Origin: Candidatus Zixiibacteriota bacterium
GTDB taxonomy: Bacteria > Zixibacteria > MSB-5A5 > GN15 > FEB-12
Direction: 5' to 3'
Assembly (NCBI GenBank): GCA_022571845.1
Contig: JACZXB010000007.1
Coordinates: 62,001 to 126,000, forward strand
DNA: 64,000 bases
Position 1 is the first letter of the stretch. Every line of letters starts with the position of its first letter. The notes under the pieces are model-generated. The model was not told the origin of the DNA. It saw only the letters and a list, made by a program, of their open reading frames with translations, and did no database searches. The translations under genes and the position numbers were made by a program. This document shows, piece by piece, positions 1 to 64,000 of this stretch.

Positions 1-534
1 TATGCCCTGGGACGGGAATCCTCAAATGACTATACTCCCCTGGCTCAGATCTCTACTGAGTGGACCAAAAAAACTTTGACGGATACGGATATTTCAATTT
101 TGGATTCTTTTACGATGGAAGAAGTAATCGAGGGAATACACCTTGTGCACGCTTCGCCATTTCAACCGCAAGAATTTCACTACATTTTGACCAACAATGA
201 TGCTGCTAATGCTTTTCCCAACTGCAAAACAAATCTTTGCTTCATGGGACATACCCATGTTCCGTTAATATTCAATGAAAAGCCGGGCCAACTGCCCCGC
301 CAGAGAGTTGGCCATGACTTTGTACCTGATAAAAATTGTAAATATTTGATAAACGTAGGTTCGGTAGGTCAGCCCCGGGACAATGATCCCAGGGCATCTT
401 ATGCAACTTATGATACCGAGACCAGAGACGTCTGCTATCACCGGATTGAGTATGATATCAAAACAGCCCAGAAAAAGATGGAAGAGGCCAAGCTTCCGGA
501 AATGCTAATAGAAAGGCTTGCTATCGGTAAGTAA
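1..534 (+). CDS. Metallophosphoesterase family protein, 5' end outside the window
   Basis: The frame is open from the first base of the window to the TAA at 532-534, so this is the C-terminal part of a longer gene; the TTG at 76 is not a credible start. The visible 177 or so residues contain GHTHVP, the metal-binding His motif of calcineurin-like phosphoesterases, followed by NVGSVGQPRD, which matches the YfcE / diadenosine-tetraphosphatase-like branch. The N-terminal metal-binding motifs (DxH, GD, GNHE) must lie upstream of the window. By family the enzyme would be a cytosolic hydrolase of phosphodi- or monoesters; the substrate cannot be read from sequence. The next gene starts only 5 nt downstream on the same strand, so the two are probably cotranscribed. 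Confidence 0.85.
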   Translation, partial: YALGRESSNDYTPLAQISTEWTKKTLTDTDISILDSFTMEEVIEGIHLVHASPFQPQEFHYILTNNDAANAFPNCKTNLCFMGHTHVPLIFNEKPGQLPRQRVGHDFVPDKNCKYLINVGSVGQPRDNDPRASYATYDTETRDVCYHRIEYDIKTAQKKMEEAKLPEMLIERLAIGK

Positions 535-539
535 TAGAC

Positions 540-3077
540 ATGACTAAATATGCTTCATATATAGTTTTTCTATTGATTTCTATTTTAGTAGCTACTTTTT
601 ATATAAACGGATTTGGTCCGATTGAAGGTCTCCAAAGCAGCATCAATGACAAACTTCAGAACCTGACCGCCTCGGATGAAATGGTTCAAAATGTAGTAAT
701 CGTAACAATCGATGGAGCCGCCCAAGACCAATATGGCAGCTGGCCCTGGGGTCATGACCGGATAGCAGATTTAGCCGCGGCCATAGCAGGCGCAAACCCA
801 AAAGTTATAGTGCTGGATTTTGAACTTCAGGAAAATGCTGCCCAGGAAAAAGCCGGTAATACTAAAATTTTGACCGAGCAGCTAAGCTGGATTGACAATT
901 TAGTCATTCCTTATGATATCGCTCTGGCCACTTTCAGAAGCAGCCGGACAAGTAACCCCGACTATCTCTTTGATTACTCTTTGACAGTTAATGACCAATT
1001 GGGGATTATGGAAGAGAACTCAAGCCTTTTAGCCCGCAAATTATTTCTACCTGCGGCTAAAATACTCAAGACAAGGCCTAAGCTTGGCTTTAGTTACATA
1101 ATGCCGGATGAAGACAGAATCTTGAGACACCAGTCGATGGTGATGAATTACGAAGGATACTATTATCCATCGGTGGCTCTTATGGCTGCCGCAGTCTATG
1201 AAAAAGTACTGCCCGATATGGTGAAAATAACAGAAGGCCAGAAGATAGAGCTGAGCAGCCGGGTAACTATACCTATAAACGAGAAAAGTGAGTTTTTCCT
1301 GAATTTCTACAAAGAAAACCCGTTTGTAAAATATTCCGCCAGCCAGATTTTGGGCGAAGGCTTTAATTTCAGCCAGCTGGCCGGAAAAGCGGTTCTCATT
1401 ACCGTTGACGAATTTGAAAATTCAGAATACTTTAAAACTCCAGTAAGCGACGAATCACCAAGATATATGATAACTGCTACCACCCTGAGCAATCTCATAA
1501 ACCGGGATATGATTACCATCGGTTTTAATTCAGTATTGTACAATCTCTTACTTCTGTTTTTGCTTGGCGGCATTTGCGCTTTTGTGATGCCGCAGATTTC
1601 ACTCTTGTACCGCTTTGTTACACTCGGAATCGGGCTCTTTTTGTTGATCAATGTTAATTACTTTATGTTAAGTTCTTTCAAGGTGCTGGTAGAGCTAACA
1701 TATATTGGCCTGGAATTCGTCCTGTTTATGGCTGCCGCACCGATGTTAGAGACTAGCCTTGTATTGGGTGAAGAAGCCGAAGAAATCAAAAAGAAAAAAG
1801 CCAAAGAAAAAGCCAAGAAAAGAATGGAAAGGCTTCGCCTTAAAGCCAAATCTCAATCTGACGGAGCAGATATTGACGAACCGGTTGTCAGAGAGATTAA
1901 GGCCAGCAGTTCCGATCCGGAAAACGTGGTAACTGCTGTCCTGTCTGGAGAAGAAATCAAGGTGACCAGCGCTATCGAGCATGACGGCAAGGGCTCCCTT
2001 GCCGGTTCCTCTACCATTTCGTTTAACGATCATCAGTCGCTCAATCTGGACGGTGACGATGCCAGCGATGACGATAGCGAAAAAGCCAGGGGTTTGTCGC
2101 AGAAAATCAAACTCGATTCTGAACCTGAAATAATTGATCCGATGTCGCTTGACAACGTGGCTGCAGAAGAAGATGAAGAAGATACCCGTACTTTAGTTAG
2201 CAGCGACGATAGTTTTAATTCCACTCCTCAGCCTGCAGATATTAAGAAGCTTGGTAGATACGAGGTTTCAGGAATTCTGGGCAAAGGCGCTATGGGTCAG
2301 GTTTACCTGGGTACCGACCCGGCTATAAACCGACAAATAGCCTTAAAAACAATCAGACTGGACTTTGTAACTGACCCGGCCGAAATGGCCGAGCTTAAAG
2401 AACGGCTGCATCGTGAAGCTCAGGCAGCCGGCAGGCTTTCTCACCCGAATATTGTGACGATTTACGACGTCGGCTCCGAAGGCGACCTTCAGTATATCGC
2501 TATGGAATATCTCGAAGGCCAGACGTTGGAAGAAATGATTAAAAGAAAAGTAAAATTCAACTATCGTATAATTGCCCAGATAATTGTTCAGATTTGTGCA
2601 GCCATGGACTACGCCCACAAACAGGGTATCGTCCACAGAGATATTAAACCGGCCAATATTATGATTCGCTCAGACTACCGCGTCAAAGTTATGGACTTTG
2701 GAATCGCTCGTGTGGAATCAAGCTCCATGACCAAAACTGGTATTGCCATGGGCACCCCCAACTATATCTCACCTGAGCAGCTTAAAGGTCAGCAAGTAGA
2801 TAATAAAGCTGATATTTTCTCATTAGGCGTGGTCATGTACGAAATGCTTTTAGGCAAACGGCCATTTAAAGGCGAAAATATTACTTCCCTGATTTATTCG
2901 ATAATCCACACTGAACCGGAAAAACCGTCAAGCATCAATCCACAGATTCCTCTTTTGTTTGACCATATTGTCGGACGCGCCCTTAAAAAAGATCCCAAAG
3001 AGCGTTACCAGAGCGCTCTGGAAATAACTTCTGATTTGTCTGATTTTGTAGATTCGTTCACTGCCAGAAAACATTAG
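540..3077 (+). CDS. CHASE2-domain receptor serine/threonine protein kinase
   Basis: 845 residues. A TM segment at about 7-25 is followed by an extracytoplasmic region (about 35-320) that resembles CHASE2 sensor domains. Three closely spaced TM helices follow at about 331-401. Next come a lysine-rich stretch (about 410-440), a long acidic low-complexity linker (about 440-565) and a C-terminal Hanks-type kinase (about 571-840). Kinase motifs are intact: GKGAMGQVY glycine loop, the lysine in IALKTI, HRDIKPANIM catalytic loop, DFGIAR, and SPEQL in place of APE. The protein probably senses an envelope signal and phosphorylates cytosolic targets. The usual bacterial order is kinase first and CHASE2 last; here it is reversed. 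ATG at 540, 5 nt after the phosphoesterase stop. CHASE2 is assigned by layout and residue pattern. Confidence 0.85.
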   Translation: MTKYASYIVFLLISILVATFYINGFGPIEGLQSSINDKLQNLTASDEMVQNVVIVTIDGAAQDQYGSWPWGHDRIADLAAAIAGANPKVIVLDFELQENAAQEKAGNTKILTEQLSWIDNLVIPYDIALATFRSSRTSNPDYLFDYSLTVNDQLGIMEENSSLLARKLFLPAAKILKTRPKLGFSYIMPDEDRILRHQSMVMNYEGYYYPSVALMAAAVYEKVLPDMVKITEGQKIELSSRVTIPINEKSEFFLNFYKENPFVKYSASQILGEGFNFSQLAGKAVLITVDEFENSEYFKTPVSDESPRYMITATTLSNLINRDMITIGFNSVLYNLLLLFLLGGICAFVMPQISLLYRFVTLGIGLFLLINVNYFMLSSFKVLVELTYIGLEFVLFMAAAPMLETSLVLGEEAEEIKKKKAKEKAKKRMERLRLKAKSQSDGADIDEPVVREIKASSSDPENVVTAVLSGEEIKVTSAIEHDGKGSLAGSSTISFNDHQSLNLDGDDASDDDSEKARGLSQKIKLDSEPEIIDPMSLDNVAAEEDEEDTRTLVSSDDSFNSTPQPADIKKLGRYEVSGILGKGAMGQVYLGTDPAINRQIALKTIRLDFVTDPAEMAELKERLHREAQAAGRLSHPNIVTIYDVGSEGDLQYIAMEYLEGQTLEEMIKRKVKFNYRIIAQIIVQICAAMDYAHKQGIVHRDIKPANIMIRSDYRVKVMDFGIARVESSSMTKTGIAMGTPNYISPEQLKGQQVDNKADIFSLGVVMYEMLLGKRPFKGENITSLIYSIIHTEPEKPSSINPQIPLLFDHIVGRALKKDPKERYQSALEITSDLSDFVDSFTARKH

Positions 3078-3091
3078 CTGAAAATCACGGA

Positions 3092-3544
3092 TTATTCTTT
3101 TTCTTTCTTACTTGAAAGAATTTCTTCGGCCAAAGACATAGCCACCCCTGATAGCATCGCCTCTACTCCCAGCTTGCTGAAATCCGAAGATATCAACTCA
3201 CGGTTCATAGCTGCATAAGAAGAGCATGAGGCCCCCCGTTCCACCACCAGCCCTGAAAGCCTCTCCGGAGATTCGGCCACAAAGGTAACTTCTCCAAGTT
3301 CGTCAGAGACAACATAGCCGGTACAATTATGAAGCTGAAGATGGACATTCCCGGCATAGACAACTATCAGCATGCCTCTTTCGCGTCCCAGCTGTGTCTC
3401 AGTATATATCTGAAGTGTTAAAGACCGCCTCTCTTCCTTATTGACAACTTTGATACGATAATGATCTGTGTCGTGGATTACCTTGATTGCCCCCAAAACG
3501 GATGCAATTTTTTCCAGGTCTTTTTTCCCTAGAGCGTCAGACAT
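3092..3544 (-). CDS. Conserved-looking protein of unknown function
   Basis: 150 residues, no signal peptide or membrane segment, mixed alpha/beta composition. I do not recognise the family. It is the last gene of the long minus-strand run, starting 8 nt after tatA, and converges on the kinase gene with 14 nt between the two stop codons. Two cysteines sit close together in RGASCSSY. The central part alternates hydrophobic and charged residues, as in a beta sheet. Position and spacing argue for a translated gene; nothing supports a specific role. Confidence 0.6.
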   Translation of the reverse strand: MSDALGKKDLEKIASVLGAIKVIHDTDHYRIKVVNKEERRSLTLQIYTETQLGRERGMLIVVYAGNVHLQLHNCTGYVVSDELGEVTFVAESPERLSGLVVERGASCSSYAAMNRELISSDFSKLGVEAMLSGVAMSLAEEILSSKKEKE

Positions 3545-3552
3545 AATTATTA

Positions 3553-3789
3553 TTAGCTGTCTTTGTTCCGGGGCTCAGTACCTGGCTGAGAATTTGACGG
3601 CGTAGAATTGCTGCTGGGATCATCGTCTACACTCTCTTTGAGTTCATCCGAGGTTTCCTTGATGGCCTTTTTGAACTCTCTTATACCTTTGCCCATTCCC
3701 TGGGCAATCTCCGGCAGCCTGCGGGCGCCGAACAGCAACAGTACAGCTACAAATATTAATATTAATTCTCCCGGTCCCAATCCAAACAT
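3553..3789 (-). CDS. tatA: Twin-arginine translocase subunit TatA/TatE
   Basis: 78 residues with the standard TatA plan. A short N-terminal TM helix (about 6-21) is followed by the FGARRLPEIAQGMGKGIREFKK hinge and amphipathic helix (the conserved FG and LP lie at about 20-26), then a charged, Ser/Pro-rich unstructured tail. TatA oligomers form the pore that carries folded proteins across the inner membrane once TatBC has bound a twin-arginine signal. No tatC is in the window, so the receptor must be encoded elsewhere. It sits between the DUF4321-like gene (29 nt upstream) and the unknown gene. The single TatA-type sequence could also serve as TatB, as in minimal Tat systems. Confidence 0.93.
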   Translation of the reverse strand: MFGLGPGELILIFVAVLLLFGARRLPEIAQGMGKGIREFKKAIKETSDELKESVDDDPSSNSTPSNSQPGTEPRNKDS

Positions 3790-3818
3790 AATGACCTCCT
3801 TACAAGCCCCTTAGAGGC

Positions 3819-4085
3819 TTATAAATACCACCACCTGAAATATATCATTACCAATATAACTGCCAGAGCAGATAGTAAATTAATTTTTAACATCAATCCG
3901 ACCGTAAATGAGATAGCATAGAAATCAACTTTGAGCGTCTGAAAGCCGATTTCGATTGATTTCGAGAACAAGGTCTTAGCAGCACCGGCCGGCAGATAAG
4001 TAGCAATAATATCTCCCAGAAGACCGCCAATTACAGCGCCCAATATTAGCGCTACTGTGATGAACAGAACTTCGCGCCTCTTCAT
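3819..4085 (-). CDS. Small membrane protein, DUF4321-like
   Basis: 88 residues. A basic N-terminus is followed by a Gly-rich TM helix (about 8-27, including GAVIGGLLGD) and a second hydrophobic segment at about 60-82, ending in an aromatic tail. Size, the GGLLGD region and the layout fit the DUF4321 family of short inner-membrane proteins, whose function is unknown. The start overlaps the end of purQ by 4 nt (ATGA type), so translation is probably coupled to purQ. Confidence 0.7.
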   Translation of the reverse strand: MKRREVLFITVALILGAVIGGLLGDIIATYLPAGAAKTLFSKSIEIGFQTLKVDFYAISFTVGLMLKINLLSALAVILVMIYFRWWYL

Positions 4086-4795
4086 GCCTTACCTGCTGTG
4101 GTCAATGTTGATAGGGCTGCTTTGACAGACTCAAAAACTTTTAAGCCGTCGACTGAACCGAGTATTTTTTCTCCTGCCCTTTCCGGGTGCGGCATCATGC
4201 CCAGTACATTTCGTTCCATGTTTACAATCCCCGCTATATTATTAACCGAGCCGTTTGGATTAGACTCTTTGGTCAGATTTCCTTCTCTGTCACAGTAACG
4301 GAAAAGCACTCTGCCATCATCTTCCAACTGCCTCAGTTCCTCACCGATAATGTAGTAATTGCCGTCACCATGAGCGATAGGCAGCTTGATAACAGTTTCG
4401 GAAGCATAGGCGTTGGTAAAAGCAGAGCTGGTCTCTTCAACTTTCAAATAGACGTTATGGGAACGGAATCTGATAGAATCGTTACGAATCAGCGCTCCCG
4501 GCAAAAGGCCGCATTCTGTCAGCATCTGAAAACCGTTACATATCCCCAGCAGCAGACCGCCAGAATTGGCAAACTTTATGACAGATTCCATAATCGGCGA
4601 AAACCTGGCTATTGCCCCCGAACGGAGGTAGTCACCATAGGAAAATCCTCCCGGAAGAATAATCAGGTCACAGCTTTGGAGGTCGGTCGATTTATGCCAG
4701 AGAAATTCAACATTCTCCCGCATAACGTGCCTGACTAAGGCATAGGAATCGTAATCGCAATTGGAACCGGGAAAGGTGACGACTCCAACTTTCAT
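4082..4795 (-). CDS. purQ: Phosphoribosylformylglycinamidine synthase, glutaminase subunit
   Basis: 237 residues, usual PurQ length. It is a class I glutamine amidotransferase: the nucleophile elbow GICNGFQ places the catalytic cysteine at 86, and MPHPERA near the C-terminus supplies the His-Glu pair. FPGSNCDYD at the N-terminus and LPGGFSYGDYLR are typical of the family. PurQ hydrolyses glutamine and hands ammonia to PurL in the fourth step of purine synthesis. Its start overlaps the purS stop by one base (TAATG), so PurS and PurQ are probably made together. The large purL subunit is not in the window. Confidence 0.97.
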   Translation of the reverse strand: MKVGVVTFPGSNCDYDSYALVRHVMRENVEFLWHKSTDLQSCDLIILPGGFSYGDYLRSGAIARFSPIMESVIKFANSGGLLLGICNGFQMLTECGLLPGALIRNDSIRFRSHNVYLKVEETSSAFTNAYASETVIKLPIAHGDGNYYIIGEELRQLEDDGRVLFRYCDREGNLTKESNPNGSVNNIAGIVNMERNVLGMMPHPERAGEKILGSVDGLKVFESVKAALSTLTTAGKA

Positions 4796-5046
4796 TACTG
4801 CTTTTCCACTTTATAATTTTCAATTACAGGATTTGCCAGAAACTTTGAGCAAACTTCGTCAATGCGGCTGTCAATATCAGAGCCGTTAGCCTCTATTTCA
4901 AGTTCAAAAAAGCGGCCGGTTCGGACAGATAGAAACTCGCTATAGCCCATTTGAGACAGAGCTTTCTGGATAGTCTTGCCTTCCGGGTCAAGTACCCCGT
5001 CTTTTAATTTTACGTAAACTGTTGCTTTTTTAAGACTTCCGGTCAT
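4795..5046 (-). CDS. purS: Phosphoribosylformylglycinamidine synthase subunit PurS
   Basis: 83 residues, matching PurS. The pattern VYVKLKDGVLDPEGKTIQKAL followed by the VRTGRFFELEI strand is characteristic. PurS is the small structural subunit that bridges PurQ and the small form of PurL, so the organism should use the three-protein PurLQS enzyme and not the fused form. The gene lies 5 nt after pssA and overlaps purQ by one base. Confidence 0.95.
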   Translation of the reverse strand: MTGSLKKATVYVKLKDGVLDPEGKTIQKALSQMGYSEFLSVRTGRFFELEIEANGSDIDSRIDEVCSKFLANPVIENYKVEKQ

Positions 5047-5051
5047 TTTTG

Positions 5052-5819
5052 CTAACTTGTCTCACTCTCTCCCGCCTTGCGGGTAACTTTTACCACCCCT
5101 TTGGCAAAAAGCCTGTATAGCTCTCTTATCATTCCATACAATATATATAACGCCAATATGGGAAACAACATCAGCCTTGGCCAGATTAAGACGGCGCCGG
5201 CGGCGGCTATCATGAAAAGCAGCTTAATTCGCCCCTGCTTGGATTGGAAAGTCTCAGGAAAGGTGTCATATTCGACCTGAGAAACCATCAAGAAAGCAAA
5301 CAGGATAATCATAGAGACCAGCCATTCACCGTACTGCATACTGCCCCATAACTTGTAACTAAGGATAATAAATGAGATCATAGCCAGAGCTGCACCGGGC
5401 ACAGGCAGTCCCACAAATCCTTTTTTCTCTTCGGTATCAGCATACAGGTTGAATTTGGCCAGTCTAAACCCGGCCGCGACAACATATACGGTAGTAATAA
5501 TAATCCAGCCCATCTTGCCCAGCGAAGCCAGTTGAAGTGAATTTATCAAGACCGCCGGCGCCACTCCAAACGAGAGAAAATCTGCCAGAGAATCCAGCTC
5601 TATGCCAAAGCGGCTGGAGACGCCGCTGAGTCTGGCTACTTTCCCATCGAGCACGTCTAAGAAACCTGCCAGCATAATAAACCAGCAGGCGTTGATAACT
5701 TCTCCGTCTAATGTCTGAAGTATCGCTACAAAGCCGCAGACAGCATTGAGCATGGTAAACGTGCCCGGGAAAATCTCACGGTACTTTGATACCTGCTTGT
5801 TATTTGTTTGACTCGACAT
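5052..5819 (-). CDS. pssA: CDP-diacylglycerol--serine O-phosphatidyltransferase
   Basis: About 255 residues from the ATG at 5819. The frame is open 11 codons further to a TTG at 5852, but that would overlap psd and add no conserved sequence; the ATG lies one base past the psd stop. The CDP-alcohol phosphatidyltransferase motif DG-x2-AR-x8-G-x3-D-x3-D is complete (LDGKVARLSGVSSRFGIELD then SLAD). Six or more hydrophobic segments make it an inner-membrane protein. It makes phosphatidylserine from CDP-diacylglycerol and serine. With psd directly upstream, the pair forms the phosphatidylethanolamine pathway. Confidence 0.95.
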   Translation of the reverse strand: MSSQTNNKQVSKYREIFPGTFTMLNAVCGFVAILQTLDGEVINACWFIMLAGFLDVLDGKVARLSGVSSRFGIELDSLADFLSFGVAPAVLINSLQLASLGKMGWIIITTVYVVAAGFRLAKFNLYADTEEKKGFVGLPVPGAALAMISFIILSYKLWGSMQYGEWLVSMIILFAFLMVSQVEYDTFPETFQSKQGRIKLLFMIAAAGAVLIWPRLMLFPILALYILYGMIRELYRLFAKGVVKVTRKAGESETS

Positions 5820-5820
5820 C

Positions 5821-6483
5821 TCAGTCTGCTTCTGCCGACGGCAGGCGGCCAATAATGGTCACACCGCCTTTGACATGCTGTCCTTTTTTTATTTCAATTT
5901 TTGTGCCCAGAGGCAGAATCAAATCCGCCCTGGAACCAAATCTTATTATGCCGTAACGTTCGCCGGTGGCGCACGACTGTCCTACTTTCAACTTACAGAT
6001 TATTCGTCTGGCAACCAAGCCTGCTATTTGCTTAAAAGCTATTTTTACTCCGGACTCTGTAATCAGCCCGACTTCGGACTGTTCGTTTGCTTTCGATGCT
6101 TCATCTTTAAAAGCTGACAGGAATTTACCGGTTTTATAATTTACGTACTCGATAGCGCCCGCCACCGGAATACGATTTATATGCACATCAAAGATAGTCA
6201 AAAAAATCGAAACTTGAATCGCCGGAGCTTTCAAAAAATGATGGTCTGGTATTTCGCTGATGCCGACAACGAAGCCGTCCGCCGGCGAGACCAGTATATC
6301 GCGTCCCTCCGGGATTTCCCGGTTGGGGTCCCTGAAAAACAGAGCCATATACAAAGTCAATACTGTTGCAAAAAGAGCAGCCGACAGTAGCCAGATATTG
6401 TCGCTAAAATACCAGCCAAAAAACAAAACAGCGGTCATAATAAAACTGCCTATTACAAACGGCCATCCTTCTCTGGCTATCAC
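5821..6483 (-). CDS. psd: Phosphatidylserine decarboxylase, short form
   Basis: 220 residues, the size of the short (archaeal/Bacteroides-type) proenzyme. Two N-terminal TM helices (about 9-48) are followed by the soluble catalytic part with SPADGFVVG and DVHINRIPV. The self-cleavage site is Gly183-Ser184 in RFGSRADLILP; the serine becomes the pyruvoyl cofactor. It converts phosphatidylserine to phosphatidylethanolamine at the inner membrane. The start is GTG at 6483, overlapping the purB stop by 4 nt (GTGA), so coupled translation is likely. It is next to pssA, its pathway partner. Confidence 0.95.
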   Translation of the reverse strand: MIAREGWPFVIGSFIMTAVLFFGWYFSDNIWLLSAALFATVLTLYMALFFRDPNREIPEGRDILVSPADGFVVGISEIPDHHFLKAPAIQVSIFLTIFDVHINRIPVAGAIEYVNYKTGKFLSAFKDEASKANEQSEVGLITESGVKIAFKQIAGLVARRIICKLKVGQSCATGERYGIIRFGSRADLILPLGTKIEIKKGQHVKGGVTIIGRLPSAEAD

Positions 6484-7775
6484 TTGGCAAAAACCCGCTT
6501 GAAAATTTTGTCAACATTGCGCACGAACGGTTTGAGTTCAAAACAGTTTTCAATTTCGTTCTTCTTTAGATACTTACTGATCTCTTTATCTTTTAAAACT
6601 GCCTCTTTAAAAGATAGCTTTTTTTCTATAGCCGCCAGGCCATGCTTCTGAACTATCCTGTATGCTTTTTCCCTGGAGCCGATTGCCTCTGTCAGTTTCA
6701 AAAGCAATCGCTGTGAAAAAACCAGGCCGCCCCTGAAATAAATATTCTCAAGCATTCTCTCTTTGTTAATGACCAGCCCTGACATCAGCCCGATAAACTT
6801 ATAGAGCGAGTAATCGATCAAAGTTGTAGCGTCGGGGAAAATAATTCTTTCAACCGATGAATGCGCGATATCCCGTTCATGCCAGAGGGGGATGTTTTCC
6901 ATGGCGCTTAAGGCATAGCCTCTGAGCAGCCGCGCGATTCCTGTAATACGCTCGGCAGTAATGGGGTTTTTCTTATGCGGCATTGACGACGAGCCTTTCT
7001 GTCCCTTAGTGAAGCCTTCGTACATTTCGCCAATCTCTGTTCGCTGCAGGTTTCTTATCTCAGTCGCAAATTTTTCAAGCGAGGAGCCTAAAATTGCGAT
7101 TGAAGTAATAAAGGCGGCGTGGCGGTCACGTTGTATTACTTGCGTAGAAACTTCGGCAGCTTTTAGTCCCAGCCGCTTGCAAACCGCTGCTTCAACTTTG
7201 GGGTCAACATTGGCAAAATTTCCAACCGCGCCTGAGAGCTTGCCCACCGAAATTCCTGCCGTGGCATTTCTGAATCTGAGCTGACTTCGTTTCAGTTCTG
7301 TATACCAGACTGAAAATTTCAGACCAACTGTCATCGGCTCGGCTAAAATGCCATGAGTGCGCCCGATGCAGGGAACGTGTTTGTATTTTTTGGCCAGCTG
7401 CGCCACCAGCTTTATCGCTGCAGCTAATTTTTTGTCTATAATTCCGGCCGCTTCTTTGATACGTAATGAGAGCGCCGTATCTACTACATCTGAAGACGTC
7501 AATCCGAAGTGCAAATATCTGGCATCGCTGCCTATTGATTTACTGACGTTTGTCAGAAAGGCCAGCACATCATGATTGATTTCTTTTTCAATCCTGTCAA
7601 TTTCAGAAACTTTGAACTTAGCTTTTTTTTCAATAGAACGGGCAGCCGCAGCAGGAATCATCTTTATCTGCGCCATCGCCCGGGCAGCTTCGATCTCGAC
7701 TTTAAGCCAGCTCTCAAATTTGCTTTCTTCAGACCAAAGCTTTCCCATTTCGGGCAGGGTATAGCGCTCTATCAT
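6480..7775 (-). CDS. purB: Adenylosuccinate lyase
   Basis: 431 residues, typical length. The fumarase/aspartase signature [12 protein letters not shown] is present and holds the catalytic serine loop; the N-terminus ([17 protein letters not shown]) and [12 protein letters not shown] are typical of bacterial PurB. It catalyses two purine steps: SAICAR to AICAR plus fumarate, and adenylosuccinate to AMP plus fumarate. ATG overlaps the stop of the aldolase gene by 4 nt. Together with purS and purQ downstream it is a partial purine cluster interrupted by the phospholipid genes. Confidence 0.97.
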
Positions 7776-8422
7776 TTATTAGCCTGAGACTTTTTATAGT
7801 CAGACAAGAATTTCTCCAGCCCGATATCGGTCAGAGGATGTTTTATCAGCTGGTGAATCACGCTAAGCGGCATAGTGCAAATATCGGCTCCAATGAGCGC
7901 CGCTTCTACTACGTGCATAGGATGCCTGACCGAAGCTACCAGAACTTCCGTTTTAAACTGATAGTTGGCGTAGATTGTCACAATCTGTTCAATTAATTCC
8001 ATTCCCGAAGTAGAAACATCATCTAACCTGCCGATAAATGGCGAGACATAAGCGGCCCCGGCCTTAGCTACTAAAAGTGCCTGCGATGCCGAAAAGACCA
8101 GAGTTGAATTGACTGGAATCTTTCTGTCAGCCAGAGTTTTGACAGCTTTGAGTCCTTCGGCGATAGTCGGAATTTTGATTACAATATTTTCTGCGATTTT
8201 AATCAGCTCGTCACTCTCGGCAATCATGGCTTTATGCTCAGTAGAGATTACTTCGGCAGAGACGGGGCCGGGAACAATTTTGCAAATTTCTACCAAAAGC
8301 TCTCTGTAGGGAATCGATTCTTTGGCGGCGAGTGACGGATTGGTGGTGACACCATCGAGCACACCCATATCCATGGCTTCTTTGATCTGGTCAAGATTGC
8401 AACTGTCGATAAAAAACTTCAT
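7772..8422 (-). CDS. Transaldolase / fructose-6-phosphate aldolase family
   Basis: 216 residues, the short (TalC/FSA-type) transaldolase length. The N-terminus [16 protein letters not shown] and GVTTNPSL are diagnostic, and Lys83 in VIKIPTI is the expected Schiff-base lysine. Members transfer dihydroxyacetone from sedoheptulose-7-phosphate (transaldolase) or cleave fructose-6-phosphate (FSA); sequence alone does not separate the two, though most genomic copies act as transaldolase in the pentose phosphate pathway. It overlaps truA upstream and purB downstream by 4 nt each, so it is embedded in the operon. Confidence 0.93.
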
Positions 8423-9192
8423 TTACTTTCTTCCTCTTGGTAACTGACTGAAACCAAATATAATCCCTGGGACGGTGCAGTAAACAGCGCCCTTTCCTTA
8501 TCAGGAGAGCTTAACATATTTTTGAAATCGTCCAAAGTCAAGTTGCAGCTGTTCTGGTCCTGGTTTTCTGTGGCCAGATTTATCATAGAGCCGACCAAAG
8601 AGCGCACCATAGAGTGCAAAAACCTGTTGCCAACAATGTCATAGGTAAAAAGCGGCCCGTGAGTTTGCCACTCAGAATGCTCTATTTTGCAGCGGTTGTC
8701 ATCCTTAAGCGATGCTGCCACGCAAAAGGCTGAAAAATCGTGCTCTCCTGTCAGAATTGCAGCGGCCTGAATTAACCTATCAAAAGAAATAAGCCTGATA
8801 TCTTCCCAGCGCAGATTTCTATAAATAGCAGATTTCTCGGTGGCATAAAGATACCGGTAATGCCGCGAAACCGCATCATTTCGGGAACGAAACTCTAAAT
8901 CTGCTTCGACTGCTGACTTCACCATGATTTCACGCGGCAGAAAGTTATTAATGGCATCTTTAAATCTGCCGGCTTCCAGTCGGTGGTCTATCTTAAAATT
9001 TGCCACCTGCCCTAAAGCATGAACACCAACATCGGTCCGTCCTGCTGAGTAAATTCTGACTTTCTGACCGGTAATTTTATAAATCGCTTTTTCAATTTCA
9101 TCCTGAATGGTCGAGGGACCAGCCTGTGATTGCCAGCCGGAAAAGTTGGTTCCTTCGTATTCGATTAAAAGCTTAATATTTTTTTCTGCCAT
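8419..9192 (-). CDS. truA: tRNA pseudouridine(38-40) synthase TruA
   Basis: 257 residues, standard length. The catalytic motif [14 protein letters not shown] gives the nucleophilic Asp54, and the N-terminal [12 protein letters not shown] is typical. The C-terminal half contains [13 protein letters not shown], conserved in the family. It modifies uridines 38-40 of the tRNA anticodon stem. The gene follows ecfT by 14 nt, and ecfT-truA adjacency is common in bacteria, which supports both calls. Confidence 0.97.
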
Positions 9193-9206
9193 ATATATAA
9201 TTGCAA

Positions 9207-10019
9207 TCAGGTTATGTAAAATAGAGCGAGTAACAGACCACCGCTACCAGCGGCGAATACAGTTTCATTAAGTCCGAAATTCTTAAGACTGAAGTAGGTT
9301 CTTGACCTGTTTTTACCGTAGCCGCGGTTTTCTATCGCCTGTGCTATTTCATCTGCGCGTCCGGCTGTGGCTACAAAAACAGGAATTATTATGCTCGATG
9401 ATTTCCTGAGGCGATTATACAAAGAGCCGCCGAAACTGGCTCCCCTCAATATCTGAGCATTCTTTATGGTCTTAAACTCTTCATATAAAACCGGAATAAA
9501 GCGAATGGCTATAAATAGAATCAAAGCTATATCATCAACCGGCAACTTAATCTTTTTTAGCGGGCTCATAATTTTCGCCAGCGAGTCGGCCAGCTCCGAT
9601 GGCGAACTGGTCAGAGTTATCAAAAATACAATCGAGACAAATAAAACCAGTCTCAGCGAATAGAAAACACCATAGTGCAAAGCGCCTGCGGTCAGCTCAT
9701 ATGAAAAGATTGAAAATATTACCTGGCTGCCTTCGCCGGAAAAAATAAGATGAAAAACCAATGTAAAAGCTACCAGCCATAAAATTGGCTTAAATCTGTC
9801 CATCAAGATTTCCTTAGTGATTCCGGACTGTAACAGGGCGGCTATCAGAATAGCAAAGGTTGACAGGTAAAAAAGATACGATTTCGTGAAAAGAGCCAGT
9901 ATCAAGACTAATAAAACCGGAATAATTTTGGCGCGGGTGTCGAGCCGATGCAAGAAAGAATCAAGCGGACGGTACTGCCCTAAGAGCACCTGGCTGCTGT
10001 TTATCATAGTCTGAATCAA
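9207..10019 (-). CDS. ecfT: Energy-coupling factor transporter transmembrane protein (EcfT/CbiQ)
   Basis: 270 residues with five or six hydrophobic segments and a cytoplasmic loop (about 185-245) carrying the charged coupling motifs of T components, including LRGAS and ENRGYG. The N-terminal PLDSFLHRLDTRAKI is the usual start of EcfT/CbiQ proteins. The T component couples ATPases EcfA1/A2 to vitamin- or metal-binding S components. No ECF ATPase or S component lies in the window, so its partners must be elsewhere. It begins 19 nt after the FeoB-associated gene, so it may be read from the iron-regulated promoter. Confidence 0.9.
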   Translation of the reverse strand: MIQTMINSSQVLLGQYRPLDSFLHRLDTRAKIIPVLLVLILALFTKSYLFYLSTFAILIAALLQSGITKEILMDRFKPILWLVAFTLVFHLIFSGEGSQVIFSIFSYELTAGALHYGVFYSLRLVLFVSIVFLITLTSSPSELADSLAKIMSPLKKIKLPVDDIALILFIAIRFIPVLYEEFKTIKNAQILRGASFGGSLYNRLRKSSSIIIPVFVATAGRADEIAQAIENRGYGKNRSRTYFSLKNFGLNETVFAAGSGGLLLALFYIT

Positions 10020-10038
10020 TCAAAATTTGACAGCAAAA

Positions 10039-10215
10039 TCAAGTTCTGGTCTGACGGCTTATAGCCGGCTTATTTTTCTTAAGAGCTGCTTCTTTAAGTT
10101 TGCAGGCGGCGCAGCCACTTCTGGAAGAAAATTGACGATAGACATAGAACGCTAAGTAGGCCGCTGCACCAGACATCACGGCCCAGACGGCAATTTCCTG
10201 AAAAAACAGATCCAC
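10039..10215 (-). CDS. FeoB-associated Cys-rich membrane protein
   Basis: A 58-residue ORF read directly on the minus strand between feoB and ecfT. It starts with GTG immediately after the feoB TAA and ends at TGA 10039-10041. A single TM helix (about 8-25, VWAVMSGAAAYLAFYVY) is followed by SGCAACKLK with a CxxC pair and a basic tail. This is the plan of the FeoB-associated Cys-rich membrane protein family, usually encoded right after feoB. The function is unproven; the CxxC may bind iron or help FeoB. The length, the position and the motif together make this convincing despite the GTG start. Confidence 0.85.
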   Translation of the reverse strand: MDLFFQEIAVWAVMSGAAAYLAFYVYRQFSSRSGCAACKLKEAALKKNKPAISRQTRT

Positions 10216-12414
10216 TTACAAGCCCATCCCATCAAATATTTTATATACCAGCCAGCTGCCGGCATAAGCCAGTGTTGTCATATAGACAAAGACAAAGACC
10301 GGATAACGCATTTTGCCCGTCTCTTGCTTTATAGTCACTAAAGTAGCTCCGCATTGACAGCAAAGCGCAAAAAAGACCATTATAGAAATCGCCACTGCCG
10401 GGCCAAAGACAGGCTGACCGATTTTATCACCATGGTCCCAGACAGCTCCGCGCAATTTACTGACAAGCGATGAAGATTCCTCGTTTGTCTCAGAGCCTAA
10501 ATTATAAATAGTCCCTAAAGTAGCCACCACTACTTCTCTGGCCGGAAACGAAGCCAGCGCCGCCAGAGTTATCTTCCAGTCCCAGCCCAGCGGCTCAAAC
10601 AACGGCTCGATAGCCCGCCCCAGCCTTCCGAAATACGAATTTGTCAGATGAGCGCCGGCTTCTTCGTGGGAGATTCTTGATCTGTTTTCAGCATAGTGAT
10701 TGTCATTGACAACTGCCTCGTATTGAGCAGCATATTCGGCAGAAATCTCATCTGAATGTGGGTAATAACTGAGCGCCCAGATTACAATTGTAATTGCCGC
10801 AATTAAAGTTCCGGCACGTTTCAAAAATGACTTGGTGCGACCAAGCACACGGGTAGCCACCGAGCGCAGAGTCGGCATCTTGTATGACGGTAACTCCATC
10901 ATGAAGGTGCTTTGTTCAGATTTGATTATCGTCTTCAAAACGAAAGAGACACCGATTGCCACAACAAGTCCCAGCACGTAAAGCGCTGTCAGAACCAGTC
11001 CCTGCAAGTTGAAGATACCAAGCACAATCTGATAGGGTATAAAGGCCGCAATCATGATGGCATAAATCGGCAGTCTGGCTGAGCAGGTCATCAGCGGCGC
11101 TACCATGATAGTAATCAGCCGAAGTTTGCGGTCCTCGATTGTACGGGTAGCCATAATACCCGGTATGGCGCAGGCATAGGAAGTAAGCAGAGGAATAAAA
11201 GATTTCCCCGAAAGGCCGCACCAGTGAAACATTTTATCGACCATAAAGGCGGCTCTGGCTAAGTAGCCGGAATCTTCGAGCACCGAGATAAACAAAAACA
11301 GAATTACAATTTGAGGCAAGAATATTATGACAGAGCCAATACCGCCGATAATGCCGTCAGTCAACAGCGACCGCAAGGGACCCTCGGCCATAAAACTGCT
11401 CACTGAGATTGAAAGCTGACCAAAAAGATAGTCGACCCCGTTCATCAGCGGTTCAGCCCAGCTGAATATTGCTTGAAACATGAAAACCATAACTGCCGCC
11501 AGTACCAGCGGGCCCAGCAGGGGATGCAGCAGATATTTATCTATCGTATCGGAGATTGTTTCATCGCGGGCTTCGAATCTGGTAATTGAGTTTTCTGCTA
11601 TTTCTGTAGCTCTTTTACCGAGCCGGGCGTTCAAGGCCAGGCTGAGTGAGCCATGCTTTTTGATCAAAGCTGCCCGGCCTTCTTTGATTATTTCATTGAG
11701 AGAGTGCTGTCGCCCGCCGTTATTTGTCGGTTTTTCGGGCTCATCGAAAATTGATCTCAAAAGCTCGGCCCGGTGCCGATGACCGTTACCGTTTACCTGC
11801 GACATTCTACCAAGCAGTTGTTCGACAGATTCATCATAAAAGCCGCCGCTGGGAGGCGCCGTAGCGTTGGTCGCTCTGGCCATTTCTGTTTTGAGAGAGG
11901 CAATGCCGGTCCCTGCTGTAGCTACCAACGGAACTACCGGAATGCCGCCTATCGCTTTTGACAAAGCTTTGACGTCAATCTGAAGACCCTGCCTTTTGGC
12001 CAGGTCAATCATATTGAGCGCCACAACTACCGGCCGGCCTATTTGCAGAATTTGGAAGATGAAGCTCAGACCTCTTTCGAGATTGGTAGCATCTACAACA
12101 CAAACGATAGCATCTGAGAGCTTTTCCCCGTCTATAAGTCCGCACAAAGCAGCGGTTGCTATTCTTTCGTCTGGAGAAAAGGGAGTTAAGGAATAAGTTC
12201 CGGGGATATCAATCAACGTATATTCTTCGGTCTTGGTGGTTGCAATTGTGAAATGGCCGGTAACCTTTTCGACAGTTACGCCGGGATAGTTGGCTACACT
12301 CTGCCTGAGACCGGTGATAGCATTAAAAATAGTTGTTTTGCCGGAATTCGGGATTCCGCAGATAGTAATTACTCTGGTGTCGTTAGCTGACTTTGTGGCT
12401 GCCGATTGGCTCAT
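10216..12414 (-). CDS. feoB: Ferrous iron transporter FeoB
   Basis: 732 residues, full length. The N-terminal G domain has GIPNSGKTT (G1, about 20-28), DIPGTYSL (G3) and NMID (G4). A helical guanine-dissociation-inhibitor-like region follows, then the membrane part with two Gate-type repeats; CAIPGIMATRT and APLMTCSARLP are the conserved membrane motifs, the latter with the key Cys. A C-terminal segment contains FFALCCQCGATL. It imports Fe2+ across the inner membrane with GTPase control. The start overlaps feoA by 4 nt, and the FeoB-associated protein follows without a gap. Confidence 0.98.
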   Translation of the reverse strand: MSQSAATKSANDTRVITICGIPNSGKTTIFNAITGLRQSVANYPGVTVEKVTGHFTIATTKTEEYTLIDIPGTYSLTPFSPDERIATAALCGLIDGEKLSDAIVCVVDATNLERGLSFIFQILQIGRPVVVALNMIDLAKRQGLQIDVKALSKAIGGIPVVPLVATAGTGIASLKTEMARATNATAPPSGGFYDESVEQLLGRMSQVNGNGHRHRAELLRSIFDEPEKPTNNGGRQHSLNEIIKEGRAALIKKHGSLSLALNARLGKRATEIAENSITRFEARDETISDTIDKYLLHPLLGPLVLAAVMVFMFQAIFSWAEPLMNGVDYLFGQLSISVSSFMAEGPLRSLLTDGIIGGIGSVIIFLPQIVILFLFISVLEDSGYLARAAFMVDKMFHWCGLSGKSFIPLLTSYACAIPGIMATRTIEDRKLRLITIMVAPLMTCSARLPIYAIMIAAFIPYQIVLGIFNLQGLVLTALYVLGLVVAIGVSFVLKTIIKSEQSTFMMELPSYKMPTLRSVATRVLGRTKSFLKRAGTLIAAITIVIWALSYYPHSDEISAEYAAQYEAVVNDNHYAENRSRISHEEAGAHLTNSYFGRLGRAIEPLFEPLGWDWKITLAALASFPAREVVVATLGTIYNLGSETNEESSSLVSKLRGAVWDHGDKIGQPVFGPAVAISIMVFFALCCQCGATLVTIKQETGKMRYPVFVFVYMTTLAYAGSWLVYKIFDGMGL

Positions 12415-12659
12415 TTTAGGTCAACGGCGGGTTCTTCCGTTTCAACCTGGACTAATGATGCTTCAGCTTTTCTGATAAACAGCCTGCTCGAACCAACTTT
12501 CAGCTGGACCGGGTCACGAAGAGGCGCCTGACGCACCAGCGTAATTTTTTTGCCCGGTACAAGTCCCAGCTCCATCAAACGGCGGGTGACATTGCCGTCC
12601 TTTTCAAAGCCAATTATGGTTGCGCTCTGCCCTGCACTCAGTTTGTCTAATCGATCCAT
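12411..12659 (-). CDS. feoA: Ferrous iron transport protein FeoA
   Basis: 82 residues forming one SH3-like FeoA domain: a start of the type LSAGQSATIIGFEKDG, then RLMELGLVPGKKITLVR and the closing DPVQLKVGSSRLFIRK strand pair. FeoA is a cytosolic partner of FeoB. A purine-rich AAGGA lies about 10-14 nt upstream of ATG 12659. It is 31 nt downstream of the fur-family gene and overlaps feoB, so fur-feoA-feoB is one transcription unit. Confidence 0.96.
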   Translation of the reverse strand: MDRLDKLSAGQSATIIGFEKDGNVTRRLMELGLVPGKKITLVRQAPLRDPVQLKVGSSRLFIRKAEASLVQVETEEPAVDLK

Positions 12660-12690
12660 CTTATTCTCATCCTTAAGAAGTAATCTTGGC

Positions 12691-13170
12691 TTATTTCTGT
12701 CTGCTTGGTTTAGTTCTGGATATTTTTGGAGAGGTTGAGAGAGTTCGCTTCGCTTTTTTATTTTCTTTATCGCGGCAGCTCTGGCAGACTCCTTCTATTT
12801 CTACCTTGAAAGACTCTGTCGCAAATTTTTCGGCGGTGGCTACTTTCGAAAGTCTGCCGGCTATTTCATTTAAGTCAAACTCCTGCAAACTTTTACAGTT
12901 AAGGCAGTAGAAATGACCGTGCGGTTTGCGGGTAACCCGGTCGTAGCGGGTGACGCCGTCACCAACGGTTACTTCGCGTGCCAGTCCAACTTCACATATG
13001 AGTTTCAAATTGCGCCAGACAGTACTGTAGCCTACCGCTTTATCGATCCGCTTGACTCTGTCAAACAGTTCATCAACCGAGACATGCTCTCCCAGCTCAA
13101 AAAATGAGCGGAAGACCAGCTCCCGCTGCGGAGTCATTTTGTAGCCTTTGGTTTTTAAGAACTCTCTCAT
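12691..13170 (-). CDS. Fur-family metalloregulator
   Basis: 159 residues. An N-terminal winged helix (about 5-80, with MTPQRELVF and GYSTVWRNLKL) is followed by the dimerisation and metal domain. The structural zinc site is complete: C89/C92 (YCLNC) and C129/C132 (CQSC), with H84/H86 in PHGHFYC. The last 25 residues are a basic tail not typical of Fur. Its place at the head of feoAB argues for iron sensing (Fur), although PerR- or Zur-like specificity cannot be excluded from sequence. A Fur-box-like palindrome 16 nt upstream of the start suggests autoregulation. Confidence 0.92.
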   Translation of the reverse strand: MREFLKTKGYKMTPQRELVFRSFFELGEHVSVDELFDRVKRIDKAVGYSTVWRNLKLICEVGLAREVTVGDGVTRYDRVTRKPHGHFYCLNCKSLQEFDLNEIAGRLSKVATAEKFATESFKVEIEGVCQSCRDKENKKAKRTLSTSPKISRTKPSRQK

Positions 13171-13185
13171 AAATCATTCACTAAA

Positions 13186-13200
13186 TGAAAATCAATTTCA
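13186..13200 (-). promoter_or_regulatory. Fur-box-like operator
   Basis: TGAAAATCAATTTCA is a 15-bp imperfect palindrome (6 of 7 pairs match) fitting the 7-1-7 Fur consensus TGATAATNATTATCA at 11 or 12 of the 14 non-central positions, depending on how the A/T positions are scored. It lies 16-30 nt upstream of the fur-family ATG at 13170, where a bound dimer would block transcription or initiation. The assignment rests on pattern and context only. Confidence 0.6.
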
Positions 13201-13290
13201 ATAGCAAATTCAACTATTTCCTGCCGGAAAGTCAAGCCTAATCTATACAAAAATGTGTGTTATTTCACCAGCCAAATGCTCAAAATGGCC

Positions 13291-13324
13291 AAAAATAAGC
13301 CGCTTAGCTGATTACCAAGCGGCT
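13291..13324 (-). terminator. Rho-independent terminator after the M6 peptidase gene
   Basis: An 8-bp perfect stem (AGCCGCTT / AAGCGGCT at 13298-13305 and 13317-13324) with an 11-nt loop. Read on the minus strand it is followed by TATTTTT. It starts 19 nt past the M6 peptidase stop and separates that gene from the fur operon. Confidence 0.85.
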
Positions 13325-13343
13325 ATTTGAATTTAATCAGAGG

Positions 13344-16130
13344 CTATTTTAAGAGCATCATCTTCTTAGTCTGAGTTTCAGGCCCCAGAATCAGGCGGTA
13401 GAAATAAATGCCGGAGGCTGCTTTACTGCCTGAATCTGTATCTCCCTGCCACTCTACCGTGTATGACCCCGGTGACTGCACTTTGTCCACTAAGGTCTTA
13501 ACTTTCCGGCCCAGTACGTTGAATATATCCAGCTGGGTCCGGTAAAGCTCACTACCGATACTGCCTCGCGTTCTGATAGTATATGATATAGTTGTCGAAG
13601 GATTAAAGGGGTTGGGGAAATTCTGATTTAGCTCAAAGCTTTCCGGTAATTGCACTAGCGGGTCACTGTCAAATATATCAGTTGATATTGGGTCAAAGAA
13701 ATCTATTACCCGGTTTATAAGCGTATCAACAGACCAGAGTTTATTGAAGATTACAAGCTGATATACAATTGATTCTACAGGAAAGCTTAGAATCACTGAT
13801 TTATGAGTTCCATGATAGCTAATTCCGGCAGACGGTTCTATACTTCCGCTTTTGTATGTAAGAAAACCTTCACCGCCGGAGGCGACTCTCATTGCCGGAC
13901 GCGGAAAAGGAAAATCAGGAGTAGACGGAACTTTATATCTTGAAAGATCACCCAATTCACTTCCTGGTACACCTCGTACATCGGCAGGATTTATGATAGT
14001 GTCATTAAACTCTGCCTTGAAATAAGTTGGCAGGAAAGTCGGGTCGATGTTGTGCATATCTTTCAAACCCGACGCTGACGAAAAGAACAGACTGTAGCCG
14101 CTATCCATATAGTCTCCCATAGCAGTCATATCGGCGAGTGTAATCACATTCGAGGCATCGGCTCCGGTATGCCAGAAAACTATCGGGTATTTTTTAAGGT
14201 CAGCCGAAGTCGGCGAATTCTGAACTTTTTTATTCCAGATTTTGAAGGGCATTTTTCTGGTACTGAGAACGTCGATGATTACCTGCTCATAATCTGCGCC
14301 GCGGTCGTCGTCGACTATTAGAATCTTTGGAGTTCCCACAGCTATTTCGAATCCAAAGGTACGGCTGTAATTATCATCGTTGCCCGGTGTTCCGGCGAAT
14401 AATGAATCACAGGAAATAGTCAGGAAAAAAGAATCAAGTATAGTTTCCACCGAATTTGAAATAGTAAATATAATGGGTGCGGCATCGTTGTTGACCGGCG
14501 TTGCGTTGAAAACGGGGGCAAAAGTGACATCGTTGGCTGTAAATGTAATATCCGGATTAGAAGTAATCAAAGTTGCTTTTACTTTATAACCTTCTTTCAT
14601 CATATTGCGGGCAGTAAAAAAGACCTGAATAGTTTCGCCCGGGTCAAGATTGCCGTCGCCGTTACCGCCGGGGCTGGCATCGCTGAACAAAATAGAATCT
14701 GTAACGATATACGGGCGTGACCACTCTATATCAAAATCGGCGTACATGATTGAATCACTATCAGTAATGTCCCAGATACCAATTTTGGTCTTTGTGTCCG
14801 TAACATTGAGAGCATTATTTGGAATTGACTGGTCATGGAACTCGCGATTGACAGTAGAACCCGGAAAGGGGTCACCGCCATCGCCGTTGTTATTCAGCGT
14901 AAATTCTAAATCTTGTTTCCCATCAGCTTGCTCAATACCAACTCTATATTGATATGGAGTTACATTGCTGCCGTTCTGGGTTGGCGCAGTCGGGTCAATG
15001 TGATAAATAAGCAATCCTGTTGCCGGCAGTGAAACATCGAATCCCATTCTCTGCCTATTCTCAACTATCCAGTACTGCGGACTGGAAACGGAATTCACTA
15101 AACGATAAGCCGTGTCTGCAAATTCAATGGCCGGTATGGCAACACTATCTTGATTAAAGTTTACGTCGATGAGGTTTAAGAAGCCCATCTGATCTTTCGA
15201 CCAGGCGCAAAAATGCGCAGGTGATTGAGAATTACCGTTGTAACTGCCGGTAGCCATTACAGCCCAATTACCCAGTCCGACAGAAGTATTATCATTATCA
15301 TTTACGTCGTACAAATCCGGCAGCCCTAAAAAATGGCCAAATTCGTGGCAAATTACTCCGATTGGCGAAATGCTCCCCGGCTGCTCTTCGGGGTTCATAG
15401 TGTAATCGAGAATATTTATTCCATCCAAGTTAATAGTATTACCCATAGGCATGGTCCACTTGTGTGACCAAATTCCGTAGGCGCCGGTTTCGGCTCCCAG
15501 CCCGGCATGTATAATGACCAAGCCATCTAACCAGCCATCGCCATCGGCATCAAATTCTGCAAAGTTTACTCCCCAAGCTTCTGCAGCAATTACGGCATCA
15601 AATGCTAACTGCCTACCGCTTGGCCCAAGCCCGCTGACGCCATCCTCGTAAGAAGAGTACGTACTCGGCATACGCAACCAGCTGGTAGTATCTCCTACAA
15701 CCACAAAATTGCCATAAGAATTTTCTAAATAGAAATCTTTCAATGAACCTGTTGGATTTTTATCAGAGAACAAGATCGAATCAATTTGTAAGGGAGTACT
15801 TGCAATAGATTGTCCGTGCGTATTTCCGTCATATTTGTGGTCGCTAAAATCTACCAGAATGACCAAAATTTTAGCGGTGTCTACAAATAGAGAGCCGGAG
15901 CTTCTGGCTGCTGCCAGACTTTTCTTGTCAAAAATAGAATGCTGCGATGGCGCACAGCCGCCGTTAGCCTTAAAGTTTTTCCAGGTCTCAATATTTTTCT
16001 TGAGAACGCCTTCAGCTTTCCACTTCTCGATTGTCCCCGGCGCCGGCGCTACCGCCTTGGCCGGAGGAGCTACCGCGACGAAAGCTATAATTAGCAAAGC
16101 TGACAAACTTAGCAGAACAGATTTATTCAT
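13344..16130 (-). CDS. Secreted M6-family metalloprotease with T9SS sorting domain
   Basis: 928 residues. A Sec signal peptide occupies about 1-26. The catalytic domain holds HEFGHFLGLPDLYD near residue 260, the zinc motif of M6 (immune-inhibitor-A-like) peptidases; DADGDGWLDG just before it is a probable calcium loop. A beta-sandwich region and a segment opening with KILIVDDD (about 600) follow. The last 97 residues (from about 832) are a T9SS type A sorting domain, NFPNPFNPSTTISY to KKMMLLK. The protein should cross the outer membrane by T9SS and act as an extracellular protease. The ATG at 16130 has AAGGA upstream. Its C-terminal tail is nearly the same as that of the S8 peptidase next to it. 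Confidence 0.93.
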   Translation of the reverse strand: MNKSVLLSLSALLIIAFVAVAPPAKAVAPAPGTIEKWKAEGVLKKNIETWKNFKANGGCAPSQHSIFDKKSLAAARSSGSLFVDTAKILVILVDFSDHKYDGNTHGQSIASTPLQIDSILFSDKNPTGSLKDFYLENSYGNFVVVGDTTSWLRMPSTYSSYEDGVSGLGPSGRQLAFDAVIAAEAWGVNFAEFDADGDGWLDGLVIIHAGLGAETGAYGIWSHKWTMPMGNTINLDGINILDYTMNPEEQPGSISPIGVICHEFGHFLGLPDLYDVNDNDNTSVGLGNWAVMATGSYNGNSQSPAHFCAWSKDQMGFLNLIDVNFNQDSVAIPAIEFADTAYRLVNSVSSPQYWIVENRQRMGFDVSLPATGLLIYHIDPTAPTQNGSNVTPYQYRVGIEQADGKQDLEFTLNNNGDGGDPFPGSTVNREFHDQSIPNNALNVTDTKTKIGIWDITDSDSIMYADFDIEWSRPYIVTDSILFSDASPGGNGDGNLDPGETIQVFFTARNMMKEGYKVKATLITSNPDITFTANDVTFAPVFNATPVNNDAAPIIFTISNSVETILDSFFLTISCDSLFAGTPGNDDNYSRTFGFEIAVGTPKILIVDDDRGADYEQVIIDVLSTRKMPFKIWNKKVQNSPTSADLKKYPIVFWHTGADASNVITLADMTAMGDYMDSGYSLFFSSASGLKDMHNIDPTFLPTYFKAEFNDTIINPADVRGVPGSELGDLSRYKVPSTPDFPFPRPAMRVASGGEGFLTYKSGSIEPSAGISYHGTHKSVILSFPVESIVYQLVIFNKLWSVDTLINRVIDFFDPISTDIFDSDPLVQLPESFELNQNFPNPFNPSTTISYTIRTRGSIGSELYRTQLDIFNVLGRKVKTLVDKVQSPGSYTVEWQGDTDSGSKAASGIYFYRLILGPETQTKKMMLLK

Positions 16131-16204
16131 TTTTAATCCTTATGCAGTCAATTAAACAGCTCTCAAAGAAAGTCTGTTCCTGGCGAATATAATATCTAAT
16201 CAAA

Positions 16205-19120
16205 TTATTTCAACAGCATCATTTTCTTAGACGCAGTCTGTGCGTCTGTTGTCAATTTGTAGAAATAGACTCCGCTGGCTGTTCTTCTGCCAGACTGGTC
16301 GGTACCGTTCCAGTCAAAACTGTGTGAACCAGCGGCTATCGTACCTGAATAGAGCGTTTTCACATTCTGCCCCAAAGAGTTATAGATTTCGAGCAAAATC
16401 TCACCTCTTTTAGTGAGGTCAAATGAGATGGTGGTCGAGGGGTTAAACGGATTAGGGTAATTTTGGTTAAGCGAAAATTCTTGCGGAAGAACGCCGTACT
16501 GGTCATCGTCGATATCGGTAGGGACGCTGTATCTCTGGACAGCTCTGGTTACATTGTCATAGAGATCGTTTAAATCTGAGCCTATCACCAGCGCAAAGGC
16601 TATTTTTATGGAAACTCCCGGCGCCATATTGTAGGGTCCGGATATTGTATTCATCATTATATCAGCAGCAGCCGTTTGCAGGCTGTCACTGTTGGAACTG
16701 CTTATAAGATCAAATTTTTCCTGTTTCGTAAAGCCTCTTTTGCTGCTGCCATTGTTTGAGAAATGGAACCCTGACACATTTTCAAGGTTTACCAGCGCTA
16801 TTGATTTTCCGCCGGATGAATACTGCCTCATCATCTGCAGCTGCTGGTCAAATTCTGTAAAATCTCCTGAAGCAGAGATATCGGCATCAATAAAAAAGCC
16901 GAAGCGAAGCGAAGTAAGATAGTTGATAGTGTTATTCATTAACCAGAATTCAAATATGATGAAGCCTTCATCATATACTGTCTGATAGGCTGTCGTTTTC
17001 TGCATGATTGTCAGAGGAATCATAACATCGGACAGGTTGTCACGCATGACAGAAGTCATTGAAACCCTGTCAGCGACTGTTTCATCTTTGGTCATTGGCT
17101 CCAGTACTCCAAAATCGGTAAGGTCGAAAACACCGCTGCTGTTTCTGATCGATGACGAGAGCTGTGTTGAATTCCGGCCGACAATAATGCCCGCTTCAAA
17201 AAGAACACTGGCAGCTCCGTCAAAACTTAATCCTTTACCTCCCACATTATAAATTGAGCCGGGAGCAAAACCGTACTGTCCGAAATCGGAAACTGAAAAA
17301 TCTATTCTGTCTGTTGTCAGTTCAGCAATAGTGCCGAGCGGGGCGACTCCTGCTGTCAAACTGAATGTTATTGTATCTGAAATGCTGCCACTTATATCAT
17401 TGAGGAGTAATTCGAATTCAACATCTTGGCCATGATAGAGAGTAGAATCAAAACTAATCTCAAATTGCGGCAGACTGAAAGCGAGAGTGCTGTTAAATCC
17501 GAAGTAGAATTTCGAACTGCTCATTGTAACTGCAGCCTGATTGCTGTCAACTGTTCTTAGCGTCCCTGTAACTTCTTCCACATTGGCAGCTTCGTTGCCA
17601 AGCGTAATCTGCAAATGAAAGATGTCTCCCGGAAAAGGGGTTGTGCCTTCGGTAACAAACTTATCTTTAATTTCGAAAACAGCCACACCAGGAGGAGGAA
17701 TAAAGTTCAGGATTATTGAAGCATCCGGCAGGCCGTTGCCATAGGCGTTGTCTTCGCCGGAAGCTCCCAGGTCTCGGCAGGAACTGATTATGGCACTTTT
17801 GATCTGCTCAACCGTGGCATCGGGATTGTATTCTCTGATTAGCGCCACCAGACCGGCAATAAACGGCGCCGCCATCGAGGTTCCTGTCATAAATCCGTAG
17901 CCGCCGTCCTTGCTAGACGAACGAACCAGGACGCCCGGTGCGATAACTTCGGGTTTGATTTGTGTGGTATCGCAAGATGAAGGTCCGCGGCTGGAGAAAT
18001 CACCAATTACTTTATTATTATCAACAGCCCCGACTGAAAAACTATTTAATGGTGTAGCGGCTCTGTCGGCCGGGTCACGCATAGTCTGGGGGTTGGGCCC
18101 TTCGTTGCCGGCTGCAAAGACCGTAACAATACCGGCCGCTTCAACATTATCAATTACTTCCCAAAATGTTTGGGAGCAAGGGATAAAAAGTCCGCGCGGA
18201 ACACCCCAGCTGTTAAGAATTACATCGGGCACGTCGCTGGTTGTGTTGGCGTCGCCGTCAGGATTAAGAACCCATTGAAAGGCAGCCAGAATATCACTGA
18301 TTGTTGAGGGCAGCGGCTGTCCCTGGTCTATAACGCCGGCCGTTATCCACTGAGCATCAAAGGCTACGCCAATTGTATCGGCACCGTCAGAACCAACCAT
18401 CAAACCCATGGTGTGGGTTCCATGACCGACTTTGTCTGTCGGCGGGCTGTCCGGAGCAACATTGGAAAACCAGGCCGTTGACAGCGAAGTGCCGTGTCCG
18501 CGCCACTTTATATTTAGCGCCGGGTGGCCAACTTCGACACCGGTATCAAACGAACAGATAAGTCTGCCTTTGCCCGTTATTCCGCGGCTCCAGAGTGAGG
18601 GGATATTTAGCATCTCAATATGACTGGAGACACCGCTTGAGAGAGCTGGCGCCGAATAAGATTCCAGCGGCTGATCATAGGAAAGCGACACGTCTGGAAC
18701 TACATACGAGATATTTTTAAACTGTTCGAGAGCTTTTAGTTTGCTGACCGGAAGAGTCGCTTTGAAGGCCGGCACAATCCAGAATCTTGTCGGCGGTTCT
18801 GAGGCGTAAACATTGAGAAATCTTTCTAAGTCATCCATCTCTGTTGTTTGAAATTCACGTAATTTCTTTGAGACAAGTTTAATTCGTTCATGACGGGTCA
18901 ATTTGAGATTCGAAGATATCACTGCCAGTTTGCTGCTGGTATTTCCTGTTTCAGCAAAAATGACAACATTAACCAGGCTGTCAGTCAAGCCTGAAAACCG
19001 GGAGGCCGTCATACTATCAAGCTTAGCGGATAAAATCGGGCTATCTGAATCAGCAGCGGACAGTTCTGTAACCATCAGTAAGAGTGCAAATAATAGAGAT
19101 GTAAGTTTTCCGATTCTCAT
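16205..19120 (-). CDS. Secreted subtilisin-like (S8) peptidase with T9SS sorting domain
   Basis: 971 residues from ATG 19120, which has GGAG about 9 nt upstream and begins a clear signal peptide (MRIGKLTSLLFALLLMVT). The frame is open upstream to 19327, but that adds 69 Cys/His-rich residues before the signal and is rejected. An inhibitor-I9-like propeptide region comes first. The S8 triad is then visible: Asp in CSFDTGVEVGHP (about 191), His in GHGTHTMGLM (about 235), Ser in GTSMAAPFIAG (about 413). Beta-rich domains follow. The last 90 residues are a T9SS type A sorting domain (NYPNPFNPSTTISF to KKMMLLK). The mature enzyme is expected to be released or surface-bound after T9SS export. Confidence 0.94.
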   Translation of the reverse strand: MRIGKLTSLLFALLLMVTELSAADSDSPILSAKLDSMTASRFSGLTDSLVNVVIFAETGNTSSKLAVISSNLKLTRHERIKLVSKKLREFQTTEMDDLERFLNVYASEPPTRFWIVPAFKATLPVSKLKALEQFKNISYVVPDVSLSYDQPLESYSAPALSSGVSSHIEMLNIPSLWSRGITGKGRLICSFDTGVEVGHPALNIKWRGHGTSLSTAWFSNVAPDSPPTDKVGHGTHTMGLMVGSDGADTIGVAFDAQWITAGVIDQGQPLPSTISDILAAFQWVLNPDGDANTTSDVPDVILNSWGVPRGLFIPCSQTFWEVIDNVEAAGIVTVFAAGNEGPNPQTMRDPADRAATPLNSFSVGAVDNNKVIGDFSSRGPSSCDTTQIKPEVIAPGVLVRSSSKDGGYGFMTGTSMAAPFIAGLVALIREYNPDATVEQIKSAIISSCRDLGASGEDNAYGNGLPDASIILNFIPPPGVAVFEIKDKFVTEGTTPFPGDIFHLQITLGNEAANVEEVTGTLRTVDSNQAAVTMSSSKFYFGFNSTLAFSLPQFEISFDSTLYHGQDVEFELLLNDISGSISDTITFSLTAGVAPLGTIAELTTDRIDFSVSDFGQYGFAPGSIYNVGGKGLSFDGAASVLFEAGIIVGRNSTQLSSSIRNSSGVFDLTDFGVLEPMTKDETVADRVSMTSVMRDNLSDVMIPLTIMQKTTAYQTVYDEGFIIFEFWLMNNTINYLTSLRFGFFIDADISASGDFTEFDQQLQMMRQYSSGGKSIALVNLENVSGFHFSNNGSSKRGFTKQEKFDLISSSNSDSLQTAAADIMMNTISGPYNMAPGVSIKIAFALVIGSDLNDLYDNVTRAVQRYSVPTDIDDDQYGVLPQEFSLNQNYPNPFNPSTTISFDLTKRGEILLEIYNSLGQNVKTLYSGTIAAGSHSFDWNGTDQSGRRTASGVYFYKLTTDAQTASKKMMLLK

Positions 19121-19407
19121 CTTTTCTCCGTGCCTGTTTTCTAATGAGTCAAAAGAGCAAAGGTTATGCCGTTGTTTGAGGCTGCAAAAGTTTGCGCTAT
19201 AATGGTGTGAACTGTAGGAGTTACCATAATATGCACAACGCAAAGCATTCTCCTGCAAATACTTACACTGGGTGGCCGGGGCGCGCTTAGGACTCTGACA
19301 ACAAATCGAATAAAAACCGGTATGCACCGAATCTCTGCCCGGGTAAAAGAAAAAGCACAGTCTGCAAAATATTACAGAACCGCCTTCAATTTGATATATT
19401 GATTAAT

Positions 19408-21567
19408 ATGCAGCTCAGACTCGCAGATTTTTACAAGAAGAACATGGCCATAATCTGGATTCTATGCGGCGCTTTACTGCTTAGAATTATCTATTTACTG
19501 ATCTACTCGAGCATGCCCGACTGGAATATGCTGACTGTTGATAATTACTATCACCTCAATTGGGCTAAAGATATTGCATCGGGAAACATATTTGGAGATA
19601 CGACATATTTCCGCGCTCCTTTTTATATCTTTTGCCTGGCCCTTGTTTTTTCTCTTTTCGGAGCAACGCTTGCTGCCGCCAGAATTTTTGGTCTGGTCAT
19701 CGGTCTGGTCTCTCTGCTGCTTACTTTTTTGACAGGTAAAAAACTGTTTAGCAAACGGACCGGCCTGATAGCAGCAGCGATTCAGTCTGTCTATCCTCTG
19801 AATTTATATTTTGAGTCAGAGCTGCTGCTTGATCCGCTTTTCATGCTGCTCTTGCAGTTGTCAGTATACTTCTTTGTCCTCTGGTATAAAAAGCAAAATT
19901 TATCGAGTCTTATCTGTATGGCGCTGTCACTTGGTCTGGCATCTATAACCAGACCAACGGCGCTACTGTTTTTGCCGCTGGTTATCATTTTTTTGTACTT
20001 TAGCAGCACACTCTGGAAGCAAAGAGTAAAGCTAATCGCTTCCTTCACTCTCTTGCTGGCCCTGATAATTGTGCCAATTACCATTCGTAATTATGTCGTA
20101 GGCGGCGAAGCTGTTTTGATTTCATCTCAAGGCGGTATCAACTTTTACATCGGCAATAACCGGCAGTCAGACGGTGTCACCGCCGCCATGCCTGAACCTC
20201 TTGGTCATAACTGGAAAATCGATGATATTCGGTATCTGGCAGAATCTGAGACATCGGGCAAAATAAAATCTGGTGCTCTCTCTGATTTTTGGTACAATAA
20301 AACGTTCGATGAGATTTTTAAAAGACCGCTGCAATGGGGCGGTCTGTTTCTTAAGAAACTCTATTACAGTTTTTCAAATCGTGAAATTTCAAACAACAGG
20401 AATCTCGACTATTTCTTTTCACAACACTCACTTCTAAAATTTAGTTATTTTCCGTTCGCGGTTCTCCTGGCGCTGTCAGTTTTTGCTGTTGTAACAGGAT
20501 ATAAGTCTCACTGGGGAATCAGACTGCTGCTTGTTTTGATTTTCTTCTATTCAGCTGCTGTCGCTCTCTTTTTCTTCAGCAGCCGCTTTAGACTGCCGCT
20601 TTTGCCTTTCTATATCATCCTGTCTGCTGTGGGAATAGAAAGTTTGTTGAGGCTGTCAAAGCAGAACTATCCCAAATATTTGCTGCCTGTATCTCTGGCG
20701 GTGCTGGCTGCTATCTTTTCTGCAGCACCAATAGCACCACTTCCAGCAGGCAGACAGCTGCAGCACTGGGTATCACTCGGTTTGTTTCATTACGCTAATG
20801 GCCATACCAATACGGCTATTGGCTACTTTTATAGGGCAGCTAAGATTGATTCGACTTTCCCGGAGCTAAATCTCAACATCGGCGCCTGCCATCTTCAACT
20901 TAAGAATCTTGACAGTTCCATTTTCTATTTCGAAAAAGAAGTCAAAGCACACCCAAAGCGAGCTCTGGGACATAGCAATCTGGCCGGCATAAACCTCGTA
21001 CAAGAAGAATGGGACGAGGCCTTCAGTAATGCGAGCAAGGCAATAGTACTAAAACCGTATCGCGCCAATGCTCATACTATAAGACTGAGAGCTGCGTCAA
21101 ATATATCAGGCATTAATACAGATTCCCTGGTAAACATTGCAAACTATGCTTCAGAGAGAACCAATCAGGACCGTAACGTTCTTTATAATGCAGCCGTTAT
21201 ACTGACGCGCAGAAGTTCGCCCGAACAGGCCATCTCTTTTCTAATAAGAGCTTTGAGCTCTAAATCTGCTCCGATAGAAATCGATGACGAGGCCTTTACC
21301 CCGTACTATGCTGAAACGAAAGCTGCCCGTTTATCCAAACGGGCACTTGTTAATTATCAACTGGGCTATGTTTATGGAATAAAGAATGAATACGGCAACT
21401 CAATTCGTTATAGTATCGAAGCAATATCAATAGATCCGAATTTAGAATCTGCCTATGCTAACCTTGCCGCAGGTTACTACGCTTTAGGGAAATTTGCGGC
21501 TTCAGATTCGGTTATTGCCGAAGCAAAAAAACTTTTTCCAACAAGTCAAATTTTTGAAAGACCATAA
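19408..21567 (+). CDS. Membrane glycosyltransferase (GT39/ArnT-like) with C-terminal TPR domain
   Basis: About 719 residues from ATG 19408; an in-frame TTG three codons earlier is the alternative start, and neither has a strong ribosome site. The N-terminal 450 residues carry about eleven TM helices. DNYYHLNWA in the first loop is the acidic motif expected of GT-C enzymes that use polyprenyl-phosphate sugars (PMT/ArnT-like). From about 470 the protein turns soluble with TPR-type repeats (for example AKIDSTFPELNLNIGACHLQ and EAISIDPNLESAYANLAAGY). GT-C plus TPR fusions are common in FCB bacteria and probably glycosylate exported protein or lipid. The acceptor is unknown. It is divergent from the S8 peptidase gene. 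Confidence 0.85.
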   Translation: MQLRLADFYKKNMAIIWILCGALLLRIIYLLIYSSMPDWNMLTVDNYYHLNWAKDIASGNIFGDTTYFRAPFYIFCLALVFSLFGATLAAARIFGLVIGLVSLLLTFLTGKKLFSKRTGLIAAAIQSVYPLNLYFESELLLDPLFMLLLQLSVYFFVLWYKKQNLSSLICMALSLGLASITRPTALLFLPLVIIFLYFSSTLWKQRVKLIASFTLLLALIIVPITIRNYVVGGEAVLISSQGGINFYIGNNRQSDGVTAAMPEPLGHNWKIDDIRYLAESETSGKIKSGALSDFWYNKTFDEIFKRPLQWGGLFLKKLYYSFSNREISNNRNLDYFFSQHSLLKFSYFPFAVLLALSVFAVVTGYKSHWGIRLLLVLIFFYSAAVALFFFSSRFRLPLLPFYIILSAVGIESLLRLSKQNYPKYLLPVSLAVLAAIFSAAPIAPLPAGRQLQHWVSLGLFHYANGHTNTAIGYFYRAAKIDSTFPELNLNIGACHLQLKNLDSSIFYFEKEVKAHPKRALGHSNLAGINLVQEEWDEAFSNASKAIVLKPYRANAHTIRLRAASNISGINTDSLVNIANYASERTNQDRNVLYNAAVILTRRSSPEQAISFLIRALSSKSAPIEIDDEAFTPYYAETKAARLSKRALVNYQLGYVYGIKNEYGNSIRYSIEAISIDPNLESAYANLAAGYYALGKFAASDSVIAEAKKLFPTSQIFERP

Positions 21568-21601
21568 AAAAAGGAGAAGTCTTTTCAATTCATTGAAAAA
21601 G
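21566..21601 (-). terminator. Weak terminator-like hairpin between convergent genes
   Basis: CTTTTCAAT / ATTGAAAAAG (21581-21601) forms a 9-bp stem with a one-base bulge. On the minus strand a run of seven T follows about 8 nt later, just before the glycosyltransferase stop. It lies in the 67-nt gap between convergent genes. The AT-rich stem makes it a weak call. Confidence 0.35.
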
Positions 21602-21634
21602 GCAAGGTCTTTCATAATCAAATTCAAATCAGTT

Positions 21635-23893
21635 CTATCTCATTCCGGCAGCTTCCGGGTCACCATACATCCTTTCGTACTCTTCCACTCTTGCTCTGTA
21701 ATTCTCCCTTGCATTTTCTATTGTGAGATTTAGCTTGGAATCATTGTAACGCGGTTTGGCAGGCGCTGCTCCTGTTCCCAATGAGGGGTCATACAACCAG
21801 TTGAGTACAGAGTCTGCCATGCTCTGGAAAGCGAGTGTATCCAGCACCAGCGGTGTAAAGTTGCAGTGCACAGTTCTGTACAATCCGGCGTTTAGCCTGT
21901 GGGCAACCGGTGCAGCTTCAAAAACGTATCGATCTCCGAGCGGATGTGTCGGACCGTAGAAAGAGTTATATTTGTAGAGCAGTTCGGTACCAAAAGTTCT
22001 GATACTCCAGCCTACTTCCGGTAGACCATAGTTAAACTGCGTGGGATGCCAGTGGAGGTTTGTATCCGTCGAGGCACTCCAGTTAAGCATAGTGCGTAAT
22101 CTGAAAGTATCCACAACCATATCAACCCAGCCGGGCTGTCTGGCCGTGGCACCAATGAAATCTTCAATACGGGCTTGAGAACATTTTGAACCTATTGCGT
22201 GACAACCCCAGCCTGTGTAAACCACTTGTGTTACTCCAAAATACCGAGCGTAGTTAGGACTCGCCCCATTAAGTGTCAGCGGGTTTCGGTCGCCTGGTCC
22301 TACTGCAGCACGCATCATCACCCACACATTTACTCCGGCGTCAATAGCTTTATAAATCTTCGGCAGAGCGAAATCATCAATAACCGCATGCTTAGCACTT
22401 TCATTATACAATATAATCAGTTTGTGTTTCAAGAGAGTAGCGAGAGGAACGCTTTCGGGTGAATTTTTCGTTTGCAGATAGTCTCTATAGTGTATTCCAG
22501 CTTGGGGCGTTCTTGAAGTATCAAGATACAAAGAGGAACCCTCCCGTGTATCCGCCCATTTCTTTATGACATCATACCATAACCCTCTTGCTGAATCTAC
22601 GTGCACCGAGCGGTTCGACCACCTCGTAGTGAACAGGTACTCGGTACCGTCTACAATCAAAATTTCACGCTCATAACGGGGGTTAAGCACTCTTACTGTT
22701 TTAAATGCAGGCACTATATCGGGCACCTGAGCATCGTCTCGGCAGCGAATCCAGAAAACAAAACTCATTTCCACAGTGGTGTCTGCGTCCGGTTCTACGT
22801 TAGCTTTATAAGAAGCAAACACGTTAAAAATTGTATCAGCGGTCTTTTCAACCCAGGGTCCACCGTCAATACTGTTACTTGACTGAAACACCACAGCATT
22901 TAAAATAGAATCTCCGGTAAATAAAGTGTCCTCTATATCAAAGAAGTCTTCCAGTCCGCCACGAGCATCAGACGGAGTTGTCAGGCTGACAACCAGCGTG
23001 TCGCAAGTTACTGCGGTATCGGGAGGAAGAGTCAAAGTAGAACACTTTGGCGGACTTACTGTTGTGTCACATTCGGTTAGCTGCGGCAGCGTAATGGTAG
23101 TGTCACATCTTATTATTATGTCTCCGATTTTAAACACTTTTCCATCAGAGGTCACATACCTGATAGTGAAAAACTGGGAGGTTACTATATTTAATACAGA
23201 ATCGTTGTATGGTCCATACAAGCGGTACTCAAACTCAAAGGGAGGGGGATCCTGTGGAAAGTCAATCAAGTCTTCCCCTTTCCAGCGCATCTTGACTCCT
23301 GTTATTATCCCACCCGACTGTACTGCATCGACAAAAGGCAGGTCAAGAGACGGTGGATTAAAGAGCAATGTCTGAGGCGGATTGTCATTTCTTGCGAAAA
23401 TTCGCGAAGCAATTCTGGAGCCCAGCCCCTCTTCGTCAAAAGCCTGCAAGAACACATATTGCTTTACAAACGTATTAACTGGATCACTTAAGTCTGCTGA
23501 AAGTTTAATGATTTCCTGCGTACCGGGTTGAGAATTTGCAACATCTACGTCAATATAAGTCCAGCTGGTATCATCAACTGTCTCAATATATGTCATTAGT
23601 AGAATGCTATCCGGAGCAGGATCACCTATCTCATCGACGGTTGCTACATGATAACGGAAATATGCTATAATTCCGTCCGGGTCACTTCCCCACCAATAGA
23701 TAACAGAATTTTTTGAAAAATTAGTACTTTCCGGTGGAGAATTGATGAAACCAACTGTTGGAGCTATATTTCCTGTTGCTTCTCCCTGCCAGTCCGACCT
23801 ACAGCCAGACACAAACAGAAAACTAAGTGGTACTATTAGCAGGAGAAAAAGCAGTAAAGCTGAAACCAATCTATTTTTTGCAACATTGTCCAT
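21635..23893 (-). CDS. Large lipoprotein of the TonB/PorV cluster, function unknown
   Basis: 752 residues. A lipoprotein signal ends in FLFVSGC, with Cys about 31 as the lipidated residue. Early parts look like FN3/Ig-type sandwiches (SPPESTNFSKNSVIYWWGSD, then IAYFRYHVATVDE). From about 400 comes an alpha/beta region starting REILIVDGTEYLF that includes LIILYNES and VWVMMRAAVG, resembling the Rossmann-like ThuA/glutaminase-type fold without a recognisable catalytic site. I do not know the family. It is the last gene of a probable three-gene operon (TonB receptor, PorV-like protein, this lipoprotein; gaps of 24 and 20 nt), suggesting a role at the outer membrane. Confidence 0.75.
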   Translation of the reverse strand: MDNVAKNRLVSALLLFLLLIVPLSFLFVSGCRSDWQGEATGNIAPTVGFINSPPESTNFSKNSVIYWWGSDPDGIIAYFRYHVATVDEIGDPAPDSILLMTYIETVDDTSWTYIDVDVANSQPGTQEIIKLSADLSDPVNTFVKQYVFLQAFDEEGLGSRIASRIFARNDNPPQTLLFNPPSLDLPFVDAVQSGGIITGVKMRWKGEDLIDFPQDPPPFEFEYRLYGPYNDSVLNIVTSQFFTIRYVTSDGKVFKIGDIIIRCDTTITLPQLTECDTTVSPPKCSTLTLPPDTAVTCDTLVVSLTTPSDARGGLEDFFDIEDTLFTGDSILNAVVFQSSNSIDGGPWVEKTADTIFNVFASYKANVEPDADTTVEMSFVFWIRCRDDAQVPDIVPAFKTVRVLNPRYEREILIVDGTEYLFTTRWSNRSVHVDSARGLWYDVIKKWADTREGSSLYLDTSRTPQAGIHYRDYLQTKNSPESVPLATLLKHKLIILYNESAKHAVIDDFALPKIYKAIDAGVNVWVMMRAAVGPGDRNPLTLNGASPNYARYFGVTQVVYTGWGCHAIGSKCSQARIEDFIGATARQPGWVDMVVDTFRLRTMLNWSASTDTNLHWHPTQFNYGLPEVGWSIRTFGTELLYKYNSFYGPTHPLGDRYVFEAAPVAHRLNAGLYRTVHCNFTPLVLDTLAFQSMADSVLNWLYDPSLGTGAAPAKPRYNDSKLNLTIENARENYRARVEEYERMYGDPEAAGMR

Positions 23894-23913
23894 TATTATA
23901 ATAATCCTTCTGA

Positions 23914-24933
23914 CTAAAATGCAAACGATAACGTAAAGCGATGTACTTCAGTTAATATACCAAAATCCTGATAGGCATAATCTATCCGAATTTCCTGGTC
24001 TTCGTTAAAGGGCAATCTCAATCCTCCGCCCGCGGTCAGACCGTCAACATCATAATTGAATCGCGCACCTGCACGGAGAGATACCATATCCTTGAACGTA
24101 TATTCTACTCCGGTGTTATATTTTTCAAGGTTGTCCGAGGGATGCCAGCCTTCGGCAGCGAATGTCACGAAATGATCAACCTGTTCGACAACATTTATTG
24201 AGGCTCCGAACTTGAAATTAATCGGCAGGGGATAATCCACCCTCTCAAATCTCATATCCCCTCCAAAATTGGTAATAACCATTCCAATCTTGAATCCTCT
24301 AAAACCGGTGTCGTAGAGCGTGCCGACATCGGCGGCCCAGCCGTTTGAAGTAAAAATTGCCGCTGTTTCCTGTAGAAACTTTAATGTAAAGCCAATAGAG
24401 AACCTATCAGTTAAATAACGACCGTAACTAAAGCTTAGCGCCACATCTTGCCATTTGAATGTTCTACCGGTACCACTTATAGTTGGGCTGATAACACCGC
24501 TGCCATAAGTTGTTTCAATGATATCTCCGGAACTAAGCGAATAAAGGCCAATTCCAATTACGCCGCCAATTGATTCCAGCGGCAGACCAATAGCGGCAAA
24601 GCCGAAGCCCACATCCGCGGGCATGCTTATGTAAGTAAAGGTGGCTTCTTTGCCATATAGCGAGGTCAAGGCAGCCGGGTTATAGTAGACTGCTGAGATG
24701 TCATCTACAACAGCCGTAAAGGCTTCACCCATAGCCATAGCTCTTGAGGAAACACCGAGCTCCAGAAACTGCGCACCGGTCGTACCTACTTTGGCCTGAG
24801 AGAAAACCGCAGGCGATGTTAGAGCAATCGCTACCAATACACAAATGATTGACAGCAATACTTTCCTGCCAGGTTTCTTTGCCCTCCCTGCCAGTTTGTC
24901 TTTATTTACTAAAGAAGTCATAAACCGCCTCAT
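23914..24933 (-). CDS. PorV/PorQ family outer-membrane protein
   Basis: 339 residues. After an N-terminal signal (about 20-47) the mature part starts KVGTTGAQFLELGVSSRAMAMGEAFTA, then VYYNPAAL, which is the hallmark of the PorV/PorQ family, followed by alternating beta strands of a 14-stranded FadL-like barrel ending in HRFTLSFAF. PorV shuttles T9SS cargo from the translocon to the sortase complex; PorQ-type relatives have related roles. Given two T9SS cargo proteins nearby, a secretion role is likely, but many FCB genomes hold several paralogues of unknown duty. A second in-frame ATG at 24921 with GAGGCGG just ahead of it is an equally good start. Confidence 0.88.
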   Translation of the reverse strand: MRRFMTSLVNKDKLAGRAKKPGRKVLLSIICVLVAIALTSPAVFSQAKVGTTGAQFLELGVSSRAMAMGEAFTAVVDDISAVYYNPAALTSLYGKEATFTYISMPADVGFGFAAIGLPLESIGGVIGIGLYSLSSGDIIETTYGSGVISPTISGTGRTFKWQDVALSFSYGRYLTDRFSIGFTLKFLQETAAIFTSNGWAADVGTLYDTGFRGFKIGMVITNFGGDMRFERVDYPLPINFKFGASINVVEQVDHFVTFAAEGWHPSDNLEKYNTGVEYTFKDMVSLRAGARFNYDVDGLTAGGGLRLPFNEDQEIRIDYAYQDFGILTEVHRFTLSFAF

Positions 24934-24957
24934 CTATTTAATGATTTTATTTCCATT

Positions 24958-27900
24958 CTATAAGTTTAGCTCAATGCCGATTTCAATTTGTCTGCCAAAA
25001 TCCCAGTTGGCCGGATTTGCATCAAAAGGAGTTCCGCCTTTTATGATGCCGCTCTGATTCTGTCTTGTATCCGGGCGACCAGTATTACTATACACGTTAA
25101 CAATATTTTCGCTGTCAAATACATTTTCGATATTGGCAATAAAGCGATAATATAATCCCGCCATCCTGAATTCTTTTGAAAACCTAACGTCAAAATTGAT
25201 AATTGAGGGTCTCCTGAGAGAATTGGTCTGAATATCTTCGCCGAGAGACTGGGTAATGTTGGGATACGAACGAGAAGGCGTAAACGGACGCCCGCTCTCT
25301 ATCAGCGTTACCAAACTAAGCGACCAGCCATTGGGAATTCCAATGCCAAACAAATCCGGCTTAATAGTTGTAGGCACAACAATCTGGATGCTGGCCTTTA
25401 ATGAATGACGAACATCGTTATCCAAAGGAGATTCCGAAAGCGGCTCGCGGGACAATTCAAAATCACTCAAGTAATTTTCGTTAGTCTGAGAAGCTTTTCC
25501 GAATGCAAATGCATAAGTATAGCTTAAGAATCCGTTGACATATCCGCCGCCTCGCTTTTCAACTGTCAACTCAAATCCACGGCCGCGGCCATAGTCACTA
25601 TTGCGGTACTGCTGACGCAAAATGTTGTTATCATCGCGAACTCTTTGAACATTAATCTTGTCGAATTCATCTTTGAAATAACCGCCAATATCAACAGAGT
25701 AATGCTGACTCATGGCATACTTCACTCCGAATGAGTACTGAATTGTTTTCTGATAGTCGAGGTTGTAGTTACCAATCACTACGTTTCTATTAACTGAAGC
25801 AGTGTTCCTGGCATACATCCGCTGCAAGCTCGGCAGCTGATAAAAGTGACCGTAGTTAAAATAAACTTTGGCCTTGTCAGATATAGGATATGAGAAACCT
25901 ATGCGGGGAGAAATCTTTTGGCGGTCTCCAAGTATAAGTCCTGTTCCAAGGTCGTCATTGCGAGCTATCTCTCTTAGCTCTTCAGTCTCCTGAAGAAAGA
26001 AATCCCAGCGAATGCCTAACGACGCAATCATCGAACCATACTCAAGCTTATCTCTGAAATATGCAGTACCAGCCCAGGGACTATACTGGAACATATCCCT
26101 GAACGCTCCCCGGTTAGAGTAGGGCCCACCGTCAGGGATACCAAGGTATTCAACATAGGGCTCTTGAAGGTCCTGGAAAGTAAAATCCATATTTCGGACG
26201 GCAAATCCGCCTTTTAACTCATGAGAGCCTACTTGCCAAAAAGCCTTGATGTCTCCGCGAGCTGTATTGGTTTCCTGCTGGAACCACCTTAAAGGATTGC
26301 TGGACACATTGTTGAAATAAGATAGCGGATTAAGGAAATTGCTGGAACCACCGGCATCCCAAATTCCGTTACCATTAAAATCAGTAAACGGCTCTCCCTG
26401 GTCGTACTGGAAATTCGGCGGGTCATAAAGTCCGTTGCCGTTTCTATCGACATAGGGAATTCCTTCAGACCAAAGTCCCAAAGGACCATCATAAAATCCG
26501 TTTTCGTTTAAGTCGTGAACCGTACGAATCCATTTATCAATACCGGGCTGGAAAATTCCGTCACCATTTACATCGTTAAAGGGCTCTCCAATAATTGAGT
26601 CACCGTCCATATATGGCTCGGGGTCGCGATCATTTATATTGTTTCGTCGGTCAGCATCCAAAATTCCGTTACCGTTTCGGTCATGCAGAAAATCTCCCTG
26701 ATCCCAGACGCCGTTTCCGTTCAGATCTATAAACGGTTCCCCCTCAAGGAAATCTATATAGCCGTTGTTATTAAAACGAAAGCCGGAACTTTCCTGAGAA
26801 CCACCCTGGACGTTAACCTCAAAGTTTGACTCACCGAAAGTATAGGCTGGACCGTTAAAGTTATCTCCGAATGACATTGTATCCGGGAACAAGTTTATGA
26901 CAGGTTCCGGTGCATCGTAAACTCCATTGCCATTAACATCTTCATAAGTTTCCCATTCATAATCAAAGGCGAACTGATCGGGAGACAAGCCATGTCCGGG
27001 GTTATTGGGGTCTCCGGGTTGCTGCCTGATAGAACGTTGATGGTAGGAGACTATCGCTTCATAATGGAAATTTCTGAAAATCGCATGGGTTACTTCTAAA
27101 GAAAATAGATCCCACTTATCCTCATATACCGGAGCGGTTGCAGCGCTGTAGCGATAGTTCCAGTCGAATAATGTTCTTCTGTCATTTTGATTCTTGTAGG
27201 AGAAAAGGAATTTTAGACTTTGTTTAGGCCTAAATAGAATGTTGGTGGTCCAATAATATCCATTATTCAACCGCTCTGGAATATCAACCCCGAAAAAGTT
27301 AAAAAAGCCGTCATTGCGTCTGGTTTGAGGCGTATTAAATTTTGCATACTGAAAGAAACCGTCATTCTTGTCAACTTCGGCATAAAAGAAATAATTTAAT
27401 TCTTTATCCTCAAGAAAATTTAGTCCCAAAGCTGGCAGAATTTTGCTGCGCAAAATCGGATCCGGACCTGAAAGCCTGAATCGTACATAATCACTGTTTC
27501 GTGAGTATTTATTTAGGTCAGCATTACCGAAATCATCAGTCATAAACCGCATGTTTGCTCTGGTGACGTCCTTTGAACCGGTCTGGGTTCTTATAGTAAC
27601 AATTCCTGAAAGAGCATCACCGTACTCAGGGTCAAATCCATCTTTAATAATTGTAAATTCCTGAATAGAACCAGAAACAAGCGAAAGCTGGGCGCCAGCC
27701 AGCCCCAAACCGCCAACTGCATCATCGATTGGCACACCGTCTATAATGTAACTAACCTCAGAAGCTCTTCCACCGCGGATAAAAATTTCACCGGCACTAT
27801 TAGTGACAACGCCTGCGACCTGCTGAAGCAATTCATCTACTGTCGTAACCGGCGCGCGTTCGATAGTCTCTTTCGTAATAATCGTCTGGTTAGAGGTTTC

Positions 27901-28299
27901 ATACTTATCAATTATATCAATTTCGGCCTCAACAACGATTCTTTCTTCCAGAGCTTCTACTGTCTCTTTAATACTCTGATTAATCTCAACCGTCAAATTG
28001 GATTTTACTATTACGTTGGTCACTTCAACAGGATTGTATCCAACCAGTGAAATAATAAGTTTGTATGTTCCTGGTTCGACCAGCGAAATTATGTATTTAC
28101 CATCAAGGCCAGTATTGGCGCCGCGATTGGTACCGTCTATACGAACTGTTGCACCGATAAGCGGGTCGCCTGTCTCTTTATCTTTTATTAATCCCTTAAT
28201 TTGCCCTGTAGACGCTGCAAAACTATTTCCTGCAATAAGCAATATGCATAGCGTTGAAGCTAACAGCCAAAATGCTTGCTGTTTGCGTTTGCTCCGCAT
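24958..28299 (-). CDS. TonB-dependent receptor with carboxypeptidase-regulatory domain and calcium-loop repeats
   Basis: 1113 residues from ATG 28299, chosen because AGGAGG lies 5-6 nt upstream and a signal peptide follows; the frame is open 30 codons further. After the signal comes a carboxypeptidase-D-regulatory-like domain (about 32-115, GQIKGLIKDKETGDPLIGA). A plug domain follows (about 140-260, with ETIERAPVTTVDELLQQVAGV and IFIRGGRASEVSYIIDGVP), then a large beta barrel ending in a terminal Leu (IEIGIELNL). Between about residues 450 and 645 lie seven DxNGNGxxD-type loops, an unusual insertion. It probably takes up a large substrate across the outer membrane with TonB energy, perhaps a calcium-bound one. 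First gene of the operon with the PorV-like protein and the lipoprotein. Confidence 0.93.
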   Translation of the reverse strand: MRSKRKQQAFWLLASTLCILLIAGNSFAASTGQIKGLIKDKETGDPLIGATVRIDGTNRGANTGLDGKYIISLVEPGTYKLIISLVGYNPVEVTNVIVKSNLTVEINQSIKETVEALEERIVVEAEIDIIDKYETSNQTIITKETIERAPVTTVDELLQQVAGVVTNSAGEIFIRGGRASEVSYIIDGVPIDDAVGGLGLAGAQLSLVSGSIQEFTIIKDGFDPEYGDALSGIVTIRTQTGSKDVTRANMRFMTDDFGNADLNKYSRNSDYVRFRLSGPDPILRSKILPALGLNFLEDKELNYFFYAEVDKNDGFFQYAKFNTPQTRRNDGFFNFFGVDIPERLNNGYYWTTNILFRPKQSLKFLFSYKNQNDRRTLFDWNYRYSAATAPVYEDKWDLFSLEVTHAIFRNFHYEAIVSYHQRSIRQQPGDPNNPGHGLSPDQFAFDYEWETYEDVNGNGVYDAPEPVINLFPDTMSFGDNFNGPAYTFGESNFEVNVQGGSQESSGFRFNNNGYIDFLEGEPFIDLNGNGVWDQGDFLHDRNGNGILDADRRNNINDRDPEPYMDGDSIIGEPFNDVNGDGIFQPGIDKWIRTVHDLNENGFYDGPLGLWSEGIPYVDRNGNGLYDPPNFQYDQGEPFTDFNGNGIWDAGGSSNFLNPLSYFNNVSSNPLRWFQQETNTARGDIKAFWQVGSHELKGGFAVRNMDFTFQDLQEPYVEYLGIPDGGPYSNRGAFRDMFQYSPWAGTAYFRDKLEYGSMIASLGIRWDFFLQETEELREIARNDDLGTGLILGDRQKISPRIGFSYPISDKAKVYFNYGHFYQLPSLQRMYARNTASVNRNVVIGNYNLDYQKTIQYSFGVKYAMSQHYSVDIGGYFKDEFDKINVQRVRDDNNILRQQYRNSDYGRGRGFELTVEKRGGGYVNGFLSYTYAFAFGKASQTNENYLSDFELSREPLSESPLDNDVRHSLKASIQIVVPTTIKPDLFGIGIPNGWSLSLVTLIESGRPFTPSRSYPNITQSLGEDIQTNSLRRPSIINFDVRFSKEFRMAGLYYRFIANIENVFDSENIVNVYSNTGRPDTRQNQSGIIKGGTPFDANPANWDFGRQIEIGIELNL
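26350..26945 (-). repeat. Seven EF-loop-like DxNGNGxxD motifs inside the TonB receptor
   Basis: Coding repeats with irregular spacing: EDVNGNGVYDAPE, IDLNGNGVWDQGD, HDRNGNGILDADR, NDVNGDGIFQPG, HDLNENGFYDGP, VDRNGNGLYDPP, TDFNGNGIWDAGG. Each has Asp, Asn and Gly at the spacing of a calcium-binding loop (EF-hand loop / thrombospondin type 3 style). At DNA level the units share the GTTACCATTxx core on the plus strand but have diverged, so this is not a recent tandem duplication. Confidence 0.8.
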
Positions 28300-28303
28300 T
28301 TTT

Positions 28304-28353
28304 GTCCTCCTGAACATTAGCAATCTGGGGTCAGATCTTTCTCCAATAGTATA
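28304..28353 (-). promoter_or_regulatory. Promoter and ribosome-binding site of the TonB operon
   Basis: On the minus strand, TATACT at 28353-28348 is a good -10 element, and AGGAGGA at 28311-28305 is a near-perfect Shine-Dalgarno sequence 5-6 nt before ATG 28299. No well-spaced -35 hexamer is obvious (a TTGCGA lies 20 nt upstream of the -10). The site decides the start codon of the receptor. The rest of the 289-nt gap up to lipM shows nothing recognisable. Confidence 0.5.
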
Positions 28354-28588
28354 CCGGCTGATTTTTAAGGGAGTCGCAAGGGATATCATTAGTTAAGCTC
28401 TTAGCAAAACTTGACTGGTTCCCAACCTCACTTTATTACAACCCGAAAAGACACCTTGAGCGACAACAACTTCGCCCAACCGGCCTCGTTAATTCTAAAC
28501 CGACAAATTATCTGCATGAGCCATGATAAGTCAAGCGATTTTTCCCTCATGAAATTGAATCAATCAGTAAAACCTGTGTCTTTACTGT

Positions 28589-29413
28589 TTATAGACTCAC
28601 CACCGGGTCAGAATGTTTAATGAGATTTCGTTTTATCAATGGATTTTTCATCAGAAATTTTGTAGAAGACTCTATGGCTTTCTCCTCTTGTTCGCATAGA
28701 GTCCTGCTTGATAATGAGATGCCCAAGGTTCCGGCCAGATTTCTGCTGAAAGATTCGGAAATGTCAGACAGGTTTTCACCCATAATCCATTGGGTTTCAT
28801 CAGGTTCAGGGTCGCATTCGGCTTTTTTTGAAAGAGCCGGATGCTCAGCCTCTTTAGCAAGCTTGATAGAACCATGCTGAAGGAATGTGTCGTTTATTCG
28901 CCTTTGAGCAGACCCGACAATTTTGCGACCGTTGCTTACGATTTCATAGCGGGCAGCCGACTTAAAGCAGCTAAGTTTATTGAAGCCGTCTTTCTCTTTG
29001 AACCCAGGAGAAGATTGTCGCACAATTTGCGTCGAAAATCCAATTTCTTCTAAGAATCCAGCCAGCGCTGATGATATCAACCCGGATGTTTCTTGAATAG
29101 AGCTGCCAAGGATTCCTGAGTTGGAGCCGATTGTTTTGGCTGCAATAGAATAGGTGAGTTCGCCCGGATCGTGATATAGTGCCCTGCCTCCGGTTATTCG
29201 CCGTATTACAGAAGTTCCGTTTAATCTGCTTAAGTCTACAGCACGATCAATATCCTGGTTTAGCCCTATTGTTATAGCGCCCGGACTCCAGGAATAAAGT
29301 CGAGCGAAAACTGTCTCCGGCTCTGCTGCTGCCCTCGCAAACAGCCATTCGTCCATAGCCATATTGTAAAACGGGTCACTGCTAAAAGTAGAATAGAAAT
29401 ATCCGTTTACCAC
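28589..29413 (-). CDS. lipM: Octanoyl-[GcvH]:protein N-octanoyltransferase-like (LipM/LplA family)
   Basis: 274 residues, GTG start. It belongs to the biotin/lipoate A/B ligase fold: NMAMDEWLF, RRITGGRALYHDPGELTYSI and IVGSAQRRIND. The position corresponding to the LipM catalytic cysteine is present (Cys149 in LSCFKSAARYEI), which separates octanoyltransferases of the LipM type from LplA ligases. The enzyme would move octanoyl from acyl carrier protein to a lipoyl domain, the first step of lipoate assembly; lipA is not in the window. The final 45 residues are not conserved in pattern. It lies 92 nt downstream of the sigma-54 activator gene. Confidence 0.85.
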   Translation of the reverse strand: MVNGYFYSTFSSDPFYNMAMDEWLFARAAAEPETVFARLYSWSPGAITIGLNQDIDRAVDLSRLNGTSVIRRITGGRALYHDPGELTYSIAAKTIGSNSGILGSSIQETSGLISSALAGFLEEIGFSTQIVRQSSPGFKEKDGFNKLSCFKSAARYEIVSNGRKIVGSAQRRINDTFLQHGSIKLAKEAEHPALSKKAECDPEPDETQWIMGENLSDISESFSRNLAGTLGISLSSRTLCEQEEKAIESSTKFLMKNPLIKRNLIKHSDPVVSL

Positions 29414-29505
29414 AGGCAGAATTTATCAGAGAAATTCATCTGTGGCAACAGCTGTAAGTCAGAAAGTCTGGAAATTGCCAATAATTGAATCCGGCCATTT
29501 AGCCG

Positions 29506-32448
29506 TTAGTTGGAACGAAGCTCGATGTTGTATTGCTTCATTTTCAAGCGCAGAGTGGATTCTGGAATGTTGAGCAGAGCAGCCGCATGTTTTTTTACAC
29601 CCTTTTTACTGTCGAGCGCTTTAATAATGAAATGCTTTTCATGCTCGGCTAAGTAGTCATAGAGCGAATAGTTAGCGTCAAATTCGATGTCGCCATTTAG
29701 CCGCTGAGCCTGCCTGGCAGGCTTACTTCCATTAGCTGCAGAGTCACCTTTGATAGACTGTGATACGATTTCGCTCTCAATTACTTTTTTATCACCTGCT
29801 AACAATATCAGTCTTTTGACTTCATTTTGCAGTTCGCGAATATTGCCCGGCCAGTCATAATCGGACAAAATTTGCAGTGCTTCAGGAGAAATCGTCTTAC
29901 CTGAGTCTTCCAGAAAATGTGAAACAAGAAATAGTATATCTTCGCGACGCTCCCGTAGCGGCGGCAAAAGGAATGTCATAGCAGACAGCCTGTAATAGAG
30001 GTCCTGTCTGAAAGTTCCTGCTTTCATCTCTGCTTTTAAGTCTTTATTGGTAGCTGAGACTATCCGTACATCGACTTTGCGGCAAGTTGTTTCGCCAAGT
30101 CTTATGATTTCTTGGCTTTCCAGCACTCTTAGAATCTTGGCCTGAATGCTTAGAGGCATATCTGCAATTTCATCCAAGAAGAAAGTTCCGCCATCGGCCT
30201 CTTCAAACAATCCGATTTTATCTCTGTCGGCGCCTGTAAAAGCCCCGCGGACATAGCCGAACAGTTCTGACTCAAGCAACGTCTCAGGCAGGGCAGCACA
30301 ATTTACTGAGACAAATCTTTTGGCGCTGCGGCCAGAGTTAAAATGAATAGCACGAGCCAGCAAATCTTTACCGGTGCCGGTTTCTCCCTCAATATTGATT
30401 GAGATATTTGAATCAACAACCTGCTTAACCTGCGCCAGTACTTCGAACATCTTTTCGTTTTGTGTTAGAATGCTGGGAAAGGCTGTTTTATCCTGAAGCT
30501 GATTTCTGAGTCTGCGGTTGTCTTCAAGCAGCGCTTTCTTTTGAATTTCGGCCCACTTAAATGAAATAAGATCAGCAAATCCAACAGCAAAATTTAGTTC
30601 GGTCTGAGAAAACGGGTCGAGCGACTGGTCTTCGGTCAGCTTGTCGATATATAGATAATACTTGCTGTTATCTGCTGTAGCAAAGGGTACCACAATCACA
30701 CTGGTCACAGTCTCAGGAATATCCGAAATCAGCTTGTTCACAAACGGGTCGCGCCGGCAGTCCAAAAGAAGAGTAGGTTTAGTTTCAGAGAATTCTTCAC
30801 CTAAGAGATTATTGAAGTTGTCTTCGAATCTTTTGGCATGTATCCGGCTAAACTGAATGTTGGAGACGATTTGTTTATCCGAATCTTCCGGAGCATAAAT
30901 CAAAGCTCTGTTAGCAGAGCATTTTATTATGAGTATATCTAGGATACCCTGCACCGAAGAACTCTTGATGTCGGTATATTCGGCAGCGCTTATCAGTTCG
31001 CCAAATATTTTAAAACTGTTTTCCTGCGAAATCGAAAGCGCGACTGCCTGCTCAGAAAGCGAATGCAGAAACTTGCTTATTGCACGGACTCTGGAGGTGT
31101 CGCCCAATATATTGAAACTCTTTTCTGCCCGGCTTAATCTCTTAAAGCCCCGTGACAGCTCTCCGCACTGGCAAGAATGAACACCATCAATGTAATCGCA
31201 ATGGGAAACCCAATATTCTGTTTTAAGTCTCTTAAACAGTCTACGGGCTTCGTCTAATAGAGAATTTATTTTGTCGGTTTCAATCTGTTCGCCACTCAGC
31301 CGGATTTCTGCTGCGACAAGCATCGTGCGGGCCAGGTCATAAGGATCACCGACTTCTCGAAGGACTTCAATGGCTAAGTCAATATTTTCAATAGCCTCAT
31401 CATAATCCCCTTTTAGTACAAAGGCTTTAGCTATGACTCGGCGGGATAGACCAATTTCTGCTTTTTCTCCCAATGCCAGGGCCAATTCCAATGACTTCTG
31501 CCCATATTTCATGGCATCATCAGTATTGTCCAAAGAGAGCTCGGCCTCAGCCAGTCTTCGGCCGGACTGCGAGACAAGTGCCGAGTCCGGAGCCAGCATG
31601 GTTCCCTTTTGATAGGCTTCACTTAGTACAGCCTTGGCCTTAAAAAAGTCCCCTTTTTCCAAAAGCAATTCACCAAAATACTCTAAGTAATAAATTTTTT
31701 CTCGTTTTAAGCCAAGTGTTGCTATTTTTTCTAAGGCTTTGTCAAATTTTCTTCGGGCTTCATTAAAATCTCTACGGCGAAGATGTAAATATCCCAAATC
31801 AAGCAGGTTATTTACCTGCGAAACTTCGTGATTCTTCTTTTCAAAGTACTTTAATGTCTCACTAAGTTTCTGTTCAGCCTTAGTCCAATTGCCTAATCTG
31901 AGCTGGATTCTTCCGAGGTTACCTGTCATCTGGGCACGCTTGCGAGGATTGTCTCGTATTAGCTCAAGGGCCTGCTCAAGGTGTTCCAAAACAGCTTTAT
32001 AATTAGTACGGATATAACAGACACGAGCCAGTTCATTTAAGGCATCGCTCTGCCCAACCCTGTCAGAGCCTCTACGATAAGCAGCCAATGCATCTCTGGC
32101 CCTTATTTCGGCATTCTTGAGATCACCAACTGCCGAATAAGACTGAGAAACAACCAGTTGTGCGCGACCATAACAGCTATTTAAAGGAAAACCGGCCAAA
32201 AGCTTAACTGCTTTCAAACCGATTTCTAAAGCGTCTTTGTAATTGCCCTCAAAGTAACTTGCGGCGGATTTTAATGACTGCCAGAGTCCAAGCTCATAAG
32301 CTTTTTCTTTGAACTCTTTTTCTTTAAGGCCGCTCAACTCTTTTACTGCCCGAGCATATTGGCGCTGCCTGAACAACTCCTGCACGGCAAGAAGACGGCT
32401 GTCTAAAATAATTTTAGGCGAGGAGACCTTCATTATTCCTTTTCCCAT
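29506..32448 (-). CDS. Sigma-54 activator with N-terminal TPR array and GAF domain
   Basis: 980 residues. About 430 N-terminal residues are helical TPR-type repeats (for example ALAAYRRGSDRVGQSDALNE). A GAF-like region follows at about 470-635. The AAA+ sigma-54 module (about 655-895) has Walker A GETGTGKD (about 686), an intact GAFTGA loop (about 737), DEIADMP and the ATNKDLK sensor. A Fis-type HTH ends the protein (KKHAAALLNIPESTLRLKMK). The intact GAFTGA means it can open sigma-54 promoters. The TPR part likely senses a protein or peptide; there is no receiver domain. ATG 32448 is used; ATG 32433, preceded by AAAAGGA, is an alternative. The gene follows a small exported protein by 66 nt. 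Confidence 0.93.
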   Translation of the reverse strand: MGKGIMKVSSPKIILDSRLLAVQELFRQRQYARAVKELSGLKEKEFKEKAYELGLWQSLKSAASYFEGNYKDALEIGLKAVKLLAGFPLNSCYGRAQLVVSQSYSAVGDLKNAEIRARDALAAYRRGSDRVGQSDALNELARVCYIRTNYKAVLEHLEQALELIRDNPRKRAQMTGNLGRIQLRLGNWTKAEQKLSETLKYFEKKNHEVSQVNNLLDLGYLHLRRRDFNEARRKFDKALEKIATLGLKREKIYYLEYFGELLLEKGDFFKAKAVLSEAYQKGTMLAPDSALVSQSGRRLAEAELSLDNTDDAMKYGQKSLELALALGEKAEIGLSRRVIAKAFVLKGDYDEAIENIDLAIEVLREVGDPYDLARTMLVAAEIRLSGEQIETDKINSLLDEARRLFKRLKTEYWVSHCDYIDGVHSCQCGELSRGFKRLSRAEKSFNILGDTSRVRAISKFLHSLSEQAVALSISQENSFKIFGELISAAEYTDIKSSSVQGILDILIIKCSANRALIYAPEDSDKQIVSNIQFSRIHAKRFEDNFNNLLGEEFSETKPTLLLDCRRDPFVNKLISDIPETVTSVIVVPFATADNSKYYLYIDKLTEDQSLDPFSQTELNFAVGFADLISFKWAEIQKKALLEDNRRLRNQLQDKTAFPSILTQNEKMFEVLAQVKQVVDSNISINIEGETGTGKDLLARAIHFNSGRSAKRFVSVNCAALPETLLESELFGYVRGAFTGADRDKIGLFEEADGGTFFLDEIADMPLSIQAKILRVLESQEIIRLGETTCRKVDVRIVSATNKDLKAEMKAGTFRQDLYYRLSAMTFLLPPLRERREDILFLVSHFLEDSGKTISPEALQILSDYDWPGNIRELQNEVKRLILLAGDKKVIESEIVSQSIKGDSAANGSKPARQAQRLNGDIEFDANYSLYDYLAEHEKHFIIKALDSKKGVKKHAAALLNIPESTLRLKMKQYNIELRSN

Positions 32449-32514
32449 TAAAGAGGACCAGACCCTCCCGGATCACTTCTTTATGTAAAAGTCAGTTTTC
32501 CTTATCGTTTTCTT

Positions 32515-32838
32515 TCAATAAGCAGTTTTTACCTGTGCCTTGGGGGAAATCCACTCATAGTAGTGATCCACTATGAAATTAGACAACCTCTTCACTATTC
32601 CGGAAAACCAGCCCAGCTGATCATCACCGCTGTTTGGAGGCCCTGGCGTTAACCCTGTCGGGGAGCTAGAAAAGGTACCAGGGTCATTTTCAGATGAATC
32701 TGGTGGCGTACCTGATGTACCATCATCTCCGTCGTCAGCATCCCAGGGATTTTCACCGGACAATGCGGGCACGGATAAAAAGCTTGCGAACAGCAACAAC
32801 AAAGTCATCACTATCAAAATGAGCTTGGACTTTCTCAT
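32515..32838 (-). CDS. Small exported protein of unknown function
   Basis: 107 residues with a strong ribosome site (GGAGG, 8-9 nt before ATG). A signal peptide (about 1-27, MRKSKLILIVMTLLLLFASF) is followed by an acidic, Gly/Ser/Pro-rich disordered stretch (DADDGDDGTSGTPPDSSEND) and a 40-residue amphipathic C-terminal part (LGWFSGIVKRLSNFIVDHYY). No family recognised. Its place directly ahead of the TPR/sigma-54 activator on the same strand suggests cotranscription. It could be an envelope peptide whose level the regulator monitors, but this is inference. Confidence 0.65.
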   Translation of the reverse strand: MRKSKLILIVMTLLLLFASFLSVPALSGENPWDADDGDDGTSGTPPDSSENDPGTFSSSPTGLTPGPPNSGDDQLGWFSGIVKRLSNFIVDHYYEWISPKAQVKTAY

Positions 32839-32883
32839 TTAAATGCCTCCAATCCGAACCTTGAAATATAGGTCATTATTCTT

Positions 32884-32929
32884 AAAAAAGCAGAAGTGGC
32901 GAGAATCACTTACTAAGCGCACTTTCTGC
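32884..32929 (-). terminator. Rho-independent terminator after the heptosyltransferase gene
   Basis: On the minus strand GCAGAAAGTGCG and CGCCACTTCTGC form an 11-bp stem with one bulge and a mismatch, followed by TTTTTT. It lies in the 258-nt gap between the GT9 gene and the small exported protein gene and separates the envelope operon from the regulator pair. Confidence 0.75.
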
Positions 32930-33096
32930 TACTTCCATGCTAACAAAATACCTATATTATGTCAAGCTAAATGACGCTATTGAGTGGTCGCCGCAGGTTC
33001 TGCGCCAACTCCTCAAAAATCACCCGACAGATTTGTCTGCCAGCTTCTTTAACAACAGCAAGAACAATATAGTTCTGCTTAGATTGAAGAAAATTT

Positions 33097-34137
33097 CTAA
33101 TTTGAATTTAGAAGTTCGCGAATGGCGCTTGAAGTCATCTCGAATGTAATGCCCTTCATACATTTCATAAACTTTGAGCTTTTTTGAGGACACTTGTTTT
33201 TCAGGCAGGAAATGCAACCAAGTTGATTTAAGTAAAGCATTTTTTTTCTGGCAGCCAACGGAGACGTTTCTTGGGGGTCATCAGCGCCAGACAATACCAC
33301 TACAGCTGTGCCTACTGCTGCAGCCAAATGTGCCGCACCGGAGTCATTACCTATAAAGACAGCGGCATTTGAGAGAACAGAGGCCAATTCTCTGATTCCT
33401 GTCTTCCCTGCAAGATTTATTACTTTGGCCTGACCAGCTGATTCTGCAATACTATTGCCTTCGGGTGCATCTTCTTTTTGGCCGGTCAATAGTACCGTCA
33501 GATTAAGTTCAGAGACGATCCATTTGGCCAGCCGGGTATAGTTTTCAACTCCCCAGCGGCGAGACTCTGCCACCGACCGAAAAGCGATAACTGTATATCC
33601 GGCCGAGCTATCGACTCCAAAACCTTCCAGTAGCTTCACTCCCCTTGAAATATCATCATCACTCAAAAAGAGCTTTGGCTTGGAATAACTATACTCCTTG
33701 CCGTAGGAGCGTCTGAGAAGATTGAGATAAGTTTCGCTGCGGTGAGTGCTATTAATCGGCTCAGGCAGAGGCAAAGCTTTGGTCAAGAGAAGACGTCTGC
33801 CATCTGCAATATATCCTATTCTTTCACGGACACCGGCTAGTTTGAAAGACGAGGCCGAACTAAAGGACGGCGGCAGAATAAAGCCGGTATCGTATTTGCC
33901 TTTTTTTATAATATCAGTAAGTTTAAAAACTCCGGCCAGACCGTGTGCATATCTGTCAGGGAAAGTCAATCTTTCATCAATAGCCTGATTGCCTTCAAAT
34001 AACTCCGAGAGACCCTCTCTTATTAAGAGAGTAAGTGAGCAGCCGGGAAAGGCCTCGCCTGTTTCACTAATCATGGGCATAGACATGATGCAGTCGCCCA
34101 AATGGTTTGGCGCTCGAACAATTATTTTATTGCTCAT
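33097..34137 (-). CDS. Glycosyltransferase family 9 (LPS heptosyltransferase-like)
   Basis: 346 residues. The N-terminal VRAPNHLGDCIMSMPM is the classic opening of ADP-heptose:LPS heptosyltransferases (WaaF/WaaC). The C-terminal nucleotide site has FIGNDSGAAHLAAAVG, the strongest GT9 motif. A Cys-containing C-terminal segment (GCISCLKNKCPQ ... KCMKGI) matches the WaaF-like cysteine cluster. It would add heptose to the lipid A core on the cytosolic face. The start overlaps the TolC gene stop by one base, so it is the last gene of the export operon. Confidence 0.9.
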   Translation of the reverse strand: MSNKIIVRAPNHLGDCIMSMPMISETGEAFPGCSLTLLIREGLSELFEGNQAIDERLTFPDRYAHGLAGVFKLTDIIKKGKYDTGFILPPSFSSASSFKLAGVRERIGYIADGRRLLLTKALPLPEPINSTHRSETYLNLLRRSYGKEYSYSKPKLFLSDDDISRGVKLLEGFGVDSSAGYTVIAFRSVAESRRWGVENYTRLAKWIVSELNLTVLLTGQKEDAPEGNSIAESAGQAKVINLAGKTGIRELASVLSNAAVFIGNDSGAAHLAAAVGTAVVVLSGADDPQETSPLAARKKMLYLNQLGCISCLKNKCPQKSSKFMKCMKGITFEMTSSAIRELLNSN

Positions 34138-35669
34138 CAGCCGGGGAATTTACTCTCTATATCTATCTTGTTAAGCAGATAGGATTCCAGTTCCTGCAAA
34201 TACTTATCTTTTGTTTCCACATAGAAAATCCTGCTGACCAGATAAGTCAATTTTGAAATTTGCCCATCCTGATATCTTTGATCGGCGATTTTCAACCGGT
34301 TGTCTGCCAGACCAATCTGCTTGCTGATGATATCGAGCCTGCGGTAAGAGACATCGAGCTGATTTATCAGATTTACAATCTGAGCCCTGACCTGTTTTTC
34401 GGTGCGCTGATATTCTAAACGTGACTGGTCTGCCTCAAACCAGGCGGCCTTTACTTCGGCGCTGCTGGCGCCGCCATCAAAGACCGGCACTCGGAAATTA
34501 AGACCGACAGTCCAGCCGGTAGTATTAATGTCTTCATCTATTCGAGAGTCACTATACTCTGTTTCTATCTTACCCCGCCCCAATGAATAGCCGGCAGTTA
34601 TATCTCCCTGAATACCGAACGCGGCAGCTGAAAACGAGGCTATCTTTTCAGCCCTTCGCAATTCAACTTTGGCTTTTTGAATGTCGGTGCTGCTTTGCCA
34701 GCTGGCTTCCATTTGCTGTTTTTCAGATGCCGTTAAGTGTTCAGTTACGGACGGTTCTGTTAGCTCCAAAGCCTCTTGAGCATCCACATCCAAAAGCAGA
34801 GCTAACTCTCTTTTCTGGTCACGCCATTTGGTTTGAAATTCAAATCGCTCCAGCTCTGCGTCCAGCATAGCCGAAGTTGAGATCAGCAGTTCTTCTTCTG
34901 AAACTACTCCATCGGTGAACTTGCTCGAATCAATACCAGCTTTAAGCCTGGCCGACTCCAATTTGTCAGCATATATACTCGCTTTTAATTCTGCCTGAAG
35001 CAGGTCCAGATAAGCTGTTGTGACATCTTTCTCGAGTCCGGCTTGTTCCTGAATTCTGGTGTAGCCGGCAATCTCTTTGTTTGCCTTTCTGACATCAAGA
35101 TCGTGCTTGGCTGAAGATGGCCGAAACAACGGCTGAGTCAGCCTGAAATCAAAAAATCCTCTCCGGCTCTTTTCAGTTACAAAGGCATCGCCGGAAACAG
35201 GATTGTCGCTTAGGTCGAGCCGTCTGGTATCGGGATATTGGTCGTCATTGTCAGTCAGATTGGCAGTGATTGTCAAAGCTCCGCCTGTTATCAAGCTTTG
35301 TTTTAATTCCACAAATGACCTGAAGCTCAGTTCTTTTGTTTTATAGAGTTCTTTTTGCGACGAGCCCCCAAAAAACCTGAAAGATTCGTCTACCGAGTAG
35401 GCCGGTAGCGAACCGTTTATCGAAATCTCCGGAACATAGAAATTTATTTTTTTGGCTCTGTAATTCTGTTCGGCGACTTCCGATCTTCCTCTGATAATAT
35501 ATCCCCGCGGCGTCTTGTTAACCGCTATTTCAATAGCCTGCTCCAATGAAATTTGCCGGGACCAAATCTGCGGCGCCAGACAGCTGCTCAAGACAAGCGC
35601 AAAAAAAATCGGCATCAGATGATGCCGCCTATGCGGTTTCAATAAACTAACATTTTTAAACATTGTCAT
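34137..35669 (-). CDS. TolC-family outer-membrane efflux protein
   Basis: 510 residues. After a signal ending near VLSSC (possibly lipidated) there is the two-repeat OEP layout: long helices with heptad patterns (about 190-290 and 390-500) and short beta segments (for example GDITAGYSLGRGKIETEY). The helical parts carry AELKASIYADKLESARLKAG and KLTYLVSRIFYVETKDKYLQ, typical of TolC proteins. It forms the outer-membrane duct for an inner-membrane exporter; the permease and adaptor genes directly upstream (20-nt gap) are the obvious partners. Confidence 0.9.
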   Translation of the reverse strand: MTMFKNVSLLKPHRRHHLMPIFFALVLSSCLAPQIWSRQISLEQAIEIAVNKTPRGYIIRGRSEVAEQNYRAKKINFYVPEISINGSLPAYSVDESFRFFGGSSQKELYKTKELSFRSFVELKQSLITGGALTITANLTDNDDQYPDTRRLDLSDNPVSGDAFVTEKSRRGFFDFRLTQPLFRPSSAKHDLDVRKANKEIAGYTRIQEQAGLEKDVTTAYLDLLQAELKASIYADKLESARLKAGIDSSKFTDGVVSEEELLISTSAMLDAELERFEFQTKWRDQKRELALLLDVDAQEALELTEPSVTEHLTASEKQQMEASWQSSTDIQKAKVELRRAEKIASFSAAAFGIQGDITAGYSLGRGKIETEYSDSRIDEDINTTGWTVGLNFRVPVFDGGASSAEVKAAWFEADQSRLEYQRTEKQVRAQIVNLINQLDVSYRRLDIISKQIGLADNRLKIADQRYQDGQISKLTYLVSRIFYVETKDKYLQELESYLLNKIDIESKFPG

Positions 35670-35689
35670 CCCTCTAAAACAGTTTTTGA

Positions 35690-36997
35690 TTATTCATATC
35701 GTAAAGCATCAATTACGTCAAGATTAGCAGCCTTGTAAGCCGGGTACAAACCAAAACTGACACCTACCGCAGTTGAGACACTGACCGCCAGAAAAATTGA
35801 GAAATATGAAACGACTGTCGGCCAGCCGGCATAAAAACTAATCCCGCGCGATATTATTAATCCGATAGCCAGTCCGACAGCACAACCTATCAGGCAGATA
35901 GTGACTGCTTCCATCAAGAACTGCCTCAGAATATCATCCCTTTTGGCGCCCACCGCCCGGCGCACTCCAATTTCTCTGGTGCGCTCTAAGACCGTTGCCA
36001 GCATAATATTCATAATGCCGATACCGCCGACCAAAAGTGACAAGCCTGCTATAGCTCCCATGACTATGTTAAAAATTTGCTGCGTTTTTTGCGATTGCCG
36101 CAAGAGCGACTCTGGTACCACAATTTCATAATCAGCTACTCCGGCATGTCGGCGCTGCAGAACTTTTTCAATAAGCTTTGAAACAGCTGATACATATTCC
36201 AAATCTTTAACAGTAACTGTCAGCTGGTCAATTTCCGGGGTGTTATAATTTTGAGTGGTGACAGACTTTGATATCATGAAGAAGTGCCCTCCCCCGGAAG
36301 CATTTCTTTTTGCCTCGACCCGGTCGAATTTTTTAACAGCCGTATTTAAGGGAATGTAAATATCTTCATTAAAATTCTTTAATTCGAACCCCTCAACTTT
36401 TCCCCTGCCGATATATTTATCCTGCATTACACCAACTACAGTAAAATCCATATCGCCAATACGAACAGATTTTCCGAGGGCATCCTCGAAGGTAAAGAGC
36501 TGCCGCTTGGCCTTGGCACCCAAAACACAAACCTGCCTGAAATCTTCGTTATCAGAATCAGTTATAAAACGCCCCTGCTCGACACCTATAGCAGAAGAAT
36601 AGACAAACTCAGGTGTTGTCGCCACAACTCTGACAGAAGCTTCCTGACTTCCGTTAAAAACCGATGGAATAGGTTCGTATCGCTGCGGGACTACGCCTGC
36701 TACCAGATCTTCAAATTTCTTAATGTTTTCCCCATCTGCCAGCGAAAGCCCCGGCGAGCGATGTAAACCGAGGTCACTGGTCCGGATTTGTTCCGGCACT
36801 ACCGCATTGATTATGATATTATTTATTCCTAAGATAGAAATTTGTTCAAGGACTTCTTCTTTGGCCCCCTCGCCAATCGAAAGCATAGCCACTACCGCTG
36901 CCACGCCAATAATGACGCCGAGCATTGTCAAAAATGTGCGCAGTTTATGTGAGCTTAATGAATCAAGAGAAACCTGAAGAACCCGGCGATAGTCCAT
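35690..36997 (-). CDS. MacB-type ABC transporter permease (no ATPase domain)
   Basis: 435 residues. TM1 (about 19-40, LRTFLTMLGVIIGVAAVVAM) with the MacB/FtsX entry motif IGEGAKEEVLEQI is followed by a periplasmic MacB-PCD domain (about 45-300) and three TM helices at about 312-430, including GGIGIMNIMLATVLERTREIG and RRAVGAKRDDILRQFL, the ATPase-contact loop. This is a type VII (mechanotransmission) permease. True MacB carries an ATPase in the same chain; here it is absent and no separate ATPase gene lies in the operon, so it must use a partner from elsewhere. It shares one base with the adaptor stop. Confidence 0.93.
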   Translation of the reverse strand: MDYRRVLQVSLDSLSSHKLRTFLTMLGVIIGVAAVVAMLSIGEGAKEEVLEQISILGINNIIINAVVPEQIRTSDLGLHRSPGLSLADGENIKKFEDLVAGVVPQRYEPIPSVFNGSQEASVRVVATTPEFVYSSAIGVEQGRFITDSDNEDFRQVCVLGAKAKRQLFTFEDALGKSVRIGDMDFTVVGVMQDKYIGRGKVEGFELKNFNEDIYIPLNTAVKKFDRVEAKRNASGGGHFFMISKSVTTQNYNTPEIDQLTVTVKDLEYVSAVSKLIEKVLQRRHAGVADYEIVVPESLLRQSQKTQQIFNIVMGAIAGLSLLVGGIGIMNIMLATVLERTREIGVRRAVGAKRDDILRQFLMEAVTICLIGCAVGLAIGLIISRGISFYAGWPTVVSYFSIFLAVSVSTAVGVSFGLYPAYKAANLDVIDALRYE

Positions 36998-38271
36998 CAG
37001 CCTCCCCGTTTCCCTTTATTTGATCCCGAGCGTTGCAACTTCATTCTGGGCTGACGCCCTTTATTGATCTCAGGCTCTGTAGCTTTGTCACCAGCAAACT
37101 GCCGCTCATCAAGAGTGGGATTAACCAGGCAAATAGTTTCTGTGCCTTCGAGCCCTTCTAAGATTTCGATAGACATATCATTGCGGCGGCCGACTTGTAC
37201 TTCCTGTGCTTTTTTATTTTCGAAATAAACGACTGTTCTGCCGTCTCTTTCAAAAACTGCCTCAAGCGGCACCGAGACAACATCCTGAAGTCTATCAATT
37301 ATAATTCGAGCCGCTGCCGACATGCCCGGCTTAAGCTGATCAGTTTCGTCTTCAATAGCAATTTCGACATCAAATACATTGATTTTGGAGTTAGGGTCTT
37401 TGCGGCGGGCCAGCGTGCTCTTCTTGGTCACTATCCCCCGGTAAGTTTCGTCGGGGAAAGCATCAAGAGTAACAATTACTTTCTGGCCGGGGTCAACTTT
37501 ACTGGCATCAACTTCAGAAACTGTGCCTTTGACTACCATTTCGGACAAATCCGGAAGGTTAACCAGGCCCTGACCTGACCAGGGGGAATCTCCCTCCTGC
37601 ACTTTGCTCATCGTGCCGCCTTTCCAGATTTCAAGATAGACAACCATGCCCGGAATGGGTGCATAGATTGTCATCTGGTCCAGCTCGCGTTGAGCTGTTT
37701 CCACTTTGTCTTTGGAACGCTGAACCTCTACTTCTGCTTTTGAAACATCTGATTTCAGCTGGTCAAGTTTGGCCTCGAAATTCAGTTCTGCCAGTTCAAG
37801 TTCAAGGTGGGCTTCCTCGGCCATCTTAGGCGCTTCATGCTTTTTCTCGTCATAGTTACGTCTGGCTTTCTGGAGATCAAGTCTTAATCGTTTGTCCTGA
37901 ATAGTGTATTCCTGCTTAGCTCTTTTTAAGGATTGATATTTTATTTTAAGGTCAGATCCGAAATCTTTCAATTCCGACATCTGCTTGGTAGCATCGAACT
38001 TTATGACCGGGTCTCCCTTTTGAACTGTTGAGCCTTCCGGCGCCAGCCACGTAATTTGCAGTCCTCTGATTCTGGGAGATGAAATCACATAGGCCCGCTG
38101 GGCGTCAATCTGGCCATTGATTTTTAGCGATATCAAAAAAGGACCTTTTCGAACATTAACTACCGGGATGTCAATATCGTGAGTAAAGATGGCGTCGACG
38201 CCGTAAGTAACGCCGAATACGACAATTAGAACTACACCAATAATTATATATTTTTTCATTCGTGGCCTCAT
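36997..38271 (-). CDS. MacA/HlyD-type periplasmic adaptor protein
   Basis: 424 residues. An N-terminal TM anchor (about 7-27) is followed by a half lipoyl domain (KGPFLISLKINGQID, INAPI-type second half AIPGMVVYLEIWKGG-like at about 205), a long coiled-coil hairpin (about 100-200), beta-barrel and membrane-proximal domains, and a basic disordered tail of about 30 residues. Adaptors of this kind connect MacB-type permeases to TolC. It is the first gene of the adaptor-permease-TolC-heptosyltransferase operon; gene order matches macAB-tolC. Confidence 0.92.
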   Translation of the reverse strand: MRPRMKKYIIIGVVLIVVFGVTYGVDAIFTHDIDIPVVNVRKGPFLISLKINGQIDAQRAYVISSPRIRGLQITWLAPEGSTVQKGDPVIKFDATKQMSELKDFGSDLKIKYQSLKRAKQEYTIQDKRLRLDLQKARRNYDEKKHEAPKMAEEAHLELELAELNFEAKLDQLKSDVSKAEVEVQRSKDKVETAQRELDQMTIYAPIPGMVVYLEIWKGGTMSKVQEGDSPWSGQGLVNLPDLSEMVVKGTVSEVDASKVDPGQKVIVTLDAFPDETYRGIVTKKSTLARRKDPNSKINVFDVEIAIEDETDQLKPGMSAAARIIIDRLQDVVSVPLEAVFERDGRTVVYFENKKAQEVQVGRRNDMSIEILEGLEGTETICLVNPTLDERQFAGDKATEPEINKGRQPRMKLQRSGSNKGKRGG

Positions 38272-38403
38272 TATAGAATAGATACTTTCTTCTTAATTGC
38301 CTACTGCCCTAATATATCACATTTTTTCGTAAATAGGGAAAGACTATTGCCGGTCATTTTTATTCGTCTATTTGAATTTTTACGCAGATAACTTACTACA
38401 GTT

Positions 38404-39291
38404 TCAATTTTTTTCGGTTTTCCAGCGACGGTGAGTCCAAAGCCACTGGTCCGGCCACTGGCGAATGCCGTCCTCGAAAAAACTCGTATATTTCTCTGTA
38501 ATATAACGGATATCCGCCTCTTCATCACCGGAATCGGGCGGATAAATCATCGGACCGGCTATCACTACGTGCCTGTCAAATCTCTCTCTTCTAATCAGGT
38601 AGGAGCAGACTGGCGCTTTCCTGCGGATTGAGAACAGAGCCGGGCCTCTGGGTAGCAAGGCTTCTCTGCCCAGGAAATTCAGTTTGATCCCCGATGGGGC
38701 ATGCTGATCGGCTACGATGGCAATTATCCCATTAGCTTTGAGAACTTTGAAGACTTCGCGGGCGCTTCGCTCCAGGGAAATAATGCCAACGCCCATTTCC
38801 TTTCTCAGATTTATTAAGAAATCGTTAACCAGTAGATTATGCTGTGAAGCGATCAGAAAGTGAATCTTAAAACCTAAGGCCGTGGCCATGCCTCCCAACA
38901 GTTCCCAATTACCAAAATGCGCTGTTAACACGATGCAGCCGTTTCCTTCGCTTTTGGCCTTAGCCAGGTGCTGCAAGGAATCAAGCTCGACTATTTTCCT
39001 GGCTCCGTTCTGTCCCAGCTGCCTTAATCTGGAAACTTCTACTAAAGTCCTGCCGGTATTCTGAAAGACTCTTTTTACCAGCGCCTCAATTTCGACATTG
39101 CTGAAGTTTTGCCCTATATCGCTTTTATTGATATTCTCAAGGGCTACTTTTTTTCGGGATCCCCAGAAGATGTGGCAAAGGCTGCCTAAGGCGCTTCCAA
39201 ATGAATCGGCCAATCGGGCAGAAAGAAGATTGGCTATTGCAGCAAATAAAAAGACGGCCGCGTATTCAAGCCGGTGGCTTAGCTTCGCCAA
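38404..39291 (-). CDS. LpxL/HtrB-like lipid A acyltransferase
   Basis: 295 residues. An N-terminal hydrophobic anchor (about 10-27) precedes the lysophospholipid-acyltransferase core: HFGNWE (His125, Glu130) is the catalytic HX4E motif of LpxL/LpxM proteins, and VADQHAPSGIKLNFLGRE with the following PRGPALFSIRR fits the family. TSFFEDGIRQWPDQWLWTHRRW is the typical C-terminus. It adds a secondary acyl chain to lipid A or a related lipid at the inner membrane. Its start lies inside the end of the metallopeptidase gene (13-nt overlap), so translation is likely coupled. Confidence 0.92.
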   Translation of the reverse strand: MAKLSHRLEYAAVFLFAAIANLLSARLADSFGSALGSLCHIFWGSRKKVALENINKSDIGQNFSNVEIEALVKRVFQNTGRTLVEVSRLRQLGQNGARKIVELDSLQHLAKAKSEGNGCIVLTAHFGNWELLGGMATALGFKIHFLIASQHNLLVNDFLINLRKEMGVGIISLERSAREVFKVLKANGIIAIVADQHAPSGIKLNFLGREALLPRGPALFSIRRKAPVCSYLIRRERFDRHVVIAGPMIYPPDSGDEEADIRYITEKYTSFFEDGIRQWPDQWLWTHRRWKTEKN

Positions 39292-40241
39292 GGCTCGTCT
39301 TCCCCGTCAGTTTTCTCCGGATGGTCAGGGTCACCGTAGTCAAAATCGGTCGACTGCAACTTTTCCTCGGCTTCCCACTTGCGGTAATACTGCCGGCGCT
39401 TTCTATAGCGGACAAAGCCGGCTGCCACCGCTATGAATGCCATCGCAATCCAGAAGTAAGATGTATCCATAAATAGGGAGGTTAAATTATATCTTTCACT
39501 TAAATAATCTCTGTACTCTTTCTCGAATTCTTTATAACTGCCGCCAATAGAATTGTTCATAGCTTCATCTATCGACTTACCCAGGGCAATATTATCCAGC
39601 AATATGTTTAAGGTATTGGTGCCGTATTCTCTTATCAAGTATTCAACTGCCAGATACGATTGGGCATAAGCTATTTGTGCTCTGGGTGATTTGAAGCGGT
39701 TGAGATTTTCAATCTCTTTTAAAGATAGAAATTGACTAAACGTGCCGGCTCTGCTCATGGCCAGATTATCCGACCAGCCCCACTCAAATGAGATGTACAT
39801 CGCCAGTCCTTCATCAAGCCACCGCGGAGAACGCTTGAAGCCGGTTCGTTTATGTAATAACAAATGAGAATATTCGTGCAGTAAAAGTTCGCTCAGAGAT
39901 TTTCCGACCGGGAACGTTTCGGGGGACTTGACAGCTATCAGTTTTCTTTGCGGAAAGGCCGCGGCGGCTCCCCAGTCAGGGAATCGTCCCCGTATCAGCC
40001 GGTTAAACTCGCTATTATCATTTAGGACATAAATCGAAGGTTTGTAGTCAAGACTGTCATGCAGCAGTTCTATCATTTTCAGACGGGCACGATTTAAGAT
40101 AGAATCTGCTTTGGAAATAATTTGCCGGTTGGCAAATTTGTATTTGAAAAATTTCTTTTCAACCAGTGTATCAACAGAAGCCGAGCCGGCAGTGGAGCAT
40201 ATCAGGCAGAGAGCAGTAAAAAGGAATACAAATTTATTCAT
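39279..40241 (-). CDS. Exported, membrane-anchored gluzincin metallopeptidase
   Basis: 320 residues. A signal peptide (about 1-21) is followed by a peptidase-MA-like domain with HEYSH (His122, Glu123, His126) and WLDEGLAMY, where Glu about 146 is the third zinc ligand of the gluzincin type (HExxH...E). AVKSPETFPVG and YAQSYLAVEYLIREYG are seen in the same family. One TM helix near about 260-280 anchors the domain, leaving a short basic and acidic cytosolic tail. It should act in the periplasm; its substrate is unknown. The 13-nt overlap with the lipid A acyltransferase gene hints at a shared envelope task. Confidence 0.88.
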   Translation of the reverse strand: MNKFVFLFTALCLICSTAGSASVDTLVEKKFFKYKFANRQIISKADSILNRARLKMIELLHDSLDYKPSIYVLNDNSEFNRLIRGRFPDWGAAAAFPQRKLIAVKSPETFPVGKSLSELLLHEYSHLLLHKRTGFKRSPRWLDEGLAMYISFEWGWSDNLAMSRAGTFSQFLSLKEIENLNRFKSPRAQIAYAQSYLAVEYLIREYGTNTLNILLDNIALGKSIDEAMNNSIGGSYKEFEKEYRDYLSERYNLTSLFMDTSYFWIAMAFIAVAAGFVRYRKRRQYYRKWEAEEKLQSTDFDYGDPDHPEKTDGEDEPWRS

Positions 40242-40306
40242 TTGAAAAAGAAGATAACCAAGTTATCGGTAATGCCAAGTGCTCAATAATGTCTGCCGTT
40301 ATCAGG

Positions 40307-41035
40307 TCAGTCTTTATCCAGCCCCACTAACTCACTCAGATAGGTAAGTTCTCCGGCTGTAAGTTTTCTCCAGGAACCGGGAGTAAGACCTTTTACAGTA
40401 ATACCTGCGAACTCAACTCTCATTAATGATTTAACGGGGTGACCAACTCCCGAACAGAGCTGTTTTACTTCACGCTTACGTCCCTCGGTTAGTGTTAATC
40501 TGATAAGGGTGGTATTCCTGCGAAAATTCAGGATATCAACTTTGGCCCGTCCTATCTTGCCGTCTTCGAGTTTTACTCCCCGGCTGACCTGCATCGATTG
40601 CTCCCTTTTGAACTCTCCTTTGACCAGGGCCTCATATATTTTTTTGACACCATACCGCGGATGCGCCAGCCGGAAAGCCAGTTCGCCGTCATTAGTCAAA
40701 AGCAGCACGCCTTCGGTGTCATAGTCAAGGCGGCCTATCGGATAAACTCTGTACTTCATGCTTTTTACATAGTCTGCTATAGTTTTTCGCTTAAATGGGT
40801 CTTGCAAAGTCGTCATTACTTTTCTGGGCTTGTTGAGAACTATGTAGAGCTTGATATCGACAGGCTTAATCACGACGCCGTCTACTTTTACCACGTCAAC
40901 TTCGGGGTCAATAATCAGGCCTATTTTTTCAGGCAGTTCGTCGTTGACAGTAACGCTGGCGTTTTTAATAAGCGCTTCTGCACCGCGGCGTGAAGTTACG
41001 CCGCATATTGCTATAAACTTGGAGATACGAATCAA
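40307..41035 (-). CDS. rluB: rRNA large-subunit pseudouridine synthase, RluB/RsuA type
   Basis: 242 residues. An N-terminal S4 domain (ISKFIAICGVTSRRGAEALI) is followed by the RsuA/RluB catalytic domain with PIGRLDYDTEGVLLLTNDGEL, where Asp104 is the catalytic residue. EGRKREVKQLCSGVGHPV completes the family pattern. It isomerises a uridine in 23S (RluB) or 16S (RsuA) rRNA; RluB is preferred because of the neighbouring scpB-scpA genes, a common arrangement. The start is TTG at 41035; nothing better in frame fits the conserved N-terminus. Confidence 0.93.
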   Translation of the reverse strand: MIRISKFIAICGVTSRRGAEALIKNASVTVNDELPEKIGLIIDPEVDVVKVDGVVIKPVDIKLYIVLNKPRKVMTTLQDPFKRKTIADYVKSMKYRVYPIGRLDYDTEGVLLLTNDGELAFRLAHPRYGVKKIYEALVKGEFKREQSMQVSRGVKLEDGKIGRAKVDILNFRRNTTLIRLTLTEGRKREVKQLCSGVGHPVKSLMRVEFAGITVKGLTPGSWRKLTAGELTYLSELVGLDKD

Positions 41036-41140
41036 CTGCCGAATTTACCTTGTCTGCCCCAACCTGTCAGGTTTCGCCTGTGGAAGTACTTGATCAACTA
41101 TAATATGAATTTGCAGACAGACTAAAAAATCTATCAGATA

Positions 41141-41896
41141 TTAACTCTCTGACTCTTCTTCGTTTTCTAAAATCATAGAAACGCGGTTCACTTCTTCGTC
41201 TGCACGTATGTTAACTTTTGAAAGTCCTTCCTGTTCTTCGGATTCTGCTGCGGTAGTGCTGGCTCCCTGTGTATCACCGTTTATTGATTCATCCGCTCTG
41301 ATTGTCTGGCTATTTTCTACAACGTCTGACTCAACATTTAGTTCATTTATATGGTCAGGATGAGACGATTTCAAAATCTCTTCAATTTCAGACATCTGTG
41401 GCAGGTCTTCCAGTTTGTTTAGACCAAAGAACTTCAAGAATTCATCGGTTGTCGCGTATTGAAGAGCCCTGCCGGCTAATTCTGAGCGCCCTTTAATATT
41501 CACCAGCTTTTTTTCCAGTAAGTTATGCAGCACACCGTCTGATGATACGCCTCTGATATGCTCTATGTCAACTTTGCTGACCGGCTGCTTGTAGGCTACA
41601 ATTGCCAGTGTTTCCATAGCGGCTCTGGTCAATCGCAATTTTCTGCGGCGGGTGAAGAGAACATCGACATACCTGCTGAAATCCGGCAGGATATAAAATT
41701 GATAACCGCCGGCCACTTCCCTGATTCTAAAACTTGCCCCGATTTCTTCATAGCTAATATTCAAATCCAAAACAGCCTGGGCAACTTTGCCAGGAGTCAC
41801 AGCGCTGTCTGATTCTGAAATTCTTTTAGCATTTATGGGCTCCGGCGAAGCTAATATCAAGGCCTCAACTACTGCTCTCTGGTTATTTTTTTCCAT
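41141..41896 (-). CDS. scpB: Segregation and condensation protein ScpB
   Basis: 251 residues. The first 180 form the twin winged-helix ScpB core: VEALILASPEPINAKRI, then TRAAMETLAIVAYKQPVSKVDIE, IRGVSSDGVLHNLLEKKLV and TDEFLKFFGLNKLEDLP. The last 65 residues are an acidic, Gln/Ser/Thr-rich tail not needed for the fold. ScpB dimers bind ScpA and the SMC ATPase to organise the chromosome. Start and scpA stop overlap (TAATG). Confidence 0.96.
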   Translation of the reverse strand: MEKNNQRAVVEALILASPEPINAKRISESDSAVTPGKVAQAVLDLNISYEEIGASFRIREVAGGYQFYILPDFSRYVDVLFTRRRKLRLTRAAMETLAIVAYKQPVSKVDIEHIRGVSSDGVLHNLLEKKLVNIKGRSELAGRALQYATTDEFLKFFGLNKLEDLPQMSEIEEILKSSHPDHINELNVESDVVENSQTIRADESINGDTQGASTTAAESEEQEGLSKVNIRADEEVNRVSMILENEEESES

Positions 41897-42702
41897 TACT
41901 GTCCTACCGTCTCCTGAACTATCTCATTCCCGATATCTTCGATTTCTTTAATCTCTTCATCTGTTGAGCTGAAATTATCTCCGCGATAAACACGAAGTTC
42001 CTTAAACAGACTCGACTGCCTGATTTTGATCCGTCTTTGACGTGTCATTTCAAGCAGAGCTATGAAAGTAACTACAGCTACAATCTTTTTGGGTCTATCC
42101 GAAAACAACTCCCGGAAAGTAGAAAACTCTCTGTTGGCTAAGAATGTCAGGACATAGGCCACCCGTTCTTCGACAGTGACTTCCTCTAAGTCGACGTCGT
42201 GAGCAACTTCTTCTTTTTGCTCCTCTATCATTTCCTTAAAAGCCGTCACCAGGTCAAACAAAGTCGGACCGGGAGTCAGGTCTATAATCATTTTCTTGTC
42301 ACTTAAAGGAGAAGGTGGCACAATTTTGGCCTCTTCAATAATAGCTGTATCCCTGAAAACTTCGCCGGCCTCCTTGAACTTGCGGTACTCTATCAAAGCC
42401 TGCATCAATTCGTGACGGGGGTCATCTTCAGAGGTTTCTTCGTCATCGCGAGGTAAGAGCATGCTTACTTTCATACGAATCAAAGAAGCGGCCATCAAAA
42501 TATATTCACCGGCAACTTCTATGTTCAAATCTGTAAGCAGATCGATATACTCAAGATACTGTCTGGTTATTCCGGCTATGGGGATATCGTATATGTCTAT
42601 TTCATCTTTTTTAATCAGATACAGAAGCAAATCCATCGGCCCTTGAAAAAGCGACAGATCTACCAGGTATTGATTGTCTGCTCTATCTTGAGTCTGAATC
42701 AT
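41896..42702 (-). CDS. scpA: Segregation and condensation protein ScpA
   Basis: 268 residues, kleisin subunit. The N-terminal FQGPMDLLLYLIKKDEIDIYDI and the EYILMAASLIRMKVSMLLP helix are diagnostic, and the C-terminal winged helix (VVTFIALLEMTRQRRIKIRQ) matches. ScpA bridges the SMC heads. It is flanked by trpS and scpB with one-base stop/start overlaps on both sides, an order found in many bacteria. Confidence 0.97.
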   Translation of the reverse strand: MIQTQDRADNQYLVDLSLFQGPMDLLLYLIKKDEIDIYDIPIAGITRQYLEYIDLLTDLNIEVAGEYILMAASLIRMKVSMLLPRDDEETSEDDPRHELMQALIEYRKFKEAGEVFRDTAIIEEAKIVPPSPLSDKKMIIDLTPGPTLFDLVTAFKEMIEEQKEEVAHDVDLEEVTVEERVAYVLTFLANREFSTFRELFSDRPKKIVAVVTFIALLEMTRQRRIKIRQSSLFKELRVYRGDNFSSTDEEIKEIEDIGNEIVQETVGQ

Positions 42703-43730
42703 TATTTTTTTTCTTTCCGGTAATTAGTTTTCATAGCCGTGCGAACTTTTTCCATCACGTTTTGGGCGCGATGTCTGGCTCGGCTGGCTCCATCTTCTAA
42801 TACATCCCAAATATAATCAGGTTTCTTAATAAGTTCAGCCCTTTTTTCTCTTATTGGCCTTAAAGCATCATTTAGGTTTTGCACCAGTTTTTTTTTGCAG
42901 TCAACACAGCCAAGTTCTCCAGTGCGGCAAGGAGGGGCTATTTCCTGTTTATGGCCGGGGGTGTAAAGTTTATGAAGCAGATAAATAGGACATATTTCAG
43001 GGCGGCCCGGGTCTCCTTTGCGCACTTTCTTGGGGTCGGTATAATACTGAAGTAATCTCTTTTCGGTCTGTTTCTCAGTATAGTCGAGCGGTATATGGTT
43101 GTCGAAAGACTTGGACATTTTGCGATTATCAGAGCCAAGAATTAACGGAATCTCAGTAAGCAATACTTCCGGCTCGTTGAAAACCTTCTGGAAAGTATTA
43201 TTAAAGCGAATGGCCAGGTCCTTGGCCAGCCAGATATGCTTTTCCTGGTCTTTGCCTACCGGAACTTTGTCAGCATTGTAGAGACAAATATCCGCAGCCT
43301 GCAAAACCGGATATCCCAGAAAACCGTAGGAGTCAAGCTGGTCCTTTTTCTCCTGAAAAGTCGGCAGACGTGTCAGAGTCGGGACAGAAATTAACATTGA
43401 AAAGATCAGATGAAGTTCGGCATGTTCTTTGACTTCGGATTGAATGAATATGGCGCACTTTTCCGGAGAAAGACCGGCTGCCAGAAAGTCTACGGCCATC
43501 TGAAAAATCTTATCTTTTAGATCTCCGGTATCTTTGTATTCGGCAGTCAGCGAGTGCCAGTCTACGATACAGAGATACATCCAGTATTTTTCCTGAAGGT
43601 TCACCCAGTTTTTCAGAGCGCCCTCAAGATTTCCCACATGCAGTGAACCTGTCGGCTGCATCCCCGAAAGAATAGTTTCCTTTCTGGCGGGTTGTGTTTC
43701 TATTTTTCTCTTTGGTGTCACGTCTACCAT
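42702..43730 (-). CDS. trpS: Tryptophanyl-tRNA synthetase
   Basis: 342 residues, standard bacterial length. Class I signatures are present: SGMQPTGSLHVGNLEGAL (the HIGH equivalent is HVGN) and KMSKSFDN. GYPVLQAADICLYNADKVPVG is the tryptophan-pocket segment. A Cys set (CRTGELGCVDCKK, about 290) suggests a zinc or iron-sulfur site, as reported in some TrpRS enzymes. It charges tRNA-Trp in the cytosol. First gene of the trpS-scpA-scpB run. Confidence 0.97.
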   Translation of the reverse strand: MVDVTPKRKIETQPARKETILSGMQPTGSLHVGNLEGALKNWVNLQEKYWMYLCIVDWHSLTAEYKDTGDLKDKIFQMAVDFLAAGLSPEKCAIFIQSEVKEHAELHLIFSMLISVPTLTRLPTFQEKKDQLDSYGFLGYPVLQAADICLYNADKVPVGKDQEKHIWLAKDLAIRFNNTFQKVFNEPEVLLTEIPLILGSDNRKMSKSFDNHIPLDYTEKQTEKRLLQYYTDPKKVRKGDPGRPEICPIYLLHKLYTPGHKQEIAPPCRTGELGCVDCKKKLVQNLNDALRPIREKRAELIKKPDYIWDVLEDGASRARHRAQNVMEKVRTAMKTNYRKEKK

Positions 43731-43837
43731 AATTTTATTCTATGGCTACTCAGCTTAAAAGCAGCTTCAGTGCAAATCAATTAAAAACTTCAGGGTGAAA
43801 TGGCGTATGAGGAATTGCAGGGTTTACCGGTAATTAC

Positions 43838-44398
43838 CTAATCAACCAAAGTAAAATACTCGGCTCCATTCCATTTAGAATCCATAAACAGATAGGGGTG
43901 CCATAATTTTGATATGCCGCCTTCACGCTGAATAAACATGATATGCGATGGCCGTCGGGGCCTTTTGATAAGTTTCATGCCGGCCATATCGGGGGTTCTG
44001 TCGCCTTTGCGGTTGTTGCATCTGGAACAGGCGCAGACCAGATTATGCCAGCGCTCTTCGCCGCCCATCATCTTGGGCACTATATGGTCAACTGTCATCG
44101 GCCCCCGGCGGGTTGAGCAATACTGGCACTGATAGCCATCGCGTATGAGAACGTTCTTGCGGGTAAGTACTATTCTCTTATAGGGAACTTTGCGGTAGCG
44201 CCAGAGCCTCACCACCGATGGCACACTATAGCTGGTGCTGACCGTTCTGATTCTGAGTCCATCGGCCGATTCAATCATTTCAGCCTTGCCTTGAAACATC
44301 AGCACCACTGCCCTCCTGGCAGAGCAAACTGTCAGGGGCTCGTAGTTTTGATTGAGCATCAATACTCGTCTATTAATAACTGAAACAAACATAGTCAT
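43838..44398 (-). CDS. HNH endonuclease family protein
   Basis: 186 residues. An N-terminal part (VLMLNQNYEPLTVCSARRAVVLM) is followed by the HNH finger: a CQYC pair, MTVDHIVPKMMGGEERWHNLV with the metal His, and the second pair CSRCNNRKG. This matches the free-standing bacterial HNH proteins that begin with the NQNYEPL motif; they are common in many phyla and of unknown purpose, and are not tied to a restriction system. There is no intron, intein or methylase nearby. It stands alone between trpS and the NtrC-type gene. Confidence 0.88.
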   Translation of the reverse strand: MTMFVSVINRRVLMLNQNYEPLTVCSARRAVVLMFQGKAEMIESADGLRIRTVSTSYSVPSVVRLWRYRKVPYKRIVLTRKNVLIRDGYQCQYCSTRRGPMTVDHIVPKMMGGEERWHNLVCACSRCNNRKGDRTPDMAGMKLIKRPRRPSHIMFIQREGGISKLWHPYLFMDSKWNGAEYFTLVD

Positions 44399-44579
44399 CT
44401 GTTCAACAATTTAATTATTAAAACTGTTTCTGCACAAGTGTGTAACCCGGCGAAGTTACTACGACCATAGCGGACAATTTGAAACTCAAAATCGCTCGGG
44501 AAGAAGAGAATGTCAACCAGAAATTGTGCTGCTTAAATTCTTCAGCTGTTTTCGCCTGGTTTTTGAAACAGAGGATATA

Positions 44580-45959
44580 CTACTCCAGCGGATTGAGATC
44601 TTTATCAATGTCGTATTTTTTCAGCTTATCAAAAAGAGTGGTATAATCAATCTGAAGAACCTTGGAGGCCTTGCGCTTGTTGCCCCGTACCTGTTTGAGC
44701 ACTCTGATGATGGCTCCCCGTTCAGCTTTGGCCTGAGCATGAGCGCCAATCTCTTTGAGTCCTGCCCCTTCGCGAAGGCGAATTTCATCGGTACGCTGCA
44801 GTCTTATAGCCAGCTGCTCGGGGCTGACTGTGCGGCTTTCGGCAAGAATCACGGCGCGCTCAATTGTATTTTCAAGCTCGCGCACATTGCCCGGCCAGTG
44901 ATATTTTTCCAGAAGACTCATAGCCTCTTTGGATATCTTTTTGACCGGCTTGGACATCTCACGGCAATACTTCTGCATAAAATATTCTGCCAGCTCTTTG
45001 ACATCACCGATTCGTTCGCGCAATGGCGGAATCGTAATTGGAAAAACGGATAACCTGTAATACAAATCTTCACGGAATTTTTTTGTTCTTATCAATTCGT
45101 TGAGGTCCATATTGGTAGCGGCAATAACCCGCACATCTACTTCGATAGACTTGGTACCGCCTAAGCGTTCAAAAGTTTTCTCCTGCAAAACCCTTAGCAG
45201 CTTGGCCTGCAGAGAAACATCCATATCACCTATTTCGTCTAAGAACATTGTCCCGCTATGAGCTATTTCAAACTTACCCATCTTGCGGGCGTGAGCGCCG
45301 GTGAAAGCTCCTTTTTCAGAGCCAAACAATTCATTTTCTAAAAGCTCTCTGGGAATTGCAGCACAATTCAGAGCTATATATGGCCGGTCTTTACGCGGAG
45401 AGAGAGTATGAATTGCCTTGGCAAAAAGTTCCTTACCGGTTCCTGATTCTCCCTGCAGCAAAACAGCGGCATCTGATTTGGCAACTTTTTGAACGAGACT
45501 GCTGATTTCCAGCATCTTTTCATTTTTGCCAATGATATTTTCCAGACCATGGTCGGCCAGAATCTCTTCTCTTAAAAGAGAATTTTCTGCAACAAGTCTG
45601 CGGTTCTCCAGAGCCCGGCCTATTAGTACTCCCAGGTGCTCGGTATCAAACGGTTTGGTAATAAAATCTGCTGCCCCTCTTTTCATGGCCGATACGGCAT
45701 CTTCAATTGTCCCAAAAGCAGTCATGACGATAACTGCTGTTTCGGAGTCAATGCTTTTGACTCCCGACAATACCTGAAGGCCGTCGACATCAGGCATCTT
45801 GAGATCGGTTAAGACTAAGTCGTAAGATTTGCTCTGAATCAGCTCCAGAGCTATTTTGCCGTTTGGGGCAGAATCGACCCGATGACCCTCCCCGGAGAGA
45901 GTCTGGGTGAGCATCTTTCTCATAGAGTCTTTATCTTCTACAACCAGAATATCAGGCAT
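44580..45959 (-). CDS. NtrC-family sigma-54 response regulator
   Basis: 459 residues. Receiver domain (1-120) with phospho-acceptor Asp52 in LVLTDLKMPDVDG and Lys in ITKPFD. The AAA+ module (about 140-375) has Walker A GESGTGKE, an intact GAFTGA loop and DEIGDMDV. The Fis-type HTH ends the protein (GNKRKASKVLQIDYTTLFDKLKKY). It activates sigma-54 promoters upon phosphorylation. There is no histidine kinase gene beside it, so the kinase is encoded elsewhere. It starts after a 139-nt gap downstream of the lipoprotein gene. Confidence 0.95.
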   Translation of the reverse strand: MPDILVVEDKDSMRKMLTQTLSGEGHRVDSAPNGKIALELIQSKSYDLVLTDLKMPDVDGLQVLSGVKSIDSETAVIVMTAFGTIEDAVSAMKRGAADFITKPFDTEHLGVLIGRALENRRLVAENSLLREEILADHGLENIIGKNEKMLEISSLVQKVAKSDAAVLLQGESGTGKELFAKAIHTLSPRKDRPYIALNCAAIPRELLENELFGSEKGAFTGAHARKMGKFEIAHSGTMFLDEIGDMDVSLQAKLLRVLQEKTFERLGGTKSIEVDVRVIAATNMDLNELIRTKKFREDLYYRLSVFPITIPPLRERIGDVKELAEYFMQKYCREMSKPVKKISKEAMSLLEKYHWPGNVRELENTIERAVILAESRTVSPEQLAIRLQRTDEIRLREGAGLKEIGAHAQAKAERGAIIRVLKQVRGNKRKASKVLQIDYTTLFDKLKKYDIDKDLNPLE

Positions 45960-46063
45960 TTTACTGCTAATTCCTTACCTTTTTTCGCCGTTTAAGAAGT
46001 ATTCTTGACCTTACTGTAGTCTTATCGGCTGATAGAAAAAGGAGTAAAGAGAGAGCTCTGTTC

Positions 46064-46081
46064 TTTCTTTGTACAAAGAAA
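46064..46081. repeat. 18-bp perfect palindrome upstream of the NtrC-type gene
   Basis: TTTCTTTGTACAAAGAAA, centred on GTAC, about 105 nt upstream of the regulator start and just past the end of the small lipoprotein gene. It has no adequate T-run on the minus strand to be a good terminator. It could be an operator or a short hairpin. Confidence 0.4.
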
Positions 46082-46098
46082 AAGATCTGTTTTTCGGC

Positions 46099-46551
46099 TT
46101 ATAGTCGACCTAAATCGGTTATTACCGTAAAGCCGCAATGTTCAGCTTTGAGAAAATAATCACCAGGCGGCAGCTCTTCTTTCTTGAGCCTACCAATATT
46201 GAAAGTAAGTTTGTAGTATCCAAACTTGAGATTCTTGACTAAAAGAGGTCTGATTATTTCCTGACGCCCGTTCATTAGATTGACAGAAGTCAGGCATTCA
46301 AATTGCGAGACCTTAAACTCTACCGAAGGAGCCAGCGGTTTGTTATCGCCGGGCTTAATTTCTACGTAGAAAGAATCAACCCTGTCCGAGCGTAAAAGTG
46401 TATACCACTCATCTTCGAGAACTACCGACGGGTCAATCCAGGCAGTTTCATAGTAGCCTCTTTCCTCGACTGCCGGCATATTATAGAGAGTCTTCTTGCC
46501 ACAACCGCTAAAGGCGATAGCCAAAAATATTAATAATAAAGTCTTGTTCAT
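46099..46551 (-). CDS. Small lipoprotein of unknown function
   Basis: 150 residues. The signal peptide ends in IAFSGC, a textbook lipobox with Cys17 lipidated. The mature part is beta-rich, with KNLKFGYYKLTFNIGRLKKE and LPPGDYFLKAEHCGF. It may be a small carbohydrate-module-like sandwich, but I do not recognise the family. Its start overlaps the stop of the FlgD-like gene by 4 nt, so the two exported proteins are probably made together. Confidence 0.75.
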   Translation of the reverse strand: MNKTLLLIFLAIAFSGCGKKTLYNMPAVEERGYYETAWIDPSVVLEDEWYTLLRSDRVDSFYVEIKPGDNKPLAPSVEFKVSQFECLTSVNLMNGRQEIIRPLLVKNLKFGYYKLTFNIGRLKKEELPPGDYFLKAEHCGFTVITDLGRL

Positions 46552-47162
46552 TTCTGTTCTTTTGTCCTGCTTCTTATTCTTTCTACAACTTTTCCGTCAA
46601 TTCGAATCAATTGGATATAGCCATCCGGATGTTCCCGTATATAGTCAGGTAAGCTGATTTTGTAATGGCCATCTCTCAAGGTCGTATCTAAAACGGTAGA
46701 TAGCAAACTGTCTGTGACCGAAAGCCATTCGACTCTTAAGCTCGTGGATTTTCTATGAATTTCTTGAGCGAAAAGTCCCAAAGCGGATTGAATCTCGATT
46801 CTAATACCTGTATAAACAACTTTGACTTGTCCTCTTTTCTTATTGCCGCAATCATCGATTCGATATCGGTATGTTCCGGAATCTACAAAAGCACCCGAAT
46901 CATCTTTTTTGTCCCAGTAGAAATTATGATACCCTCGGCCTGCCAAATAATTTACGAGATGTCTGACCACTTGATTCTTACAATCCAGTATATCAACCGT
47001 CAACCGGCATCTGCTGCCACGTTCAACCGGCACCCAGATTCTCAGGTTTTCCCTGTCGGCTGAGTCAGCCGGCGGAGTCATTATCTCTTTTAGAGTCTGC
47101 CCGGCAACCGCCGGATTGAACGTAGATAACACTACAATACTAACTATTAAGAAGAATTTCAT
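46548..47162 (-). CDS. Exported protein with FlgD-like Ig domain
   Basis: 204 residues from ATG 47162; five more codons are open upstream to a TTG, but ATG begins the signal peptide (MKFFLIVSIVVLSTFNPAVAG). The central part (NLRIWVPVERGSRCRLTVDI ... NQVVRHLV ... FYWDKKDDSGAFVDSGTYRYRI) is the FlgD/FlgD_ig fold, the same fold seen in T9SS sorting domains and in exported FCB proteins. Here it is internal and not a C-terminal tag. A second region, DGHYKISLPDYIREHPDGY, follows. A TATAAT lies 7-12 nt ahead of the ATG, suggesting a short leader. Confidence 0.75.
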   Translation of the reverse strand: MKFFLIVSIVVLSTFNPAVAGQTLKEIMTPPADSADRENLRIWVPVERGSRCRLTVDILDCKNQVVRHLVNYLAGRGYHNFYWDKKDDSGAFVDSGTYRYRIDDCGNKKRGQVKVVYTGIRIEIQSALGLFAQEIHRKSTSLRVEWLSVTDSLLSTVLDTTLRDGHYKISLPDYIREHPDGYIQLIRIDGKVVERIRSRTKEQK

Positions 47163-47188
47163 ACAGCTATTATACAATAAATTCGGTC

Positions 47189-47851
47189 TCAGGGGCGGCA
47201 GATTCTGCAGGGAGACAAGCCCTCGTATAAGGCCTCTTGCATAAACTCAAAAGTGCGGATATTCGACTGTTTAATCCGGCTGGCTGAGCTGCAGCCCGGG
47301 CGATGGAATCTGAGCGAAGATTTGCTGGCAATATATCTATCTTCATAATCCCGCACTACTCCCCAGAGACCTGTCTTTGATTCTACCGCCACCCTTTGAG
47401 CCAGAAGCAGTTCTTTGAATCTGGGCCGGCTTAGCTCCTGATCTTTGACCAAGTACAGGTAACCGAGACCGGCTGAGAGAATCCTCCTGTTGACAAATAT
47501 TGTGTCTTCAATATAGACAAATCCCAAGAGCCGCCCGTAGCGGTCACGACGTTTGTCGGCGTATTCTATCCGAGACTTTTTGCCCAAAACAAGACTTTCC
47601 AGAAACATGGCAGCGCTGTCATAAAACAGCTCCCCCTTTTCGGGAGTATCTATTCCCAGCAATCTCAGCCTGTCGCCGCCAACGAGTTCAACTGTGTCAC
47701 CATCAATGACCCGCATGATAACAAACCTGTCCCCGGGAGCTTTATCGTGCCCGATATATTCTACCAGCCTGAACAGCAGAATCAGCACCAGAGCAATTAG
47801 GACTACAGTTGCTTTCTTGTAAGGCCTTCTATTCTTTTGGGGACTTGACAT
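47189..47851 (-). CDS. Membrane-anchored thermonuclease-family nuclease
   Basis: 220 residues. An N-terminal TM anchor (about 14-30) is followed by a staphylococcal-nuclease fold. VIDGDTVEL and RLRLLGIDTPEKGE carry the metal and arginine residues, and RRDRYGRLLGFVYI the second arginine. The C-terminal 50 residues form a small cysteine domain, FHRPGCSSASRI then LSPCRICRP, as in other bacterial thermonuclease proteins. It probably degrades DNA or RNA outside the inner membrane. It is the first gene of a run with the FlgD-like and lipoprotein genes (26-nt gap). Confidence 0.9.
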   Translation of the reverse strand: MSSPQKNRRPYKKATVVLIALVLILLFRLVEYIGHDKAPGDRFVIMRVIDGDTVELVGGDRLRLLGIDTPEKGELFYDSAAMFLESLVLGKKSRIEYADKRRDRYGRLLGFVYIEDTIFVNRRILSAGLGYLYLVKDQELSRPRFKELLLAQRVAVESKTGLWGVVRDYEDRYIASKSSLRFHRPGCSSASRIKQSNIRTFEFMQEALYEGLSPCRICRP

Positions 47852-48576
47852 TCTAATCTTAAGATTTGGCAGAAATAGCGGCTAAGTCAATAAGAACCAA
47901 CAGATCTGAAGATTTCAGCAACTCAGATAAACCCCAAAAAAAACTGGAAAATCTTTCCTTTTTCGCTTGACAAACTCTCTCTGAGGCCTATTTTGAGGTT
48001 GAGCGTGTGTAATAGTTGTTAGTAAGAATCTGAGAGCCAAACTTGATTCGAACTGCAACGCACAAGTATACTTCTTTTTACAGAACTGACAAATCGCTAA
48101 CGAACTGTTTTTTTGATTATCGAAACAGGTTTCTGTTTTGTAGACAAAGATACAAGTTTGAATTTATTCTAACTTTTGAATCTTTAAATCGAAAAGATTA
48201 TCGATAGTAATCTGTTAGCTTCTAAAGTCCATATATCCTTCTCATCTATTTTACTTAAACCCTTAATTAACTACTGGTTTTAAGTAGTTTCAGGAGGAAT
48301 CAATAGACACAAAACTGAAAATGAAGTTATTGAAGTCTTCTACACAGACTTTGGATTTAATCCAAAATAATAAAACAATGAATAACTCCTTCTCCATATG
48401 GTAAAGGAAATATGATGAATTTGTTGACTGGTAAAATTAGCTCGAGCTTCCCTAGACATATTTCGAGTGACTGGCAGAGTGCCTCATGGCTTTTTCGCTT
48501 TGGCGGATTTAGCCCGGTAATTTGCCGATATCGGAGGACAGATTTGTGCTTTTCCTTTCATTTAAGGAGGAATTAA
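47852..48576 (+). other. Long leader / non-coding region before the giant dockerin protein
   Basis: 725 nt without an assigned gene, AT-rich, between the divergent nuclease gene and the 1682-residue protein. Seen inside: a weak promoter-like pair (47967-47994); a 7-bp hairpin AACTACT/AGTAGTT (48269-48289) followed by an orphan AGGAGG with no start codon in range; a 27-codon ORF (48321-48404); a 54-codon ORF (48412-48576) preceded by AAAGGA and ending directly against the next ATG. Nested inverted repeats (48473-48534) include the palindrome CCGATATCGG. The ribosome site AAGGAGGAAT precedes ATG 48577. Neither small ORF is clearly coding. I recognise no known riboswitch. Confidence 0.5.
47967..47994 (+). 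promoter_or_regulatory. Candidate sigma-70-type promoter
   Basis: A perfect TTGACA, 16-nt spacer, then TATTTT (4 of 6 to TATAAT). It would give a leader of about 570 nt in front of the giant dockerin protein. Pattern only. Confidence 0.3.
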
Positions 48577-51500
48577 ATGCTTAATAGACTGATAATCGCT
48601 GTATTCGGTTTAAGTCTGGTTTTTGCCTTGGGCTCAGTAGCTCTGGCAGGTCCTGGTGATCTTACTTCGAGTGGATTGGAAGAACGTGTTACGTTCCTTC
48701 CGAATGCTCCGAAGCAGATTGATGCTGCTGCAATGGACGTTCGTCCTGTGCAGCCTTCATTCAAAAAGCCAGCCTCTGCCCTGAGAGCTTTGCCCTTTGA
48801 CGCTGGTACACCTGCCCTGCCATCACAGTCATATTTCTGTGATATGCAAGCCTATGCAGGTCCACAGGCATTCTACTGGACGATACCGGATGATTTTGGC
48901 GACGATTTGTTTAACACACGATTTACCGTTGAAGACAACTTTGAGTGTACTCTCAAGGTTGGCTGGATTCTATCTTATGCTCCGCAAATGACAGGTTCGC
49001 CTGACATGCGGGTCTATTTATGGGATGATGACGGTTTTGGTTTCCCCGGCTCAGTTCTTGACTCAGTTGACATTCCTTTTGCTACTCTTGATGCTGCCGG
49101 ATATGGCTACGTTGCTGCAGACTTTTCTGCGGCAGGGTGGGTATTCGCAGACGGCGATGAGTACCACTATGGTGTTACACCTATCGGCGGACCAGGCGAT
49201 GGTATCGCCATTATCTCTGATGATGCCGACGGTGCCTTTGCTGGTGAAGAACGTTCCAGTGAATTCTGGAACGGTGCCTGGGGGACGATGTTAAACGATT
49301 GGGGTGTTGACTATACTTTTGACATCATCTCCGAACGTTGCTGCGAAGAACTTGACTTTTCCGATTGCTATTCACAACAATATGCTGAGACTATTAATTT
49401 ATTTTGGCGCGCACCTCATCAAACATACGGAGATTCTGCTTATGCAATGAGATTTGATGTAGGCGGACCAGAGACTCTGAGCTCAGTAGATATTTGGATC
49501 TATGATCCAGGTGACGGGTCTTTCGGTGACGACGATGTATATATTACTGTATATGACGATGACGGCGGCCTGCCGGGCGCGCAGATTGCACAAGATACGC
49601 TGCCTGCCGGTTCCTATGCCGCATTTCCGACCTGGACCAATATACCTTTCGCTCCGCTGGTGCTTGAAGGTACGTTCCACGTAGCCTTCAGCTCTTCGGG
49701 AACCTTTGGTAATTCTTGGGAGCAGCTTCTGTCTTCCAATGGAGACGATGGCGTTGGACGCTCATCTTCTAACTGGGGTCCCGGTTTCGATTTCTGGGTC
49801 TCCATGCTATCCGGCTGGGGAGTTGATTACAACTTCATTATTCAAGCCAACCTCTGCCGGGATCAGTTCGCTGACTGTCAAATACAGGATTATGGTGCTC
49901 CGTACTTTAATTCGGTTTATTCCCTACCGGATGCCAACCCAATTATTGCATTTGCGCAGAAATTCACAGCAGCACATGGTGGCCAGTGTCAACTGCGCGA
50001 AGCTACTATTTGCTTTTACAGACATCCTGTTGACGTAGATCGTCCAGACCAGTACACGTTTAATACCAATATCAATATTTATGCAGATGATGGAGGCGCT
50101 CCGGGTGCACTAATGCACCAGGTTACACTGACACCTGCAGATTATGCTGCGGCTGGTTATACCGGCCCGGACTTCTTCGGAGCGTTCTATATAACGCTTC
50201 CGTTTGAGCTTGACGTGCCGTCTCCATTCTGGATAGGCCAGGAATCTCTTTCGCCGACAACGGAGGAAGGAATCCGTGCCTGCTTAACAACGATCGGCGG
50301 AAGCGGTTTCAATGACGGCCTTGCTGCTTTATTTGGTGGCAACTGGCTTGATATTGCAACAATATTCGGCTGGGCCGAAGACGCTGCGATGGTCTTGTCA
50401 GCCGAGGTCTGCTGTGTACCTTTCACGGGTGCAGATTGTAGCCCGCCTGATTTGTGGACAACACAGTCCCGCGACTTTGGCAGAACAGGCGCTTCCAATG
50501 TGCCATTAGACGACGCCTGGTGTGACCTGACCACAAGCTGGTTATATGAAACACCGGCAAACACAATTCCTTTTATGTCGCCTATCGTTCATGATGGAAG
50601 AGTGTATATTTCTACATCAGCTACTGGTGGTGATGCTTCTACTATAGAAGTTCTCGACCTTATTTCTGGTGCACACCTTTACTCCATTGATGACCCGGAT
50701 CTGGGGAACTCTGTTTTCAATGATCCGACCATCTATAATGGTATTCTATATATTTCCGGTGGTACCAATTTCACAATTACCGGTTGGGACATCTCCTCCA
50801 CCACGACTCCCGCCACCAAAGTAATGAGCCGCACATTTTCAGGCGCAGGCACTACTGGTCCGCTACGTTTCGCTAACATTATTGTTATCGATATTGGCGG
50901 TACCGAAGTACTTTTTGCCGGCAGTGAAATTGGCAGAGTAGTAGCTATTGAAGCTGCAACGGGCCTAGATTACGGCGGCTGGAGCGTTAATCCGCTTACT
51001 TTAGCTGGAGGTCAACTTATAGGCGGTTCTGCTTCCGATGGCAGTTCACTATACTATACTGCCAGTCTTCTCGGTTTGGATGGCGACGTTTTTTCTGTAG
51101 ACGCAGCAAGCGGTACAATTAACTGGCGGCTCTCTGAAGAAGGAGGACTGCAAGGTGCAGCCTTTCACGAAGGCGAGTCGGGTACCCTGGTGAGTGAAGG
51201 CTTTACCAATGTTTCCTATGAAAATGGTAAACTTTTCGTCGGCTCTCGTATGACCGGCGACAAACCTCGTGATGGTATGTATTATACACTTGATGCCGCC
51301 ACTGGTGCACTTATAAACGCTATTGCTACCAACGGTTTCTTATTCAGCAACCCCATTGTTGACATTAACCTGGTTTACTGTCAAACAAATGCTCAATGGA
51401 GCCCTGCCCTTTATGGTACCCCGATGTTTGCGGCCTCCAAGAGTACTGGTGGCGTTGCCTGGTCTGCAGAAACGCCCTATGCAAATGAAGACGCCGGACG

Positions 51501-53625
51501 TTACTTGGGTAACGGAGTTCGCTCTTGCGAGCCAGAAGACGGGCCTTACCCCGAGGACATTATAGTTAATACTGATGAAGAAGGTGCCATTAACTTCTGG
51601 AATTCGGTAACCGGTGAGCAGATATTCCGCCGGCGCTGGGATTTCGGACAGGATATTTCTGATGGCGCCGCTGCTACCTTGGCTACTGACAGTGAGGGAG
51701 CAACTCACGTCCTGGTAACTAACGGCTTTGGAGCGGTAGTTGACCTTGTCAAAGGCGCTGACCGTCCTCGCCTGGAAATACAGGGCTATAATCTTAGTTT
51801 CCCTGTTGATTTCAGCGTTGACCTCTCTGTGATTGTAACCGTAGCTGACGCTTTGGTTAATACAGGATGCGCCGATTTGACTTTCAACAATGTTAACACT
51901 AGCGATGTTTCAAACGGTTCATCTGATCCTAATATCGTCAGTATCGATGTTATCCGTCCGGAAATCCTGGACCGGTCGACTAATCTGGCCGATAAGCTGG
52001 CAGCGACTGGCAGATTCTTCATGAATGCTCAGAGAATCAACATTGTTAATTATGCTGACGAACTGAGCCTGGTAAGAGTCAGAGAACTTGACCAGAATAA
52101 TGAACGCTTTATAAGTCGTTCAGCTACATCCTCTCACCCTTATTTGAACGGTGTAACTCAACCGATTAGCGGTGATGTACTGGCTGCCGGAGAATCTCTG
52201 GATATCTTAATTGACGTTAATCCGTCAGAAATCTTACGCGGTCCTCAGACATTCTATATCGAGCTGGACACCGACGATCCTGATTTCTTTGTGAATGCCG
52301 GCTCTGCATCCTTGCCGAGCCCGTTCCCTGAAATTTCGGTGACTCTGGTTGGTGGCTGCCTGCTTGACACTACTTATCTTGAGTTTGGTGCCGGTGGTTT
52401 AAACATTCAGGTAGTAACCAACACAGGACGCCTGGGAACCGGTGAAGACCCGATCCCCGGATTCCTTATCGATGACGAAGCTGGTATCTATTATCAGGGT
52501 ACTTACGTATTTGGCGTATCAACCGAGCGTATCGCTATGAGCACACAGGACTGGACAGGTGGCGGTGGTGAGGATAATGCCTGGAAATCTATTCAGGCTG
52601 ATCCGAACTGGAAAGATAACACCTGTAAACCTGCATTGATAAGCCCACCAACCATTACCCTTGGCTATATATGGGATGCCACTGAGGGTGAATACGTGGA
52701 GATAGACGGTCATGCGGTATACGTTTCCTGGATTGACTCGGTACAGGACTTCAGCCTCGGTGCTGGTTTGGCTGCCTGGAACTGGCGTAATTTTGACGCT
52801 GCTTTTAATGACTCGCTCACAATGGGCGTTGCAGCTAATACAAGTACCTATGGTGTTTTGAATGTTCCCGAACTTGCTAATCTGACTGTTGAGGTTTTCG
52901 AAATTACCGAACGTAACGGAAACCCAATTCCAGACTGGAAGTTTGGTTCGTTCCATGACTACGACATCGTCTTTATCCTCACGGGTATTGAAGATACGAG
53001 TCTTATTGACCAAAGCATTTCAACTGCCTGGTGTACAGACGCACTTCTCAGTAGTGATGTGGCCTGGGGCCAGATCAAGCTGCCGTTTGGCTGCGGCCAT
53101 GAGCCTCTGAAAAACGCCTATGCGGTAGACGAGACTCAGGGTCAGTTTTCAACCGCTGGCAGAGGAAACCCGTACTGGGATTCTGCCTACTACTACATGT
53201 CGCTGCCTGCTGGCGACCATGGCCATACGGTAACTGGTTCACCTGACCAGGCGCAGCACTTTACGCTGGTTGAACATGACTTTGCTCCGAACGAAACTAT
53301 TACGTTTGCTATTGCCAACTTTGGCTTCAACTCAGGTTTAGCGACTGTTGCCGATGGTTCTGCACTTGCGCCTACTGCCCATCTGGTAAACAAATGGCTT
53401 GGTTTCGGCCGCGGTGACGTTGATAATGACAACATCATCACTATTGCGGACATTATGACCGTGGTAGGAATCGTCAGCGGTTCCGTCCTTGGTGCGATTC
53501 CATTTGAACATCTTGCCGATGTTGATGCCGATGGTGATGTGGACATTGATGACATAGACTACCTTGTTGATTACTATTTCAACAACGGTCCATGCCCAGA
53601 AGGAGACTGGATTCTTTTGAATTAG
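48577..53625 (+). CDS. Giant exported multi-module protein with C-terminal dockerin-type domain
   Basis: 1682 residues. Signal peptide about 1-24 (MLNRLIIAVFGLSLVFALGS). About 70-625 holds three related beta-sandwich modules, each bounded by Cys pairs; shared elements are the Asp-rich strand (VYLWDDDGFGFPGS, ITVYDDDGGLPGA, INIYADDGGAPGA) and the WGVDY ending of the first two. About 630-1070 looks like a PQQ-type beta-propeller (SPIVHDGRVYIST, YNGILYISGG, AAFHEGESG). Further sandwiches follow. The last 70 residues are a dockerin type I-like pair: GDVDNDNIITIADIMTVV and DVDADGDVDIDDIDYLV. There is no T9SS sorting tag, so export route beyond Sec is open. The ATG has AAGGAGG 7-8 nt upstream. A strong terminator follows. 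Confidence 0.88.
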   Translation: MLNRLIIAVFGLSLVFALGSVALAGPGDLTSSGLEERVTFLPNAPKQIDAAAMDVRPVQPSFKKPASALRALPFDAGTPALPSQSYFCDMQAYAGPQAFYWTIPDDFGDDLFNTRFTVEDNFECTLKVGWILSYAPQMTGSPDMRVYLWDDDGFGFPGSVLDSVDIPFATLDAAGYGYVAADFSAAGWVFADGDEYHYGVTPIGGPGDGIAIISDDADGAFAGEERSSEFWNGAWGTMLNDWGVDYTFDIISERCCEELDFSDCYSQQYAETINLFWRAPHQTYGDSAYAMRFDVGGPETLSSVDIWIYDPGDGSFGDDDVYITVYDDDGGLPGAQIAQDTLPAGSYAAFPTWTNIPFAPLVLEGTFHVAFSSSGTFGNSWEQLLSSNGDDGVGRSSSNWGPGFDFWVSMLSGWGVDYNFIIQANLCRDQFADCQIQDYGAPYFNSVYSLPDANPIIAFAQKFTAAHGGQCQLREATICFYRHPVDVDRPDQYTFNTNINIYADDGGAPGALMHQVTLTPADYAAAGYTGPDFFGAFYITLPFELDVPSPFWIGQESLSPTTEEGIRACLTTIGGSGFNDGLAALFGGNWLDIATIFGWAEDAAMVLSAEVCCVPFTGADCSPPDLWTTQSRDFGRTGASNVPLDDAWCDLTTSWLYETPANTIPFMSPIVHDGRVYISTSATGGDASTIEVLDLISGAHLYSIDDPDLGNSVFNDPTIYNGILYISGGTNFTITGWDISSTTTPATKVMSRTFSGAGTTGPLRFANIIVIDIGGTEVLFAGSEIGRVVAIEAATGLDYGGWSVNPLTLAGGQLIGGSASDGSSLYYTASLLGLDGDVFSVDAASGTINWRLSEEGGLQGAAFHEGESGTLVSEGFTNVSYENGKLFVGSRMTGDKPRDGMYYTLDAATGALINAIATNGFLFSNPIVDINLVYCQTNAQWSPALYGTPMFAASKSTGGVAWSAETPYANEDAGRYLGNGVRSCEPEDGPYPEDIIVNTDEEGAINFWNSVTGEQIFRRRWDFGQDISDGAAATLATDSEGATHVLVTNGFGAVVDLVKGADRPRLEIQGYNLSFPVDFSVDLSVIVTVADALVNTGCADLTFNNVNTSDVSNGSSDPNIVSIDVIRPEILDRSTNLADKLAATGRFFMNAQRINIVNYADELSLVRVRELDQNNERFISRSATSSHPYLNGVTQPISGDVLAAGESLDILIDVNPSEILRGPQTFYIELDTDDPDFFVNAGSASLPSPFPEISVTLVGGCLLDTTYLEFGAGGLNIQVVTNTGRLGTGEDPIPGFLIDDEAGIYYQGTYVFGVSTERIAMSTQDWTGGGGEDNAWKSIQADPNWKDNTCKPALISPPTITLGYIWDATEGEYVEIDGHAVYVSWIDSVQDFSLGAGLAAWNWRNFDAAFNDSLTMGVAANTSTYGVLNVPELANLTVEVFEITERNGNPIPDWKFGSFHDYDIVFILTGIEDTSLIDQSISTAWCTDALLSSDVAWGQIKLPFGCGHEPLKNAYAVDETQGQFSTAGRGNPYWDSAYYYMSLPAGDHGHTVTGSPDQAQHFTLVEHDFAPNETITFAIANFGFNSGLATVADGSALAPTAHLVNKWLGFGRGDVDNDNIITIADIMTVVGIVSGSVLGAIPFEHLADVDADGDVDIDDIDYLVDYYFNNGPCPEGDWILLN

Positions 53626-53646
53626 ACTGTTTAGGCTCTATATGTT

Positions 53647-53681
53647 AAGAGGCGGAGACTATAGTCTCCGCCTCTTTTTTT
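53647..53681 (+). terminator. Strong Rho-independent terminator
   Basis: AAGAGGCGGAGACTA/TAGTCTCCGCCTCTT is a perfect 15-bp inverted repeat with a minimal loop, followed by a T-run. It ends the giant dockerin gene 21 nt after the stop. Confidence 0.95.
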
Positions 53682-53719
53682 AATATTGAAAAGTTCATTT
53701 ACTTAGCATTATATATTTG

Positions 53720-54823
53720 ATGGAAAATCAACAGACCCCAAAGCAAACCGAAGAAATCGCTGCTCTTTTGACTGACCTGTTTGCTGTCAATGCTGTCTAC
53801 AATCAGAATGAAAATATCATTTTCAGCCTTGAATATATCTACGATAGAGAGCAGTCCGACAAAGTTATCAAAGACCGCCTGAAAACTGCCGGTTACAATT
53901 TCAATCTGCACCAGCAAGACGGTAATCTACTGCTTAGTATCAACCCCGGCAGAAAAGAACGCATTCCCCTGGTCAATATCATTCTGTTTTTGGCTACGCT
54001 CTTTACAGTTTACTTTGTTCCGGTTTTCTTAAAACAGACCGTTATTAGTGAAACGCTAACCAGTGCCTTTTACAATACTCTCCAGGCACTTGAGAATGGC
54101 GCCGGTCTGATGTTTACCATTGCGCTCATCTCTATACTGCTTGTCCATGAGATGGGACACTATCTGGCAAGTAGAAGACGACAGATTGTAACTTCCTGGC
54201 CATATTTTATTCCGGCACCAAATATCATTGGCACCTTCGGTGCAATTATTAAATCCAAATCTCCCTTTTGGAACAGAAGAGATTTAATTGAAGTCGGCGC
54301 AGCCGGTCCGATAGCCGGTTGGATTGTAGCTATCGGCTGGCTCATTTATGGACTGGGGCATTCACGGATTATACTTCCGGAAGTGCTTTCAACCACAGGA
54401 GAAATGTTTTTTTCGTTAGAAGGAGAATCGGTCTTGATGAAACTGGCGACGCTGGCAATAGTAGGTCAGGCGCCTGCAGGACAGGTTTACTATCTTTCCG
54501 AAGCAGCCTTTGCAGGCTGGGTCGGGCTGCTGGTCACGGCGATAAATCTTTTACCGATAGGTCAGCTCGATGGCGGGCATATTATGTACGGGCTTTTTCG
54601 TGAAAAACAGAGAATGATGGGAGTTATTGCGATGGGGTTATTGGTGTTCCTGGGTTTTTTGTCACCGTTATGGTGGTTTTTTGCGGGGATGGGTCTTCTG
54701 TTCGGGATAAATCATCCGCCGACATTAAATGACCAAAGACCAATCAGCAGGGCTGCCTTCTGGATGGCTATGATATCAATTGGGATTATGATTTTATCTT
54801 TTACGCCGGTGCCTTTTCGGTAG
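53720..54823 (+). CDS. Site-2 protease family (M50) membrane peptidase
   Basis: 367 residues from ATG 53720; the TTG one codon earlier is not needed. A cytosolic N-terminal domain (about 1-80) precedes four or more TM helices. HEMGH (His143, Glu144, His147) lies in the TM4-like segment, and LPIGQLDGGHIMYG (about 270) supplies the third ligand Asp. IPAPNIIGTFGAIIKSKSP matches the PDZ-less S2P branch also found in chloroplast EGY proteins. It cleaves TM segments of regulators or remnants of signal peptides. Its 3' end overlaps the HD-GYP gene on the other strand by 23 nt. Confidence 0.92.
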   Translation: MENQQTPKQTEEIAALLTDLFAVNAVYNQNENIIFSLEYIYDREQSDKVIKDRLKTAGYNFNLHQQDGNLLLSINPGRKERIPLVNIILFLATLFTVYFVPVFLKQTVISETLTSAFYNTLQALENGAGLMFTIALISILLVHEMGHYLASRRRQIVTSWPYFIPAPNIIGTFGAIIKSKSPFWNRRDLIEVGAAGPIAGWIVAIGWLIYGLGHSRIILPEVLSTTGEMFFSLEGESVLMKLATLAIVGQAPAGQVYYLSEAAFAGWVGLLVTAINLLPIGQLDGGHIMYGLFREKQRMMGVIAMGLLVFLGFLSPLWWFFAGMGLLFGINHPPTLNDQRPISRAAFWMAMISIGIMILSFTPVPFR

Positions 54824-56318
54824 TTTGAAGCTCCGGAATAGAATCTAAATCTTCGGTACAGTCGTACAGCTTCTTTAAGTCTAAATCTCCTGATCTAATT
54901 ACTTCAAAGAAAGCTTTTACCATCTGCGGGTCGAATTGGCTGCCTGTGTTTTTTGCAATTTCAGAAATGGCTACTTTTAGCTCGGCGCCGTCGCGGTATG
55001 GTCTGTCAGAAAGTATGGCGTCAAAAGTATCGACTACCGCCAGAAGTCTGCCTTCGATTGGAATCCCCTCACCAGAGAGTCCTGAAGGATATCCTTTGCC
55101 GTCATATCTTTCATGGTGCGAGGCTATATATGGAATTGCCGGTTTGAAAAGATCTATGCCTTCGATGATTTGCAGGCCCAGTTCGGTATGTTTTTCCATC
55201 CGTTCAATTTCTGTCTTGCTCAGCTTGCTGGTCTTATTTAAGACAGCATCGGGAATGCCAATTTTACCGATATCGTGAAGCATACAGCCCATCACCAGAT
55301 TTTTTACCTGGTCGGGCTCCCAGCTAAGATGACGGGCAACAATTTCTGCAAGCTTTGATACTCTGTCGGTATGTCCGGCAGTATGGGCATCGCGGGCTTC
55401 GATAGCTTTGGCCAGTCCTTTAATAGCATTTAGATACGATTTTTGCAGGTCATTGTACATGCGCCAGTTGGCAATAGCAGATGCCGCGAAATTGCTTAGA
55501 ATGCCCAGTATATTAATCTCTCCGGAGAGAACTCTGTCAAATTTCCTGAAAGCTAAAATGTTTATTACACCCGTTAGAGTTCTTCCGATAAAAATCGGCT
55601 GAGAAATTTTGATTCTGTTTCTCTTAGATTCTCCTGCAGAATCCTCACGTATAGAGATTGCCGGCTGCGGACTTTTGGTATATGTAAATGTTTCAAGAGT
55701 TGAGTCATCCAGAACTTCGCCAATATATTGCTGGTCATCCGACTCATAGACTTTGCGATTAAGTTCAGCCTTGGAGGGATCTGAAATTATAACTCCTGCC
55801 GCAACTGCACCTATCTCTTTTTTACAGGACTTGACTAAATTGATCAGGTACTTCTCAATATTGTTATCAATGGAGCTACTGAAGCTGGTAGTCTTAAGAA
55901 ATTCCACCTGACCTTTAAGCTCCAAATTTTCTCTTCTGATAGACTGGTGCTCTAAGCCGCGTTCGATAGTAGCTTTTAGAAGTTCCATCTTAAAGGGTTT
56001 GACCAGAAAATCATAGGCACCGTTTTTCAGAACAGATATAACCGTCTCTATCGTCGGGTGGGCAGTCATAAGTATTACTATTGCATCGTGGTTGTGTTTC
56101 AGAACCGCATCAAGAATTTCTACACCGGAATGACTGCCCATTATAAGATCCGTCAATACCAGGTCAACTGGTTTACAGTCTAAATGTTTGAGGGCCAGAC
56201 TGGGGTCAGAATATACGCTGAGGTCGTATGATTCCATGCCCAGGGCGTCATTTATGAGATTGCAGATGTACTTTTCATCATCTACAACCAGTATTTTAGC
56301 CTTAGTATTCAAGAACAT
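54801..56318 (-). CDS. HD-GYP domain response regulator (cyclic-di-GMP phosphodiesterase type)
   Basis: 505 residues. Receiver domain (about 1-125) with phospho-acceptor Asp57 in LVLTDLIMG and Lys in LVKPFKM. A GAF-like region follows (about 160-290). The HD-GYP domain (about 310-485) is complete: HTAGHTDRV, LHDIGKIGIP, ASHHERYDGKGYPSGL (the HHE...GYP signature) and DTFDAILSDRPYR. It should hydrolyse c-di-GMP to GMP when phosphorylated. There is no kinase or diguanylate cyclase in the window. The C-terminal 23 nt overlap the M50 gene. Confidence 0.95.
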   Translation of the reverse strand: MFLNTKAKILVVDDEKYICNLINDALGMESYDLSVYSDPSLALKHLDCKPVDLVLTDLIMGSHSGVEILDAVLKHNHDAIVILMTAHPTIETVISVLKNGAYDFLVKPFKMELLKATIERGLEHQSIRRENLELKGQVEFLKTTSFSSSIDNNIEKYLINLVKSCKKEIGAVAAGVIISDPSKAELNRKVYESDDQQYIGEVLDDSTLETFTYTKSPQPAISIREDSAGESKRNRIKISQPIFIGRTLTGVINILAFRKFDRVLSGEINILGILSNFAASAIANWRMYNDLQKSYLNAIKGLAKAIEARDAHTAGHTDRVSKLAEIVARHLSWEPDQVKNLVMGCMLHDIGKIGIPDAVLNKTSKLSKTEIERMEKHTELGLQIIEGIDLFKPAIPYIASHHERYDGKGYPSGLSGEGIPIEGRLLAVVDTFDAILSDRPYRDGAELKVAISEIAKNTGSQFDPQMVKAFFEVIRSGDLDLKKLYDCTEDLDSIPELQTTEKAPA

Positions 56319-56398
56319 AATTTCAGAGCTTCTTCTCGTTTCATCTTATCGGACTTAATTGTTTAGCCGTCATATGCAGTCGGGAGAATGTCCAATTA

Positions 56399-56426
56399 TT
56401 GAGCGCAGCTTTTGAACCGCTATAAC
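56399..56426 (+). promoter_or_regulatory. Candidate promoter of the second dockerin gene
   Basis: TTGAGC, 16-nt spacer, TATAAC (5 of 6 to the -10 consensus), about 187 nt ahead of ATG 56613 in the 294-nt gap shared with the divergent HD-GYP gene. Pattern only; nothing else is recognisable in the gap apart from the AAGGAG ribosome site at 56599-56604. Confidence 0.35.
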
Positions 56427-56612
56427 TGGAATCAGAATAGCCATCTATTTCCCCTCAATTTTCCGGTTGTACTGAGCAGACTTTGAGCAGAGTCTTTCGA
56501 GATTTGCAGACAGAGACAAATTCTCTCCGGCAATGTTTAAGGATTACTCAAATAACTCGATAATCAAAGAATAGCCGCCAGTTTTCAGGTGAATCATAGA
56601 AGGAGAAAAGAG

Positions 56613-58754
56613 ATGTCAAGGATTTTGACTATAGCAGCTTGTCTGATACTGATCTTGCAGCCGGCCGTTGAGGCCGAGACCAAAAAGGCACCTCGTCTGG
56701 TTAGAATAGGCGATGTCCCAACCGGCGAACTACGGGCAGGATATACTATATCTGCCGCGGACACCTGTATTGTCAGACATGACGACGGTCTATACTGGCG
56801 AATTGACGGCTGGATAATCGGCAACGAATTATATAAGTCCTATCTTGACCCGGCCGCCAGCTGCCAGCTTCCTTATCCCTTCACAGTTACAGAAATAAAT
56901 ATGCCGATGGCATTTGATGCCACCACTCCGTTAATAGTTGCGGTCGATATTGAAGAAGCAGACTTGTCAAATCCTAACTGCCCCGTACCCGGACAATTAT
57001 TAGCTATTTCTGCTCAGTATGAATATATGGTGCCGGGTGCTGGCGTTTACGATATCTGGATTCCATTGGATACACCTTTCGTAGTAAACGGACCTTTCTT
57101 TGCAGGATTCTTCATTGGCAATACATTTGAAGCAGGTGTAAATCCTGGCTTGATTACAGATAATATCCCCATGCAGTGCGTCTCATACAATATTTGGGAC
57201 ACATCCTTGGGCTTTGTAGATATGGGCAATAATGAAACTTTCGACCTCCCCGGCAGACTGATCCTTTATGCTTCCGGTTATCCCGGTGGTTCAGGGGGAG
57301 TTCAACCGGAACCGTCTCTGTCAATTATTTTTCCTGCTGAGGGAGATACGCTGCTTGGCTTTTCAAATATCTGGTCATGGGAAAATTCTGGTTCAGAAAT
57401 AATTGACTTCGTAATTTTTGAAGCGCGACCGGCCTCGGGAGCGTATCTTGAAATCGGCAGAGATTTTGACGGCAGCCAGACTCTCAGAGATGGTGTTAAT
57501 ACAGCCGTCATTGCCGACGGATTCAGTCAGTTCTGGGATTTTTCTACCCGTAGCGAAGGAGACTATGTCATAAGAGCCACAGCGGTTGATACCTCGGGCA
57601 GAACCTCTGCTGACAGCATAGCTGTCTACTTAGAACCTACTCCCCCGGTTCCGAGAATAGTTTCACCAGACAACGGCAGTGATTTTTGCCCCGACGTAAA
57701 TTTGCTGTTTAGTTTGTTTGATGAAGACTTTTCGAGGGTTGAGGCTCATGTCAAAAAAGGTGATACTGCTTTTTCATTAAACCTGATTCAACTGGTGCAG
57801 TCCAATTACGGAGATAACAACGGAAATCCTCTGGATGGCAATAGTTACACCAACGGCGAGTACGGCGAGTACTATAGCGGCCCGATAGCAGTCACCCAGG
57901 CCATCAGGGTTTGGTACGACCGCGGCTACAAACAGATTATGAGACAGGGACTTTCTGATATACCGATTAATGAATTTGTGGAGCTGATGGCCGGCTTCTT
58001 AAATACAAGAAACAATAGTGGTACTTATGATGAAAATATGATAGAAGGCTTAAGAGCGCACCTTGATCGCTTTGATTTAGTAGATTTTGACTATTTCCGT
58101 GACCCTGATTACTATTCACTAAGAAGCTGGTTAGAAGATGAGGAGCGTTCTGTCATACTCGGGCTCGGTGGTGCACCGGGAATGTGGGTTGCTGCTGATG
58201 GTTTCTCCGGATGGAAACAAGCCGACAGCAGTTTTGTGGTAAGAGTTGCCAATCCTGAAACCGGTTTTGTAGTCGACGCACTGATGAGAAACAATTCCGG
58301 AATCAATGAAATAAAAATTGGAAGCAGCTGGCAGTCGGTTGATATAATGATATCGCTCTTTGTAAGAAACTGGAACGTTTCGCGCCAGCTTATAGGTACT
58401 GACCTTGACGGTTCGGACGGCTGGTCAATCACCTGGACACCGATAGCCCTAAGCGATGGCGCTCCTTATTTCTTTAGAGCAACAGGCTTTGACCAGTCCG
58501 GCATAACCGGTAATTCAACGATTCTAATGAGTTATGATTGCGCTAATTTCTTTGTCAAAGGTGATTATAACGGCGACAATTTAACCAATATGCTCGACCT
58601 GATTTACCTGATAGATTTCCAGATTAACAGCGGACCTGCTCCGGTTGGCGGAGTAGGCCGGGCCGACGCAAACTGTGACAATAACGTAAACATAGCTGAT
58701 GCTGTTTTCTTTATAAATTTCATGTTTGGATCGTCCGGAACTCCCTGCTACTAA
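56613..58754 (+). CDS. Exported dockerin-type protein with degenerate C39-like peptidase domain
   Basis: 713 residues from ATG 56613, preferred to ATG 56589 because AAGGAG sits 8 nt upstream and a signal peptide follows (RILTIAACLILILQPAVEAE). A beta-sandwich module comes first (about 45-210), related in style to the modules of the giant dockerin protein. An Ig-like segment and SPDNGSDFCPDVNLLFSLFD follow. Then a region (about 410-560) resembling C39-like papain-fold domains: YYSGPIAVTQAIRVWYDRGY, with Ser where CGPxA-type enzymes have Cys, and GTYDENMIEGLRAHL. The last 68 residues are a dockerin-type pair (GDYNGDNLTNMLDLIYLI and ANCDNNVNIADAVFFIN). Probably a non-catalytic extracellular protein. 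Confidence 0.82.
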   Translation: MSRILTIAACLILILQPAVEAETKKAPRLVRIGDVPTGELRAGYTISAADTCIVRHDDGLYWRIDGWIIGNELYKSYLDPAASCQLPYPFTVTEINMPMAFDATTPLIVAVDIEEADLSNPNCPVPGQLLAISAQYEYMVPGAGVYDIWIPLDTPFVVNGPFFAGFFIGNTFEAGVNPGLITDNIPMQCVSYNIWDTSLGFVDMGNNETFDLPGRLILYASGYPGGSGGVQPEPSLSIIFPAEGDTLLGFSNIWSWENSGSEIIDFVIFEARPASGAYLEIGRDFDGSQTLRDGVNTAVIADGFSQFWDFSTRSEGDYVIRATAVDTSGRTSADSIAVYLEPTPPVPRIVSPDNGSDFCPDVNLLFSLFDEDFSRVEAHVKKGDTAFSLNLIQLVQSNYGDNNGNPLDGNSYTNGEYGEYYSGPIAVTQAIRVWYDRGYKQIMRQGLSDIPINEFVELMAGFLNTRNNSGTYDENMIEGLRAHLDRFDLVDFDYFRDPDYYSLRSWLEDEERSVILGLGGAPGMWVAADGFSGWKQADSSFVVRVANPETGFVVDALMRNNSGINEIKIGSSWQSVDIMISLFVRNWNVSRQLIGTDLDGSDGWSITWTPIALSDGAPYFFRATGFDQSGITGNSTILMSYDCANFFVKGDYNGDNLTNMLDLIYLIDFQINSGPAPVGGVGRADANCDNNVNIADAVFFINFMFGSSGTPCY

Positions 58755-58765
58755 GTATATTTAAG

Positions 58766-58794
58766 AGCAGGCAGTTTTAACTGCCTGCTTTTTT
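58766..58794 (+). terminator. Strong Rho-independent terminator
   Basis: AGCAGGCAGTTTT-AACTGCCTGCT: a 10- to 12-bp stem followed by TTTTTT, 12 nt after the stop of the second dockerin gene. On the minus strand no T-run follows, so it serves the plus-strand gene. Confidence 0.93.
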
Positions 58795-58798
58795 AATT

Positions 58799-59098
58799 CT
58801 ACTTACGAGCTGCCGCAGCTTTGACAGCCCGCCTTGCTATCTCTGGCGAAATACCAAGCAGTATGATAAGTTTATCTACCGCTTCATCGAGATATTTAGC
58901 CCAGCTTCTGTCATGTTTGTTTCTAAGTTCATCGGTGAGCTCATCAGCAAGTTGTGCTATCAATTCGGCATAGCGCTGTCTTTTCCCTATTTTCAAAAAG
59001 GGAACAACATAGCGGGTAACGATATGCCCTGCCAGAAGCAGCCCGAATGAGCCCAGGACAGAAAGCCAAGAAGCAGGTTCGAATAATAGTGACTCCAT
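58799..59098 (-). CDS. Small membrane protein, holin-like
   Basis: 99 residues. One hydrophobic segment (about 13-36, including LGSFGLLLAGHIVTRYVVPF) with an N-terminal acidic stub, then a charged helical region of 55 residues (RYAELIAQLADELTDELRNK) and a basic C-terminus ending AAAARK. Size and layout resemble phage holins of the one-TM type, and the gene is the last of a compact phage-like block. No family can be fixed by eye; it could also be a generic small membrane protein. Confidence 0.5.
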   Translation of the reverse strand: MESLLFEPASWLSVLGSFGLLLAGHIVTRYVVPFLKIGKRQRYAELIAQLADELTDELRNKHDRSWAKYLDEAVDKLIILLGISPEIARRAVKAAAARK

Positions 59099-59139
59099 AC
59101 AATTTCTCCTTTAAAGTTATTATTGAAGTATTATTTTGA

Positions 59140-61665
59140 TTACCAATCCAATTGCCAGCTGGTCGAATCAGGTACGGTAATTCTCTTGTGTACTATGGTA
59201 CCGTCGCTGCGCTCTATTATCAGGTCGTACTGGGTAGCAGCAGGAACCAATGAGTCCGAACGGATCAAATCCAGATAGAAATATCCACTGCTGTCAGATG
59301 TAGTCGTTACCATGAAAGGTGATATAATCAGATTACCCGATTGTGCAACACCGGCAGGGAGAAAGGCTCTGACCACGGCATCTTTTTCGGGGACAGCACT
59401 GACAGAGTACAAATAACCGTATACCCGGCACAAGGCCGGCAAAACAGGAGAGCCCGGGTCAAACTGGTCTCCAAAAACAGTATCAATTCCGGCACCCGTC
59501 ACTATCAACGTATCAAAAGTCTGATAAATGTAGCCGGGTGAAGTTGCTACGATTATAAAGCTGTCAGCATCAAGATTGAATGTTTCAAGTCCCAGTAGAT
59601 CCGATTTCCCTGTAGCTATTAAAGCTGATTGATTGATGTTACGCACTGCCAGATTCGTGCCGGGGATAACTTGAGAAGTAGAAGAGTCGTAGGTTACTAA
59701 TTGATATGAATACGCTCCCGAGCCTGTACCTATGCCCGATATTTCTAAGTCAAGATATTTTCCGAATGTCCCGGCAGTTGTATGATTTGACTGCGGTGTA
59801 TTCCAGACCCAGCCTGCCAGTGTTGCAGAATCCAATCCCGAAGCTCCCTGCACATAAGATGAATTGTTCAGCGAATCCCACATGCTTCCGGCAGCAGTCG
59901 CCGCATCACTAAAAGGAATATTCCATATCTCTTCTCTAAAAGTGCCGTCGATCTGCTCGGCGGTTATTGAATTAGCGGCTAGGTGGGCAGCCGTGATTGC
60001 GTCAGCCTCTATTTGGGCGGCTGATATATCTCCAGTTGCCCTATCAAAGTTAATTCCCGCATAACCGGCTAAATCAATTCTCGAACTACGGGCACCCAAA
60101 ATCGCAAATCTATCAAGAACATTCACCGGCTGTCCAAAAGCGGTATCTAATGTGACAAAACCGGAAATATTGTTGTAACTAATAATTGTTCTGCCACTGC
60201 CAGCATTACTGCCAGTGTAAAAGACCAAATGCTGAGTTCTCATATCCCCACCCGAAAGAGTTGTTTTAAACGCACTTGCACTATTAGCGGTTGAGTCCTT
60301 GACACTGTCCTGTTTAGGCACCAATCCCAACATAGCCGCACCGAAAGTCTCCATTGTGGTATAGCTATTTAATATCTCATCAAAAATAGTGGCGGCGGAG
60401 TCACCCAGAGAAGCCTCTTTAGCCACCCATCCATCCTGAGCTTCGGCGGTATCGTTTATCTTTGCTAAGATATTACCAAATCCCGTAGCAATCTTATTCC
60501 CGGTAGTGTCAAGTAACCAATTCGTATCGGCCAACATATTAGCCCAGCCCGCCCCACCCGCAGCGGAAGTCCAGTTCTGGTTCATCATTGTTTTTATATC
60601 AGTGGTATCCAATCCAGAGGCTGAACCCTGCACATAAGCAGGTTTCATCATTAAAGTACCAAAGCTCGTAGCTGCGCCAGCGTTCACATCAGATGAATCT
60701 CTTTTGAAGACGGTATCTGCAATCGCAACTATGTCAGCTGCGGAAAGACTTGTCGTAATATCAAGAGAGCTGTTATCAATTATAAGGGAGTCATTATCGG
60801 TAATCGGGTTCCAGCCATCAATATTACCCACCTCAGCCGCCAAGGTAGCTTCTCTTGCAATCCAGTTGTCCTGAAGTTGAAGAGTGTCAATAATAGCATT
60901 GGCGGTATCTATGACTTTGCCTATATCTGCGTTGTTGGCTATAGCTTGTGCACTCGCGGCACTTGCGTCTCTCATTATCTTAGCGAAAATACTGTTATTG
61001 GTAGTATCGCTTAAATTTCTATTCAATGTTGTATCTGCTATCGCATCTATGCCCGCCACCGAAAGAGCGTATCCGGTCTTATCGTTGTTGGTAACTACAG
61101 TGACTTCGGGGTCTTTTGAGTTCCAAATCGAAAAGTCAACAATCACCGAATCAGTAGCTGGGTCGTACAGTGAGGCTTCCCTTGCAACCCAGTTATCCTG
61201 TAATTGCAATGTATCAATCGTCCCAAAAGTTGTATCCCGAATCTCATCGAGATAGACATCAAGGGAATCACTGAGAACTTGTACTGTCCCCCAGTTATCC
61301 GTTGGTATGCCGCCGTCACCCCACATAACGATATTGATTGTCAGGGTATAATCTGTTGGTGTGGGCGTGCCGTCTATATCCTGAATCTGGTCAATAAACC
61401 AGTAAGTAGTATCTCCATAAATCTTACTTGTGTCTATGCCTATTGCAAAGGGATAGGTCGTACTGCGGGTATTAAACTGCAAGGCCGTGCCACCATCCAA
61501 ATAAGTAAATACGTGAACTGAGTCTGGCTTTGTTCTGATACCGGAGGAATCAAGTGTTATAACCCGCATAGTTATAAACTCGTCCGCCTTTTTCAGACCA
61601 AGAAAGTCTGCCTGCACCATCATCGGCAACAGCATTATCATTAACGTAAATAATGTTTTCTTCAT
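59140..61665 (-). CDS. Exported fibre-like repeat protein
   Basis: 841 residues. It begins with a Sec-type signal (MKKTLFTLMIMLLPMMVQA). The body alternates short helical and beta stretches, with three copies of an element of the type DTLQLQDNWVAREASL and two of YVQG(S)ASGLD, as in phage tail-fibre shafts. A stretch with ADAITAAHLAANSITAEQIDGTFREEIWN is the kind of heptad-like repeat seen in tail fibres. The C-terminal 120 residues look like a carboxypeptidase-regulatory/CnaB sandwich (CRVYGYLYSV ... DSSGYFYLDL). The start overlaps the stop of the preceding gene by 4 nt. Tail-fibre similarity is by composition and repeat style; the signal peptide is not expected for a phage particle protein. 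Confidence 0.7.
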   Translation of the reverse strand: MKKTLFTLMIMLLPMMVQADFLGLKKADEFITMRVITLDSSGIRTKPDSVHVFTYLDGGTALQFNTRSTTYPFAIGIDTSKIYGDTTYWFIDQIQDIDGTPTPTDYTLTINIVMWGDGGIPTDNWGTVQVLSDSLDVYLDEIRDTTFGTIDTLQLQDNWVAREASLYDPATDSVIVDFSIWNSKDPEVTVVTNNDKTGYALSVAGIDAIADTTLNRNLSDTTNNSIFAKIMRDASAASAQAIANNADIGKVIDTANAIIDTLQLQDNWIAREATLAAEVGNIDGWNPITDNDSLIIDNSSLDITTSLSAADIVAIADTVFKRDSSDVNAGAATSFGTLMMKPAYVQGSASGLDTTDIKTMMNQNWTSAAGGAGWANMLADTNWLLDTTGNKIATGFGNILAKINDTAEAQDGWVAKEASLGDSAATIFDEILNSYTTMETFGAAMLGLVPKQDSVKDSTANSASAFKTTLSGGDMRTQHLVFYTGSNAGSGRTIISYNNISGFVTLDTAFGQPVNVLDRFAILGARSSRIDLAGYAGINFDRATGDISAAQIEADAITAAHLAANSITAEQIDGTFREEIWNIPFSDAATAAGSMWDSLNNSSYVQGASGLDSATLAGWVWNTPQSNHTTAGTFGKYLDLEISGIGTGSGAYSYQLVTYDSSTSQVIPGTNLAVRNINQSALIATGKSDLLGLETFNLDADSFIIVATSPGYIYQTFDTLIVTGAGIDTVFGDQFDPGSPVLPALCRVYGYLYSVSAVPEKDAVVRAFLPAGVAQSGNLIISPFMVTTTSDSSGYFYLDLIRSDSLVPAATQYDLIIERSDGTIVHKRITVPDSTSWQLDW
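60410..61217 (-). repeat. Three copies of a coding repeat in the fibre-like gene
   Basis: Units at 61172-61217, 60845-60890 and 60410-60454 encode DTLQLQDNWVAREASL, DTLQLQDNWIAREATL and DTAEAQDGWVAKEASL. The first two keep about three quarters identity at DNA level; the third is more diverged. Spacing is about 330 and 435 nt. Confidence 0.8.
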
Positions 61666-62804
61666 TTATCCAACCTCGCATACTCAATATTCTCAGTATT
61701 TCTATTTCCCATTTGAATTTTTCTTCTGCGCCCACTTACGCCAGCTTCGCCCGCTTCTGTCCAGCATACTTTTATCTGCACGTGGTCAATGAGAATGTTA
61801 TCAGTCGTGGTGCCAGCTGGATTTATGAACACTCCAAATGTTGTTGCATTTACCTCGGCAACAGTCCAAGTCACACCCCAAAGCACATCGGTTGTGCCTC
61901 TGGCCTCCTGATAAGCATCGGAGTCTTTGTCGAATGTTATGTTGACGACATCCCCAACTTCACTCGTTCCGTTTTTAGTTAAGGCAACATTCACTCTGCG
62001 TCTGCTCGCTTGATTGGCGGCACCTTGACCTTCCATCCGAACAACGATTGAATCAATAGTTGCGCCTGTGGGTGCGCTGATGGTAAAATTCTCCACTTCC
62101 ATATCTACCTGTGATGATTGGTCATCCAAGGCTCTTTGGTCATCACTCAAAAACACCGAATCCTCTCTGCTCCAAGTTGCTCCGTCTGTACTGCTGGTGG
62201 CATCCTGGTAATCACAAGAACCGGCCTCAGTCCAATGAACTACTACGTACATTTTAACAACCCTGGGGTCATCACCGGCAGAAACCCATATCAACGAAAC
62301 ATCAAGACTGTCAACACTCGCCCTCGTCCAAGAGCCAGAACAACCCCCCGCAGAAGTAGGCGGACTTACATAAGCGTCAAAAACATAGTCCGTGAGGGTT
62401 GCTGTCATAGTTATTGTGTTGCCATCACACCAGTTGCTGGTTCCATTGAACAGCCGTGCCTTTATTACAGCAGATCCAGCACCAAAATTCTTTCGTGCCC
62501 TGATATGAATCATCACAGAGTCTATAATTGCATCAGAGGGTATTGTTGTATTGTCTGCCAAAGACAGCATTTCATCACCCGGAGAATCGTCCCATAGATA
62601 GGTAGCGTCATCTGCGTCATTTAATGCGCCATGCTTTGTCGAATTGACAAGCTGCCAATTATCGGGGAACGGGTCACCATCAGGGTCTAAGGTCTCAGTC
62701 CCGGCCCATACATTGGCAGCCAACATAAATAAAAACGGAAAACAAATTATTGATATATAGTTCTGTTGATTTCGTGGTCTGGTCAATTGTTTTACGGATT
62801 TCAT
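61662..62804 (-). CDS. Exported beta-sandwich protein, two-domain, unknown function
   Basis: 380 residues. A basic N-terminus and hydrophobic stretch (about 15-34, YISIICFPFLFMLAANVWAG) form a Sec-type signal. Two jelly-roll-like domains follow with the same design, each starting with a set-up strand and closing with an in-phase strand: PSDAIIDSVMIHIRARK ... VVKMYVVVHWTEAG, and ATIDSIVVRMEGQG ... LIDHVQIKVCWTEAG. The shared VHWTEAG/VCWTEAG ends mark an internal duplication. Such domains occur in phage structural proteins and in secreted FCB proteins. It overlaps its neighbours by 4 nt on both sides. Confidence 0.65.
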   Translation of the reverse strand: MKSVKQLTRPRNQQNYISIICFPFLFMLAANVWAGTETLDPDGDPFPDNWQLVNSTKHGALNDADDATYLWDDSPGDEMLSLADNTTIPSDAIIDSVMIHIRARKNFGAGSAVIKARLFNGTSNWCDGNTITMTATLTDYVFDAYVSPPTSAGGCSGSWTRASVDSLDVSLIWVSAGDDPRVVKMYVVVHWTEAGSCDYQDATSSTDGATWSREDSVFLSDDQRALDDQSSQVDMEVENFTISAPTGATIDSIVVRMEGQGAANQASRRRVNVALTKNGTSEVGDVVNITFDKDSDAYQEARGTTDVLWGVTWTVAEVNATTFGVFINPAGTTTDNILIDHVQIKVCWTEAGEAGVSGRRRKIQMGNRNTENIEYARLDK

Positions 62805-63088
62805 GGTTTGTTAGAGCTACTTCTTTCTTTTGCTTTTGAATTTGAATTTTCTGACTTAAGGGCGGCGCGTCTTATTTTTGAGAGCATCGCCCAAAACTTC
62901 TGCTGGTCCTCCCCTTTTGGAGCCAGTTTGTTTCTAAGTTCAATCATTTTGATTAAATCTCCCGGTTTAAGTTTAATTTCTATATCGCTTAAGAGTCTTT
63001 CATAATATCGTTTGATAAGGTCATCCAGAATTTCCAGACTTTCAGTCGGGGCGAATGATTCAATTGTGTTTTCAGGCATTTCATTCAC
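62801..63088 (-). CDS. Small helical protein of unknown function
   Basis: 95 residues, highly charged, mostly helical, no signal or TM segment. SLEILDDLIKRYYERLLSDI and GDLIKMIELRNKLAP suggest a helical bundle with a Ser/Lys-rich tail. It overlaps the upstream gene by 8 nt and the downstream one by 4 nt. In size and place it resembles the small chaperone or adaptor genes scattered among phage tail genes, but I cannot name it. Confidence 0.55.
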   Translation of the reverse strand: MNEMPENTIESFAPTESLEILDDLIKRYYERLLSDIEIKLKPGDLIKMIELRNKLAPKGEDQQKFWAMLSKIRRAALKSENSNSKAKERSSSNKP

Positions 63089-63455
63089 CTAACTCTATTA
63101 TTATAAGGTCTGTGGTAACCGGTTTATTTGACTTGGAATCGCGGGCAATCTTGAAACCGGTGGAGATTTCGGTGCCGACCATAAAGACCTGCCTGTCGCT
63201 CAAAGGACGGGCTATTACCAGCGCTCTGGCAATGTTGGCCGGAAGTGAGTTACCGCGGCGATCGGTTAATCCGGCAAAGCTGACCGACTGCGATGAATCG
63301 CCGATATTGATTGAGCCAAAAGCAACAGACTTGGTTGCATCGACCTGTTCTAAGTTTAAGTATTCTATTTCTCCGAGGTTTTGGACTCCCCAAACATTGA
63401 AGTTAAGGACGTGCCAGATTCTGTGTGACGTTAATTGTACTAATCCGTTATTCAT
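63081..63455 (-). CDS. Small beta-rich protein of the phage-like block, unknown function
   Basis: 124 residues, no signal peptide. A run of beta strands such as VQNLGEIEYLNLEQVD, SVSFAGLTDRRGN and GFKIARDSKSNKPVTTDLII. A closing FMVGTEISTGFKI is followed by an acidic end. The composition resembles small phage virion or head-tail proteins. It lies 9 nt after the truncated gene and overlaps the next by 8 nt. Confidence 0.5.
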   Translation of the reverse strand: MNNGLVQLTSHRIWHVLNFNVWGVQNLGEIEYLNLEQVDATKSVAFGSINIGDSSQSVSFAGLTDRRGNSLPANIARALVIARPLSDRQVFMVGTEISTGFKIARDSKSNKPVTTDLIIIELGE

Positions 63456-63464
63456 CTATTACCT

Positions 63465-64000
63465 CTAACTGCGTACTGGCGCCGAAGCGCTGTCAAATGG
63501 TGGACGAAATGATTTCAGTAAGGTGTCTGCCCGGCCGGCGTAACTTTCGACCAATTTTAGCCAGGCTGCGGCAACTTTGTCATGACCTCGAAGCGATGAC
63601 AACTCTCTGGCAGCTGATGAACGGCTGATAATTTCCAGAGCACGGTAAGTTGCTGCTGCCTGTATCGCCGGTTCTATGCCAAATTGCCGGTCAGGGTCTA
63701 TGGTCTTTTCTATCAGACCATTGGCCTCATCGACGGCATTTTGCAGAAGTTCTTCGGTGTAACTTTGATAAACAGGTGTGTAGTCAAGATAGACAGACTC
63801 GCCGGATGTTATCGCTCCGGCGGCAATCCTTTTCAGGCTGCCTCCTTCTGAGTCCAGTGAATAGTCCACGCCCTTTTTATATGAGATATAATTAGTGTAC
63901 CAGATCAGAATCGTCTGTCCGGAGCTTAGCGCTCCGTCGCTTTTGATAGTAAGGGCACCGACATCGTAGTCAATTATGTAATCAATATTTTCGGTATAAA
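63465..64000 (-). CDS. Tandem-repeat beta protein of the phage-like block, 5' end outside the window
   Basis: The frame is open from the stop at 63465 to the window edge, so the GTG at 63869 is only an internal codon and the gene is longer than visible. About 178 residues can be read. Two tandem units of about 40 residues are seen: YTENIDYIIDYDVGALTIKS...GQTILIWYT and YKKGVDYSLDSEGGSLKRIA...GESVYLDYT, an internal beta repeat. The C-terminal 110 residues are helical (LLQNAVDEANGLIEK, IQAAATYRALEII). The pattern suggests a structural particle or connector protein. No family named. Confidence 0.6.
   Translation of the reverse strand, partial: YTENIDYIIDYDVGALTIKSDGALSSGQTILIWYTNYISYKKGVDYSLDSEGGSLKRIAAGAITSGESVYLDYTPVYQSYTEELLQNAVDEANGLIEKTIDPDRQFGIEPAIQAAATYRALEIISRSSAARELSSLRGHDKVAAAWLKLVESYAGRADTLLKSFRPPFDSASAPVRS

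Follow-up and report, generated by a model that had tools for sequence, protein, structure and literature searches.

A phage-head gene cluster inherited in Zixibacteria, with exported proteins at its distal end, as a candidate domesticated DNA-packaging particle

Introduction

The last genes of the 64,000-nucleotide stretch of DNA analysed here (the window) raise the question of why proteins with export signals stand in one gene string with phage-like proteins. An initial annotation took these genes for the distal end of a phage tail module, and proposed a domesticated particle displayed at the cell surface, a new exported appendage, or a phage of an FCB host; the host is indeed of FCB type, belonging to Zixibacteria.

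Results

Six ORFs were confirmed at window positions 58799–64000, all on the minus strand: g14 (58799–59098; 99 aa), a holin-like protein with one N-terminal TM helix and conserved soluble helices; g13 (59140–61665; 841 aa), predicted to be exported, modular and adhesin-like; g12 (61662–62804; 380 aa), likewise predicted to be exported, with an internal duplication; g11 (62801–63088; 95 aa), a helical candidate small terminase (TerS); g10 (63081–63455; 124 aa), which is conserved; and g09 (63465 to beyond 64000), a putative head-completion or neck protein. Only the C-terminal part of g09 lies in the window; the full gene, encoding 270 aa, ends at position 126277 of contig C6, 277 bases past the window edge. 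The block had been described as compact with overlaps of 4–8 nt, which is true of three junctions (4, 4 and 8 nt), while the other two are gaps of 41 nt before the 99-aa gene and 9 nt before the 124-aa gene. The convergent neighbour d1 (56589–58754, plus strand) encodes an exported 721-aa protein with DUF7451 and dockerin domains (Pfam). It was present in 27 of 51 loci, in most relatives at the order level runs convergently towards the end of the cluster, and is conserved beside it; whether it is part of the cluster itself is uncertain.

Extension past position 64000 confirmed that the block is derived from a phage and, at the same time, overturned its reading as the end of a tail module, since portal, terminase, protease and capsid genes were found upstream and neither a sheath nor a tape-measure gene. 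On contig C6, all on the minus strand, g09 is preceded by genes for a beta-propeller protein (g08, 126281–127693), the major capsid protein (MCP; g07, 127746–128849), a decoration protein (g06, 128861–129280), g05 (129363–129776), g04 (129763–130077), a prohead protease (g03, 130081–131601), the large terminase (TerL; g02, 132131–133462) and the portal (g01, 133456–134742). The portal, TerL, protease and MCP were identified by PHROGs and Pfam together with conserved residues. Judged by these predicted products, the six genes are the distal (3′) end of a phage-head cluster, and at the sequence level the cluster was shown to hold the full set of genes for an HK97-type head and its packaging, the active sites of both TerL and the protease being intact. 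The Walker A, Walker B and nuclease Asp residues were invariant in 13 diverse TerL. No TerL was detectable in one genome carrying the cluster, RBG-1 (G094), suggesting that the system can decay. Because the TerL start codon is missing, fusion of portal and TerL by a −1 frameshift was considered; inspection by eye showed no conserved slippery site. Comparison of the MCP profile, g09 and g10 with PDB sequences gave no useful match.

No tail gene was recognized within the cluster in any of the three phyla that carry it (see below). Using two Pfam models, tail sheath was found in 1 of 10 genomes, the source genome not being that one, and tape measure in 0 of 10. This absence is judged from gene content and two Pfam models, tail genes elsewhere in the genome having been sought by family only; tail proteins diverge fast, and distant tail genes are possible. 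A tail module was rejected on the basis of the upstream head genes and of the sheath and tape-measure searches, empty save for one genome, and a tailocin or contractile injection system on the basis of the head genes and the lack of sheath in the source genome. Encapsulins, which resemble the present system as host-owned HK97-fold shells, are nanocompartments without portal, terminase or maturation protease; all three are present and conserved here, and this class was also rejected.

A single MCP copy was found in 111 of the 132 genomes of the Zixibacteria class and, among the roughly 78 good genomes, in 73. Gene order was collinear across 51 Zixibacteria loci, the flanking HD-GYP and LipA genes were conserved in the family, and identity dropped from 99 through 70 and 65 to 60% with decreasing kinship. 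The cluster tree shared 18 of 25 splits with the host tree (0.34 expected by chance; Mantel r 0.85). Every cluster gene was under purifying selection (dN/dS 0.01–0.37), with values of about 0.01–0.023 for the MCP within the genus, and no integrase or replication gene was found among the conserved cluster genes. The single copy, the collinear order, the host-congruent tree and the purifying selection support the suspected domestication as opposed to an ordinary prophage; we consider it nearly certain that the cluster, inherited vertically in Zixibacteria, has been domesticated. For an ordinary prophage, the initial annotation had expected complete head genes upstream, variable presence between strains and no predicted signal peptide. 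The head genes are there, but presence is near universal and the signal peptides are real; together with the congruent trees and the lack of integrase and replication genes, this led us to reject an ordinary prophage.

Two further phyla carry homologous clusters, detected in 34 of 39 genomes of one and 4 of 6 of the other. The MCPs of the three phyla grouped in a single clade (support 1.0), separate from 60 viral MCPs, and further viral scans placed no virus inside it. The host tree repeats the branching of the cluster, (Z,(C,B)), where Z is Zixibacteria and B and C are the other two phyla. These trees suggest that the cluster has been inherited since before the split of the three phyla. In a fourth phylum near in the host tree (that of G137), the cluster was found in none of four genomes, all of which are incomplete.

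Homologues of g09 occurred in 46 of 51 Zixibacteria loci, and matches in the two other phyla ranged from E 1e-25 to 1e-74; g09 is a signature gene common to all three. Among 80 viral-database loci it was found only in L100, which groups with the phylum B clusters. The g10 gene was present in 44 of 51 loci, with a positional counterpart in the two other phyla; family searches returned no match, and the product is probably a virion or neck protein. Most lineages have a short g11; a long form (139–191 aa), which sits between portal and TerL, was found in four loci (L055, L062, L063 and L199). A profile built from three long-form sequences found the window g11 at E 1e-6, while the Zixibacteria form matched no TerS in Pfam or PHROGs. 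By position, g11 is a candidate TerS that would lack the N-terminal region of the long form. TerS without the N-terminal domain has been described as a GTA signature (PMC11841831).

The export signals first noticed on the 841- and 380-residue proteins held up. Under a simple n-h-c/AxA test, only g13 and g12 passed among the 14 cluster genes of the source genome. The g13 signal is conserved phylum-wide: homologues were found in 41 of 51 loci, and 38 of these 41 carried a signal peptide, compared with 0 of 29 portals, 0 of 31 terminases, 0 of 50 MCPs and 0 of 46 g09. This conservation is far beyond chance. Behind its signal peptide, g13 comprises an Ig-like domain, a variable repeat stalk, a CnaB-like domain and a C-terminal CarboxypepD/CnaB-like domain. 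An AF2 model of a 375-aa orthologue had a pLDDT of 80, with CnaB domains at Z 11.4, and a PF13620 match in a g13 orthologue was sub-threshold (E 6e-7). The duplication proposed for the 380-residue protein was borne out, the halves of g12 being 29% identical (E 4e-6); its designation as a putative jelly-roll protein is taken from the earlier reading. The g12 slot is variable, g12 being genus-specific and other genera carrying different exported families there. Exported proteins recurred in the homologous clusters of both other phyla. Both g12 and g13 are predicted to lie outside the cytoplasm, on the cell surface. The holin assignment of the 99-aa g14 fared less well, as the PHROG holin match reached only E 0.035; the gene is kept as the last one in 25 of 51 Zixibacteria loci.

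Discussion

We regard the cluster as probably an ancient domesticated GTA-like DNA-packaging particle (viriform) with exported adhesin partners. All the evidence comes from sequence, and it is by inference that a particle would form, hold packaged DNA and transfer it. In the proposed mechanism, TerL would fill the capsid with host DNA, the reduced TerS no longer selecting a pac site; g09 and g10 would close the neck, with the g08 beta-propeller lectin on top. Particles might exit by lysis assisted by g14, be captured by Sec-exported g12 and g13 on the surface of the producer and its kin, and the ordinary ComEC system would then import the captured DNA. If g12 and g13 are such surface captors, the export signals mark the recipient or surface half of the system and not its cytosol-assembled parts. 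ComEC was found in 9 of 10 genomes; it was not found in the source genome (98.8% complete) and was present in a congener. Going further, we tentatively suggest that a single domestication of the head may have preceded the divergence of Zixibacteria from two sister phyla, and that the tail may have been lost, leaving a tailless DNA-transfer or export particle with Sec-exported surface proteins from the same operon as the delivery side. Such a two-part system of particle and surface receptor would be unlike any described GTA.

The absence of recognized tail genes in all three phyla, and partners that are adhesin- and lectin-like, would also fit a domesticated capsid without a tail whose role is the storage or export of DNA or protein, for instance as structural DNA of biofilms, with adhesins anchoring the shells in the matrix and no intercellular gene transfer. 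We consider this unlikely: the cluster retains the portal, TerL and the candidate TerS, the invariant TerL active sites point to regulated DNA packaging, and nothing shows release as matrix. Less probable still is that the head genes are retained for immunity, the capsid or terminase interfering with incoming phages and the exported proteins blocking adsorption. Long purifying selection does show a benefit, and related phages have the same MCP family; however, the complete packaging set is conserved, beyond what interference needs, and no defence genes accompany the cluster across the phylum.

It is improbable, though less so than the immunity role, that g12 and g13 form an unrelated secreted-protein operon lying beside the head cluster by chance. 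In RBG-1, secreted dockerin proteins surround and interrupt the cluster as well, and g12 differs among genera; against this, g13 keeps its position, with g11 on one side and g14 on the other, throughout the phylum, 4-nt overlaps link the genes in the source genome, and the homologous clusters of both other phyla likewise include exported proteins. That Zixibacteria repeatedly acquired an ordinary prophage or satellite, a view for which the homology of the head genes to phage genes could be cited, is scarcely credible given the single copy, the constant neighbours, a conserved part with neither integrase nor replication module, the host-congruent tree and the one three-phylum clade without viruses.

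The GTA-like particle that we favour resembles RcGTA-type GTAs (Rhodogtaviriformidae; PMC7296036, PMC11841831) in being a vertically inherited, selected head cluster with portal, TerL, protease and MCP, in a TerS-like candidate without the N-terminal domain in most lineages, in a sugar-binding-type fold (g08), and in the presence of ComEC in most hosts tested. Unlike these, it has no recognized tail, tape-measure, hub or cell-wall peptidase gene, includes exported Ig/CnaB and putative jelly-roll proteins in the gene string, spans three phyla, and has an MCP profile that matches no solved capsid sequence. BaGTA (Bartonella), VSH-1/BhGTA (Brachyspira), Dd1 and VTA, compared here by their description, are likewise independent phage-head domestications in other lineages (PMC11841831, PMC9953437), but were described from single genera or species, whereas the present cluster occurs in most genomes of whole phyla.

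The spread of GTAs outside alphaproteobacteria has been stated to be an open question (PMC11841831), and we found no earlier report of such a cluster in Zixibacteria in the open PMC literature. A host-owned packaging cluster in most members of entire, largely uncultured phyla, apparently predating a three-phylum split, would rank among the oldest and broadest bacterial virus domestications known. The g09 and MCP genes provide concrete markers for finding further clusters. Through the conserved exported partners, the capture of particles at the cell surface becomes directly testable.

Phages whose portal is phrog_3753 and whose MCP is phrog_3922 (contigs of faecal phages and from IMG/VR, L087 and L088 among them) share the order portal–protease–decoration–MCP with the cluster. 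Unlike the cluster, L087 and L088 have tail genes. These phages do not carry g08, g10, g11 or g14, g09 is found only in L100, g13 has only a weak match, and MCP identity to the present cluster is at most 39%, save for the misfiled L085. Exported proteins after the MCP also occur in some true phages, three of them in the L086 and L087 phages, so that such proteins need not have arisen to serve the host. L085 and L100 illustrate that some clusters of the present kind are filed as viruses in virus databases.

Head and packaging genes

The window spans positions 62001–126000 of contig JACZXB010000007.1, and the genome from which it derives is 2.75 Mb in size and 99% complete. The six minus-strand ORFs described in the initial annotation were found where it had placed them, and its export signals on the 841-aa adhesin-like protein (g13) and the 380-aa protein (g12) were recovered, as these two passed a simple signal-peptide test and no other cluster gene did. 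The two halves of g12 align with each other (E 4e-6). Past the window edge, genes on the same minus strand are met in the reverse of transcription order, namely, the rest of the gene for the 270-aa putative head-completion/neck protein (g09), a 470-aa protein (g08), the major capsid protein (MCP, g07; phrog_3922, E 2e-66), a decoration-type protein (g06), two small genes (g05 and g04), a prohead-protease-like protein (g03), the large terminase (TerL, g02) and the portal (g01; phrog_3753, E 2e-19). TerL matches solved phage terminases, and its Walker A, Walker B and RNase-H-type aspartates (D285, D339, D345 and D415) are intact and invariant across 13 sequences spanning the Zixibacteria phylum. 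One His and one Ser of the g03 protease domain are kept in 60 sequences. Judged from sequence, the gene block and its upstream genes are a head and packaging cluster of approximately 14 kb in which no tail gene was recognised, rather than the proposed distal end of a tail module.

Tail-sheath families were absent from nine of the ten genomes searched, and tape-measure families from all ten. Taken alone, this weakly favours a tail-less reading, consistent with the homologous clusters of two further phyla (B and C), in which no tail genes were recognised. g08 was confidently predicted to comprise a beta-propeller and a jelly roll (pLDDT 94.7) and is most similar to PLL-type lectins and fibre-like proteins of phages. 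g11 is a small terminase (TerS) candidate. In four loci its long form (139–191 aa) sits between the portal and TerL genes; elsewhere, g11 is mostly an 83–132-aa form without the N-terminal region. Provided g11 is TerS, most Zixibacteria would lack its presumed DNA-binding part, the loss of which has likewise been reported for TerS of known gene transfer agents (GTAs) (PMC11841831). The phylum C TerS retains a helix-turn-helix.

TerL of this genus and many relatives has no ATG, GTG or TTG start (JACZXB010000007.1, 133455–133470; locus L002, 15455–15470; just outside the window). Its frame overlaps the portal stop via ATA, CTA, GTA and similar codons, suggesting that TerL is translated by reinitiation at a start codon outside the canonical set or else through frameshifting.

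Inheritance within Zixibacteria

The cluster hosts are Candidatus Zixiibacteriota, including genome RBG-1. Of the 132 genomes in the class, 111 (own genome counted) contain MCP, one copy each; among those that are ≥90% complete, 73 of approximately 78 contain it. Its identity declines with kinship, from 99% (genus) through approximately 70% (family) and 65% (order) to 60% (class). Gene order is identical or almost so across 51 loci, with HD-GYP regulator and lipoyl synthase genes as flanks within the family; in some families, portal and TerL are placed elsewhere in the genome. Trees built for 28 genomes from ribosomal proteins and from five cluster genes had 18 of 25 splits in common (random mean, 0.34; Mantel r, 0.85), and dN/dS was 0.01–0.37 for every cluster gene. 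An ordinary prophage is excluded by this single-copy distribution, the conserved order and flanks, the host-congruent trees and the dN/dS values.

In RBG-1 (G094; L060 and L198), four secreted dockerin-type genes separate portal from protease and a genome search found no TerL, which suggests lineage-specific decay. In genome G042 (L077 and L078), a break within the MCP gene splits the cluster into two parts, which lie on opposite strands at a distance of 0.6 Mb and have approximately 48 codons in common; this is either an inversion or a misassembly. A contig filed as 'Thermoplasmata archaeon' (L042) bears a Zixibacteria cluster and is probably misbinned.

Homologous clusters in two further phyla

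MCP was detected in 34 of 39 phylum B genomes and four of six phylum C genomes, in clusters containing g06, MCP, a g10-like gene (g10 encodes a conserved 124-aa protein), g09, portal, protease, exported proteins and a TerL different from that of Zixibacteria. Zixibacteria, B and C each came out as monophyletic in the MCP tree and formed a joint clade (support 1.0) apart from 60 viral MCPs. The sole 'virus' within it, L100, has phylum B chromosomes as nearest kin, and two additional scans of 2.9 million viral contigs found no true virus joining the clade. The ribosomal tree, with phylum C represented by one genome, branched likewise, B and C together (0.97) and Zixibacteria outside; two sampled genomes of other phyla without the gene fall in the same region. 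The simplest reading of these trees would be a single domestication predating the split of the three phyla, followed by losses, while early transfer of the cluster between phyla may be an alternative origin. The IMG/VR 'viral' contigs L085 and L100 resemble chromosomal copies of inherited clusters.

Exported proteins

Of the 51 loci, 41 have a g13 homologue, which follows g11 (or the g12 slot) and precedes the holin-like g14 wherever those exist. The signal-peptide test was passed by 38 of 41 g13 proteins, compared with 0/50 for MCP, 0/31 for TerL, 0/29 for portal and 0/46 for g09. A short g13 orthologue was predicted to contain an Ig-like domain, a variable stalk, a CnaB-like domain (Z 11.4) and a further such domain, resembling those of pilins and adhesins. 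At least three distinct exported families occupy the g12 slot; the phylum C cluster includes an exported carbohydrate-binding CBM96-type protein, and phylum B has an exported family of approximately 190 aa after the protease. Exported proteins 3′ of MCP are also encoded by some viral contigs that share this capsid family, such as L087, so the habit may be older than domestication; these viral proteins have no homology to those of the cluster. In L086 and L087 (IMG/VR), three consecutive signal-peptide proteins directly follow MCP, and a sheath-like gene was recognised in L087 by inspection.

Putative role in DNA transfer

The conserved genes and active sites point to a packaging capacity, and we infer all subsequent steps. 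Most likely, small heads would be filled with host DNA at little selectivity, and lysis, with g14 as holin-like protein, would free the particles. g12 and g13, exported to the surface of kin cells, would assist particle capture via g08, and ComEC, present in nine of ten genomes, would then take up the DNA. RcGTA likewise depends on a competence system after delivery into the periplasm (PMC7296036). As far as sequence tells, the cluster would work like a GTA, but it is not classed as one, transfer being a putative function and no tail gene having been recognised. No report of such a cluster for Zixibacteria was found in the open literature (open PMC papers), and there is a credible chance that it is something categorically new.

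Neighbouring genes

A convergent gene for an exported protein with DUF7451 and dockerin domains (window 56589–58754) is a conserved neighbour of the cluster across most of the order and is possibly linked to it functionally. An HD-GYP response regulator (window 54801–56318), constant in its place beside the cluster within the family, is a candidate regulator.
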